A program made the position numbers and the translations under genes. A stretch of DNA of 47,191 nt from Lactobacillus acetotolerans DSM 20749 = JCM 3825 (GTDB taxonomy: Bacteria > Bacillota > Bacilli > Lactobacillales > Lactobacillaceae): the NCBI RefSeq assembly GCF_001436775.1, contig NZ_AYZC01000003.1, positions 14,509-61,699 of the forward strand, in the 5' to 3' direction. Each line of letters begins with the position of its first letter. Position 1 is the stretch's first letter. Of this stretch, positions 1 to 47,191 are shown piece by piece. The notes beneath the pieces are model-generated. The model searched no databases. It was not told the DNA's origin and was given only the letters and a program-made list of their open reading frames with translations.

Positions 1-3000
1 CACTCTCCATCAACTGAGGCTGTAGGCAAAACAATTACTGCATCCTCAAATGACAAGACAGCTGATACTGCCACAAAAAAGAATAAAGAAACAAATAGCA
101 CCAGTGTAAGTAACACGGGTGCTATTTCTGGTTCCAATGAAAAGCCAAATTTGAGCACATTTCCAGGTTTGACCTTATTCTTCCAAGCTAACAAGACTGA
201 TAATAATTCAGATATTGTTGAACAAAGTAGCTCAGTAAATAATAATCAAACAGCCGCAGAACAAAATAGTACTTCACAAAGTGAGCAGAACCAAGCTAAC
301 GAGCGAAATGCTCAAAGTACGGATAACACTGTAACTAATAGTTCCACTCAAAATAATAAGGAAACTAACTCAGTTGCAAATAATAAGCAAGCAAGTTCTA
401 CTGATAAAAAGCAGCTAACTAAGCCAGATTTGAGTACATTCCCAGGCCTATCCATGTTCTTCACTGACGTTAAAAATGTAGATGTAAAGGATAACGCCGC
501 CAAGACACCAGCTCAAGATACAAATGCCGATAAAAGTAATCAAGATCAAACAAATGCAGAAAGTAAAACGCCGTCTGCTAGTTTGGTTCCCGCAGAAAAG
601 ACGCCAACTGCACCTAAGAAAGATGCTGCATTAACTGCCGCTGCTTCAGATTTACAAAGTGCCATTGAAAAAGGTGATACTTACGTAAATTCAGATAAAT
701 TTAACCAGATGACAGCTGAAAAACAAAAGCAGTTACGGGATGCCATTCAAACTGGTAAAGAATTGATGGCTAAGTACAATACAATGCAAGCTGCCATGAA
801 TTCTGCTGCCTTGAAAGTAGACCAAAACAATAAAGCTAAAGCAAAAGCAAACGACAATACTCCAGCTTTAACTGCTTTAAGTGTTAATGACAACACACCT
901 GTAGATACTAATGTAAGTGTGGGTAATGCAACAACTGATACAAATTCTAAATCTGATAACGAACAAATTACTGCGCCTGAATTGAGTCAAGCTGCACAAA
1001 ATATTATAGTTTTGTTGCCAGCACTTAATCCAGAACCAAGTGGGGTTGCAAATATTGGGGCAAATGATTGGGATAGATTCTTATTTGTTCTTGCTGATGA
1101 CAAAACAGCTACGATTAATCTCACCGATAATCTAACAGCCCCTGATAATTCAGCTGGTACAATTCCAGTTAATTCTACTTATACTGCTGGTACGGATCCT
1201 AGTGGTACTCAAATGCATTTATCATTTATTAAAACTATTAATGGTAATGGGCATAATTTAAAACTTAATAATTATACTTTTACAGATGGCCACCCATCAT
1301 ATATGATGGGATGGGGACCTTCTTCAATAGGTTTTAGTGATATTAATATTGATGGTAGTAATACAGTTAAACCTACTTTTGACCGCTATTTTACTAATGT
1401 TACTTTAAATAATGCTCATACTACAGGAGCAATAAATTTTAGTGGCTTAGATAGTTCAGGCGCTTGTGGTGTAAGTCTAGTTGGTAATTCATCAATTGAC
1501 TTTGAAACACCACATACAACTGGTAGTAATGCACTTTTTGATTCACCAGTTAGTATAGGGAGTTATTCTGAATCTGGAATAGTGAATCCGCAAACAAACG
1601 TTAGTATTAAAGTGGGTCAGCAAATAGATCGATTATTTGCACCTGTTAAATCTACCGATTTCAACAAAGAACCACAAATAAATTTATTGGATAATGTTGG
1701 TGGTTGTGATGTCATAGATAATGCAAGTAATCGAGATCTTACTGCATTAAAAATTAGTATGAGTAGTGTTCCCTTAATATTTTCAATTATAAGTACTAAT
1801 CAGACTGTAGATACAAAATGGTTCATGTGGGGTGGGAAAACGAATTTTACAAGTAAAATACCTTTCGCTATGCAATATGTGCAAGCATATCCATCGAATA
1901 AGTATTTTATGTGGTTACTTAATCCTGTTACTAATATTAATTTAGCTGATACTTCAAATACTGATCCATCAAATGTAAACAATGTAAGCTTAATATCTGG
2001 TTCTGAACAAGAGACCCCTAAAGATGAGATTTTGAGTAAAGGTTATACAAATCGTACTTTTAATATATCTGTTGATCAATTGAACGATAAATCAGCTTTA
2101 GTGAATTATGATTATTCAAATAAATTCGATTATCTAATGTTTAGAAGAGCTGAAACTGATGCTGGTGGCTATGATGTAACTGCAGCAGATCAAAAAGTTC
2201 ATAAAGGTGATGTTAATCCGCCTGACCCAAATGATGCTAGTGATAAAGCAATTTTAACATTTAAAGATAACACCATTACAGATGGTGACCAGAAACAAAA
2301 TATTGCTACTTTAAAAGATACTGCTGATCTTTTTCGCCCTAATAATAAGACTATTCAAACGATCGATTGGGAACCCAATGCCATCATGGATGCTGATGGA
2401 GTCGTTAAAACTGATAGTGCTCTTAGTTTTATCAATTCAGATAAGAAATTGAATACTTCAGCCGGTCCTATTGGTGACAATATGAGTAATGCTGTGATTA
2501 AAATTACTTATGGTGACGGTACTACTGATGAGGTTCCAGTTAAGTTTTCTATTCAAACTAATGCTGACTTGTATAAGAATGCCAAGCCAACAATTACTAC
2601 TCACCAAGTAAAAGATGCTTTAACTAGTGATACTGAAGCGATTAATAAGAGTGACTTAACTAGTTTAATCGATACAGATGGTACCGATGTTAAAGACAAA
2701 GTAGATAGTGTTAAATGGGATACTTCCACTGGTTTACCGAATTTATCCAGTACTGCACCAACTAGTACGAAATTAATTGTGCATTTTACAGGTGATCCAG
2801 CAACTACTTTTTGTACTTATCCAGCTGACCAAGTAACGATTACGACCCAACCAGTTGTAGCGGCTCAAGATAAAATACATACCAGGGTTGGTGTGCTTCC
2901 TTCAACAGATGACGCTAAGAAAGCACTTGATAGTACTGATGTTGGTAAATTAACTAAGTGGAATCCCGCGTTCAAATGGGTTAACTACACTACTGGCAAA

Positions 3001-6000
3001 GATTTAACTGCAGATGATGTAAATGCTGCAACGTCAACTGCTGGTAAAGAGGTTGGCATTAGAATTGATTACTACACTGATTCTAAGCAAAGTGATGGTT
3101 ACCAAATTGTTCCAGTTAATTTAGTAGTTGATAATGATGCAACTTATTATTCTGATATTGATTCAGTTGATCTTACTGTACATGAAAATGATTTGTGGCC
3201 ACCAAGGGATACACCAGATACAGCTGAAGCTCTTAGTTCATTAAATGGTCAAGTGACGGCTGCACATTCAACTAGTCATGGTAAGATTGATACTTCGATT
3301 ATTGGTTATCAAAATGTAAAATATCAATGGCGGGGTACTTCATGGCCTGATCTTACCGGCACTACTGCAAATGTTCCAATTGTGCTTTATTTTGCAGATG
3401 GTTCTGTATCTGCTACTATACCGGCCGATAAAGTCCACATCACTGTTAAGAGTGCTAAAGCATCAGATAAAATACAAACAATTAGAACTAATTCTTTGCC
3501 AACACTTGATCAGGCAAAAGCTGCAGTAGATTTAACTGATGTGACTGCCTTTAATCCTGAAATTACGGGCAAATTTTCTTGGTATGTCAAAGATGCGACA
3601 ACTCATAAATATAACCCAATAACGAAAGCTGATACTTTATATGATAAGGCTGATGATAATGGTCAAATTACTGCCTATGTTCTGGTAAGTTATAAAGATA
3701 CGGCACCTATAGAGGATCAATCTAATGATGGTATTCAATATGTAAAGGTTAAATTAAACCTAACTCCTAATAGTGCCAGTTATGAGGCTGATCCGGTTGC
3801 TACTTCGATTGTGACACATGTAAATACCAAAGCTACTAACTTCCAGGATACTTTGAATAAGCATGTGCAAGTTGAAACTAAAGCAGATAGCAAGAAGGAA
3901 ACTGTCGACCAAATTTGGGATCCAACTACTGCCAAAGTAGTATTCCTTGATAATCAAGGTAAAGTTTCTGCTACTGCTGGCCCAGATTTAACTAAGACCA
4001 GTGATAAAACTACTTATCAAGCTAAAGTTGATTACGGTGATGGCTCTTACAGTAATGCCTTTGACATTGATATTACAGTTGAAGGTGCAAGTGAGAAGAC
4101 GCCAATTCAAAATGTAATCGTTGGTGAGCAGCCAACAGCTACTCAAGCCACAGATGCTGTTACCGTTGATACTACGAATATGCCATATTACAAAGCTGAG
4201 TGGTACACCGGTGACAGTGCTGGTGATACCTGGGATCCAACTAATAATCCGTTTAATACGGCAGATGTTAATGCTAATTTGCCTGCTTGGGTAAAGGTTA
4301 GTTATTACACTGGTTCAGATAAAACAGCAGCTGATGCCGATGGTTCTGAATATGTTCAAGTTCACTTAAACGTGGAATCACATGCGGATGCATATAAAGA
4401 TGCTAAACCAGTTATCACTACCCACAAAGTAACAGCTGATGCTGTAGCTAATACAAATGAAGCTATTAGTTTAGCTGATTTGGATAGCTTGAACTTGGGT
4501 GATGAAAAACTTAAAGATAAAGTTGATTCGATTAGTTGGGTTGATGGTTCTTTACCTAATTTGTCAACTGGCCCAGTTTCAGCCCAAGTTAAGATCCACT
4601 TTACCGGTGATCCCACTGATACTTATCGTGTTTATGACGTTAGCCAGGTTACAGTTAACTTAACAGATGTTAAAGCTAATACCACTAAAGTTCATACAGT
4701 AGTGCAAACAATGCCAAATTCTGATTCTAGTGCTGCTGCTACGGAAGCTAATGCTCCGGTTAAGGCACTTAACAGTGATGACGTAAAGAACATAGCTAAG
4801 TGGCACCCGAAGTTTAGCTGGGTTAAAGCCGATGGCACTACTTTAAGTACTGCTGACTTAAAGACACCAACTGATAAAGATGGTTTAAAGGTTGGCATTA
4901 AGATTGATTATTATACTGACGCTGCCCAACATGATGCCGATGGTTCAGAAATTGTACCAGTTTACTTAATCATTAATAGTAAAGGTACTCAATATAAGGA
5001 TGCCCAAGCAACAATTACCACGCACCAAGTAACAGGAGATGTGACTAGTGCTACTGAAGCTATTAATCTTAATGATTTGAAGTTAATGAACGGCACTGGT
5101 CCAGACGCCGATATTACTGGCGATGTGGACTCGGTTAAATGGGATAGTAGTAGCTATCCAACCTTGTCCGAAACACCAGCTGGGACTAAGATAATTGTGC
5201 ACTTTAAGAATGACCCTGAAGGAGTAGACCATACTTATCCGGCTAGCCAGGTAACCATTAAGACGCAAGCAGTTGAGGCTGATGACAGTAACATTCAGAA
5301 GACGGATCCAAGCACATTGCCAGATGCAACCCAAGCAAAGGCAGCTTTAAAGAGTGCTGATACAGATGCATTAGACAAATGGAATCCGGTTTATAGTTGG
5401 GCTAGTGATACTAATGGCACTGCCCTAAAGAAGACTGATATTGCTACACCAACTGGCAAAGATGGCCAGACTGAGTATGTAGTGATTAAGTACTACACTG
5501 ATCCGCAACATACTGATAGTAGTTTTGACGGCCAGCAAATAGTCAAAGTAAACTTGATCGTGAATAATTTTGCGGATGCGTATAAGAATGCTACAGCTAC
5601 CATTAATACGCACAAAGTGGCTGGTACAGTCAGTGCCAATGAAGCTATTAATCTTAAAGATTTGAAATTAACGAATGGAACTGGTCCAGACGCTGATATT
5701 ACTAACGATGTAGATTCTGTCGAATGGGCAGATACGCCAGACTTATCCGGTGCTAATGGTTTAACAGTTCATGCCAAGATCAAAGTGCACTTTAAGAACG
5801 ATCCAGACGCTGCTTACGCTACTTATGATACGGATCACGTGACAATTAACTTGGCTGATGTTAAAGCCGGAGCCAAAATTCATACTGCCCTGAAGACATT
5901 ACCGAATAATGACAGTTCAGCTACTGCCACTGCTGCTACAGCTGCAGTTCAAGCCTTGAACAGTACTGATGTAGGTAACTTAAAAGATTGGCACCCGCAG

Positions 6001-7362
6001 TTCAGCTGGGTCAAGACTAATGGTGGTACCTTAACTTCTGATGACTTAAGTACAGTAACACCAAGTGGTAGCGATGGTACCGCAGTTGGGATTAAGATCA
6101 GCTATTATACTGATTCTGACCACACTAAACCAGATGGTTATGAGATTGTGCCAGTTAAGTTAATTGTTGATAGCGATGCGGATACTTATAAGAATGCTAC
6201 AGCTGTTATTACTACCCACAAGGTAGACGGTACTTTAAATAATGCTAACCAAGCAATTAGCACTGGTGATTTGAACTTAACTGCCGCTGATGGTTCTGAT
6301 ATTAGTGGCGAGGTAGATTCCGTTAAATGGGCTGGCACATTACCAGACTTATCCGGTACTAATACTGCCAGTGCTGAAATTGAGGTCCATTTTAAGGATG
6401 ACCCAAGTGGCACTACCCAGACTTATACTGCTGAGCATGTCACGATTAAGTTAGTAGACGTAACTGCTGATGACAATAATAAGCAGAATGTAGACGTGAA
6501 GTCCTTGCCAACTTCTGACCAAGCCCAGGCAGCCTTGTTAAAGGATGATGTGGCCAACATTTCGAAGTGGAACCCAGTCTTTAGCTGGACTAAAGATAAG
6601 CAGGGTACGGCCTTAACAGCAGATGATGTCAAGACGGCAACCGGTGCTTCTGGTCAACCAGAGTATGTCTTGATTAAGTACTACACTGATCCCAGTCATA
6701 GTGAAGCTAGTTTTGATGGTGAAGAATACGTACCGGTTATGTTACGAGTTGGTTATAAAGCACCGAAGCCTAATAATGGTAACCATATTCCAGAACCAGA
6801 CCGAACACCGAAGTTACCAATCCCTGGTGAGGTCGATATTCCACAAGGCACAGACTTAAGTGGCGATACTACTTATGCTGGTGATGCGATTAAGAATAAG
6901 GACCAGCTGCCCGATGGTACCAAGTATAGTTGGCAGCCTGCACCGGATACTTCCAAAAAAGGTAAGCAAGAAGGTACAGTGGTTGTAACTTATCCGGATG
7001 GGACCAAGACTTCCATTAATGTCACGGTTAATATCGTGGACAAGAATGCCAATGGAACTAGTAATGGCAACAATGGTAATAATCACGGTGAAGCTAAGGA
7101 AGAATTGCTCAAGCACAATGCTTACCTGTATGGTCAAGATGGTAAACGTGCTAATAAAGCAGGCTTGAAGGCAGGTTCAACAGTTACTACTTATGGTATG
7201 GTTGTCATTAATGGCCGGAAGTTCTTTACTTTGGATAATGACTACTACTTAGCTGCTGGCAACGCTGTTGCTCAGACTAGAAAGCTCAAGTACATGCCTA
7301 TATCTATAACAAGTATGGTCAACGTGTTGGTAAGAAGGTCGTTAAGACTGGTCAGGATGTAG
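1..7362 (+). CDS. Giant secreted adhesin with pectate-lyase-like region, ~200-aa repeats, Rib-like domain and one in-frame SLAP repeat (5' partial, frameshifted)
   Basis: The frame is open from base 1, so the real start and signal peptide lie upstream. The protein begins with Thr/Asn/Gln-rich low complexity carrying two copies of an LSTFPGLxxFF motif (about 151 and 433). About 1050-1900 resembles the pectate-lyase-like adhesive domain of lactobacillar surface proteins (TINLTDNL, then a glycine/asparagine-rich beta-helix-like stretch around INGNGHNLKL). Seven ~200-residue repeats fill 2572-6756. A Rib-like domain follows at about 6826-7044 (LPDGTKYSW, TVVVTYPDGTK). A SLAP repeat begins near 7100 (LKHNAYLYGQDGKRANKAG). 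The last ~24 residues before the TAG at 7360-7362 are out of frame, because a base is missing near 7294; the true SLAP reading continues in another frame to 7883. Likely role: cell-surface adhesion, held on the wall non-covalently by SLAP. As sequenced, the product would keep only one SLAP repeat. Confidence 0.85.
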   Translation, partial: HSPSTEAVGKTITASSNDKTADTATKKNKETNSTSVSNTGAISGSNEKPNLSTFPGLTLFFQANKTDNNSDIVEQSSSVNNNQTAAEQNSTSQSEQNQANERNAQSTDNTVTNSSTQNNKETNSVANNKQASSTDKKQLTKPDLSTFPGLSMFFTDVKNVDVKDNAAKTPAQDTNADKSNQDQTNAESKTPSASLVPAEKTPTAPKKDAALTAAASDLQSAIEKGDTYVNSDKFNQMTAEKQKQLRDAIQTGKELMAKYNTMQAAMNSAALKVDQNNKAKAKANDNTPALTALSVNDNTPVDTNVSVGNATTDTNSKSDNEQITAPELSQAAQNIIVLLPALNPEPSGVANIGANDWDRFLFVLADDKTATINLTDNLTAPDNSAGTIPVNSTYTAGTDPSGTQMHLSFIKTINGNGHNLKLNNYTFTDGHPSYMMGWGPSSIGFSDINIDGSNTVKPTFDRYFTNVTLNNAHTTGAINFSGLDSSGACGVSLVGNSSIDFETPHTTGSNALFDSPVSIGSYSESGIVNPQTNVSIKVGQQIDRLFAPVKSTDFNKEPQINLLDNVGGCDVIDNASNRDLTALKISMSSVPLIFSIISTNQTVDTKWFMWGGKTNFTSKIPFAMQYVQAYPSNKYFMWLLNPVTNINLADTSNTDPSNVNNVSLISGSEQETPKDEILSKGYTNRTFNISVDQLNDKSALVNYDYSNKFDYLMFRRAETDAGGYDVTAADQKVHKGDVNPPDPNDASDKAILTFKDNTITDGDQKQNIATLKDTADLFRPNNKTIQTIDWEPNAIMDADGVVKTDSALSFINSDKKLNTSAGPIGDNMSNAVIKITYGDGTTDEVPVKFSIQTNADLYKNAKPTITTHQVKDALTSDTEAINKSDLTSLIDTDGTDVKDKVDSVKWDTSTGLPNLSSTAPTSTKLIVHFTGDPATTFCTYPADQVTITTQPVVAAQDKIHTRVGVLPSTDDAKKALDSTDVGKLTKWNPAFKWVNYTTGKDLTADDVNAATSTAGKEVGIRIDYYTDSKQSDGYQIVPVNLVVDNDATYYSDIDSVDLTVHENDLWPPRDTPDTAEALSSLNGQVTAAHSTSHGKIDTSIIGYQNVKYQWRGTSWPDLTGTTANVPIVLYFADGSVSATIPADKVHITVKSAKASDKIQTIRTNSLPTLDQAKAAVDLTDVTAFNPEITGKFSWYVKDATTHKYNPITKADTLYDKADDNGQITAYVLVSYKDTAPIEDQSNDGIQYVKVKLNLTPNSASYEADPVATSIVTHVNTKATNFQDTLNKHVQVETKADSKKETVDQIWDPTTAKVVFLDNQGKVSATAGPDLTKTSDKTTYQAKVDYGDGSYSNAFDIDITVEGASEKTPIQNVIVGEQPTATQATDAVTVDTTNMPYYKAEWYTGDSAGDTWDPTNNPFNTADVNANLPAWVKVSYYTGSDKTAADADGSEYVQVHLNVESHADAYKDAKPVITTHKVTADAVANTNEAISLADLDSLNLGDEKLKDKVDSISWVDGSLPNLSTGPVSAQVKIHFTGDPTDTYRVYDVSQVTVNLTDVKANTTKVHTVVQTMPNSDSSAAATEANAPVKALNSDDVKNIAKWHPKFSWVKADGTTLSTADLKTPTDKDGLKVGIKIDYYTDAAQHDADGSEIVPVYLIINSKGTQYKDAQATITTHQVTGDVTSATEAINLNDLKLMNGTGPDADITGDVDSVKWDSSSYPTLSETPAGTKIIVHFKNDPEGVDHTYPASQVTIKTQAVEADDSNIQKTDPSTLPDATQAKAALKSADTDALDKWNPVYSWASDTNGTALKKTDIATPTGKDGQTEYVVIKYYTDPQHTDSSFDGQQIVKVNLIVNNFADAYKNATATINTHKVAGTVSANEAINLKDLKLTNGTGPDADITNDVDSVEWADTPDLSGANGLTVHAKIKVHFKNDPDAAYATYDTDHVTINLADVKAGAKIHTALKTLPNNDSSATATAATAAVQALNSTDVGNLKDWHPQFSWVKTNGGTLTSDDLSTVTPSGSDGTAVGIKISYYTDSDHTKPDGYEIVPVKLIVDSDADTYKNATAVITTHKVDGTLNNANQAISTGDLNLTAADGSDISGEVDSVKWAGTLPDLSGTNTASAEIEVHFKDDPSGTTQTYTAEHVTIKLVDVTADDNNKQNVDVKSLPTSDQAQAALLKDDVANISKWNPVFSWTKDKQGTALTADDVKTATGASGQPEYVLIKYYTDPSHSEASFDGEEYVPVMLRVGYKAPKPNNGNHIPEPDRTPKLPIPGEVDIPQGTDLSGDTTYAGDAIKNKDQLPDGTKYSWQPAPDTSKKGKQEGTVVVTYPDGTKTSINVTVNIVDKNANGTSNGNNGNNHGEAKEELLKHNAYLYGQDGKRANKAGLKAGSTVTTYGMVVINGRKFFTLDNDYYLAAGNAVAQTRKLKYMPISITSMVNVLVRRSLRLVRM
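2572..6756 (+). repeat. Seven tandem ~600-bp coding repeats in the adhesin
   Basis: Repeat starts, judged by the Tyr of the YKNAxxxITTHxV motif, fall at 2572, 3148, 3781, 4393, 4993, 5581 and 6187, giving periods of 576-633 bp. Each unit has two halves. The first runs from YKNA to an HFxxDPxxTY...VTI strand pattern. The second runs from a LPxxxxAxxAL motif through KWxPxFSW to IKIDYYTDxxHxxxDGxEIVPVxLIV. The last four units are most alike, while units 2 and 3 are divergent. The second half resembles the Rib fold (DGxxxxVPVxLxV). Such arrays usually act as a stalk and recombine to change length. Confidence 0.85.
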
Positions 7363-7883
7363 CTATCTATGGGACAGTTGTTACGATTCGTGGTAAGAAG
7401 TATTACACCATTGATCACAATCACTTTATGAAGGCTAATAACTTTACCAAGGTTGCTTATCCAGACTTAGCTAATAGTGAGTTATCACCAAATGCTAAGC
7501 AAGATAGTAACAAAGCATTTACAGTTAAAGCCTTGAAGCACAATGCTTACTTGTATAACCAAGAAGGTAAACGTGCTAATAAAGTCATCTTGAACTTGAA
7601 TTCTAAGGTGAAGACTTATGGCACCAAGACCATCAATGGGCGCAAGTTCTATGTAGCAGATAATAACTATTACATAGCAGCTGGTAACATTGACGCAACT
7701 AAGCGTAAGCTTACTCATAATGCCTATGTTTACAGCCAGTATGGTAACAGACTCGGCCGGAAGGTGGTGAAGCAGTACCAAGTAGTTGGAACTTATGGCG
7801 ATCCCGTTGGAATTCACGGTAAGAGCTATTACATCATTGGTTCCGGTCGTTACCTCAAACGAGCAAATTTTGAAACCCGTTAA
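7293..7883 (+). pseudogene. Detached C-terminal SLAP repeats of the upstream adhesin
   Basis: This frame continues the SLAP domain smoothly from the point where the upstream frame loses it. It reads HAYIYNKYGQRVGKK, then two further units beginning LKHNAYLYNQEGKRANK and HNAYVYSQYGNRLGRK, and ends YLKRANFETR before the stop. These are three of what should be four repeats of about 60-70 residues, each with the NAYxYxxxGxR and GxxYYxI pattern of Lactobacillus S-layer-associated proteins. The first internal ATG (7428) has no ribosome-binding site and lies mid-domain, so independent translation is unlikely. Restoring one base around 7294 (TACAT to TACAAT) would fuse it to the upstream gene. Confidence 0.88.
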
Positions 7884-7928
7884 AGGTAGAACGTCCTAAC
7901 ATACGTACACAATTATTGGACGCAAAGA

Positions 7929-7970
7929 AGCGGTTGTTTGGTTGAAAAGATCAAACAATCGCTTTTGTTT
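7929..7970 (+). terminator. Rho-independent terminator of the adhesin gene
   Basis: AGCGGTTGTTTG (7929-7940) pairs with CAAACAATCGCT (7952-7963) with a single G-U pair. A T-rich tail follows. It lies 46 bp after the adhesin stop at 7883. Confidence 0.85.
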
Positions 7971-7995
7971 ATTCAAAATTTTATTTAACTAAAAA

Positions 7996-8035
7996 GTTAA
8001 AAATATTTGTACAAATTCTATAATCAAGGTATACT
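7996..8035 (+). promoter_or_regulatory. Probable promoter(s) for the cysteine leader and tcyP
   Basis: Two overlapping sigma-A-like options are visible. One has TTGTAC (8007-8012), a 17-bp spacer and TATACT (8030-8035). The other has a perfect TATAAT at 8019-8024 with a weak TTAAAA 16 bp upstream. The first would start transcription at about 8042, just ahead of the leader ORF's ribosome-binding site. The region follows the adhesin terminator, so tcyP should be transcribed independently. Confidence 0.6.
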
Positions 8036-8070
8036 AATCATAGTTACAAAAAGTAAGGAGATTTATTAAG

Positions 8071-8103
8071 ATGAAAATGTGTTGCTGTATTATGTCAAAA
8101 TAA
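8071..8103 (+). CDS. Poly-cysteine leader peptide (10 aa), candidate cysteine sensor
   Basis: A strong AAGGAG (8055-8060) lies 10 nt before ATG. The ORF reads MKMCCCIMSK and ends with tandem TAA stops at 8101-8106. Three consecutive Cys codons (TGT TGC TGT, 8080-8088) in ten codons is extreme for such a short ORF. It sits between a promoter and an intrinsic terminator, upstream of a cystine transporter gene, which is the layout of a ribosome-mediated attenuator. Ribosome stalling at the Cys codons during cysteine shortage would change which downstream hairpin forms. Translation and regulation are inferred; the ORF, its ribosome-binding site and its position are seen directly. Confidence 0.75.
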   Translation: MKMCCCIMSK

Positions 8104-8153
8104 TAAATGAGTAAATCAATTTGGATTTTCTCATTTATTAGCTAATTCGCTAA
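8101..8153 (+). promoter_or_regulatory. Mutually exclusive leader hairpins (attenuator switch)
   Basis: A perfect 11-bp stem pairs TAATAAATGAG (8101-8111) with CTCATTTATTA (8130-8140), extended inside by AAATC/GATTT (8113-8117 with 8124-8128). Its 5' arm begins exactly at the leader ORF stop codon, so a ribosome that finishes the peptide would cover it. A second small hairpin, TTAGC (8138-8142) with GCTAA (8149-8153), shares bases with the first stem and cannot coexist with it. Which state favours termination cannot be settled without folding. Confidence 0.6.
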
Positions 8154-8180
8154 ATATTTTGGGATAATTCATATTGATCA

Positions 8181-8253
8181 TCAGCAAACATTTAAATTCT
8201 TTAATAATCAGAAAATGCTGACATCTATATGAGATAGGTAGCAGCATTTTTTT
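8181..8253 (+). terminator. Attenuator terminator with candidate antiterminator arm
   Basis: AAAATGCTG (8212-8220) pairs perfectly with CAGCATTTT (8242-8250), with an inner ATCT/AGAT pairing, and is followed by T7 (8247-8253). Upstream, TCAGCA (8181-8186) is complementary to TGCTGA (8216-8221) inside the 5' arm of the terminator, so it could act as an antiterminator. The terminator lies 145 bp before tcyP with no ordinary gene between it and the promoter, so it should control readthrough into tcyP. Confidence 0.75.
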
Positions 8254-8277
8254 GTGTTTCTAATGAAGGTGAGAGCT

Positions 8278-8355
8278 ATGAAGAAAAGAATTAATAAAAC
8301 CTTAGTAACCCTATTCGGCAAATATAGAGGTGGGAGAGCTTGTCAATTTTCATAA
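8278..8355 (+). CDS. Possible 25-aa small ORF between attenuator and tcyP
   Basis: An ATG at 8278 follows GAAGGTGAG (8265-8273) at good spacing and opens 25 codons ending in TAA (8353-8355). The peptide starts MKKRINKTLVTLFGKY and ends RGGRACQFS, so it is basic and contains one Cys near its end. It lies after the attenuator terminator and 43 bp before tcyP. I do not recognise it. It could be a second leader whose translation affects access to the weak tcyP ribosome-binding site, or chance. Confidence 0.35.
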   Translation: MKKRINKTLVTLFGKYRGGRACQFS

Positions 8356-8398
8356 TTTCGATTCGAATATAAAGTTAATAGATGGGGATTTTTAAATT

Positions 8399-9772
8399 AT
8401 GAATGATAATATTTCGACTGTTATAGTCGTCGCTTTAGCCGCAATTATTTTGATTGCCATAGCGTATTTACAGAAGAAAAAGGTTAGTTTTAATAAATTA
8501 GTTGTTATCGGACTAATTACAGGGATTGTATTTGGAATCGGCGTCCAACTTATCTTTGGTGCCAAGAGTAAGGTGGCTACAAATGCCACTGATTGGATTT
8601 CTATTGTTGGTAATGGATATATTTCCTTACTGCAAATGTTGGTAATACCACTGATTTTAATTTCATTAATTAGTGCCTTTACTAAGCTCAAGACATCAGA
8701 AAAATTTGGTAAAATTACCGGTAATATTTTGTTTTTCTTACTTTCAACTACTGCCGTAGCAGCACTAATCGGATTTATTAGTGTAGCTGTCTTTCACTTA
8801 CAAGGAGCGGCTTTTGCTAGAGGTACAGCTAGCAAAGATAATTTAGCCTTCTTGCAACAACACCAGAACACTTTGAATAAATTATCGGTACCACAAAAAA
8901 TTGTCAGTTTGTTACCACAAAACATCTTTGCCGATTTAGCAGGGACACGTGCAACTAGCACGATTGCCGTAGTTATCTTTTCAATGTTAGTTGGCTTTGC
9001 CTTCATGTGGTTAAAAGATAATAAGCCAGATGCTGCTAAAGTATTTGCTAGTGGCACTAACGCTTTAGACCAAATTTTAGGACGAATAGTAAAGATTATT
9101 ATCAACTTAACCCCTTACGGTATCTTCTCATTAATGACCCAAACCGTAGCTGTTAACAGCATTAAAACAATCGAAGGCTTAGCAATCTTTATCGTTGCCG
9201 TTTACTTCGCTTTAATCTTAGTGTTAATTGGGCATACAATAATTTTGCTTGTTAACCGGATCAATCCGATTACATATTATAAAAAGGTTTGGCCAACATT
9301 ATTATTTGCCTTCACATCAAGAAATAGTGCTGGTGCACTGCCAATGAACGTTGAAACCCAAACTAAAAAATTAGGTGTTGATCAAGCAATCGCTGACTTT
9401 TCAGCCAGTCTTGGATTAAGTATTGGTCAAAACGGTTGTGCTGGTATTTATCCAGCAATGATCGCTACAATCACAGCGCCAATTGTTGGGATTAATATCT
9501 TTTCTTTCAAATTTATTCTTACATTAATTCTCGTAGTTACCATTTCTTCCTTCGGTGTAGCTGGATCAGGTGGTGGAGCTACCTTCGCCAGTTTGATCGT
9601 ATTAGGTACTCTTAATCTGCCAATCGGAGTTATGGCTATCGTATTAGCAATCGACCCAATCGTCGATATGGGTAGGACTGCAATTAACGTTAATGACAGC
9701 ATTTTAGCAGGATTGATCACCTCTAAAAGAATGAATCTGCTGGATAAGAAGACTCTTGTTAAAAAGCAATAA
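8399..9772 (+). CDS. tcyP: L-cystine/sodium symporter, TcyP type
   Basis: A 457-residue polytopic membrane protein of the dicarboxylate/amino acid:cation symporter family, close in length and N-terminal pattern to Bacillus TcyP (LQKKKVSF, LITGIVFGIGVQLIFG, ISLLQMLVIPLILISLISAFTKL). The C-terminal half has the transport-core features GQNGCAGIYPAMIA and a glycine-rich GVAGSGGGATFASL, with DPIVDMGRTAINVNDS near the end. Expected role: uptake of cystine across the cytoplasmic membrane. It is monocistronic, between the cysteine leader upstream and a strong terminator 14 bp downstream. The ribosome-binding site is weak (GGGG at 8384-8387). The Cys-codon leader independently supports a cysteine-related substrate. 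Confidence 0.88.
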   Translation: MNDNISTVIVVALAAIILIAIAYLQKKKVSFNKLVVIGLITGIVFGIGVQLIFGAKSKVATNATDWISIVGNGYISLLQMLVIPLILISLISAFTKLKTSEKFGKITGNILFFLLSTTAVAALIGFISVAVFHLQGAAFARGTASKDNLAFLQQHQNTLNKLSVPQKIVSLLPQNIFADLAGTRATSTIAVVIFSMLVGFAFMWLKDNKPDAAKVFASGTNALDQILGRIVKIIINLTPYGIFSLMTQTVAVNSIKTIEGLAIFIVAVYFALILVLIGHTIILLVNRINPITYYKKVWPTLLFAFTSRNSAGALPMNVETQTKKLGVDQAIADFSASLGLSIGQNGCAGIYPAMIATITAPIVGINIFSFKFILTLILVVTISSFGVAGSGGGATFASLIVLGTLNLPIGVMAIVLAIDPIVDMGRTAINVNDSILAGLITSKRMNLLDKKTLVKKQ

Positions 9773-9786
9773 TTATAACTACAAAT

Positions 9787-9824
9787 AAAGAGGAGCGGCA
9801 AAATTTTGCTGCTCCTCTTTTTAA
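9787..9824. terminator. Bidirectional terminator between tcyP and fni
   Basis: AAAGAGGAGC (9787-9796) pairs with GCTCCTCTTT (9811-9820) around a palindromic GCAAAATTTTGC, with T5 on the + strand. It lies between two convergent genes and can serve both, although the minus-strand T tail is shorter. Confidence 0.88.
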
Positions 9825-9849
9825 CTTTAAATAATATAAATTATGTAAA

Positions 9850-10866
9850 CTAAAGCAATTGCTCAATGATACTTTTAAGTGGTAAATCATAGTACTGCTT
9901 AATAGAAGTTAAGTCCTTCAAATTATTTTTACCAAAAATTGCTATTAAATTGGCTAATTCTTTCTGCCAATTCTGAATCATATTAAGCAAGTATTCTTCA
10001 TCATTTTGCATTAAAGCCTGTAAGAAGAAGTTAGAAATACCAACGTATTTACCGCCTAATACAAGGCCTTTCAATATATCTAACGGATTCCGTACGCCTC
10101 CAGAAACAATAAAGTTAACTTTTTCCTTCTTAGCCATCATCGCTGAAACCACGGTAGATAATCCAAGAGTTTCTAAGTAAGAAACGTCACTAGCATTACG
10201 CGCGTTTTCTATTTGGGCAAAGTTGGTACCGCCACTGCCGGCAACATCAAAGTAATCAAAACCTTCTTTTTTCAAAAGATGGATTGTGGCTTGATCGAGC
10301 CCAAAGCCAACTTCTTTAATAATGATTGGTATGGTTACTTTCTGCCGAATTTTTCGTAATTGGTCTAAAGAATGAAAATCTCTTTGCCCTTCAGGCATTG
10401 CTATTTCTTGCACGCTGTTCAAATGAACCTGCAGTGCATCCGCATTTAATTCATCAATGATTGCCTGGGCATCATCTGCGGAAGTTTTAGCATTAATATT
10501 GGCGATTATAATGCCATCGGGATTTTCCTCACGGGCAATAAGAAAACTGTCTAATTGGCTGTGTTCTTTGACTAAGATACTGGCTGAACCCAGGGCTAGG
10601 GCAATCTGAGTCTTATTGGCAATTTTACCTAAACTTTGGTTCACCTTAAACGATTTTTTGGAGCCGCCAGTCATTGCGTTAATAAAAAAGGGTACACTTA
10701 CTTTTTTACCAAACATTTGCGTTTGAATTGACTTTAAATCTACCGTGCTTTCAGGCAGAGCAGGTCGTAATAAGTGCATCTGATCAAAACTATTTTGTTT
10801 CTGGCTATCAAAAAACATCTGAGCTAATGTCAGATGTTCCTCTTTTCTATTAGATCTTATCGACAT
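9850..10866 (-). CDS. fni: Isopentenyl-diphosphate isomerase, type 2 (FMN-dependent)
   Basis: Interconverts IPP and DMAPP in the cytoplasm, the last step needed before prenyl chain building. The 338 residues match the type 2 family. Visible signatures are the N-terminal SNRKEEHL (residues 5-12), FINAMTGGS (61-69), IIKEVGFGL (182-190) and AGSGGTNFAQIEN (209-221), a glycine-rich flavin phosphate-binding loop, then SGGVRNPLDILKGL further on. It is the last gene of the mevalonate operon, 14 bp after mvaK2, and ends at a shared terminator. Type 2 isomerase with the mevalonate route is typical of lactobacilli. Confidence 0.95.
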   Translation of the reverse strand: MSIRSNRKEEHLTLAQMFFDSQKQNSFDQMHLLRPALPESTVDLKSIQTQMFGKKVSVPFFINAMTGGSKKSFKVNQSLGKIANKTQIALALGSASILVKEHSQLDSFLIAREENPDGIIIANINAKTSADDAQAIIDELNADALQVHLNSVQEIAMPEGQRDFHSLDQLRKIRQKVTIPIIIKEVGFGLDQATIHLLKKEGFDYFDVAGSGGTNFAQIENARNASDVSYLETLGLSTVVSAMMAKKEKVNFIVSGGVRNPLDILKGLVLGGKYVGISNFFLQALMQNDEEYLLNMIQNWQKELANLIAIFGKNNLKDLTSIKQYYDLPLKSIIEQLL

Positions 10867-10880
10867 TTGTTTGCCTCTAT

Positions 10881-11963
10881 TTACTGTGCGAGGGTAATTT
10901 GGTGCACACGAAAGTTAAGTGGCCAAATACCATTTCTGCGCCATTCATTTTCAAGTGCTTGGGTATCCGTGTCAGCATCCGTAATAACGATGCCACAGTC
11001 ACCATTACCGGCACCTGAAGTTTTAGCTGCACCACCAAAACTCTCCGCAATATTGATTAATTTGGATAAACGTGGGATCTCAATTGCAATTTGGTTGATC
11101 CGGGCAAAATGTTGTAATAACTTGCGGTTAACACGAATTTGCTTCTTAATTAAAGCAATATTATTTTCTTCAAATCCGGTTACCATCTTTAAAACACACT
11201 GCCGGGAATCAGCTAAGAATTTTTTATATTCTCCGTTTAATGCAGCTTTATTGGCATTAGTCTCATCAACTAAGCGTGAAGTGGAGGCTGGTTTTTGACT
11301 CCAGCCGATCATCAATTTCATCCCTTTAGGCGGGGTTAATAATTCAATCTTTAAACCTGGCCAAGCTTCATTAACGACTTCTGAAAGTGATTTTTTATTC
11401 AGTTCTGCCTCCAACCATTTTTTATCAAAGGTTTGGTAGGCTAACCAACCGCCGTAAACACTGGCTGCAATATCACCGGCTGACCCATTGCCCTGAACGG
11501 AGTAGTGGGAGACAGCTGATAACTTGTAGACCAATTCATTGCTGAATGGAACCCCATAAAAGCGCAAAATTGCCTTTACGGTTGCAACTGTGACAGCCGC
11601 ACTGGATCCCAAACCGTACTTTTTACCGTCGGCTGAGTCTAAGTCAGAGTTGATATGTAAATCGTAAAACTTCATTTTGATATTTTGTTCGATGCAAAAA
11701 CGCTCAGTAAAAGAGATTGCTGACAAAATATACTCAAATGGGTTGTCACGGTTATCAATTACCATTTTAGAACCACGACGTACCCAATGAATTGAGTCCT
11801 GTGAATATTGCTTGGAGTGAATCAAACCGGTGCTTGTTTTACTTTTAGTAATTGAAACGCGGATAAATTGGTCAACTGCCACCAAAATGGCAGGACAATC
11901 CTGTTCTAATACGGCGTATTCGCCCGCAATGTATAATTTCCCGGGTGCTTTTTCTGTTATCAA
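10881..11963 (-). CDS. mvaK2: Phosphomevalonate kinase
   Basis: A GHMP-family kinase of 360 residues that converts phosphomevalonate to diphosphomevalonate with ATP. Motif 1 is APGKLYIAGEYAVLE (residues 6-20). The ATP-binding loop is YGLGSSAAVT (116-125). GSAGDIAASVYGGWLAYQ and GWSQKPASTSRLV are characteristic of bacterial MvaK2, and motif 3 is AKTSGAGNGDCGI near the C terminus. It lies 42 bp downstream of mvaD on the minus strand, in the usual mvaK1-mvaD-mvaK2-fni order. Confidence 0.95.
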   Translation of the reverse strand: MITEKAPGKLYIAGEYAVLEQDCPAILVAVDQFIRVSITKSKTSTGLIHSKQYSQDSIHWVRRGSKMVIDNRDNPFEYILSAISFTERFCIEQNIKMKFYDLHINSDLDSADGKKYGLGSSAAVTVATVKAILRFYGVPFSNELVYKLSAVSHYSVQGNGSAGDIAASVYGGWLAYQTFDKKWLEAELNKKSLSEVVNEAWPGLKIELLTPPKGMKLMIGWSQKPASTSRLVDETNANKAALNGEYKKFLADSRQCVLKMVTGFEENNIALIKKQIRVNRKLLQHFARINQIAIEIPRLSKLINIAESFGGAAKTSGAGNGDCGIVITDADTDTQALENEWRRNGIWPLNFRVHQITLAQ

Positions 11964-12005
11964 AAGAATTAAATCCTCTAATCTAATTAAGCTTTTAGCA
12001 AAATT

Positions 12006-12968
12006 TTAATTCAAATATGAAATACCTGAGCCAAAACTTGCCTCAATTATCTTAACATTCTTGAATTCTGACTCAAAGTTTTTAATAATTTCTTTTACAT
12101 TTCTTAACTGGCAAAGGACCTTAACATTTGGTCCGGCATCGATTGTGTAGTAACACTCAATGCCATTTTCCCGTGAACTTTCAACCAGCTTGATTGCGCG
12201 GATTGTGTCTGGCTCAAAGTAGGTAAAACCAGGCTGAGCGGTCAAGTTAACAGCGTGCATTTCGTTGGCATTGAGCTCGGCTAAACTACCCAGTTTTGTA
12301 AAATCTTCATTACTAATAGCGGAAACCATTTGTTTTAATTCGGAGTCGTTACGTTTAATCCACGGCTTAAAAAAGGGAGAAGTTTGTGCTTCCTTCATCC
12401 CTTTAGTTGAAGATAATTTTTTAGGACCGCTATTTAATTCTACTGCTAAGAGCTGTAAATCTATTTTGGGATGTTCATCTAAAGCATAGGCATAGGAGCT
12501 CTCATCATCGTGTCCTTTTTGCCAGATTGCAAAGCCACCATAAATTGAACGTGAGGCAGATCCAGACCCTATTCTGGCTAAGCGTGACAGCTCTTTTTTG
12601 TCAACATCAATCTGGTAGCATGCACAAAAAGCGGCGGCTAATGCGGCAAAAGCAGAACTAGATGAGGCCAGGCCAGCTGAAGTTGGAACGTGGTTCGTTG
12701 AATGCACGATTAAGTTGCCAGCAAGGCTAAATTTAGTTTGCAGTAGGTGTAGATAGTTAAACACCCGTTTAGAATCAGTAGCGTTTTTCTTTTTGCCATT
12801 TAAGTAAAAGACATTAGGTCCATCCGTTTTTTCAACGGAAGTATCAGAATAAAAGGCATCTAAAGTCAGCGAAAGACTGGACATAAGCGGAAGGCGCAAA
12901 CTATTGTCAGCCTTTCCCCAATACTTAATCAGGGCAATATTTGTGTGTGCTCGAGCAGTTTTCTTCAT
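12006..12968 (-). CDS. mvaD: Diphosphomevalonate decarboxylase
   Basis: Makes IPP from diphosphomevalonate by ATP-dependent decarboxylation. The 320 residues carry AHTNIALIKYWGKAD (7-21), the serine-rich ATP loop TSAGLASSSSAFAAL (96-110), GSASRSIYGGFAIWQKG (136-152) and the catalytic-Asp motif TIDAGPNVKVL near the C terminus. Its ATG overlaps the mvaK1 stop by one base (TAATG at 12966-12970), which implies translational coupling. Confidence 0.96.
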   Translation of the reverse strand: MKKTARAHTNIALIKYWGKADNSLRLPLMSSLSLTLDAFYSDTSVEKTDGPNVFYLNGKKKNATDSKRVFNYLHLLQTKFSLAGNLIVHSTNHVPTSAGLASSSSAFAALAAAFCACYQIDVDKKELSRLARIGSGSASRSIYGGFAIWQKGHDDESSYAYALDEHPKIDLQLLAVELNSGPKKLSSTKGMKEAQTSPFFKPWIKRNDSELKQMVSAISNEDFTKLGSLAELNANEMHAVNLTAQPGFTYFEPDTIRAIKLVESSRENGIECYYTIDAGPNVKVLCQLRNVKEIIKNFESEFKNVKIIEASFGSGISYLN

Positions 12969-13876
12969 TAAATCTCCTCAATCCAGTAATTACTGATCAA
13001 TTGTTGGCTATTTTGCGCGATCTCAGTGGCAACTGCCTGATTATCGCAGAGGGCGATAACAATTCCACCTAAACCGCCACCAGAGAATTTAAAGCCTAAT
13101 GCGCCATGATTTAACGCAATCTTTTGCAATTCATCTATTTTATTGGTTGCAAGGCCAAAAGAATGCAGTATTTTTTCTGCTGCATTAAAGATTTGTCCTA
13201 CTTTTTTCCTATCTTGTTTAAGCCAAGCAGCTTTAGTTTCATCAGCAAGTTTACCTAATTGCTGAATGTTTAACTTAGCCTTATTTGATGTTTGGATCTG
13301 CTTTTGTACCTGGGTTACAGCTTTTTTAGTATTTCCTAACTGGCCTGTATCCATAATTAACAGGGTGGCGTTCAGCTTTGCTTTAAGTTTTTTCGGGCCC
13401 ATTTTTTTATTAAAAAACACCAGGTAATCGGAGTTAACCGTTGCGGCGTCGAGTCCAGAAGCCTTACCGTGATTAATCATCTCAGCGTGATTCGTGATGG
13501 CCATAATTTCATTTTCGGTCATATTCAATTTGAAGTACGCATTCATTGCCTTAGTTGTGCCTAAAGCCACGGTTGCACTCGAACCAAAGCCCCGTTCCAT
13601 TGGTATTTCACCAGTGTAAGTAATTTTTAAATTGTCATTGCTGTTAGCTTTTTTCAATATTGTTTTAACTACGTACTTTAAGCCGTCATATTCACTTGGT
13701 GTTGCAAAAAAGGGCCCGTGGTATCTGGCGGTATCCATCCACATTTTATTGGCTGCTTCAACGGTAGTTTTAATATGCAAAGCAGTGATGGGCATTGCCA
13801 AAGCGTCGAAACCATATACTACAGAATGCTCACCAATTAAGATAACTTTTCCGTGTGCTAAATAACTACTTTTCAT
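12968..13876 (-). CDS. mvaK1: Mevalonate kinase
   Basis: First gene of the mevalonate operon: phosphorylates mevalonate. The 302 residues include GKVILIGEHSVVYG (9-22), the GHMP ATP loop RGFGSSATVALG (95-106), the catalytic Asp in KASGLDAATV (D143), and motif 3 FKFSGGGLGGIVIAL near the end. AAGGAA lies just upstream of the start. It is divergent from rexB, with 75 bp between the starts that must hold promoters for both operons; no HMG-CoA synthase or reductase gene is in the window. Confidence 0.95.
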   Translation of the reverse strand: MKSSYLAHGKVILIGEHSVVYGFDALAMPITALHIKTTVEAANKMWMDTARYHGPFFATPSEYDGLKYVVKTILKKANSNDNLKITYTGEIPMERGFGSSATVALGTTKAMNAYFKLNMTENEIMAITNHAEMINHGKASGLDAATVNSDYLVFFNKKMGPKKLKAKLNATLLIMDTGQLGNTKKAVTQVQKQIQTSNKAKLNIQQLGKLADETKAAWLKQDRKKVGQIFNAAEKILHSFGLATNKIDELQKIALNHGALGFKFSGGGLGGIVIALCDNQAVATEIAQNSQQLISNYWIEEI

Positions 13877-13951
13877 TTTATTTTCCTTAAGTTTTAATGA
13901 TTAAAAGATATTTTCCCTATGCTAAAATAAGACACAAGGAGTTACGAACAA
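13877..13951. promoter_or_regulatory. Divergent promoter region mvaK1 / rexB
   Basis: Seventy-five AT-rich bases separate the two start codons. Toward rexB there is TTAAAA (13901-13906), a 16-bp spacer and TAAAAT (13923-13928), followed by AAGGAG (13936-13941) ten bases before ATG. Toward mvaK1 I could not pick a convincing -35/-10 pair. Confidence 0.45.
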
Positions 13952-16900
13952 ATGATCAATATTCTAATAGGTCGTCAAACCGACCCACTACAAGAAAAAA
14001 TTCTGGACCAAGCGGTCCAAAATTACAAACATTATCCAGAATATGAAACTTTTATTATCGTTCCAAATCACATTAAGTTTACCACAGAAGTTAGGGCAAT
14101 AAACAAGCTGGCTGTAAGTGAAAAAAAGGCTGAAACTTCAGTTAAAAACTTACAAGTTTTATCGTTTTCGCGGTTAGCCTGGTATTTCTTAAAAGATGCT
14201 GAAATGGGTTTGCCCACACGTTTGGATGATGCGGCTGCAGCTATGCTTTTGGCACAAATTATTGAACAAAAACGTGATGAATTAACGCTTTTTAAAAACG
14301 TTAATGTGAATTCCGGCTTGGTAAAGCAACTGTATGACACGATTTTGCAGGTTCGTGATGGCAATTTAGATCTCGATGAATTAGATGAAGAAAACCTGGA
14401 TTTAGAAACTAAAAATAAAATTCACGATTTGCGGATCATTTATGATGCTTTTACAAAGGAAATTGCCGGCAAATTTTCAACCAAGAATGAGGTACAACTG
14501 CAATTAAATGAATTGTTAGCAAAGAAAAAGGATTTAGGCAACACTAGTTTTTATTTCAGTGACTTCTCACACTTTTCACTGCAAGAAAGTTTGACAATTA
14601 AATTGCTGATGATGCGTGCTAAAAACGTCACTTTAGCCTTTAAAACCAAGATAGGGGAGATTAACCCTAAAGCTGAAGCGGGTGACTATGACTATGTTAT
14701 TCAGCAAACCATCAAACATTTAACCGATTTTATGCAGGAGCGCAACCTCAATTACAGGGTAGAAACGACCAAATTGGCACCGAAGCAGAGCTCACGTGAG
14801 CTACTGAATAGTTTGTGGACCGGAACTATCGGACAAGTTGCTAATTTAAAGCAGGTGCAATTGGTAAAGGCTGATTCACGTTATGCGGAAGCTTATTTTG
14901 TCGCGCGGACAATTTATCAGCAAGTTGCACTTAACAATTACCGTTACCGCGATTTTCTGATCTTGGCACCAAACTTACAAGAATATGAAACTTATTTAAC
15001 GCCGATTTTGCGGCAAAATAAGATTCCGTTCTTCAATGATTTACAGCAAGAAATGAAGTATCACCCCTTAGTTATTTTGATTGGAAATATTGCTGAATTG
15101 CTGACCAGGCCGCTACAGACACAAAATTTACTGGCAATCATGAAAACGCGTTTAATCATCCCGTCTTGGTACAAAGATGAGAGTGCGTATGTTCATGATG
15201 TTGACGAATTAGAGAATTTCGTCTTAGCCCACGGAATTAATCATAATTTATGGAAACGCGACTTTACGGATTACGTTGACGTGAGTGTGATTAGGTTAGA
15301 CCAAATGCCCGATGAAGTCGCTAAAATTAACAAGTTACGGCAGTATTTTGTCAGCAAAATAACTACTCTAATAGAAAAAATGAAGAAGGAAAGTAACAGT
15401 CAGAAGGAGATCACGCTTTTCTTCAATTTCTTAACTAGTAATGGGGTAACCCAGCAGTTAGACAAGTGGCGTAAAGACGCAAATGATGCTGGAGATTTGC
15501 AGCAGGCTCAGCAACCAGAACAGGTTTGGGACCTATTAATTACCCTACTTAAAGATTATTTACTGATTAATCCAAATGATTTTAGTATCGATGCCTTTTT
15601 CAATATGCTGATAAATGGTTTTAAAGAGGCTACTTTCTCACAAATTCCGTCAACTTTGGATGCGGTCAACCTATCCGAGATGGGGATGATCCAGACAAGC
15701 GGTTATAAGCAGGTCTTTATCATTGGTGCAACCAGTACTAACCTGCCGGCAATTCAAAAGACTCCGGGGTTTTTGAGTACGGAAAACTTACAGAAGCTGC
15801 AACAGAGTTTTGGTGAAGAGTCGTACTTAGAAGATAATCAACAGCTTAATAATTTGGATCAGAATTACCAATTTGGAATTTCTCTGGCATTGGCCCAAGA
15901 CCGGGTCTATATTTCTTATCCGATACTAAATGCCTCAAATGAGGAACTTGAACCATCGATCTACTATGATCGGCTTAAAAATTATGGTGCACCTGAATTT
16001 GTTCAACATGATTTGCCAAGTAAATTGCAGGATATTCTATCTTTTTTAACCAATCCTGGTGCTAGCCTTGGTTATTTGGTTTATCTCAACACAATTGAAC
16101 CCAGCCGTGCTATTTCTAACCTATTAGCATTAACCCAGAAGGAAATACCGGATAAAACCACCGCTGTCATTGCAGCAAGTAAATTTGATAATCGTCCTGA
16201 AAATATTGGCTCTGATTTGGCTGAACAATTGTACGGACAGAATTTAAATTCATCCGTATCGCAATTGGAAACCTATTATGAAAATTCATATGAATATTTC
16301 TTAACTTATGGTTTGCGTTTAAGGAAACGTTTTGAAAATGAATTTGATGTTATCCAGGCTGGAAATTATTTTCACGAGACTTTTGATCGTTTAGTCAAAG
16401 AATTAAATCAAAAACACTTAGATTTGGCTAAGATTGATAATGCAGAATTAGAGAAATTACTTAACCAGGCTCGTTCGAAGATGATGGACGAAGGTAAGTA
16501 CGCGCAATTGTTAAATGATCCCTTTAACCAATACCTATTTAAGTGTCTGGATCATACTACCTCAAAAGTTGCGCATAACTGGCGGAAATCTTTGAAGGAT
16601 ACGCCCCTACGGGCAAAATATTCAGAGCTTAATTTTGGATTAGGTGAAAAGGTTAAGGGCTTGGATTTTGCTGTACCTAACTTAGCAGGTAACCATAAAA
16701 TCGACCTGCGCGGGAAGATGGATCGGGTTGATTTGGCCCCAATTACTGGGAAAAAGCAGTTTTTGGCACAAGTAATCGATTATAAGTCATCGGCCAAGAA
16801 ATTTGATCTAGGGATGTTCTATAACGGGATTGCTTTGCAAATGGTCTCTTACCTGGATGTCTTAGCTAAGAACCGGCAATTTTTTGCTGGCAATGATGAA

Positions 16901-17437
16901 TTGTCGCTTTTAGGGGCGTTTTACCAAACGGTTACTAGGCAATTGGATCGTCTAAATAGCAAGGAATTAATTGGAACTGACATGCAGGTTAAGGATTCGG
17001 CACTAGATAGTAAACCAAAGTTAATGTATACCGGCTTAATTAATAATGATCCTACCCTTTTAACTGAAGCAGAGCCGCTGTTAAATGAAAATAAAACTAG
17101 TTCGAATTTATATGCCGGTTTGAAAACCAAAGCGAAGGGTGGCTTTTCTCTTCCGTCAAACAGAAACTTTAGCGCGGATGAACTCAAACTTTTGCTTGAG
17201 TATGACGAAGATTTAATTAAGAGTGCCTCTAGCCAGATATTATCAGGGGAGATTAAACTAAACCCATACCGTTACGGTAAAGGAACGAGTGCTTTAACGT
17301 ATTCAGATTACCGCGACGTCTTCTTCTTTGATTCAATGCTTAAACAAAATAAATACCACCAAATTACTAATCTTAATAAGAAAGAATTATTAACCAAAAT
17401 AAAGGAAAAATTAGGAAAGGAGGATGAAAATGACTAA
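13952..17437 (+). CDS. rexB: ATP-dependent helicase/nuclease subunit RexB (AddB type 2)
   Basis: Partner of RexA in the double-strand-break resection complex that processes DNA ends at Chi for RecA. The 1161 residues begin [14 protein letters not shown] with no intact Walker A. The C-terminal RecB-type nuclease is intact: [10 protein letters not shown] near residue 917 and [13 protein letters not shown] near 940. The four cysteines that ligate 4Fe-4S in Bacillus AddB are missing here. The CPF position reads NSY ([11 protein letters not shown]), and the C-terminal cluster reads [16 protein letters not shown]. This fits the type 2 (RexB) subfamily, which is described without the cluster. The gene has an AAGGAG ribosome-binding site and overlaps rexA. 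Confidence 0.93.
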
Positions 17438-20400
17438 GTTTACTAAGCAACAAGAAAAAGCAATTAACGATCAAGGGCATGATATTTTGGTATCTGCCTC
17501 AGCCGGTAGTGGGAAAACCACGGTTTTAGTACAACGGGTCCTGCGAGAAATCCTTTCTGGAACAGGTGTAGATCAGCTATTAGTGGTAACTTTTACCAAA
17601 GCTGCTGCAGAAGAAATGAAGAATAGGATAAAACAATTGCTTACTAAAGCCTTGCAAGAAAATAAGGAGCAAGCTTCATACTTACGTAAGCAATTAAATG
17701 CAGTTGATACAGCAAATATTTCAACAATCGATGCCTTTTGTTTGGACGTAATCCGCCGCTTTTACTACGTAATTGATATTGATCCGAGTTTCAGTATTTT
17801 AACGGATGAGACCCAAGCTGCATTATTGAAAGAGCGCGCACTGCATGAAATTGAAAGTGAGTACTTAGAAGCAAAAGACAAAGACTTCATTGCTTTTTAT
17901 GATAATTTTGCGGGTGACAGGGATGCTGAATCACCTAAAGACTTGTTACTTGATTTATATAATTTTGCGATGGCTAAACCAGATTACCGTAAGTGGTTAA
18001 AAGGATTAAGCAAAGTGTATGCGATCGGTGATAACGTTGTTGCTTCCAACTTATGGCAGAAGCAGATAAAGCCGTACATGCTTGCCAGTTTTTCAGGTCT
18101 TCAAGACAAGGTTGCCCGCTTATTAGGGAGCGGTGCGCTTGCAACTAAAGAATTAAAGAAAGTAAGAGATAGTTTTACTCTTTTTAAGAAAAATTTAGAT
18201 AATTTTATTAATGCTTTGACCAATGACACTGATTACAACGAACAAAGGGAAATTTTACGTTCCTGTATTTTTACAGGGAATTACCGAAAGTCCAAAAAAT
18301 GGGATGAAGATCTTTTAGACTTTTACCAAGAGGCCCAGGACCTCAAAAATGAGGCTAAGAACCAAATTTTTGATACCTTCACTTCTTTTTATGCAAATAC
18401 GGAAAAAGAACAAATTAAAATAATGAAGCAAGGACAAAGGATTATGGCAGCCATTAGCAAGGCTGAATTATCTTTGATCGATCGCTTTAATTCATTAAAG
18501 CGGGAAGAAAATCTGCTTGACTACAGCGACATGGAGCAGTTGGCCTACCAGATTCTTAGTCAGGATACGTCTAACGCCCAACTTGCCCGGGATTTTTACC
18601 AGAATAAATTTAAAGAAATTTTAGTTGATGAGTATCAGGATATCAATGCCTTACAAGAAAGAATCTTGCAATTAATAAAAAATAAGAAAAAGAATACTTT
18701 ATTTATGGTAGGGGATGTTAAGCAGTCAATTTATGGTTTTCGGCAAGCGGAGCCGAGCCTATTCTTAAATAAATACCATGCTTTTGCGGAAGATAAAAAT
18801 GACCATGAAGAACGGATCCTTTTATCAGATAATTTTCGGTCAACTAAGCCAGTAACAGCAATTGTTAACCATATATTTAATGGTGTTTTGAGTAAAAATT
18901 TTGGTGGAATTGATTATAAACATGAAGGGCAATTGGTCTATGGGGCTAAATATTATCCGGAGCACCTTGATCAGGCAACCGAGGTTATTTTCCACAAAAA
19001 AGAAAGAGGCTCTAAGAAGGATACCGATGATGAAGCTGGCAATTTAGACTTTTCTGAGATTGAAATGGTGATTGCCAGGATCAAGCAGTTTAAAAAAGAA
19101 AAATTGCAAGTTTATGATCCCCATAGTGGTGAAAAGCGTCCATTTCGTTATAGTGATATTGCCATCCTTACCAGGAGCCGGAGTGACAACCTTGAAATAA
19201 TGCAAGAATTTGCTAAGAATAATCTCCCTCTTTTTATCACTGACGCTAAGAATTACTTTCAAACCTTTGAATTAACGGTAATTATGAATTATTTAAAAAT
19301 TATCGATAATCCGGATCAAGATATTCCGTTAGTAACGGTTTTACGTTCTCCCTTATTTAATTTTAAGGAAACAGATTTAGCTAAAATTCGCATCAAAAAT
19401 AAAAATAGCAGTTTTTACAGTGCTCTAACTTCCTATGTATCTATTAATGACAAACTTAGTCAACGTGTTAAAAACTTTTTGAATCAACTAAGTGACTTGC
19501 GCAAATTTGCAACTAACCACCGAATTTCTGAATTGATTTGGAGTATTTACGAACGGACCAACCTATTAGAAATTATGACTTCTTTACCTAACGGTGAACA
19601 GAGAAGGGTTAACCTGGAAGCACTGTATGAACGAGCTTCTTCTTACGAAAGTGCTGGCTTTAAGGGACTTTACCAATTTATTAACTTTATTAACCGTATG
19701 CGGCGCAGCCAAAAAGATCTTGCCCAGCCGCTTTTAACGAAGGAAGCAGGTAATGCAATCAGACTGATGACAATTCACGGTTCTAAGGGACTAGAATTTC
19801 CAATCGTATTTTATGTGGGATTAGAACACCGGTTTCAGATGCGCGATTTAAGCGGCAACTATGTCATTAATTCAGATAAGGTGGGGTTAACCCTCCGTGA
19901 ATCGCATTATCGGGCCGATTCGTTAGTTAAAGCGATTGGTAACGTTGAAAAAAAGCGGCAGCAGCTTGAAGAAGAGTCAAGGATTCTCTATGTGGGTTTA
20001 ACTCGGGCCAAGCAAAAATTAATATTAGTTGCGGACATTCCTAACTTTGATAAGAGCGTTCAGACTTGGGACAGAGAATTGAATCATGATGGCGACCTGC
20101 CGCTGGCAGATAAGTTAGCGGCAAAGAGCCCCTTAAATTTTGTGGGTCCAGCACTAAGATTTAACCAGCATGTTAGCCAGAAAATAACTGATATTACGAG
20201 TGCTGTAGACCAAAGCCAAAATATTTTATATATTAATTATGATAATCAAGAAAGTCCTACTGCTGTAGAACAACTCAAAGAGCCTAAGAAAGGTGAAGAT
20301 TTGCAACTTTTGGGTAAAACGGCTAAACGGCTCTACCATTTTGATTATCCGTTTAAGGATGCTAGTAAAACAACGGCTTACCAAGCGGTTTCTGAAATTA

Positions 20401-21050
20401 AGAAAGCCTTTAATGATCCGCTTGATACCGATCTAGAAAATTCGCATCTTTTGTCTTCAACTAATAGGTATTTGCAACCAATTGACACAAAGCCTAACTT
20501 TCTTTTTGAAACTAAGTTTACGGGGGCTGAAATTGGTACCGCCACACACTTGATTTTGCAATATTACGATTATCATGGTGATGGCAGTGAGGAGCAGCTT
20601 AATACAGAAATAAAGGATTTAATTCAAAAGAAAAAATTAAATCCTGAGATAGTCGCCAGCTTACCCAAAGATCAAATTCAGTGGTTCGTTCACAGTGATT
20701 TTGCCAAACGCTTCTGGAAATATCCCAATAGGCTTAAGCGGGAGGTTGATTTTTCCAGCCTTTTGGCAGCGAATACCCTGTTTGATCATTTTAGTGATCC
20801 AAACGCAAAAATTTTGGTACACGGTACGATTGATGGTTATTTCATTGAAAATAATGGTATTATTTTATTTGACTATAAGACCGATCACGTCGATCAAAAG
20901 CACTTATCTACAGCAATTGCGGAAATTAAGCAAAAGTATACCGGCCAGCTTCGTTTATATAAGAAGGCTCTTGATGAATTTACTCCTAAAAAAATTAGGC
21001 ATAAATACCTGATTTTGCTTGACGCTAACAAAGTGGTAGAAGTTAAATAA
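17430..21050 (+). CDS. rexA: ATP-dependent helicase/nuclease subunit RexA (AddA)
   Basis: A UvrD/Rep-type helicase with a C-terminal nuclease, partner of RexB. Walker A is [10 protein letters not shown] (residues 22-31). Other motifs are [12 protein letters not shown], Walker B ILVDEYQD (near 398), [37 protein letters not shown] and [12 protein letters not shown]. The nuclease motifs are GTIDGYF (near 1132) and FDYKTD (near 1147). I prefer the ATG at 17430 over 17424: AAAGGAGG (17416-17423) abuts the first ATG but is correctly spaced (6 nt) from the second. The start overlaps the rexB stop by 8 bp, implying coupled translation. Confidence 0.95.
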
Positions 21051-21071
21051 AGAAGGAAAGGAGGGCAGAAA

Positions 21072-23885
21072 ATGACGAAAGCATTTGCTAAAGATACATT
21101 TGCAGTGGTTGACCTAGAAACAACCGGGACACAGCGTGAAAATGATAATCACATTATCCAATTCGGTTGTGCAATTATTAAAAATTTAAAAGTGGTTAAA
21201 ACTTACTCTTTTATGATTAATCCCCACCGGCCGATTCCATTAGCTGTTCAGAATTTAACGGGGATCCATAATGAGGATGTCAAAAACAAAAAAGATTTTA
21301 CTTATTATGCACCTAAAATTATTAAAATCCTGAAAGATACTGTGTTTGTGGCTCATAATGTTAATTTTGATTTACCATTTTTGAATTATGAGCTAATGCA
21401 ACATGGTTATGAAGCTTTGACCAATAAGGCAATTGACACGGTTGAGCTTGCTAAAGTTGCTTTCCCGACCCTGCCTTCGTATAAATTGAGCGACTTGACT
21501 TCTCAATTGAAGATCAAACATTTGAATCCCCATAAGGCTGATTCTGATGCCTATGGTACCGCGATACTTTTACTAAAAATTATTGCCAAAATTGAACGGT
21601 TGCCCCAAGCTACGTTAAATACTTTAAGTTCGTTAGCGCACGGTTTAATCCGTGATACTTCTTGGGTATTTACAACAATTGCTGACTCATTGCGGAAACA
21701 AAAACGACCGCTTGGGGGGAATTATATTCAAGTCCGAAACATTGTTTTACAAAAGCAAAAAACAGATTCCCATACATTTGGCAAAAAGGGCAATAACCAA
21801 TTTCCAGTTAATGACCATGTAAAGCGCAAATTATTTAAAGGTAAAATTAATTATAGGGGCGCGCAAGTTGATCTGATTAATCATATTCATAAGTTTGTCG
21901 ATAATCCTGATAAACGGGCTATGCTGGTTGAAGCTCCTAATGGAACCGGTAAAACTTTCTCTTACTTATTTAGTTATGCTTATGAACTCTATTCGAGTAG
22001 GAAGTTGGTAATCGCTACCCCAACCAAAGTTTTGCAGGATCAGTTGCTTGAGCAAGAAATACCACAGATGTTAAGGATAACTAAATTAGATTTGACAGCT
22101 GAGGTAGTAAAATCGAGCAGCCACTATTTGGATCTAGATGGATTTGTTCAAAGTCTGTTTCAGGGAACGCCCAATAAGCCAACACTGGTTTTACAAATGC
22201 AGATTCTGGTTTGGTTAACAGAAACTAAAACTGGGGATCTGGATGAATTACAGTTAACCAACTATAAAGCACCGTTGTTTTCTCAGATTTCACATCCGGG
22301 AGACGCGCGGGTTGGTAGCCGTTTTGCCAGTGTTGATTTTTGGAATCTAGCGCGGCAAAAGCAAGAACAAGCTGATATTTTAGTAACTAATCATGCTTAT
22401 TTGGCCAATCATTATACGGATACAATTTGGGGACAAAATCCTTACTTAGTAATTGATGAAGCCCACCGCTTTGTCGACAATGTAATCACATCAAGAAATG
22501 ATTCGTTTCGTTTTGAATCACTCTGGGGCGTTTTAAGTCACCTGCGCAACTTGCTTTATTACGCAGATGATAGTGTACAAAATCAATTCACTAATGATGT
22601 GCAGTTGAATTTTCTGCTGAAGAAACTCGATCCAGGAATCATAGAATTAATTCATAGTATTAATGAATTGCAAAAAATTTTATACGCGCAACGCAATAAA
22701 GCAATCAGCCGCAATATGCTGGCTAACGGTAACTTGCTACTGAGCTTTCAGGGAAAGAGCTTATTTCCTGAAGGAAGCCCATTTATGGCCAAATTAACTG
22801 AATTTGAGCATAAATTAGAGCAAATTAGGCAAGAAACTAACCAAATTTTATTCCATTTGTACCAAGAAAAAGATAATTCCTTGTCTAGCACTGATGCTCT
22901 GCTAAGCGATATTACGGAACAAATAGATCACTTAGATTACTACACTGAAAAGGGCTACCAGTTATCTGATTTATTAGGGAACCGGGAAAATTTTGCTAAA
23001 GAAGGATTTATTTTAGTAATAACCAACCCAGAAGATCCGCTAAGTACGAATCTGGGCTGGTTAATGCTGGATGCTTCAAATGAATTGAAACGTATCTACA
23101 GTCGGTTCAGTCATATTCTTTTTGTTAGCGCAACGTTAACGAGCAATAATAATTTCGATTATATTATCAAACAGTTAAATTTAAGTGCGTTAAAGCCAGT
23201 TAAATATGTCGGCCGCGGCACTTTTAATATTAAACAACACTTAGAAGTTCTGTCGGTTAAAAACATGCCGGACTATGATACTGAAGAATATAAACAAGTA
23301 TTGGAAAATATTCTTACTAATGATTTAAAAGGTAAACACCATATCTTGGTTTTGATGACTAATTTAGATAAAATTCGGGATATATTTGTCGCAATTATGA
23401 ATAATCCAAATTTAGAGGATTTCGAAATTCTGGCTCAAGGACTTTCGGGCTCTACAAAAAGGATGGCAAAAAGGTTTGCAATCGCTAAAAATGCTATAAT
23501 TTTAGGGGCTGATAGTTTTTGGGAAGGAATTGATTTCCACAAATGTGGTATTGACGTCGTGATCGTCGCTAAATTACCATTTGAGTCCCCAGATCAACCT
23601 GAAGTCCGGCTAAGACAAAAAAGACTTGAAGATAATGGGATAAATGTATTTAAAACAGATACAATTCCACGAGCTGTTATTCGTTTTAGACAGGGAATGG
23701 GGCGCTTAATCCGTGGTGAGGAAGATCACGGTCAATTTGTTATACTAGACTCACGACTGTGGACTAAAAAATACGGGCAAGCATTTTTAAACGCCATTCC
23801 GGTAAGGACCAAAAAAGTTAGTTTAAAAGAATTAAAAAATAAGTTAGAAAATTATGATCAAAGACGACACAAGACAAACAATTAA
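21072..23885 (+). CDS. dinG: DinG-family protein: DEDD exonuclease fused to XPD-like helicase
   Basis: The 937 residues have an N-terminal DnaQ-like 3'-5' exonuclease (DLETTG with D14 and E16; HNVNFDLPFLNYEL; HKADSDAYGTA). A superfamily 2 helicase part follows: Walker A EAPNGTGKTFSYL near residue 290, DEAH in LVIDEAHRF near 461, FVSATLTSN, GADSFWEGIDFH and RQGMGRLIRGEEDHG. No cysteine cluster for 4Fe-4S lies between Walker A and DEAH, as in other Gram-positive DinG proteins and unlike E. coli DinG. In Staphylococcus this architecture behaves mainly as a nuclease. AAAGGAGGG precedes ATG, 21 bp after rexA, so it is probably in the same operon. Confidence 0.92.
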   Translation: MTKAFAKDTFAVVDLETTGTQRENDNHIIQFGCAIIKNLKVVKTYSFMINPHRPIPLAVQNLTGIHNEDVKNKKDFTYYAPKIIKILKDTVFVAHNVNFDLPFLNYELMQHGYEALTNKAIDTVELAKVAFPTLPSYKLSDLTSQLKIKHLNPHKADSDAYGTAILLLKIIAKIERLPQATLNTLSSLAHGLIRDTSWVFTTIADSLRKQKRPLGGNYIQVRNIVLQKQKTDSHTFGKKGNNQFPVNDHVKRKLFKGKINYRGAQVDLINHIHKFVDNPDKRAMLVEAPNGTGKTFSYLFSYAYELYSSRKLVIATPTKVLQDQLLEQEIPQMLRITKLDLTAEVVKSSSHYLDLDGFVQSLFQGTPNKPTLVLQMQILVWLTETKTGDLDELQLTNYKAPLFSQISHPGDARVGSRFASVDFWNLARQKQEQADILVTNHAYLANHYTDTIWGQNPYLVIDEAHRFVDNVITSRNDSFRFESLWGVLSHLRNLLYYADDSVQNQFTNDVQLNFLLKKLDPGIIELIHSINELQKILYAQRNKAISRNMLANGNLLLSFQGKSLFPEGSPFMAKLTEFEHKLEQIRQETNQILFHLYQEKDNSLSSTDALLSDITEQIDHLDYYTEKGYQLSDLLGNRENFAKEGFILVITNPEDPLSTNLGWLMLDASNELKRIYSRFSHILFVSATLTSNNNFDYIIKQLNLSALKPVKYVGRGTFNIKQHLEVLSVKNMPDYDTEEYKQVLENILTNDLKGKHHILVLMTNLDKIRDIFVAIMNNPNLEDFEILAQGLSGSTKRMAKRFAIAKNAIILGADSFWEGIDFHKCGIDVVIVAKLPFESPDQPEVRLRQKRLEDNGINVFKTDTIPRAVIRFRQGMGRLIRGEEDHGQFVILDSRLWTKKYGQAFLNAIPVRTKKVSLKELKNKLENYDQRRHKTNN

Positions 23886-24351
23886 ATTTGTTGCATGGGT
23901 AATTGCTATTATTATTGTGGTATATATTGCTGCAGTTATTATTGTATTTATGGCTGGTTCACCATCGCGCAAGAACGATAGGCAAATTAGTCAGGTTGCA
24001 AGTCAAAAGACACCAATTAAGAATATTCAGCAGTACTACCATTTAAATCGTGGTACGGATAGTTATGCACTTAAAGGAACGGCTAAAAAAGGCCAAGTTT
24101 ACTATTTTATTTACCTGCCTAATTCTAAAAAGGCATATTTACTACCATCTAAAAAGGGTGTTAGTGAAAATGAAATTAGAAGAAAATTTAACCAGCAAGA
24201 TGGTCAGCAAAAGATCTCTAATGTGAACTTGGGTTGGTATAAAGGTCAAGCAGTATGGGAAGTTACCGCCAAAAATAGTCAGGGTAATTACAGTTATACC
24301 CTGTATGAATTTAAAAATGGAAGTAAAATATCCGAAGTCGCTAATTTATAA
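23854..24351 (+). CDS. ypmB: YpmB-like membrane-anchored protein (DUF5590)
   Basis: A 165-residue protein with a single N-terminal transmembrane segment (VAWVIAIIIVVYIAAVIIVFM, about residues 14-34) and a ~130-residue outside domain. That domain holds two weak repeats with YYFIYLPNSKKAYLL and GWYKGQAVWEVTAK patterns typical of PepSY-like YpmB proteins. It overlaps the end of dinG by 32 bp, matching the dinG-ypmB-asnS order in Bacillus. The function of YpmB is not established. Confidence 0.75.
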   Translation: MIKDDTRQTIKFVAWVIAIIIVVYIAAVIIVFMAGSPSRKNDRQISQVASQKTPIKNIQQYYHLNRGTDSYALKGTAKKGQVYYFIYLPNSKKAYLLPSKKGVSENEIRRKFNQQDGQQKISNVNLGWYKGQAVWEVTAKNSQGNYSYTLYEFKNGSKISEVANL

Positions 24352-24403
24352 AAACTTTGGTATTATTAAGCTAATTAAAATATGAAGGTGGAATAGGAAA
24401 TTT

Positions 24404-25702
24404 ATGACAGAATTAATTTCAATCAAAGATTGTTCCAAGCATGTTGATGAAAAAGTTAAGATGCATGTTTGGTTAACTGATAAACGTTCAAGTGGGAAAA
24501 TTATTTTCTTGCAATTACGTGATGGCACAGCGTTTTTCCAAGGAGTTGTTCGTAAGAATGACGTTTCTGAAGATGTGTTTGAGGCTGCTAAATCATTACA
24601 CCAAGAAGCTAGTTTTTATCTTACTGGGACAATTCATAAGGATGAACGTTCACACTTTGGTTATGAAATTCAAATTTCAGATTTAAAGATTGTAACGAAT
24701 AATGAGGGTTATCCAATTGGTAACAAAGAACACGGGATTGACTTTTTGCTTGATCACCGTCACTTATGGTTAAGAAGCCGTCGTCCTTTTGCCATTATGC
24801 AAATTAGAAACGTTCTTTTTAAAGCAACGGTCGACTTCTTTGAAAATGAAGGATTCATCAAATTTGATGCTCCTATTTTCATGCATTCAGCTCCAGAAGG
24901 CACAACCCAGTTATTCCATACTGAGTACTTTGATACTGATGCATACCTGTCACAATCCGGACAATTATATGGTGAAGTTGGAGCCGAAGCTTACGGTAAA
25001 ATCTTTACCTTTGGGCCAACGTTTAGAGCCGAAGAATCTAAGACTCGTCGTCATTTAACTGAATTTTGGATGATGGAACCAGAAATGGCTTGGATGCACC
25101 AAGATGAATCATTGGATCTGCAAGAAAGATTCCTTGCTTACATTACAAAACAAGTTTTGGATAAATGTCAGTATGAACTGAGTCTACTTGACCGTGATCC
25201 TAAGAAACTGGAACCAACAACTGAAGGTCATTTCCAACGACTTTCATATGATGATGCAGTTAAAATGCTCCAAGATGGTGGCCGTGACTTTAAGTGGGGC
25301 GATGACTTTGGTGCACCAGATGAAGCATATATTTCAGAACAATATGATCGTCCTGTCTTTGTCGTTAACTATCCAACGACAATTAAGCCCTTCTACATGA
25401 AGAAGAATCCGGGTAACCCTAAAGAATACCTGTGTGCTGATGTCTTGGCTCCAGAAGGCTATGGTGAAGTTATGGGCGGTTCTGAGCGTGAAAGTGATTA
25501 TGATACTATCAAAACACAACTTGATGAAGCTGGCCTAAATGAAAAAGACTACAGTTGGTACCTTGATTTACGTAAGTACGGAAGTGTACCACACTCTGGC
25601 TTTGGCATGGGCTTTGAACGTGTAATTGCTTGGATCTGTAAGTTAGATCATATTCGTGAAGCTATTCCGTTCCCAAGAATGATTAATCGTTTGGAACCAT
25701 AG
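24404..25702 (+). CDS. asnS: Asparaginyl-tRNA synthetase
   Basis: Charges tRNA-Asn. The 432 residues start with an OB-fold anticodon-binding domain ([24 protein letters not shown]). Class II motif 2 is [24 protein letters not shown]. Motif 3 is [12 protein letters not shown], followed by the AsnRS-type ending [15 protein letters not shown]. The leader is only 52 bp and contains no T-box. It ends before a strong terminator. Confidence 0.97.
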
Positions 25703-25725
25703 TTGTTTTTATAATTGAATAAACT

Positions 25726-25764
25726 AAAAAAGTTGAACTAAAGTTTTTTAGTTCAACTTTTTTT
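25726..25764 (+). terminator. Terminator after asnS, abutting the dnaD ribosome-binding site
   Basis: AAAAAAGTTGAACTAAA (25726-25742) pairs with TTTAGTTCAACTTTTTT (25747-25763), an almost fully paired long hairpin. The tail ends one base before GAAGGGG, the dnaD ribosome-binding site. Confidence 0.85.
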
Positions 25765-25780
25765 GAAGGGGATAATAAGT

Positions 25781-26425
25781 TTGCAATACAATGATTATCG
25801 TACATTAGGTTTTACAACTTTACAGAACGGGTTAATTGCCTATTACCCGCAGTTGCATATTAGCGATGCGGAATTAATTTTAATTATCCAGTTAGAGGCT
25901 TTTAGTCAACATGGTGAAAAGTTTCCTTCTAATGATAAAATTGCTGCTAATACTAACCTTTCAGTTAATGAGGTAGCAAGTTTGATTCAGAAACTAATTG
26001 ATCAAAATTATTTAACGATTGATCAGATAACTGATTCTAAAGGTAGAATTGGCGACCGTTATAGCTTGGATGCTTTATATAAAAAGTTAGATCAATTTCT
26101 GGACAAAAATATTGTTATTCAAGATAAACAAACCAAACAGAAAAGCAAAGTTTCTGATAGTTTAGAAAATAATCCTTTAAACCAATTAGCAAGACAATTT
26201 GAAATTGAATTTGGCCGTTATCTAAGTCCAATAGAGCGGGAAGAGATTGCTTCTTGGCTTAATGTGGATCATTATAGTCCAGAGATAATAAAACTTGCTC
26301 TAAGGGAAGCAGTGCTATCTCAGGCATATAGTTTAAAGTATGTTGACCGAATCTTACTGAATTGGCAAAGACATAATCTTAAAACTAGTGCAGAAGTTGA
26401 GAAGTTTTTACAAAGGAATCGTTAA
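25781..26425 (+). CDS. dnaD: DNA replication initiation protein DnaD
   Basis: A primosome component that helps load the replicative helicase during initiation and restart. I chose TTG at 25781 because GAAGGGG (25765-25771) precedes it at normal spacing; the longer reading from 25763 would start inside the terminator tail. The resulting 214 residues have an N-terminal winged helix (ISDAELILIIQLEAF, then IAANTNLSVNEVASLIQKLIDQNYL) and a C-terminal DnaB_2-type domain (FGRYLSPIEREEIASWL to YSLKYVDRILLNW). nth follows 3 bp after the stop, as in Bacillus. Confidence 0.9.
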   Translation: MQYNDYRTLGFTTLQNGLIAYYPQLHISDAELILIIQLEAFSQHGEKFPSNDKIAANTNLSVNEVASLIQKLIDQNYLTIDQITDSKGRIGDRYSLDALYKKLDQFLDKNIVIQDKQTKQKSKVSDSLENNPLNQLARQFEIEFGRYLSPIEREEIASWLNVDHYSPEIIKLALREAVLSQAYSLKYVDRILLNWQRHNLKTSAEVEKFLQRNR

Positions 26426-26428
26426 AAA

Positions 26429-27067
26429 ATGGTAGAAGAAAAATTATTAAGCGATGATGAAGCACGCGATGTTTTAAATCGGATAGACCAAATGTATCCT
26501 AACGCGAAGAGTGCGTTGCATTGGGACAATAAATTTCATTTGCTCTGTGCTGTTTTGATGAGTGCACAAACCACAGATAAAATGGTCAACCGTGTGATGC
26601 CCAAGTTTATAGCTGATTACCCTAATCCTGCAGCTTTAGCTAAAGCTCCAATTTCAGAAATTGAAAAACATATCGAAAAAATTGGCCTTTATCGTTCCAA
26701 AGCTAAACATTTAAAGGCAACTGCCAATATTTTAGTAGATAAGTATGACAGTAAAATTCCTCAGGATAAAAAGACCTTAATGACCTTACCAGGGGTAGGA
26801 GAGAAGACAGCCAACGTTGTATTGGCTGATGGCTTCGGCGTACCGGCAATTGCAGTTGATACGCATGTATCGCGAATCTCAAAGAAGTTTCATATTGTGA
26901 AGCAAAATGCCAAGCCCCATGAGATTGAAAAGAGGTTGGAAGAATTACTTCCAAAAGATAAGTGGATACATACCCATCACGCCATGATTTTCTTTGGTAG
27001 GTATACGATGCCTGCACGAGCTAAAAATGATGATCCGTATTCATATTTACCACCTAAAAAGGTTTAA
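26429..27067 (+). CDS. nth: Endonuclease III without iron-sulfur cluster
   Basis: A base-excision-repair glycosylase/AP lyase for oxidised pyrimidines. The 212 residues have the helix-hairpin-helix LPGVGEKTANVVL with catalytic Lys126, and AVDTHVSR with catalytic Asp144. The C-terminal C-x6-C-x2-C-x5-C loop of canonical Nth is absent: after HHAMIFFGRYTMPAR the protein simply ends KNDDPYSYLPPKKV, and its only cysteine is Cys40. The catalytic residues are intact, so activity is plausible. A terminator follows. Confidence 0.93.
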   Translation: MVEEKLLSDDEARDVLNRIDQMYPNAKSALHWDNKFHLLCAVLMSAQTTDKMVNRVMPKFIADYPNPAALAKAPISEIEKHIEKIGLYRSKAKHLKATANILVDKYDSKIPQDKKTLMTLPGVGEKTANVVLADGFGVPAIAVDTHVSRISKKFHIVKQNAKPHEIEKRLEELLPKDKWIHTHHAMIFFGRYTMPARAKNDDPYSYLPPKKV

Positions 27068-27098
27068 GAGCACGTAAATTTAAAAATAAAATTGTAGT

Positions 27099-27135
27099 AA
27101 AAAGCGGCAAGTTAAATTTCTAACTTGCCGCTTTT
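27099..27135. terminator. Bidirectional terminator between nth and ponA
   Basis: AAAAGCGGCAAGTTA (27100-27114) pairs perfectly with TAACTTGCCGCTTTT (27121-27135) around a 6-nt loop. It has A/T flanks on both sides and sits between convergent genes. Confidence 0.9.
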
Positions 27136-27158
27136 AATTATGTAACTTTTAATTTTAA

Positions 27159-29507
27159 TTATTGACCGTTGCCTTTTCCTTTATTGCCGGTAGACCCATT
27201 GTTATTACCAGCAGGTTTATTGGTCTGCGTCGTTGTACTTGACTGTGATGACTGGTTAGTGCTGCTACTAGACTGATTATTATTTACACGGCCAGAATTA
27301 TGTTCAGTCCGGTTAGATTGCGAGGTAGATCCATTTTCATTATTGGTATCATTACTTGTATTTCTACTTTGGCTATTATTATCCGAATTGGTATTATTTG
27401 AATCTGTCTTTTCATCATCTTCATCATAATCCGCATTATTGTCGGTAATGCCAACAGGTGCATGACCGCGGACAAATAGTTGCCAAATACCAGAACCATT
27501 TGGTGCTACTTGTGGTGGGTTAGAATTCTTAACAATTTTGGCTCTAATAACTGAATCAGGTTTTTGCCAATCAACGTTTGGCTTATTCTGCATTAAGTAA
27601 TTCATCATACTCTTATATATAAGTTGAGCAGATAATTCGCCAACACCAGAAATAGTTCCGTCTTTCAAGTTATCGTAACCGGTCCAAACGCCCATAACAT
27701 AGTTTTGGGTGTAGCCCATAAACCATGAATCTTTTGGTGTTGAATTGTAAGCCGGGAACTTAGCTAAATCTTGATCTGAATACTTAACTGTTCCCGTTTT
27801 ACCTGCTTGGTATAAGCCCTTGATCTGAGCTTTTTTACCTGATCCAGACTTAATTACACCCTTAAGCATATCTGTGATCATGTAAGCAGTAGATTTCTTC
27901 ATTACACGAACCCCAGCGGAATCATAGTTACGAACTAATCCGTCAGGAGTTTCAATTTTAGAAACAAATTGCGGCTTATGATAGATACCCATCGTGGCAA
28001 ACGCACTATAAGCGCCGGCCATCTGCAAACTCGATGCGTTAGCACCAATAGCCACAGATAAACCAGAATTAGTAGGTACATTAATTCCCATTCTCTTCGC
28101 GAAGACAGAGGCACGGTTAACCCCAACTTTATTTAAAGTCTTAACAGCTGGTACATTGCGTGATTGCTCCAAAGCATGCCGAATGGTCATCATCCCATCA
28201 TACTTATTATCCCAGTCATATAACTGAATATTAGTTCCAGGATAAACATATTTACTATCATCAATCATTTTTGCTGTTGACCAGTTTAGGTATTGGATGG
28301 CAGGTCCATAATCAAGAACAGGTTTAATTGATGAACCAGTTGAGCGTCCAGTTTGCACGGCACGATCTAAGCCTAATTGAACAGAAGGTAAGTGCCGTCC
28401 ACCTAAAATGGCGACAACATGGCCGTTCGTCGGATCAACGATCGTTGATCCGATCTGCATTTTGTTGCTCGTAAATGGTACCTGATTACTGTTAGCCAAC
28501 TGGTAAAGTTTGTTTTGGGCTGCTTGATCTATGTTAACGGTAATTTTCAGGTTATCGTTATAAGGGTCAAAACCTTTTTTCTTTACCTCAGCAATAACCT
28601 CTTTAATGTAAGGATCATCAATTTTTCTGATCCTATTTTCGTTATCGGTATGTTGAGGTTGTAAGCCACTCTTTATACTTTCCTTAGTAGCCTGATTGTA
28701 TTGACTCTGAGTTATTTTCTTATTATCAAGCATTGCACTTAATACCACGTTACGACGGTATTTAGCACGTTGTGGGTATAGATAAGGGTCGTATGCAACA
28801 GGCGCATTTGGCATCCCTGCAAGTAGAGCGGTTTGTGCCAGATCAAGCTGACTTAGCGGTTTATTGTAGTAATAGTTGGCCGCAGTACCCATACCGTAAT
28901 TACCATAATTCATATAAACTTTATTAATGTAAAATTCCAGAATCTGGTCGTGGGTGAATTCTCGTTGTACTTTCATCGCAAGCCATGCTTCTTGGGCCTT
29001 CCGTTTCAACGTTCTTTGTGAACTGGCAGTAGAGAAGACCGTCAACTTAACCAGTTGCTGGGTTATGGTTGAACCACCAGCTGCGATACTGTTGCTCTTA
29101 GCATTAGTGAGCGTTGAACCGATAATTCTAATTGGATCGATGCCAAGCTTATCCTTATAAAATCGCTTATCCTCAACGGAGACCACCGCGTCCTTTAACC
29201 TTTGGGGAATTTTATTACCTCGAACATAAATCCTTTTTTCTGAACCTAAAGATAATAAAAATTTGCCGTTGTCATTATAAAGACTAGAAGTACCGCCACT
29301 TTGTAATTGATTCTGGCTGATACTTGGTGCGCTTTTTGCGTAAAAAGCAAACAGACCAATGCCTGAAACAATTAATAATAAAACAATCAATAGACTCCAC
29401 TTAACTATTCGCGTCCACAAATGTTTTTTTGGTTGTTTCTCTTGATAGTCTTTGCGTGATTCACGTTTCATACTTTCATGATTTGAATCAAAATTATTAT
29501 TTGCCAT
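27159..29507 (-). CDS. ponA: Penicillin-binding protein 1A (bifunctional transglycosylase/transpeptidase)
   Basis: Polymerises and cross-links peptidoglycan outside the membrane. The 782 residues have one N-terminal transmembrane segment (about 36-56). The GT51 domain has its catalytic Glu112 in VVSVEDKRFY, then GGSTITQQLVK, RKAQEAWLAM and FYINKVYMNYGNYGMGTAANYYY. The transpeptidase has SxxK within GSSIKP (near 390), SRN (near 447) and KTGT (near 567). From about residue 690 to the end there is a Ser/Asn/Thr/Gln-rich, probably disordered tail. Its start overlaps the recU end by 11 bp, so the two are co-transcribed as in Bacillus. Confidence 0.95.
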   Translation of the reverse strand: MANNNFDSNHESMKRESRKDYQEKQPKKHLWTRIVKWSLLIVLLLIVSGIGLFAFYAKSAPSISQNQLQSGGTSSLYNDNGKFLLSLGSEKRIYVRGNKIPQRLKDAVVSVEDKRFYKDKLGIDPIRIIGSTLTNAKSNSIAAGGSTITQQLVKLTVFSTASSQRTLKRKAQEAWLAMKVQREFTHDQILEFYINKVYMNYGNYGMGTAANYYYNKPLSQLDLAQTALLAGMPNAPVAYDPYLYPQRAKYRRNVVLSAMLDNKKITQSQYNQATKESIKSGLQPQHTDNENRIRKIDDPYIKEVIAEVKKKGFDPYNDNLKITVNIDQAAQNKLYQLANSNQVPFTSNKMQIGSTIVDPTNGHVVAILGGRHLPSVQLGLDRAVQTGRSTGSSIKPVLDYGPAIQYLNWSTAKMIDDSKYVYPGTNIQLYDWDNKYDGMMTIRHALEQSRNVPAVKTLNKVGVNRASVFAKRMGINVPTNSGLSVAIGANASSLQMAGAYSAFATMGIYHKPQFVSKIETPDGLVRNYDSAGVRVMKKSTAYMITDMLKGVIKSGSGKKAQIKGLYQAGKTGTVKYSDQDLAKFPAYNSTPKDSWFMGYTQNYVMGVWTGYDNLKDGTISGVGELSAQLIYKSMMNYLMQNKPNVDWQKPDSVIRAKIVKNSNPPQVAPNGSGIWQLFVRGHAPVGITDNNADYDEDDEKTDSNNTNSDNNSQSRNTSNDTNNENGSTSQSNRTEHNSGRVNNNQSSSSTNQSSQSSTTTQTNKPAGNNNGSTGNKGKGNGQ

Positions 29508-30129
29508 TATTTATTTTCCTATCTGCTATAAAACGATCAATTGCGTTGAGGTAAGGAAGGGTAGGACGAAAGCCACTTTTAATCTCAATTGATCGGTCTT
29601 CAACTTCTTTTAAAGTCATTGAACTTTTATGCCTTTTTCGCCAAGCAGCGATAATAGAACTGGCTGGTGTGACAAAGTACCTGTCTAAACTAGTAAATCT
29701 AATGATGGTAAAACAAATACCTTGTTGCTGCAAGCATTCATCTAAATGGATGATTTGGTGTTCATGAAAATTTTTAAGTGGGAAATTAGTTTTGTTTCTA
29801 GTTTCTTTGGCTTCAAAATCCAAATAATATCCATTATATACACCATTATAATCCGTAGTTGATGCCTGTCTAAAATAAGCTTCCCGAATCACTGCTTTCG
29901 ATCTTTTAGGATAATCCACTTTTACAATCTGAACAGGCGTTGGCTTTTTATGTACAACTGCTATTCCTTCTACACGATAATACTTATTAGATTCATTAAT
30001 CTGTTGCTCAAGGGTCATTCCTCGATCAGAAAAGTTAACACCTTTCCTATGATGATATGAATGACGAATCTTTGGCTTTTTATCAGGTTTCCTAAATGCG
30101 GCTGGACTGCCGCTTGGATATTTGACCAT
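29497..30129 (-). CDS. recU: Holliday junction resolvase RecU
   Basis: Cleaves Holliday junctions and modulates RecA. I chose the ATG at 30129 (MVKYPSGSPAAF), 210 residues. It has AGGAG eight bases upstream and matches the usual RecU start, and a longer reading to 30204 would run through the promoter and past the ypsA start. Signatures are SDRGMTLEQQINESNKYY, AVVHKKPTPVQIVKVDYPKR, the active-site region STTDYNGVYNGYYLDFEAKET, and FPLKNFHEHQI. Confidence 0.94.
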   Translation of the reverse strand: MVKYPSGSPAAFRKPDKKPKIRHSYHHRKGVNFSDRGMTLEQQINESNKYYRVEGIAVVHKKPTPVQIVKVDYPKRSKAVIREAYFRQASTTDYNGVYNGYYLDFEAKETRNKTNFPLKNFHEHQIIHLDECLQQQGICFTIIRFTSLDRYFVTPASSIIAAWRKRHKSSMTLKEVEDRSIEIKSGFRPTLPYLNAIDRFIADRKINNGK

Positions 30130-30148
30130 CAACCTCACTCCTGTTAGC

Positions 30149-30177
30149 ATTATACCAATAAAGAAAAGGTTTTTGAA
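30149..30177 (-). promoter_or_regulatory. Promoter of recU-ponA
   Basis: Read on the minus strand: TTCAAA (30172-30177), a 17-bp spacer and a perfect TATAAT (30149-30154), 19 bp ahead of the recU start chosen here. It supports that start and leaves the other strand free for ypsA. Confidence 0.65.
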
Positions 30178-30198
30178 TAAGGGAAGTTTCATTGTATT

Positions 30199-30768
30199 AT
30201 GCAACGTCTGTGGGTGACTGGCTATCGCAGTTATGAATTAAACACTTTCGGTGATAAAGATCCAAAAATTAAAGTTATTAAATATGTTTTAAAAAATTAT
30301 TTTATTAACTTATTAGAGAATGGCCAACTTGACTGGATAATAACTGGAGCTAATCTCGGAGTTGAGCAATGGGCTAGCGAGGTTGCTGTGCAGTTAAGGA
30401 AAACTTATCCTGTAAGGGTCTCCATTATGACTCCTTATGAGGAGTTTGCCAACAGGTGGAATGAAAACAATCAGCTTAAATTTTTAAATTTAAAAAAAGC
30501 GGTCGATTTCTTTGCATCTACATCTAATAATCCTTATCAAAGTCCAGTTCAACTAAGAAATTATCAAAATTTTATGCTTCTTCATACTGATCGAGCTATG
30601 ATGATTTATGATGAGGAACATCCTGGTAAACCTAAATTTGATTATCACGCAATTAAGAGCTACCAAAAGGAAAATAAGTACCCGTTAGATTTAATAGATT
30701 TTTATGATTTACAGGATGCCGCAGAGGAGTATCAGGATACCCAGCAAAGCGATCGTTTTAGTGAATAA
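30199..30768 (+). CDS. ypsA: YpsA family protein (DUF1273)
   Basis: A 189-residue cytoplasmic protein of the SLOG/Rossmann-like YpsA family. It begins RLWVTGYRSYELNTFGD and contains WIITGANLGVEQWASEVAVQL, a glycine-rich nucleotide-binding-like loop, and later MTPYEEFANRWNENNQ. In Bacillus, YpsA influences cell division and lies beside gpsB, as here. It is divergent from recU with a short spacer. The C-terminal ~40 residues are acidic and Gln/Asp-rich. Confidence 0.85.
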   Translation: MQRLWVTGYRSYELNTFGDKDPKIKVIKYVLKNYFINLLENGQLDWIITGANLGVEQWASEVAVQLRKTYPVRVSIMTPYEEFANRWNENNQLKFLNLKKAVDFFASTSNNPYQSPVQLRNYQNFMLLHTDRAMMIYDEEHPGKPKFDYHAIKSYQKENKYPLDLIDFYDLQDAAEEYQDTQQSDRFSE

Positions 30769-30859
30769 TTTTAAAAGTTATACTAAAATTACTTTTACTG
30801 TTTTAAGCTGTCCTGCTTTTTGCTAGAATAAACATGAATGTAAAGGAGTTGTCAGTCAA

Positions 30860-31300
30860 ATGGCAAATTTAAACGATATCAAACTATCAGCACAAGATAT
30901 TTTAAAAAAACAATTTAGAAACAAAGTTAAGGGTTATGATCCGGATGAAGTTGACTCATATTTAGACCAAGTAATCACCGATTATGAGACTTTTCACCAA
31001 ATTATTGAGGATCTGTACGGACAAATTGGAACCCTGCAGCGTCAATTAATGGATGATAATAAGAAGAAAGCACAAACTAACAAGCCACAGCCTGTAGAAG
31101 AGGAAAGTAGTAAGCCGCAAGAAAAAGTTAAAACTTATACTCCATCGAGTAAACGGTCGGCTACATTTAATTTCGATAATTCTGAGGATGAAAGCCAAGG
31201 TGAAATTTCCACTAATATGGCGATTATTCAAAGGATTTCAACCCTTGAACGTAAGGTATATAATTTAGAACAACATGTTTATGGGTTACAAAAGCAGTGA
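30860..31300 (+). CDS. gpsB: Cell division protein GpsB
   Basis: A DivIVA-like cytoplasmic adaptor that couples septal and peripheral wall synthesis through PBP1-type proteins; the ponA gene is nearby. The 146 residues have an N-terminal DivIVA domain (LSAQDILKKQF, VKGYDPDEVDSYLDQVITDYE), a coiled coil to about residue 66, a charged Lys/Glu/Pro/Ser linker, and a short C-terminal helix (IIQRISTLERKVYNLEQHVYGL) that should trimerise. AAAGGAG lies 12 bp upstream, and a TAGAAT -10 is at 30824-30829. Confidence 0.93.
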   Translation: MANLNDIKLSAQDILKKQFRNKVKGYDPDEVDSYLDQVITDYETFHQIIEDLYGQIGTLQRQLMDDNKKKAQTNKPQPVEEESSKPQEKVKTYTPSSKRSATFNFDNSEDESQGEISTNMAIIQRISTLERKVYNLEQHVYGLQKQ

Positions 31301-31314
31301 AGCTTTGCTATAAT
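31286..31314 (+). promoter_or_regulatory. Probable rnpB promoter
   Basis: TATAAT at 31309-31314 lies 8-9 bp before the predicted RNA 5' end at 31323. The upstream element is weak (TTACAA, 31286-31291, 17-bp spacer) and lies inside the end of gpsB. Confidence 0.55.
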
Positions 31315-31322
31315 CATTAATG

Positions 31323-31698
31323 GTGCGAATTTTGAGCGGTCGCGGTTAACTTATGTTAGCTGAGGAAAGTCCACGCACGCACGAACTGCGAAGTTTGTAG
31401 TGTTCGTATTCAGCCTAATAAGCTGGAGAATTTTTGTTACGGCGGAAAAAATGCTAAGTCTTTTGATATGCACTACTATCCTGAAAAGTGCCACAGTGAC
31501 GAAGCAGAATTGAAAACGATTCTGGTGGAACGAGGTAAACCCTGCGAGCGTGCAACCCAAATTTGGTAGGGGCGTCTCAACCTAAGAAAATGAACTAAAG
31601 GTTGGATTACTATTTTATAGTAAAGATAGATGGCTGCTAAAAGTAATTTTTGCCAAAAATTACCGGAACAAAACGTGGCTTATAGAGATTCGCACAGG
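31323..31698 (+). ncRNA. rnpB: RNase P RNA, Bacillus (type B) class
   Basis: Catalytic RNA that matures tRNA 5' ends. The closing stem pairs GTGCGAATT (31323-31331) with GATTCGCAC (31687-31695). Universal cores are present: GAGGAAAGTCC near 31361, then AAAGTGCCACAGTGACGAAG, GTGGAACGAGGTAAACCC, GCAACCCAAATTTGGTAGGG, and near the 3' end GGAACAAAACGTGGCTTA. Length (~375 nt) and layout fit the type B RNA. It lies between gpsB and the THUMP methyltransferase, as in Bacillus. Confidence 0.95.
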
Positions 31699-31699
31699 C

Positions 31700-31734
31700 A
31701 GAGTTGAGCTTCAAAGAAGCTCAACTCTTTTTTT
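31700..31734 (+). terminator. rnpB terminator
   Basis: AGAGTTGAGCTTC (31700-31712) pairs perfectly with GAAGCTCAACTCT (31716-31728) around a 3-nt loop, followed by T7. It begins right after the RNA's 3' end. Confidence 0.92.
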
Positions 31735-31754
31735 AGAAAATGAAAGAGTTAAGT

Positions 31755-32879
31755 ATGCAGAAATATCAACTTTATACTACTATGGGTGCCGGTTTTGAGA
31801 GCGTAGTTGCTAAAGAGTTACAATCTTTAGGTTATCAAACCCGCACAGAAAATGGTCGAGTATTCTTTAAAGGTGATCAGGCAGATATAGTTAAGACTAA
31901 TTTATGGCTTAGAACAGCTGACCGGGTAAAAATTCTCTTAAAAGAATTTAAGGCCATGGATTTTGATACTTTATATAATGAAACCTATGATTTTGACTGG
32001 GCTAAGTTGTTGCCAGTTGATGCAAAATTTCCGGTTCAGGGCAGATCCGTTAGATCCAAGTTACACTCTGAGCCAGGTGTTCAATCAATTGTCAAAAAAG
32101 CGATCGTTAACAAGATGGCTGATCAATATCACCGTCGGGGCTTCTTACCAGAAAGTGGTAACGAATATCCACTCGATGTCCATATTTATAAGAATACGGT
32201 TCGCTTATCCCTAGATACAACCGGATCAAGTTTATTTAAGCGTGGATACAGGGTTGAACATGGTGGCGCACCGTTAAAAGAGAATTTTGCTGCAAGTTTA
32301 TTGAAATTGACCCCATATGATGGGACTCACCCGTTAATTGACCCTATGACCGGTTCTGGTACTTTAGCGATTGAAGCTGCTTTAATTGCTAAAAATGTCG
32401 CTCCAGGAAGTTGGCGTAAGTTTGCATATGATGGTTTTGACTGGTTTAATCCGCAACTTCATAAAGATGCAGTAGAAGAAGCCAAAACTAAAGTAAAAAA
32501 GGTTAACGAGCCGATTGTGGCGAGTGACATTGACCAATCTGTTCTTGAAATTGCGAAGGTTAATGCTCATAACGCTGGCGTCCTACAGGATATTTACTTT
32601 AAACAGCTGGCAATTAAGGATTTCGCAACGGATTTAAAAAACGGCATTATTATTGCCAACCCGCCTTACGGTAAACGTTTAAAGGATAGGGAATCTGCTG
32701 AAAGTCTGTATAAACAAATGGGTGAAGTATTTAAACCGTATAGTAGTTTTAACCAATATTTCTTAGTTGGTGATCCTAACTTTGAAAAGTGTTTTGGTAG
32801 AAGAGCCAATAAGAAGCGTAAATTGTTTAACGGAAATTTACGGGTCGACTTTTATCAATTTTGGGCAAATAAAAAATGA
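31755..32879 (+). CDS. THUMP-domain 23S rRNA methyltransferase (YpsC/RlmL-N type)
   Basis: Probably an rRNA guanine-N2 methyltransferase. I prefer the ATG at 31755 (MQKYQLYTTMGAGFESVV), which matches the family start; an in-frame ATG at 31740 sits on the rnpB terminator tail. An N-terminal THUMP domain is followed by a Rossmann methyltransferase with IDPMTGSGTLAIEAALIA as the SAM loop, SDID in VASDIDQSVLE, and catalytic NPPY at residue 302 (IIIANPPYGKRL). The 374 residues fit YpsC-like proteins and the locus matches ypsC in Bacillus. The exact target base cannot be read from sequence. Confidence 0.88.
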   Translation: MQKYQLYTTMGAGFESVVAKELQSLGYQTRTENGRVFFKGDQADIVKTNLWLRTADRVKILLKEFKAMDFDTLYNETYDFDWAKLLPVDAKFPVQGRSVRSKLHSEPGVQSIVKKAIVNKMADQYHRRGFLPESGNEYPLDVHIYKNTVRLSLDTTGSSLFKRGYRVEHGGAPLKENFAASLLKLTPYDGTHPLIDPMTGSGTLAIEAALIAKNVAPGSWRKFAYDGFDWFNPQLHKDAVEEAKTKVKKVNEPIVASDIDQSVLEIAKVNAHNAGVLQDIYFKQLAIKDFATDLKNGIIIANPPYGKRLKDRESAESLYKQMGEVFKPYSSFNQYFLVGDPNFEKCFGRRANKKRKLFNGNLRVDFYQFWANKK

Positions 32880-34108
32880 TTACAGATAAGCTAAACGCTG
32901 AATTTTGGGTAATTTCTGACCCACATTTAATCGCAGATAGTATGCATGATAATGGCCAAGCTTTTTCAAGAATGCAAAAAACAAGTCAAGGTAAAGATCT
33001 TTATTACCAAGAAACGGTTTTAAGTTCTTTTATGAAAATGGCTCAAGAGAAGAAGCCGGCAGCTATTATCGTTACTGGCGATATTACCTTCAATGGTGAG
33101 CGCGTTTCCGCAGAAAGATTTAGGGATATTTTTCGCCCCTTAAAAGACACCAAATTATTAATTTTACCAGGCAATCATGATATTTATGATGGCTGGTCCC
33201 GAGAATTTCGCGGCAAGAAGCAATTTTATGCTGGTCAAATCAGCCCGATGTTTTGGAAAGCAATTTTCGATAAATCATACGGGCATTGTGAAAGTGAAGA
33301 CCGTAGTTCGCTTGCCTACAGCGTTCAGTTTAACCCGCAATATTTTTTACTCATGCTTGATTCTAATTATTACGGCAGTGAAGAAACGACTGAGGCTCCA
33401 CATACACGTGGGGGTATAGGTAAAAAGCAGTTAAAGTGGATTGAAGAGCAACTGCGCTGGGCTGAGCAAAATCATTTACGGCCAATTGTTTTTATGCACC
33501 ATAATTTATATGCGCATAATCCTGCCGTTAACCGTGGTTATGTTTTAGATAATGCACATGATTTACGGAAATTATGTGCCCGTTATAATGTTAAGCTGAT
33601 CTTTTCGGGTCACATTCATGCGCAAAATATATTAGGACCACAAGGTACAACCCCAACTACAGAAATTGTAACTTCTAGTTTTTGTTCTAATGATCAGGGT
33701 TATGGGGTGGTGCGTGTACATCCCAAGCACGTAACTTATATCAGAAAAACATTTAATATGAATCCCTACTTAACAGATAAAGAAAAGCAGAATTATACAC
33801 TAACGCATTTTCATGACTACCTAGAAAAATTACAGTTGGGTAGTATTGCTGCTGATTTAGTACAAAATGATTTACGAAAAAATCATAATGATATTGATCT
33901 TGTACGTAAAATGGGAAACTTGTTTGCAAGAATGAATTATAATTTTTATACGGGACACAACCACATGAAGGCTGGTGAATTAGCCAAAATCCATGCTACT
34001 GAAGCCTATAAAACTTTAATTAAACAACATCCTGAGTATCGTTTATACTTAAAGACCTTATATGATACGACTGACCACAGCAATTTGCGGGTTAAGATTA
34101 GGTATTAA
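32876..34108 (+). CDS. Calcineurin-like metallophosphoesterase
   Basis: A 410-residue dimetal phosphoesterase. All core motifs are present in order: ISDPHL (D15, H17), VTGDITFNGE, LPGNHD, MHHN and FSGHIHAQN. Its layout resembles the lactic-acid-bacterial cyclic-nucleotide-phosphodiesterase-like group (Icc/CpdA-like), but the substrate is unknown. The start overlaps the methyltransferase stop as ATGA (32876-32879), so translation should be coupled. The last ~120 residues form a helical tail that I do not recognise. No signal peptide is visible. Confidence 0.85.
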   Translation: MITDKLNAEFWVISDPHLIADSMHDNGQAFSRMQKTSQGKDLYYQETVLSSFMKMAQEKKPAAIIVTGDITFNGERVSAERFRDIFRPLKDTKLLILPGNHDIYDGWSREFRGKKQFYAGQISPMFWKAIFDKSYGHCESEDRSSLAYSVQFNPQYFLLMLDSNYYGSEETTEAPHTRGGIGKKQLKWIEEQLRWAEQNHLRPIVFMHHNLYAHNPAVNRGYVLDNAHDLRKLCARYNVKLIFSGHIHAQNILGPQGTTPTTEIVTSSFCSNDQGYGVVRVHPKHVTYIRKTFNMNPYLTDKEKQNYTLTHFHDYLEKLQLGSIAADLVQNDLRKNHNDIDLVRKMGNLFARMNYNFYTGHNHMKAGELAKIHATEAYKTLIKQHPEYRLYLKTLYDTTDHSNLRVKIRY

Positions 34109-34109
34109 T

Positions 34110-34442
34110 ATGAAAAAGAAATATTTTATTTTTTTAGGTAAGGCCGGTCTAATTTATTACAGTTGGCTTTTTATAATTTTATTTATAAGCCTGATTTTCG
34201 GTTATGAAGGTACTGCAAAAATTAATTGGCCAATGATAATTATTGGAAGTTTATTTGTAATATTATTTATTTACACTTTGCTTAATTCTTATTGGAATCA
34301 AAATTATTTAAAATTACCTTATAGATTTAAGATTAAAATTAATAGTAAGCCAACTTTAGTTAAAAAATACTGGCTGTTTAAAATTTACCAAATAAAACCG
34401 GTAGATTATCAAAAATATTATCTTTTACGGATAGAAAAATAG
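34110..34442 (+). CDS. Small membrane protein of unknown function
   Basis: I chose ATG at 34110, one base after the metallophosphoesterase stop; the 48 bases of open frame upstream lie inside that gene. The 110 residues start MKKKYFIFLGKAGLIYYSW and have two hydrophobic segments, about residues 15-32 (LIYYSWLFIILFISLIFG) and 41-58 (MIIIGSLFVILFIYTLLN), then a basic Tyr/Lys-rich cytosolic-looking tail. No family recognised. Position suggests co-transcription with the metallophosphoesterase. Confidence 0.6.
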   Translation: MKKKYFIFLGKAGLIYYSWLFIILFISLIFGYEGTAKINWPMIIIGSLFVILFIYTLLNSYWNQNYLKLPYRFKIKINSKPTLVKKYWLFKIYQIKPVDYQKYYLLRIEK

Positions 34443-34468
34443 CGTTTCGTTTGAAACGCTATTTTTTT
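34435..34468. terminator. Bidirectional terminator between the membrane protein and DegV
   Basis: AAAAATAGCGTTTC (34435-34448) pairs perfectly with GAAACGCTATTTTT (34453-34466) around GTTT. It overlaps the 3' ends of both convergent genes. Confidence 0.9.
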
Positions 34469-35390
34469 AGTCATTGACTGTTTTAGAATTAATATTCTCA
34501 ATGGGATTACCATCTTTATTAAAGTAGGAATTGATATTCCGACACCAGATCATCGCAATCGTATGTTGCCCAACATGGACGCCAACTACCGGTCCAATAA
34601 TGCTGGTGTAAAATTTATCTGCAGGGAATTTTCTTTCATAATCTTCAAGCCACTCGTCTCGCCTCTTAAGATCCAATGCGTCAAAGATTGTGCTTTGAAT
34701 CGGGTAGGGCATATTTTGCGTTAGTCGTTTAAAATCAGCTTGAACATGAATATAGGCGCGCTTGTATTGGCGCTCTTTGGCTATCGCTGAAATATGACCT
34801 GTCTTTTGCACATCAATCGATAAAATAGGCTTTATCTTAAATAGGGATCCAACAAAACTGGCTGCATTAGATAAGCGACCTGTACGCTTTAAATAGTTCA
34901 AATTGTCTACCATGAAGCGGACATCCATCGTATTTCGCAGGTCAACTAAATCATGCATAATCAAATCCACGTTTGCACCACTTTGAATTAAACGACCGGC
35001 CAATAATACGGCATCTGCTTGCCCGGCACAGGTAATTCTGCAGTCAAAGGGGTGAATATTAATTCGTTTTTCTTCTTTAGCAGTATTAACAACGGTATTA
35101 TAGAAACCAGAGAGACCACTAGAAAGTGTAATAACGATTAAATCTGTATAATTATTTTTTATATATTGATTAACGTACTTTTTAAATTCACCAACAGAAG
35201 GTTCAGAAGTAGTTGGTAAAACCGTGGCGTTATCTAATTTTTTATAGAAATCTTTATAACTAATATCAATTAAATCGCGGTAGGTTTTACCATCCCAGAC
35301 AATTGGAATAGGGATAACACCAATATCATATTTCTTACATTGTTCTGTAGTTAAGTATGCAGAACTGTCAGTTAAAATACCAATTTTCAT
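34467..35390 (-). CDS. DegV family fatty-acid-binding protein (copy 1)
   Basis: DegV proteins bind fatty acids for the FakA kinase partner in Firmicutes. The 307 residues begin MKIGILTDSSAYLTTEQ, continue with VIPIPIVWDGKTYRD, TTSEPSVGEF and VITLSSGLSGFYNT, and have the YLKRTGRLSNAASFVGSLFKIKPIL segment that lines the lipid pocket. The C terminus (VVGVHVGQHTIAMIWCRN) carries a ~20-residue Asn-rich extension. A second, divergent copy is at 45475. It is divergent from fhs. No fakA-like kinase gene is in the window. Confidence 0.88.
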   Translation of the reverse strand: MKIGILTDSSAYLTTEQCKKYDIGVIPIPIVWDGKTYRDLIDISYKDFYKKLDNATVLPTTSEPSVGEFKKYVNQYIKNNYTDLIVITLSSGLSGFYNTVVNTAKEEKRINIHPFDCRITCAGQADAVLLAGRLIQSGANVDLIMHDLVDLRNTMDVRFMVDNLNYLKRTGRLSNAASFVGSLFKIKPILSIDVQKTGHISAIAKERQYKRAYIHVQADFKRLTQNMPYPIQSTIFDALDLKRRDEWLEDYERKFPADKFYTSIIGPVVGVHVGQHTIAMIWCRNINSYFNKDGNPIENINSKTVND

Positions 35391-35471
35391 TTTTTATCCT
35401 CCATAATGAATTACTCATATTTTAGACGAAAAACTATGGATAAGATAGAGAAAATTTAGAGGGAAATTTGC

Positions 35472-35573
35472 TATAATAAATTCTGACATATTAAAAAGGT
35501 GGGACACAAATTCTAAAATGAAATATTTATCAATAAAAACAAAATTAATACTCTTTTAGACAAAAGAAGGGAG
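35472..35573 (+). promoter_or_regulatory. fhs operon promoter and leader
   Basis: A perfect TATAAT (35472-35477) lies 105 bp ahead of fhs; its -35 is not clear. The leader carries a 13-codon ORF at 35518-35559 with AAGGTGGG rather far upstream, which may be chance. AAGGGAG (35567-35573) precedes the fhs start. I see no riboswitch or terminator in it. Confidence 0.45.
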
Positions 35574-35581
35574 CATGCGCA

Positions 35582-37258
35582 ATGAAATCAGATATTCAAA
35601 TTGCACAAGAAGCTCAAATATTACCCATTAGTGAAATAGCCAAGAAAATCGGTTTAAAAGCAGAAAATCTTGAACCATTTGGCTATGATAAGGCTAAAAT
35701 TAACTGGTCAACCATAAAAAAGACCTGTGAAAATAAGCATTTAGGGAAATTAATATTGGTAACATCAATTTCTCCTACCCCAGCAGGTGAAGGTAAATCT
35801 ACCATCACGATTGGATTGGGAGATGCGATCAGTAATCAATTGCATAAAAAAGCGATGATTACTTTACGGGAGCCATCAATGGGGCCCGTTTTTGGTCTCA
35901 AAGGTGGAGCCACCGGTGGCGGGAAGGCACAAGTCATTCCTATGGAAGATATTAACCTGCATTTTACCGGTGACATGCATGCCTTAACCTCTGCAATCGA
36001 TACCCTAGCTGCACTAATTGATAATTATATTTATCAAGATAACAAATTAGATATCGATCCCAACCGGATTTTATTTAAACGTGGAATTGATGTTAATGAC
36101 CGCAGTCTTAGACAAATTACCATTGGTCAGGGTTCTAAATTTAATGGAATTGAGCACAAAGCAGGTTTTACTATTACTGTGGCCAATGAATTAATGGCCA
36201 TTTTATGTTTAGCCAATGATATTAATGACTTGAAACGAAGAATTGGCAATATATTAGTTGCTTTTACTAAAAATAATAAACCTGTATACGTAAAAGATTT
36301 AGGATATAAAGGGGCAATCGCAGCAGTTTTGTCCAATGCCTTGAAACCTAACCTGGTTCAAACGATTGAACACACGCCAGCCTTAATTCACGGTGGCCCG
36401 TTTGCTAATATCGCCCACGGCGCTAATTCGGTAATGGCAACTAATTTAGCCTTACACTTAAGCGACTATACTTTAACTGAAGCTGGTTTTGGTAGTGATC
36501 TAGGTGGTCAGAAATTCATGGATTTTGTCTCTAATCATTTAGACAAAGGGCCAGATGCTAGTGTTGTTGTGGCAACAGTGCGTGCTCTTAAATACCAGGC
36601 AGAGGGTACAACCAAGCACTTGGATGAAGAGAATTTAACCGCTCTTCGTAATGGATTTAAAAACTTAGAGCGGCACATGAATAATATGCGTTCGTATAAT
36701 GTTCCCGTTATCGTTTTGATTAATCGTTTTGCCAGTGATACAAAAGCTGAACTTAATTTACTGAAAACTTTGGTAGAAGAACAAGGAATTAAGGCAGAAA
36801 TAGTTAATTACCATGGTGAAGGTTCAGTAGGCGGAATCAAAGCCGCCCAAGCCGTAGTTGCACTTGCTAATTCTGGGAAAGCCGATTTAAAAGCAACTTA
36901 CAGTGCGAATGATGATATTAAGACTAAGGTTAAAAAAGTAGCAAAAAAGATTTATCACGCAGATAAAGTCGAATATACTGAAAAAGCTGAGAAGCAAATT
37001 CAAGAACTAGAAAAGATGGGAAAAGACAAACTTCCCGTTATTATTGCCAAAACTCAATATTCATTTACTGATAATAAAAAATTATTAGGTGCTCCAACTG
37101 GTTTCACTTTGCACGTAAAAGGTGTTAACTTGAAAAACGGTGCAGGTTTTATCGTAATCACCACTGGTCATGTTTTAGATATGCCAGGTTTACCTAAACA
37201 TCCTGCAGCTCTGGATATCGACGTTGACAATGATGGCAAAATAAGTGGTTTGTTTTAG
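35582..37258 (+). CDS. fhs: Formate-tetrahydrofolate ligase
   Basis: Makes 10-formyl-THF from formate, ATP and THF for purine synthesis and initiator tRNA formylation. The 558 residues match the family length. The ATP loop is TPAGEGKST (66-74), followed by [22 protein letters not shown] and [14 protein letters not shown], which are near-invariant in Fhs. The C-terminal region has [19 protein letters not shown] in slightly varied form. It is the first gene of a tight five-gene run with lspA, rluD and the carA/carB relatives. Confidence 0.97.
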
Positions 37259-37268
37259 AAAATGATTT

Positions 37269-37733
37269 ATGCAATTTTTATATTTAATTATTAGTTTACT
37301 AGTTGTAGTGGCAGATCAAGGGTTAAAATCCTTTATCATTAATAACTATTCCGTGGGCGAAGTTCACCAAATAATTCCTGGTATTCTTTCATTTAATTAT
37401 TTACAGAATAATGGAGCTGCTTGGAATATTTTAACCGGTCAGATGTGGTTGTTTTATATCATCAGTACCTTAGCCATAATCATATGTTTATATTTTTTGT
37501 TTAACAAAAAGTATAAAAATCCGCTTTTTGATGTCGGTATTTCCCTAGTTTTGGGTGGTATAATTGGCAATTTTATTGATCGCTTGCATTTAAAATATGT
37601 TATTGATATGCTTCAACTTGACTTTATGCATTTTAATATTTTTAACATTGCTGATTCCGCAATTACGGTTGGGGTAATTTTGGTTTTCATTTATCTGATT
37701 TTCTTTGATGAAGGAGACCATAAGAATGCCTAG
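37269..37733 (+). CDS. lspA: Lipoprotein signal peptidase (signal peptidase II)
   Basis: A membrane aspartyl protease that removes the signal peptide of prolipoproteins. The 154 residues have four hydrophobic segments, ADQGLKSFI near residue 15, the NNGAAWNIL motif, and the catalytic pair Asp113 (YVIDMLQLDF) and Asp129 (FNIFNIADSAIT), with GNFIDRL before them. It starts 10 bp after fhs and overlaps rluD by 8 bp. Confidence 0.95.
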   Translation: MQFLYLIISLLVVVADQGLKSFIINNYSVGEVHQIIPGILSFNYLQNNGAAWNILTGQMWLFYIISTLAIIICLYFLFNKKYKNPLFDVGISLVLGGIIGNFIDRLHLKYVIDMLQLDFMHFNIFNIADSAITVGVILVFIYLIFFDEGDHKNA

Positions 37734-38634
37734 TAAATATCAGATTCAGGTTAAAGATGAAAAAGGCAGATTAGATAAATTTATAGCAGAAGAAATTAAT
37801 GATTTATCGCGTACTAGGGTTAAAGAACTCATTCAGGATAAAAATATTTTGGTTAACGGTAAAAGTGCAAAAGTTTCCTATAAAATTCAAAGTGGGGACC
37901 AGATCTCGGTTACGGTACCTAAATTGAAACCACTGAATGCTGAACCTGAAGATATCCCTTTGGACATAATTTATGAAGATCAAGATGTAATTGTGGTTAA
38001 TAAGCCTCAGGGTATGGTGGTTCATCCAGCAGCCGGGCATCCTGATCATACATTGGTTAACGCTCTTTTATACCATACTAAGGATTTAGCAGCTAGCCCC
38101 GAAGGCTTTCGTCCAGGTATTGTTCACCGAATTGATAAAGATACCTCCGGTTTATTGATGGTTGCCAAAAATAGTAAGGCACGTAAAAGTTTAGAATCGC
38201 AGTTAGCTCATAAAACTAATAAAAGGCAGTATTTAGCAATTGTTCACGGAAATTTTGGTGAAGATGCTGGGACTATAGATGCACCAATTGGCCGCAATCC
38301 ATATCACCGAAAGAAAATGGGGATTATCGATAATGGTAAAAATGCTGTAACCCATTTTAAAGTTTTAGAACAATTTAAAAAGTATAGTTTAGTTCGTTGC
38401 CAGCTTGAAACTGGGAGAACGCACCAAATCCGTGTTCACATGGCTTATATTGGTCATCCTGTGGCAGGTGATCCACTTTATGGACCAAGAAAAACTCTAA
38501 AAGGGAATGGTCAATTTTTACATGCCCAGGTCCTTGGCTTTAAACAGCCATCTACAGGGGAATGGCTTGAATTCAAAGTTAAACCGCCTGCAATTTTTGA
38601 GCAAAGATTGACCGAATTAAGAAGAAATAAGTGA
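37726..38634 (+). CDS. rluD: RluD-type 23S rRNA pseudouridine synthase
   Basis: I chose ATG at 37726 (MPSKYQIQVK), which has AAGGAG (37711-37716) at good spacing; an in-frame ATG at 37705 has no such site. The 302 residues have an S4 RNA-binding domain (RLDKFIAEEINDLSRTRVKELIQ, cut here only by description, about 15-60). The synthase domain has catalytic Asp137 in GIVHRIDKDTSGLLM, then RQYLAIVHG and ETGRTHQIRVHMAYIGHPVAGD. It is the homologue of Bacillus ylyB, which also follows lspA and precedes the pyr operon. Confidence 0.94.
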   Translation: MPSKYQIQVKDEKGRLDKFIAEEINDLSRTRVKELIQDKNILVNGKSAKVSYKIQSGDQISVTVPKLKPLNAEPEDIPLDIIYEDQDVIVVNKPQGMVVHPAAGHPDHTLVNALLYHTKDLAASPEGFRPGIVHRIDKDTSGLLMVAKNSKARKSLESQLAHKTNKRQYLAIVHGNFGEDAGTIDAPIGRNPYHRKKMGIIDNGKNAVTHFKVLEQFKKYSLVRCQLETGRTHQIRVHMAYIGHPVAGDPLYGPRKTLKGNGQFLHAQVLGFKQPSTGEWLEFKVKPPAIFEQRLTELRRNK

Positions 38635-38638
38635 TAAA

Positions 38639-39694
38639 ATGAAACGTTATTTGATTCTTGAAGATGGAAGTTCATTTCCAGGCGAAGGAATCGGGGCAAC
38701 AATTATCTCTACGGGAGAACTCGTTATTCAAACGAGCAATTTTGGTTACCAAGAAGCTTTAACTGATCCCACGAATGCCGGAAAAATTTTAGTTTTTACC
38801 ACTCCCATGATTGGTAGCACTGGTATTAATGCTATTGACTATGAAAGTATCGATCCAACAGTAAAAGGTATTATTGCTAACGATGTTGCTTGGAATATTT
38901 CAGACAGCGAAACTTTCCAAGATTTGGACTCCTTTTTAAAAGAAAAAAATATACCCGCAATCTTTAACGTAGATACACGGGCATTGGTTCATCGTTTGAT
39001 GGAAGAAAATACGATTAAAGCGTCAATTATGGATACAAACGATGAACATGCTTTTGACCAGATTAAAGCTTTGGTCCTTCCAAAGAATAAATCGGCAATG
39101 GTTTCAACTAAAAATGCCTATGCAGCACCTAATGTTGGTAAAACAGTCGCTGTATTAGATTTAGGTTTAAAGCACTCAATGTTAAGGGAACTTTCTTTAC
39201 GTAAAATTAACGTGACAGTTCTACCATATGATGCTTCGGTAAGGGATATTGAGAATTTGCGGCCTGATGGAATAATAATTTCTAATGGTCCAGGCAAAGC
39301 AGATGAGGTTGAAACAAATTTGGCTCCTATTTTTGACCATTTTTATAGTAAACAACCTATTTGGGGGATTGGTTTAGGCTTTTTAGCGTTAAGTAATTAC
39401 CTTAATTTTGAATTAGTTACCCTACCAGAAGAATTTAACGGTACTAACTATCCTGTCATTGAGCAAAATTCCAACCAAATTTGGCAAGTTGCAATGAATA
39501 TTGATCAATTGGTTTTACCAGACAGTGTACAGTTACAGATGGATCAAGAATACTTTGATCTACACAGTGAATTATTGGCTGGCTTTAGTAATAACAAAGA
39601 GAAAGTTATTGCAACGGCATTTAATGCCGAAGGTGCACCTGGTAGCCTGGACGCACAGGTGATTTTTGATGATTTTGTAAAAATGATGGAGTAA
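38639..39694 (+). CDS. CarA-like pseudoenzyme: carbamoyl-phosphate synthase small subunit lacking catalytic Cys and His
   Basis: Clearly CarA by fold. The N-terminal domain is well conserved (MKRYLILEDG, STGELVIQT, GYQEALTDPTNAGKI, NVDTRALVHRL), and the 351 residues are near normal length. The glutaminase domain has lost its active site. The nucleophile motif GICLGHQ reads GIGLGFL, so the Cys is Gly245 (39371-39373), and the YHPE motif reads FNAEG, so the His is Asn329, with Glu331 kept. It should not hydrolyse glutamine. There are no internal stops or frameshifts, and it sits 4 bp after rluD and 3 bp before the CarB-like gene. It may be a regulatory or scaffold remnant; true pyrimidine or arginine CarA must be elsewhere, if the organism has one. 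Confidence 0.88.
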   Translation: MKRYLILEDGSSFPGEGIGATIISTGELVIQTSNFGYQEALTDPTNAGKILVFTTPMIGSTGINAIDYESIDPTVKGIIANDVAWNISDSETFQDLDSFLKEKNIPAIFNVDTRALVHRLMEENTIKASIMDTNDEHAFDQIKALVLPKNKSAMVSTKNAYAAPNVGKTVAVLDLGLKHSMLRELSLRKINVTVLPYDASVRDIENLRPDGIIISNGPGKADEVETNLAPIFDHFYSKQPIWGIGLGFLALSNYLNFELVTLPEEFNGTNYPVIEQNSNQIWQVAMNIDQLVLPDSVQLQMDQEYFDLHSELLAGFSNNKEKVIATAFNAEGAPGSLDAQVIFDDFVKMME

Positions 39695-39697
39695 AAA

Positions 39698-42600
39698 ATG
39701 CCTTTAGAAAATGATTTAGATAAAATTTTAATCATTGGATCAGGTCCAACCTTGGTTGGCAGTGTTGCTGAAATGGACCTTTTAGCAACTGATGCAATCA
39801 ATGCGTTAGTCGAAGAAGATATTCACGTAGTCTTAGTAAATCCTAATCCAGCAACGATATCAACTGATAAGCGTCCTGGTGTGACAGTCTACCTTGAACC
39901 CATGTCTTTGGATTTTTTAAAGAGAATAATTCGCATGGAAGAACCTGACGCGATTATGACAGCTTATGGTTCTACAACGGCATTAAAGGTAGCGCATGAG
40001 TTATCCCAAGATGGTATTCTTCAGCAAATGGGTATCAAACTGCTTACGTTAAACAAACGTACATTGATGATGGATGATCAACAGAAAAGGGCTGCCTTTT
40101 TAAAAAATATTGGTATAGATGTTAATCAATATTGGCAGCTATCTGAAGACATTGATGAAAATCTAATAAAGAAACTAAAAGAAAATGTGTCTTTTCCGGT
40201 TCTGGTTACAAAACATCAGCAATATCTTCATAATTTACACCTTAATTTTAATAATTTTGATGATTTAATTACTTATTTCAAAAAAGAGAGCCAAAGTGAG
40301 ACCTTTTCGTGGAGGCATTATAGCTTAACTGAAGATCTTTCTTCTTGGGAAGAAGTAATCGTTAATATCATTAGGGATAGTGCGGGTAACGTAGCTTTTG
40401 TTAACTTTTCTGATTCAATCGAACCCGTTGCAATAAACTCTGGCGATTCCGTCACCGTCATGCCGTCATTAACTTTAAATAATGATCAGGTGCAACAGTT
40501 ACGGGCAATTGCTAAGAAAATAGCAGATAATTTGAAAGTAGTTGGAATCTTAAGTATACATTTTGCAATTAACCACCACGGTACACAAATTGATACTAAG
40601 GTTTTGGCAATTAATTCACGAATAACAAGAAGTGCAGTTTGGTCACAAAGGGCAGGTCTCTATAGTGTCGGTTATATAGTAAGTAAGGTAGCAATTGGTT
40701 ATCACTTAAATGAAATAACTGATCCCATGTCTGGCTTAAATGCTGCAATTGAACCTGTGCAAGATAAAATTGCGGTTAAAATGCCATACTGGTCTTTGTC
40801 GGAATCTGGATCTAACCACTACAGTTTGGGCAAAAGAATGCAAGCCAGTGGAGAAGCCTTAGGAATCGGGCAAAATTTTGAAACTGCATTTTTAAAGGGG
40901 TTAGATTCTATGACAAATACACGTCTTGCTTTGTTTATATTTAAATCTGAATTGAAAAAAAGCAAAGAAGAAATTAAAAAAGATTTAATTCACCCCGATG
41001 AAATGCATATGATTAAGTTATTGGCTGCAATTGCAAAAGGATTTACTTTTCAAGAATTGCACCCAATAATTTACTTACATCCAATTTACTTTCAAAAATT
41101 TCAACATATTATAAAAATTGGTAAGAAATTATGTACTGAAGATAAAATTAGCGATAATTTGTTATTAGAAGCAAAAAAGCGGGGTTTTTCAAATAAATTA
41201 ATCTCCTACTTAAGAAATACAGATATATCTAACGTTGATAAACGATTAAACAAAAGCAACCTAACACCATCATATTTACAAGTTGATGGTTCAGCTGGTA
41301 TGTATCGTCCTAAAGTAAATGTTTTTTATAGTGCTTACGGTAGTCAAGATGAATTTACTCCGCTCAAAGCGAAGAAAAAGGTACTTATAATTGGCATGTT
41401 GCCATTACAGGTCTCCGTCACCAGTGAATTTGATTACATGATTAGCCACGCGATTAAAACTTTACATAAGAATAATTATGCAATTATTTTACTATCCAAT
41501 AACGGCGAATCGGTTGCAGCAAGGTATAAAGATGTTGACCGCATGTACTTTGATCCTATTACTGCAGAAAATATTATCAAAATTGCCAGAAAAGAAAATA
41601 TTAAAGATGTATTGCTGCAATTCTCTGGTAAAAAGATTAATGCTTTAGGACAAACTTTAATTGATAATGGTTTACATATTTTGGGCCGACCAGACGTAAA
41701 CCCAAAGGATAATATAAAAAGGTTACTAAGGTTCCCAATCAGGGGACTAAAGCAGAACCCTTCATTAACAACTACTGATAAAAACATGGCAATTAAATTT
41801 ATTAAAGCACACGGTTTTCCGATTTTAATTGGTGGTATCAGCAAAGAAGTTAAACAAAAATCAGCCGTTATTTATGATATGCCAGCCTTTGAAAAATATT
41901 TAACAGAAAATCAACTAGATAAAATTTCTGTTTCGCACTTTATTGAAGGCAATAAATACGAAATCACAGCCATTTCTGACGGAAAAGAAGTTACTATTCC
42001 TGGTATAATCGAACACCTTGAACAGTCCGGTTCTCATGCTTCAGATTCAATAGCAGTATTCAGACCGCAAAATCTGTCAAAAAGGGGACAAAAGAGACTC
42101 ACGGAATGTTCAACTAAGTTGATCAAGAAAGTAAAAATGCGTGGTATTTTTACTCTGCATTTTTTGAGTGTAGGAAAGTCTTTATATTTATTGCAAATTA
42201 AGCCGTATGCTGGACATAATGTTGCCTTTTTATCCCAGTCATTGGGTAAGGATATCACCGCGTGTGCAACCGAAGTTTTAATTGGAAAGAATTTAAAAGA
42301 TCTCGATTACGATAAAGGTTTATGGCCAACAAATAATTTTATTCACGTAAAGATGCCTGTCTTTTCATATATTGACTACAACAGTGGGAACACGTTTGAT
42401 TCGAAGATGAAATCTTCTGGTTCGGTTATGGGACGTGATACACAGCTAGCTAAGGCACTGTACAAAGGTTATGAAGCAAGTGACTTACACATACCTAGCT
42501 ATGGAACTATCTTCATATCAGTTCGTGATGAGGATAAAAAGCGGGTTACTCAATTAGCCCATCGCTTTGATCGATTAGGTTTTAAAATTGTGGCTACTGA

Positions 42601-42874
42601 AGGTACTGCCAATATGTTTGCGGAAGCGGGCATTACTACTGGCATTGTGACCAAAGTCCATAATAATCCCCATAATCTGCTTGAAAAAATTCGGCAACAT
42701 AAAATCGTGATGGTAATCAATGTAACCAACTTATCCGATGTAGCTAGTGAAGATGCGATCAGGATTCGTGATCAAGCTTTAAATACGCATATTCCTGTTT
42801 TTTCAAGTATTGAAACGGCGGAATTAATTTTGGATGTTTTAGAGTCATTATCGTTAACAACACAACCGATATAA
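39698..42874 (+). CDS. CarB-like pseudoenzyme: carbamoyl-phosphate synthase large subunit with both ATP sites degraded
   Basis: Full CarB architecture in 1058 residues: two duplicated halves and a C-terminal MGS regulatory domain. Half 1 keeps IIGSGP, NPATISTDK and IRDSAGN, but the ATP-grasp glycine loop (VRPxxxxGGxGGG in true CarB) reads LVTKHQQYLHNLH, GIHTGDS reads AINSGDS, and the metal-ligand motif IEVNPR reads LAINSR (E to Ala304). Half 2 has lost GSGPIRIGQG (reads GMLPLQVSV), VRPSYVLGG reads LIGGISKEV, and EVNPR reads QIKPY (Gln833, Lys835, Tyr837). The final domain is much better kept (SYGTIFISV, IVATEGTANMF, AGITTGIV, PVFSSIETAELILDVLES). The frame is open throughout. It is unlikely to synthesise carbamoyl phosphate. 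Confidence 0.88.
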   Translation: MPLENDLDKILIIGSGPTLVGSVAEMDLLATDAINALVEEDIHVVLVNPNPATISTDKRPGVTVYLEPMSLDFLKRIIRMEEPDAIMTAYGSTTALKVAHELSQDGILQQMGIKLLTLNKRTLMMDDQQKRAAFLKNIGIDVNQYWQLSEDIDENLIKKLKENVSFPVLVTKHQQYLHNLHLNFNNFDDLITYFKKESQSETFSWRHYSLTEDLSSWEEVIVNIIRDSAGNVAFVNFSDSIEPVAINSGDSVTVMPSLTLNNDQVQQLRAIAKKIADNLKVVGILSIHFAINHHGTQIDTKVLAINSRITRSAVWSQRAGLYSVGYIVSKVAIGYHLNEITDPMSGLNAAIEPVQDKIAVKMPYWSLSESGSNHYSLGKRMQASGEALGIGQNFETAFLKGLDSMTNTRLALFIFKSELKKSKEEIKKDLIHPDEMHMIKLLAAIAKGFTFQELHPIIYLHPIYFQKFQHIIKIGKKLCTEDKISDNLLLEAKKRGFSNKLISYLRNTDISNVDKRLNKSNLTPSYLQVDGSAGMYRPKVNVFYSAYGSQDEFTPLKAKKKVLIIGMLPLQVSVTSEFDYMISHAIKTLHKNNYAIILLSNNGESVAARYKDVDRMYFDPITAENIIKIARKENIKDVLLQFSGKKINALGQTLIDNGLHILGRPDVNPKDNIKRLLRFPIRGLKQNPSLTTTDKNMAIKFIKAHGFPILIGGISKEVKQKSAVIYDMPAFEKYLTENQLDKISVSHFIEGNKYEITAISDGKEVTIPGIIEHLEQSGSHASDSIAVFRPQNLSKRGQKRLTECSTKLIKKVKMRGIFTLHFLSVGKSLYLLQIKPYAGHNVAFLSQSLGKDITACATEVLIGKNLKDLDYDKGLWPTNNFIHVKMPVFSYIDYNSGNTFDSKMKSSGSVMGRDTQLAKALYKGYEASDLHIPSYGTIFISVRDEDKKRVTQLAHRFDRLGFKIVATEGTANMFAEAGITTGIVTKVHNNPHNLLEKIRQHKIVMVINVTNLSDVASEDAIRIRDQALNTHIPVFSSIETAELILDVLESLSLTTQPI

Positions 42875-42891
42875 ATTAGTTAAAAACAAAT

Positions 42892-42929
42892 AAACCGAGG
42901 ATGTTTTTGTAGACATCCTCGGTTTTTAT
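42892..42929. terminator. Bidirectional terminator between the CarB-like gene and rqcH
   Basis: AAACCGAGGATGT (42892-42904) pairs with ACATCCTCGGTTT (42913-42925) and is followed by a T run. A-rich bases precede it, so it can serve the convergent rqcH gene too. Confidence 0.9.
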
Positions 42930-42948
42930 TTACCAAATTTATTACTAA

Positions 42949-44640
42949 TTAATCAATTTTTTTAGATAAAACACTATCTTTTTCTGGTGTAACTTCAGTG
43001 GAATTCTGTCCCCGATAAATTACAAATCCAGGTTTAGCACCTTTTGGCTTCTTAACACGTTTATCTTGAACATAATCCACCTGAACGTGAGCAGATGCTC
43101 TACCTTTAGAGAAATAGGCCGCTATTTCGGCTGCTTCTGCTATATCTTCATCACTTGGATTAGAATCGCGCAAAATAACATGTGACCCAGGCATATTTTT
43201 GACGTGGAACCAATAATCAGTTTTATTTGCTTTTTTCAAGGTTAACCAATCGTTTTGGTAATTATTTTTTCCGACTAAAACCACCTTACCTGATGATAAT
43301 TTAAACTTATTCAGATTACGCTCAGTGATCTTCTTACGTCGCTTTTGTTTATGTTGCCGCCGAATATAACCTTGATTAACCAATTCATCATTAATCTGAT
43401 CAATATCTTGTGGATCCGCATTATCAATAGCTGTTTGGATAGAATCAAAGTAAGCAAGATCGCTCTTTGCAATTTTAACTTGCTGTTTAACGTGTTTGAT
43501 AGAATCTCGCAATTTCTTATAACGGGTGAAGTACTTTTGAGCATTTCGAGCAGGGGACAAAGCAGCATCAAGGTGAATATCAATAGCTTTATTGTTATCG
43601 TAGTAATTTGGTAAAGCTATTTTTGTCATACCTGGTTTTACTTTATTTAAATTAGCATTTAAAATTTCACCACGAATACGGTAACCTTCAGAGTTTTCAG
43701 CTAACTTTAACTGCTTGTTTAATTTAACAATCTTCTTTGAAAGCTTTTTTTGCTCATTTTTGACTACGCGTTCAACCTTACCTGATTTCTGTCTAACCCA
43801 ATCACGGTTTGCTTGATATTCATAGAATTCATCTAGTGCATGATTTAAATCAGGATCTGAATTCTCTTTTTCAAGATTCAAATGGTAGGGAAGGTAAGGA
43901 AAGATTTTTCTTCTGTTTCTAGGAGTCTTTAAGACAAAGGCACGCGGATTATCAAATTGATTAAAAAAAGTCTTAAATGATGAATATGAATAATCATCAT
44001 TTAAATAGCCAGTTAGCTCATTTCGATCATCACGATCAAGCCCATCTATTTTCTTGGCTAAATCCGCAGGATTATCATTAGCAACTTTTTCTTTCTTAAA
44101 CTCTGCCTCTGACATTATTAATCCATTTAAACCAGGTTTAAGTGGTGGTAATTCATATTTAGCTTTGGGTAAAAGAATACGAGCCCGGTTTTCATCAGGA
44201 TTGATTCTCTTAAGCAAGTCAATAATGTGATTAGATTTTTCGCCATAAAGAATAACGTTGCTGTGCCTACCCATTAATTCAACAGATAAAATTAATTCAA
44301 CCTGATCGCCTAATTCATTCCAATTGCTGAAATGAAAGTTCACGATTCGATCTACACCTACTTGATCAATAGATAGTAGAACAGATCCCTCTAAATACTT
44401 CCTCAGCACCATAGCAAAAGTGGGTGCTTTATCAGGATTAGAAATAGTTTGTTTAGTCAAATACATTCTAGGGTATTGTGCATTTGCAGAAATAAATAGT
44501 TGATAGTTTTTCCTATTTTTCCTAAAAGTTAAAATTAAATCCTGACTAAACGGTTGGTAGATTTTGGATAAGCGTCCGTCCGTTAGGGCAGGTCGTAAAG
44601 TCTTCAAAAGACTATGGATAAATACACCATCAAAAGCCAT
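42949..44640 (-). CDS. rqcH: Ribosome quality-control protein RqcH (Rqc2/NEMF family, FbpA)
   Basis: Binds obstructed 50S subunits and recruits tRNA-Ala to add C-terminal alanine tails. The 563 residues have the NFACT-N domain (MAFDGVFIHSLLKTL, LFISANAQYPRMYLT) with the essential Asp97-Arg98 pair in GVDRIV. A long basic coiled-coil middle follows, then the NFACT-R domain (TDYWFHVKNMPGSHVILR, AYFSKGRASAHVQVDYV). GAGGTGAT lies upstream of the start. The same protein has been described as a fibronectin-binding protein, so adhesion is an older alternative role. Confidence 0.93.
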   Translation of the reverse strand: MAFDGVFIHSLLKTLRPALTDGRLSKIYQPFSQDLILTFRKNRKNYQLFISANAQYPRMYLTKQTISNPDKAPTFAMVLRKYLEGSVLLSIDQVGVDRIVNFHFSNWNELGDQVELILSVELMGRHSNVILYGEKSNHIIDLLKRINPDENRARILLPKAKYELPPLKPGLNGLIMSEAEFKKEKVANDNPADLAKKIDGLDRDDRNELTGYLNDDYSYSSFKTFFNQFDNPRAFVLKTPRNRRKIFPYLPYHLNLEKENSDPDLNHALDEFYEYQANRDWVRQKSGKVERVVKNEQKKLSKKIVKLNKQLKLAENSEGYRIRGEILNANLNKVKPGMTKIALPNYYDNNKAIDIHLDAALSPARNAQKYFTRYKKLRDSIKHVKQQVKIAKSDLAYFDSIQTAIDNADPQDIDQINDELVNQGYIRRQHKQKRRKKITERNLNKFKLSSGKVVLVGKNNYQNDWLTLKKANKTDYWFHVKNMPGSHVILRDSNPSDEDIAEAAEIAAYFSKGRASAHVQVDYVQDKRVKKPKGAKPGFVIYRGQNSTEVTPEKDSVLSKKID

Positions 44641-44987
44641 AATATCACCTCAAAACACGGATTCTATTATATCAATTTTTTAAGAATAAGTATAAAGTTT
44701 TATTTTACACTGTATCTTAAAATAGAGTACTGGTATTAATATAATAATAACTGTGATTTTTATAAAGAAAAGATAAGTAAAAACTGCTATACTAATATTA
44801 TAAATAATATAAGCTATTTTCTATTAGCAATGACTAATATATAAGGTAAAACTAATAAACTATACTGTTTCACAGCATTTATTATTAAAATCTTTATTTT
44901 TGTTTCACGATCATATATACAATTAAATTCATTGATTAATGATAGAATATTGCTTGTAATTTTTACTTTGGAGAAAAGGTTGAGTAG
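44641..44987. promoter_or_regulatory. AT-rich divergent intergenic region rqcH / marR
   Basis: No credible gene in 347 bp. On the minus strand, TATAAT (44666-44671) with TTATAC 18 bp upstream (44690-44695) looks like the rqcH promoter. Toward the MarR gene there are several -10-like elements (TATACT at 44788 and 44861, TAGAAT at 44943). Two direct copies of TGTTTCAC start at 44866 and 44901 and could be operator half-sites. No tRNA or terminator was seen. Confidence 0.5.
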
Positions 44988-45401
44988 ATGGACATTTTAT
45001 CTTTTAGCACAATTGCAGATCAGATTAAAAGAGAAGTTAATCATAAATGTGGCTTGAATATTTCACAAACTAGGATCTTATTATTTTTTGATAAAAATAA
45101 TAATAAAGCCCTAACAATGGGTAACTTGGCTAATGAGCTTAATATTTCTTTATCCACTTTAAGTCGTCAACTTCAGCAGAAAAAAACTCAAAATTTTATT
45201 AAAGTTAATAAATCTGAAAAAGATTCTAGTAAAAGCGTCAAACTCAATAATAGGGGTCTTAAAAAAGCTTCAGAATTAAAAACTGCTCTGAAACAAATTG
45301 AAACAATCCTTTTTTCATTTTTAGATGAAGAAGAATTTAATAATTTTACTAAGCAGCTCTCTACGGTAGCAAAAAGCTCAAATGAAATAAGTACTGATTA
45401 A
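44988..45401 (+). CDS. MarR-type winged-helix transcriptional regulator
   Basis: A 137-residue helix-turn-helix protein. It has CGLNISQTRILLFFDK, the HTH region LTMGNLANELNISLSTLSRQLQQ, and a wing-like KVNKSEKDSSKSVKLNNRGLKKA, which matches the MarR pattern of a Lys/Asp-rich wing followed by L(T/N)xxG. C-terminal helices would form the dimer interface. Its ligand is unknown. The ribosome-binding site is AAAGG at 44975-44979. The DegV gene lies 73 bp downstream with its own -10, so the two may be co-regulated but are not tightly coupled. Confidence 0.8.
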   Translation: MDILSFSTIADQIKREVNHKCGLNISQTRILLFFDKNNNKALTMGNLANELNISLSTLSRQLQQKKTQNFIKVNKSEKDSSKSVKLNNRGLKKASELKTALKQIETILFSFLDEEEFNNFTKQLSTVAKSSNEISTD

Positions 45402-45474
45402 CTATTGGTCGTATACCATGTTTTTTTATGCTATAATTTTTCTATACATATTGAAAAATTGAAAGGTTAATTAG
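45402..45474 (+). promoter_or_regulatory. Candidate promoter of the second degV gene
   Basis: TATAAT is at 45432-45437 and TATACA at 45443-45448, ahead of GAAAGG (45461-45466) and the start at 45475. No good -35 accompanies either, so the start site is uncertain. Confidence 0.4.
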
Positions 45475-46353
45475 ATGAAAATTGCATTAGTTACTGATAG
45501 TACTAGTGTCTTAACTGAACAAGAAGTTAAAGAAAATAATGTAATCGTGGTTCCTATTCCTATCATCATTGGTAAGAAGGAATATTTGGAAGGCGTGAAT
45601 ATTACTTCCGAAAAGCTTTTTGAAACTCAAAGACAAGGTGCAGCTTTTCCAAAAACTTCTCAACCAAGTATGGGTGATATGATTAGTCTTTTTAATAAAT
45701 TGCATAAAGAGGGCTATGAAGCTATCATCGTAATTACTTTGTCGAGTGGTATTTCGGGATTCTATCAAACATTACAAAATATAGCTCATGACAATCCAGA
45801 ATATGGTTTATATCCATATGATTCTCAAATAACGGTCCATTTACAAGGTGATCTTGTACTAGCCGCTGCAAAAATGATCAAAAATGGTTTAAAGCCGGAA
45901 AAAATTATTAAAAAACTTGATAAGATTCGCGCTACTATTGATGAATTATTTGTAGTCGACGATTTGAATAACCTCAACCGTGGAGGAAGATTAAGTAACG
46001 CTGGAGCCTTTATTGGTACCATGTTACATATCAAACCATTACTTACTTTTAAAGATGGTAAAATCGTCGCTTTTGATAAAATTCGTTCATTAAAGCGTGC
46101 GGTTTTAAAAATTGAGAATCTAGCTTTAGAAAAAATTAATAAACTTCCATATAGAAATAAACTAAAACTCTTTGTTCTTGATTCAAACGATGCGCAACAA
46201 GCTGAGGGCATTAAAGAATTTATTATCAAGAATTTCCCTGGTAGACCAGTTGAAGTTACAAAATTCAGTCCTGTAATTGCTACACACTTAGGTGAGAAAT
46301 CAATTGCTATTGCTTGGATGATTGATATTAATGATATTGATTTAACTAAATAA
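45475..46353 (+). CDS. DegV family fatty-acid-binding protein (copy 2)
   Basis: A 292-residue DegV protein: MKIALVTDSTSVLTEQE, VVPIPIIIGKKEYLEG, FPKTSQPSMGDM, VITLSSGISGFYQT, LNNLNRGGRLSNAGAFIG and MLHIKPLL, ending THLGEKSIAIAWM. It should bind a fatty acid and present it to the FakA kinase. It is a clear but divergent paralogue of the copy at 34467-35390, which suggests different acyl-chain preference. It follows a MarR-type regulator, a family that in some bacteria responds to lipids; that link is inference only. Confidence 0.88.
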   Translation: MKIALVTDSTSVLTEQEVKENNVIVVPIPIIIGKKEYLEGVNITSEKLFETQRQGAAFPKTSQPSMGDMISLFNKLHKEGYEAIIVITLSSGISGFYQTLQNIAHDNPEYGLYPYDSQITVHLQGDLVLAAAKMIKNGLKPEKIIKKLDKIRATIDELFVVDDLNNLNRGGRLSNAGAFIGTMLHIKPLLTFKDGKIVAFDKIRSLKRAVLKIENLALEKINKLPYRNKLKLFVLDSNDAQQAEGIKEFIIKNFPGRPVEVTKFSPVIATHLGEKSIAIAWMIDINDIDLTK

Positions 46354-46355
46354 TC

Positions 46356-46386
46356 AAAAGCAGTCTTAATCGACTGCTTTTTTATT
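46356..46386 (+). terminator. Terminator of the second degV gene
   Basis: AAAAGCAGTC (46356-46365) pairs with GACTGCTTTT (46372-46381) around a 6-nt loop, with six T on the + strand. Confidence 0.88.
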
Positions 46387-46489
46387 AAAGTTTTTAATAG
46401 TAAAAATATTATAAGCAGAAAGCCACCTTACCAATTTATAATAAAATTATTATCGAATATTTATTTAATTTTATAAATAGGAAAAAGAC

Positions 46490-47113
46490 ATGAAAACAAA
46501 TGATCAATTTACTAATTGGGCAATTGAATTACAAAGTCTAGCTCAGGCAGGCCTTGAATATGGACATGATAAATTTGATTTAGAAAGATATAATCGAATT
46601 CGTGAAATTGCCACTGAGATGATGTCTGAAAAGACTGAATTACCAATCAAAAAAATTAAAACTCTTTTTAGTAGTGAAGATGGTTATCAAACTCCCAAAA
46701 TTGATACGAGAGCAGCTATCATCAAAAACAATCAGATATTACTTGTTAAAGAGAAAAGTGATAATAGCTGGTCTTTACCAGGTGGATGGTGTGAAGTTAA
46801 TCTTTCAGCTAAAGAAAATTGTATTAAAGAAGCCAAAGAAGAATCAGGCAGATACATTAAAGTAGAACGATTAATAGCAATTCAAGACCGTAATCGTCAC
46901 AATAAACCAATTCGTGCAGTTGGTATTTGCAAAATATTTTTCTTATGTCATGCAATCGCTGGTAGTTTTAAGCAAAATACTGAAACTGCTGACTGTAAAT
47001 ATTTTTCGCTGAATGCTTTACCCCAATTATCTGAGAGCAGAAATACAAGGGAACAAGTAAAAATGTGTTTTGATGCTTATCATGATCCTGACTGGCAAGC
47101 AAAATTTGATTAA
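46490..47113 (+). CDS. Nudix hydrolase with N-terminal Nudix_N domain
   Basis: A 207-residue nucleotide-diphosphate hydrolase. The first ~60 residues (FTNWAIELQSLAQAGLEYG, DKFDLERYNRIREIATEMM) match the helical Nudix_N domain found in Firmicute ADP-ribose/CDP-choline pyrophosphatase-like proteins. The Nudix box reads GGWCEVNLSAKENCIKEAKEESG: the metal-binding Glu pair is kept, while the usual first Glu is Leu and the Arg is Lys. That variant is usual for this subgroup (GGWxxVxLS...KEVKEESG). Substrate is unproven. It is monocistronic, with its own terminator downstream. Confidence 0.85.
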   Translation: MKTNDQFTNWAIELQSLAQAGLEYGHDKFDLERYNRIREIATEMMSEKTELPIKKIKTLFSSEDGYQTPKIDTRAAIIKNNQILLVKEKSDNSWSLPGGWCEVNLSAKENCIKEAKEESGRYIKVERLIAIQDRNRHNKPIRAVGICKIFFLCHAIAGSFKQNTETADCKYFSLNALPQLSESRNTREQVKMCFDAYHDPDWQAKFD

Positions 47114-47143
47114 AAAAATAAGCTTGAGGTGAATAATGAAGTG

Positions 47144-47177
47144 AGACCTAAAAGTGAGACACTTTTAGGTCTTTTAC
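47144..47177 (+). terminator. Terminator of the Nudix gene
   Basis: AGACCTAAAAGTG (47144-47156) pairs perfectly with CACTTTTAGGTCT (47160-47172) around AGA, followed by a short T run. It lies 30 bp after the stop, at the window edge. Confidence 0.85.
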
Positions 47178-47191
47178 TATGTCTAAATTTA

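Follow-up and report, generated by a model that had tools for sequence, protein, structure and literature searches.

Sensing of tRNA charging in Firmicutes is generally attributed for the most part to T-boxes, and many gut and food lactobacilli need external cysteine. The DNA analysed here (47,191 nucleotides, referred to below as the window) carries a gene for a cystine importer, tcyP, that is preceded by a ten-codon ORF with three adjacent cysteine codons, and the question is how such a leader might control the importer. With a probability of roughly 0.8, the leader was assigned as a transcription attenuator of tcyP that is ribosome-mediated and specific for cysteine. This assignment follows the amino-acid attenuation proposed in an earlier note on the same DNA and is supported by conservation of the leader; the response to cysteine was inferred from sequence. 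The elements read directly were a Cys-run ORF with its ribosome-binding site, four segments that can pair as 1:2, 2:3 and 3:4, and an intrinsic terminator.

The tcyP gene and the elements of its leader

The gene tcyP (8399–9772, + strand) encodes an importer of the SDF family; its product matches PF00375 with E 3.1e-93. No NCBIfam model scored above its cut-off for TcyP. Plasmid relatives of the protein are annotated as L-cystine transporter or tcyP, and identity to the copy in an E. coli plasmid record is 44%. Upstream of the leader lie a frame for a repetitive protein of 2403 residues (151–7362) and one for a small protein with an SlpA domain (7428–7883, PF03217).

A candidate promoter (TTAAAA-16-TATAAT, 7997–8024, + strand, 10/12 matches) lies ahead of the leader ORF. 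A simple scan gave five promoter-like sites and a mean of 5.2 in shuffles; the frequency is thus not above chance, and the site is only a plausible promoter. The leader ORF (8071–8103 including the stop codon, + strand, direct reading) has the codons ATG AAA ATG TGT TGC TGT ATT ATG TCA AAA TAA and encodes MKMCCCIMSK (MKMCCCLISV in the sister leaders L105 and L106); it is preceded by the Shine–Dalgarno sequence AAGGAG (8055–8060, + strand, direct reading). Among the 130 ORFs of 5–60 codons with a Shine–Dalgarno sequence in the whole window (75 on the + strand, 55 on the − strand), it is the sole one with adjacent cysteines. Met codons stand beside the Cys run in the leaders of the window, L009, L010, L019 and L122 (for example MKMCCCIMSK and MMCCCMMQATMC), which would reflect either a response to methionine as well as cysteine or simply the needs of pairing.

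The stop-codon hairpin H1 (8101–8140, + strand; direct reading and fold) was confirmed as a perfect 11 bp stem with the arms TAATAAATGAG (8101–8111) and CTCATTTATTA (8130–8140) and the loop 8112–8129. Its first base pair falls on the stop codon, as is also the case in L105 and L106, and its fold energy (8098–8143) is −14.5 kcal/mol. Inside its loop lies the 5′ arm (8115–8127) of a candidate long-range helix, the 3′ arm of which (8166–8178) belongs to a conserved block at 8166–8193; both arms are on the + strand.

The four strands, all on the + strand, were placed as follows: strand 1, the Cys-codon stretch, is a putative anti-antiterminator that would pair with strand 2 unless a ribosome covers it (8075–8087, from pairing energy and fold model); strand 2 is the putative 5′ arm of the antiterminator (8181–8193) and strand 3 its 3′ arm as well as the left arm of the terminator (8212–8221), both from complementarity and fold model; strand 4 is the right arm of the terminator with the T7 run (8241–8253, direct reading). 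The intrinsic terminator with T7 that had been noticed earlier was found at 8212–8253, with the stem AAAATGCTG (8212–8220) / CAGCATTTT (8242–8250), a T run at 8247–8253 and a fold energy (8210–8253) of −16.5 kcal/mol. A simple terminator scan with loops limited to 3–8 returned three sites, this terminator not being among them. A predicted translatable ORF with cysteine regulatory codons and an intrinsic terminator between it and tcyP, two of the marks of a ribosome-mediated attenuator of the trp/his type, are both present.

The T-box covariance model (RF00230) gave no match at the window leader, in line with the absence of a T-box from the first reading. No Rfam family attained its gathering score there; five weak matches (up to E 5) were obtained for 7890–8420, with T-box not among them.

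A second small ORF, MKKRINKTLVTLFGKYRGGRACQFS, lies between the terminator and tcyP (8278–8355, + strand; 42/78 columns identical in three leaders). It has no Shine–Dalgarno sequence by the rule of the ORF survey and is absent from the listing of that survey. A Cys-containing small ORF likewise occupies the same interval in L105 (MVNKRLVKLLGKHRGGQTC), L106, L107 (MCTYSSK), L009 (MAGQCWHKFGT), L014 and L010. Small ORFs beginning MAGVMWPQ are located 3′ of the T-box in L003 and L018.

Predicted switching and the level of control

If Cys-tRNA is plentiful, the ribosome would complete the ten codons and depart, and strand 1 would take strand 2 before strand 3 exists; with strand 2 sequestered, strand 3 would join strand 4, and transcription would halt before tcyP. 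If Cys-tRNA is short, the ribosome would sit on strand 1 and strand 2 would take strand 3 before strand 4 exists; with strands 2 and 3 paired, the terminator would fail and the importer would be made. In most of the longer leaders found in other genomes the antiterminator arm would be part of the ORF itself, 3′ of the Cys run, and a ribosome passing the Cys codons would cover it.

Pairing in the window was compared with shuffled sequences. Strand 1 (8075–8087) pairs with 8182–8193, with one bulged base, at −12.0 kcal/mol, and 10 of 300 shuffles were as strong; the corresponding counts in the sister leaders, where the best register differs, were 68/300 (L105) and 65/300 (L106). The modelled probability of 1:2 pairing in the window fell from 0.87 without a ribosome to 0.00 with a ribosome on codons 3–11. 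When the transcript before the terminator was folded for the three leaders of the window type (type A: the window, L105 and L106), a ribosome on codons 3–10 took 1:2 pairing from 0.76–0.87 to 0.00 and 2:3 pairing from 0.00 to 0.32–0.59. The 2:3 helix of the window is weak, at −4.9 kcal/mol alone, and no better than chance (64/300 shuffles as strong; L105 40/300, L106 86/300). Because in the window model a ribosome anywhere on codons 3–11 frees strand 2, specificity would have to come from dwell time at the Cys codons. Candidate switching strands were thus found; the stop hairpin is not the antiterminator, and the predicted competing strand is the Cys-codon stretch.

Positions 8184, 8218 and 8244, partners in the 2:3 and 3:4 helices, are G, C and G in the window as opposed to A, T and A in L105 and L106; judged from these sequences, the change G8184A, C8218T, G8244A is concerted but a single event. 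Covariation among seven gasseri-type rows was slight (2/32 pairs changed on both sides, a value equalled by 30/500 shuffles).

The long-range helix 8115–8127 / 8166–8178 was as strong in 9, 12 and 0 of 500 shuffles for the three type-A leaders, its stretches having been picked after the match was noticed. It competes with H1: in the window model, placing the A site on the third Cys codon (codon 6) rather than the second (codon 5) lowered H1 from 0.51 to 0.20 and raised the long-range helix from 0.32 to 0.67. In L105 and L106 the long-range helix dominates throughout with the ribosome on codon 3 or later, so the swap with H1 was seen in the window alone.

Modelling was extended to 14 of the 26 Cys-run leaders, picked as representatives, and in all 14 a T-run hairpin could be placed by eye between the leader ORF and the gene. 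The complementarity to the left arm of the terminator was matched by few of 300 shuffles in L122 (1), L009 (3), L107 (4), L014 (12) and L010 (20), was no better than chance in L079 (64), L086 (57), L087 (72), L089 (64) and L113 (103), and was worse than chance in L019 (291). In the Agrilactobacillus leaders L009 and L014, strand 3 was paired upstream at 0.92–0.93 while the ribosome occupied CCC; the value was 0.12 and 0.02 without a ribosome or with it a few codons later. In L010 it was 0.83, 0.83 and 0.20 for the three Cys codons in turn, against 0.00 in the absence of a ribosome. Among the pre-terminator models, those of the three type-A leaders, L009 and L014 accordingly gave a mutually exclusive antiterminator governed by the position of the ribosome; it was unsupported in L019. 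When the RNA upstream of the ribosome was left free to fold, the antiterminator reached 0.09–0.27 on the Cys codons in L079, L086 and L113 and did not rise above its ribosome-free level in L107. When only the RNA downstream of the ribosome was folded, 9 of the 14 leaders were high at the Cys run and at most 0.30 later, although L086 (0.80) and L010 (0.90) rose once more when the ribosome reached the stop codon; L107 and the three type-A leaders showed high values throughout, and L019 was low.

Inclusion of strand 4 at equilibrium made the terminator dominant wherever the ribosome sat, at 0.95 in the window and with means of 0.79–0.98 in the 13 other leaders with the ribosome on the Cys codons, and the switch would therefore have to be kinetic, decided before strand 4 is transcribed. 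L122 behaved in the contrary manner: without a ribosome its strand 3 was paired upstream at 0.90 and its terminator stood at 0.09. Folding with a placed ribosome, which had been suggested as a check, thus predicted switching before the terminator in some of the leaders, the window among them, and none at equilibrium, where the window terminator stayed in place. The models as a whole are mixed, with predicted switching before completion of the terminator, none at equilibrium, and some leaders in disagreement.

The indifference of the terminator to the ribosome at equilibrium in most leaders is what would be expected if control acted instead on translation, the leader ORF altering access to a ribosome-binding site as in mycobacteria (its own, that of the second small ORF or that of tcyP) and the terminator being incidental. 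In M. smegmatis the Cys leaders reportedly act at the level of translation (PMC13236596). The second small ORF ahead of tcyP in the window, L105, L106, L107, L009, L014 and L010 would suit this explanation, as would the minimum-energy folds of L079, L086, L088, L113 and L122, in which 3′ sequence of the ORF is paired to the leader's own ribosome-binding site and, on these models, may keep the leader closed in the absence of a ribosome. Control of translation was nevertheless given a low probability, as a T-run hairpin can be placed in each modelled leader and as the T run of the gasseri type lies only about 35 bases ahead of the tcyP start, so that a second ORF would hardly fit.

Distribution and conservation of cysteine leaders

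Homologues of tcyP were searched for in 75 genomes of the genus of the window (24 with a match, 12 strong), in 397 genomes of the family (35 with a match at 1e-60), in 50 genomes of the genus g6 (7 with a match) and in named genomes (77 loci from many phyla). The set of 42 deduplicated Lactobacillaceae regions was obtained from 49 upstream regions by dropping 11 rows and adding four (L192, L193, L196 and L197). Ten rows were dropped as second copies of a genome, by contig and position (L082, L084, L118, L120, L121, L112, L129, L004, L108 and L011), and L005 was dropped because it offers 51 bases only; L194, L195, L198 and L199 repeat L113, L114 and L019 and were not added. For comparison, 60 regions from 59 genomes of other families, spread across genera, were drawn from 153 genomes with a match. 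Six loci near the query were kept outside both counts, namely L008, L012, L013, L015 and L020 (Streptococcus) and L016 (Paenibacillus); a CCC ORF was found at none of them.

A Cys-run ORF with a Shine–Dalgarno sequence was detected in 26 of the 42 Lactobacillaceae regions; five others carry a T-box motif and 11 neither, one of these (L002) with just 257 bases upstream. Shuffled regions gave a mean of 0.95/42 (maximum 4, 40 rounds), and antisense Cys-run ORFs numbered 0/42. In the other families the counts were 2/60 for the Cys-run ORF, 0/60 for the T-box motif and one antisense Cys ORF. In the sampled set, the Cys leader thus appears as a feature of the Lactobacillaceae. In L001 and L011, the 2500 bases preceding tcyP gave neither a Cys leader nor a T-box motif.

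The 26 leaders comprise that of the window, two from g5 (MKMCCCLISV, two genomes), one from g27 (MTKLNFKIQLACCCTCYML, one genome), 11 from the rest of the genus of the window (for example MIMFNVRQTNSCCCNCQKIWQLFGVQSLVHFKNFSS in L. taiwanensis, L007), three from Agrilactobacillus or kin (MFCLKAQQMMCCCQQAMPMSCLVQRTILSAETVCKHQP in L009), seven from g6 (MTNAIFTKSAACCACCANANMLFVLPYDYSSRDQQS in L113; Limosilactobacillus equigenerosi is included) and one from g28 (MNSKRMCCKPLTNDGMQSPGCFGCQCMLNNWLSL in L122). All 12 strong-match genomes of the genus carry a Cys-run leader. Conservation of the Cys run in relatives, which had been named in advance as the point on which the proposal could fail, was therefore observed. 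Across Lactobacillus tcyP genes the Cys run is shared and the window type is not: the other Lactobacillus species have a Cys leader of another, longer kind, and their tcyP belongs to a separate lineage. Only two relatives of the window type were found, from 12 g5 genomes; the ten g27 genomes held no tcyP besides that of G256, and 397 relatives of G222 added no Lactobacillaceae tcyP to the earlier family-wide matches. Within the genus the window leader had a DNA match (G072, L103); the frame at that place has no Cys run, and the match was taken as chance. A second match there corresponds to the window's own hairpin read on the other strand.

The gasseri-type leader gave 11 strong matches in the genus, all at tcyP, and no copies away from tcyP in the 75 genomes (at most 11 candidates scored per genome). 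The other 25 matches were of at most 47 bases, and 21 fell within the first 49 query bases, the promoter part, which thus looks like a common promoter form. Promoters resembling TTGACWAAAAGTAAG occur in leaders of the genus of the window and of g6.

A single inserted A in L088 relative to L080 alters the peptide past CCCNCQK while the RNA stays alike, and the frame differs near the end of the ORF in L083, L085 and L086; on this sequence evidence, the peptide is free to vary, in frame too, once past the Cys run. In the three type-A leaders, codons 1–6 (16/18 columns identical) and 8166–8193 (24/28) were the most alike of 15 named stretches; in 8254–8277, 4/24 columns are identical.

The same comparisons bear on whether the Cys-rich peptide is itself the product, as a small metal- or redox-binding protein. 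Its CCC, CCCNC, CCACC and CQCMCC motifs could presumably bind metal, but lengths of 10–38 residues, the tolerance of frame changes past the Cys run and the location of every strong gasseri-type match at tcyP make this very improbable. Least probable of all is a chance ORF without function and a tcyP gene under an unseen protein regulator, which would suit the other Lactobacillales families (no Cys leader in 58/60, no T-box motif in 60/60) but not the excess of 26/42 over 0.95 expected, nor the fact that the likeness among type-A leaders peaks at codons 1–6 and 8166–8193.

Origin of the leader and comparison with known systems

In the TcyP tree (midpoint root; 34 of 39 rows, with L239, L240, L241, L249 and L019 left out for lack of a long frame by motif search), the window protein groups with those of g5 and g27 (95/92), then with those of g39 and g2 (100/100). 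Nine other proteins from the genus of the window group with six of g6 (100/99), apart from that of the window. As two leader types thus occur within one genus on different tcyP lineages, leader and gene were likely acquired together by horizontal transfer.

The T-box covariance model also matched L116, L119, L129 (same genome as L018) and L111, with only L116 above the gathering score. A T-box lies upstream of tcyP in L008 (Streptococcus ratti), so T-boxes on this gene are not confined to the Lactobacillaceae. In the genome of the window, 15 T-box matches were found elsewhere (3 above the gathering score), most of which we take to precede aminoacyl-tRNA synthetase frames; leader peptide and T-boxes therefore coexist. 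The architectures of the leaders are dissimilar, yet they fit one idea, attenuation via charged tRNA-Cys. Tentatively, and with less than even odds, the Lactobacillaceae might have evolved cysteine attenuators of tcyP several times, each with its own folds and a shared Cys-run logic, swapping them with T-boxes, and the window type may read the position of the ribosome through H1 yielding to the long-range helix. The occurrence of a Cys leader peptide and of a T-box on the same importer in one family lets one ask why and how such sensors replace each other, and in gut and food lactobacilli the leader is predicted to act as a switch under cysteine starvation.

In the open-access literature searched, most subscription papers lying outside it, no Cys leader was described for tcyP or for the Lactobacillaceae. 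Cys leaders have been predicted in Actinobacteria, with no conserved terminator hairpins in Mycobacterium (PMC1262725), and polycysteine short ORFs that are leaderless and lie before cys operons are known from mycobacteria (Canestrari 2020, by the title cited in PMC13236596). These resemble the present leader in having a short Cys-run ORF before cysteine genes, with ribosome stalling as the sensor, a prediction in the case of the present one; the present one differs in being led by a Shine–Dalgarno sequence, in preceding a transporter gene, in its intrinsic terminator and in its phylum. A leaderless ORF without a terminator hairpin, the mycobacterial type, is not what was found here, given AAGGAG at 8055 and the terminator at 8212–8253. 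The uORFC-8-2 motif, found exclusively before cysS of Rhodobacterales, shares the tandem Cys codons in a uORF, a terminator-compatible U run and predicted ribosome-mediated attenuation; it differs in gene (cysS rather than tcyP) and phylum (PMC8632094). Among Firmicutes, classical leader peptides likewise occur where other species use a T-box: a His leader in bacilli (PMC2965389) and, for the ilv-leu operon of S. aureus, a Leu-rich attenuator (PMC5794164). Both concern other amino acids and other genes. The nearest case within the family is the cysteine-specific T-box on a transporter operon of Lactobacillus paracasei (PMC6004538), which likewise places a transporter operon under RNA control by cysteine supply; there, however, the RNA reads the tRNA directly, without a ribosome or leader ORF, and the transporter is a different one.
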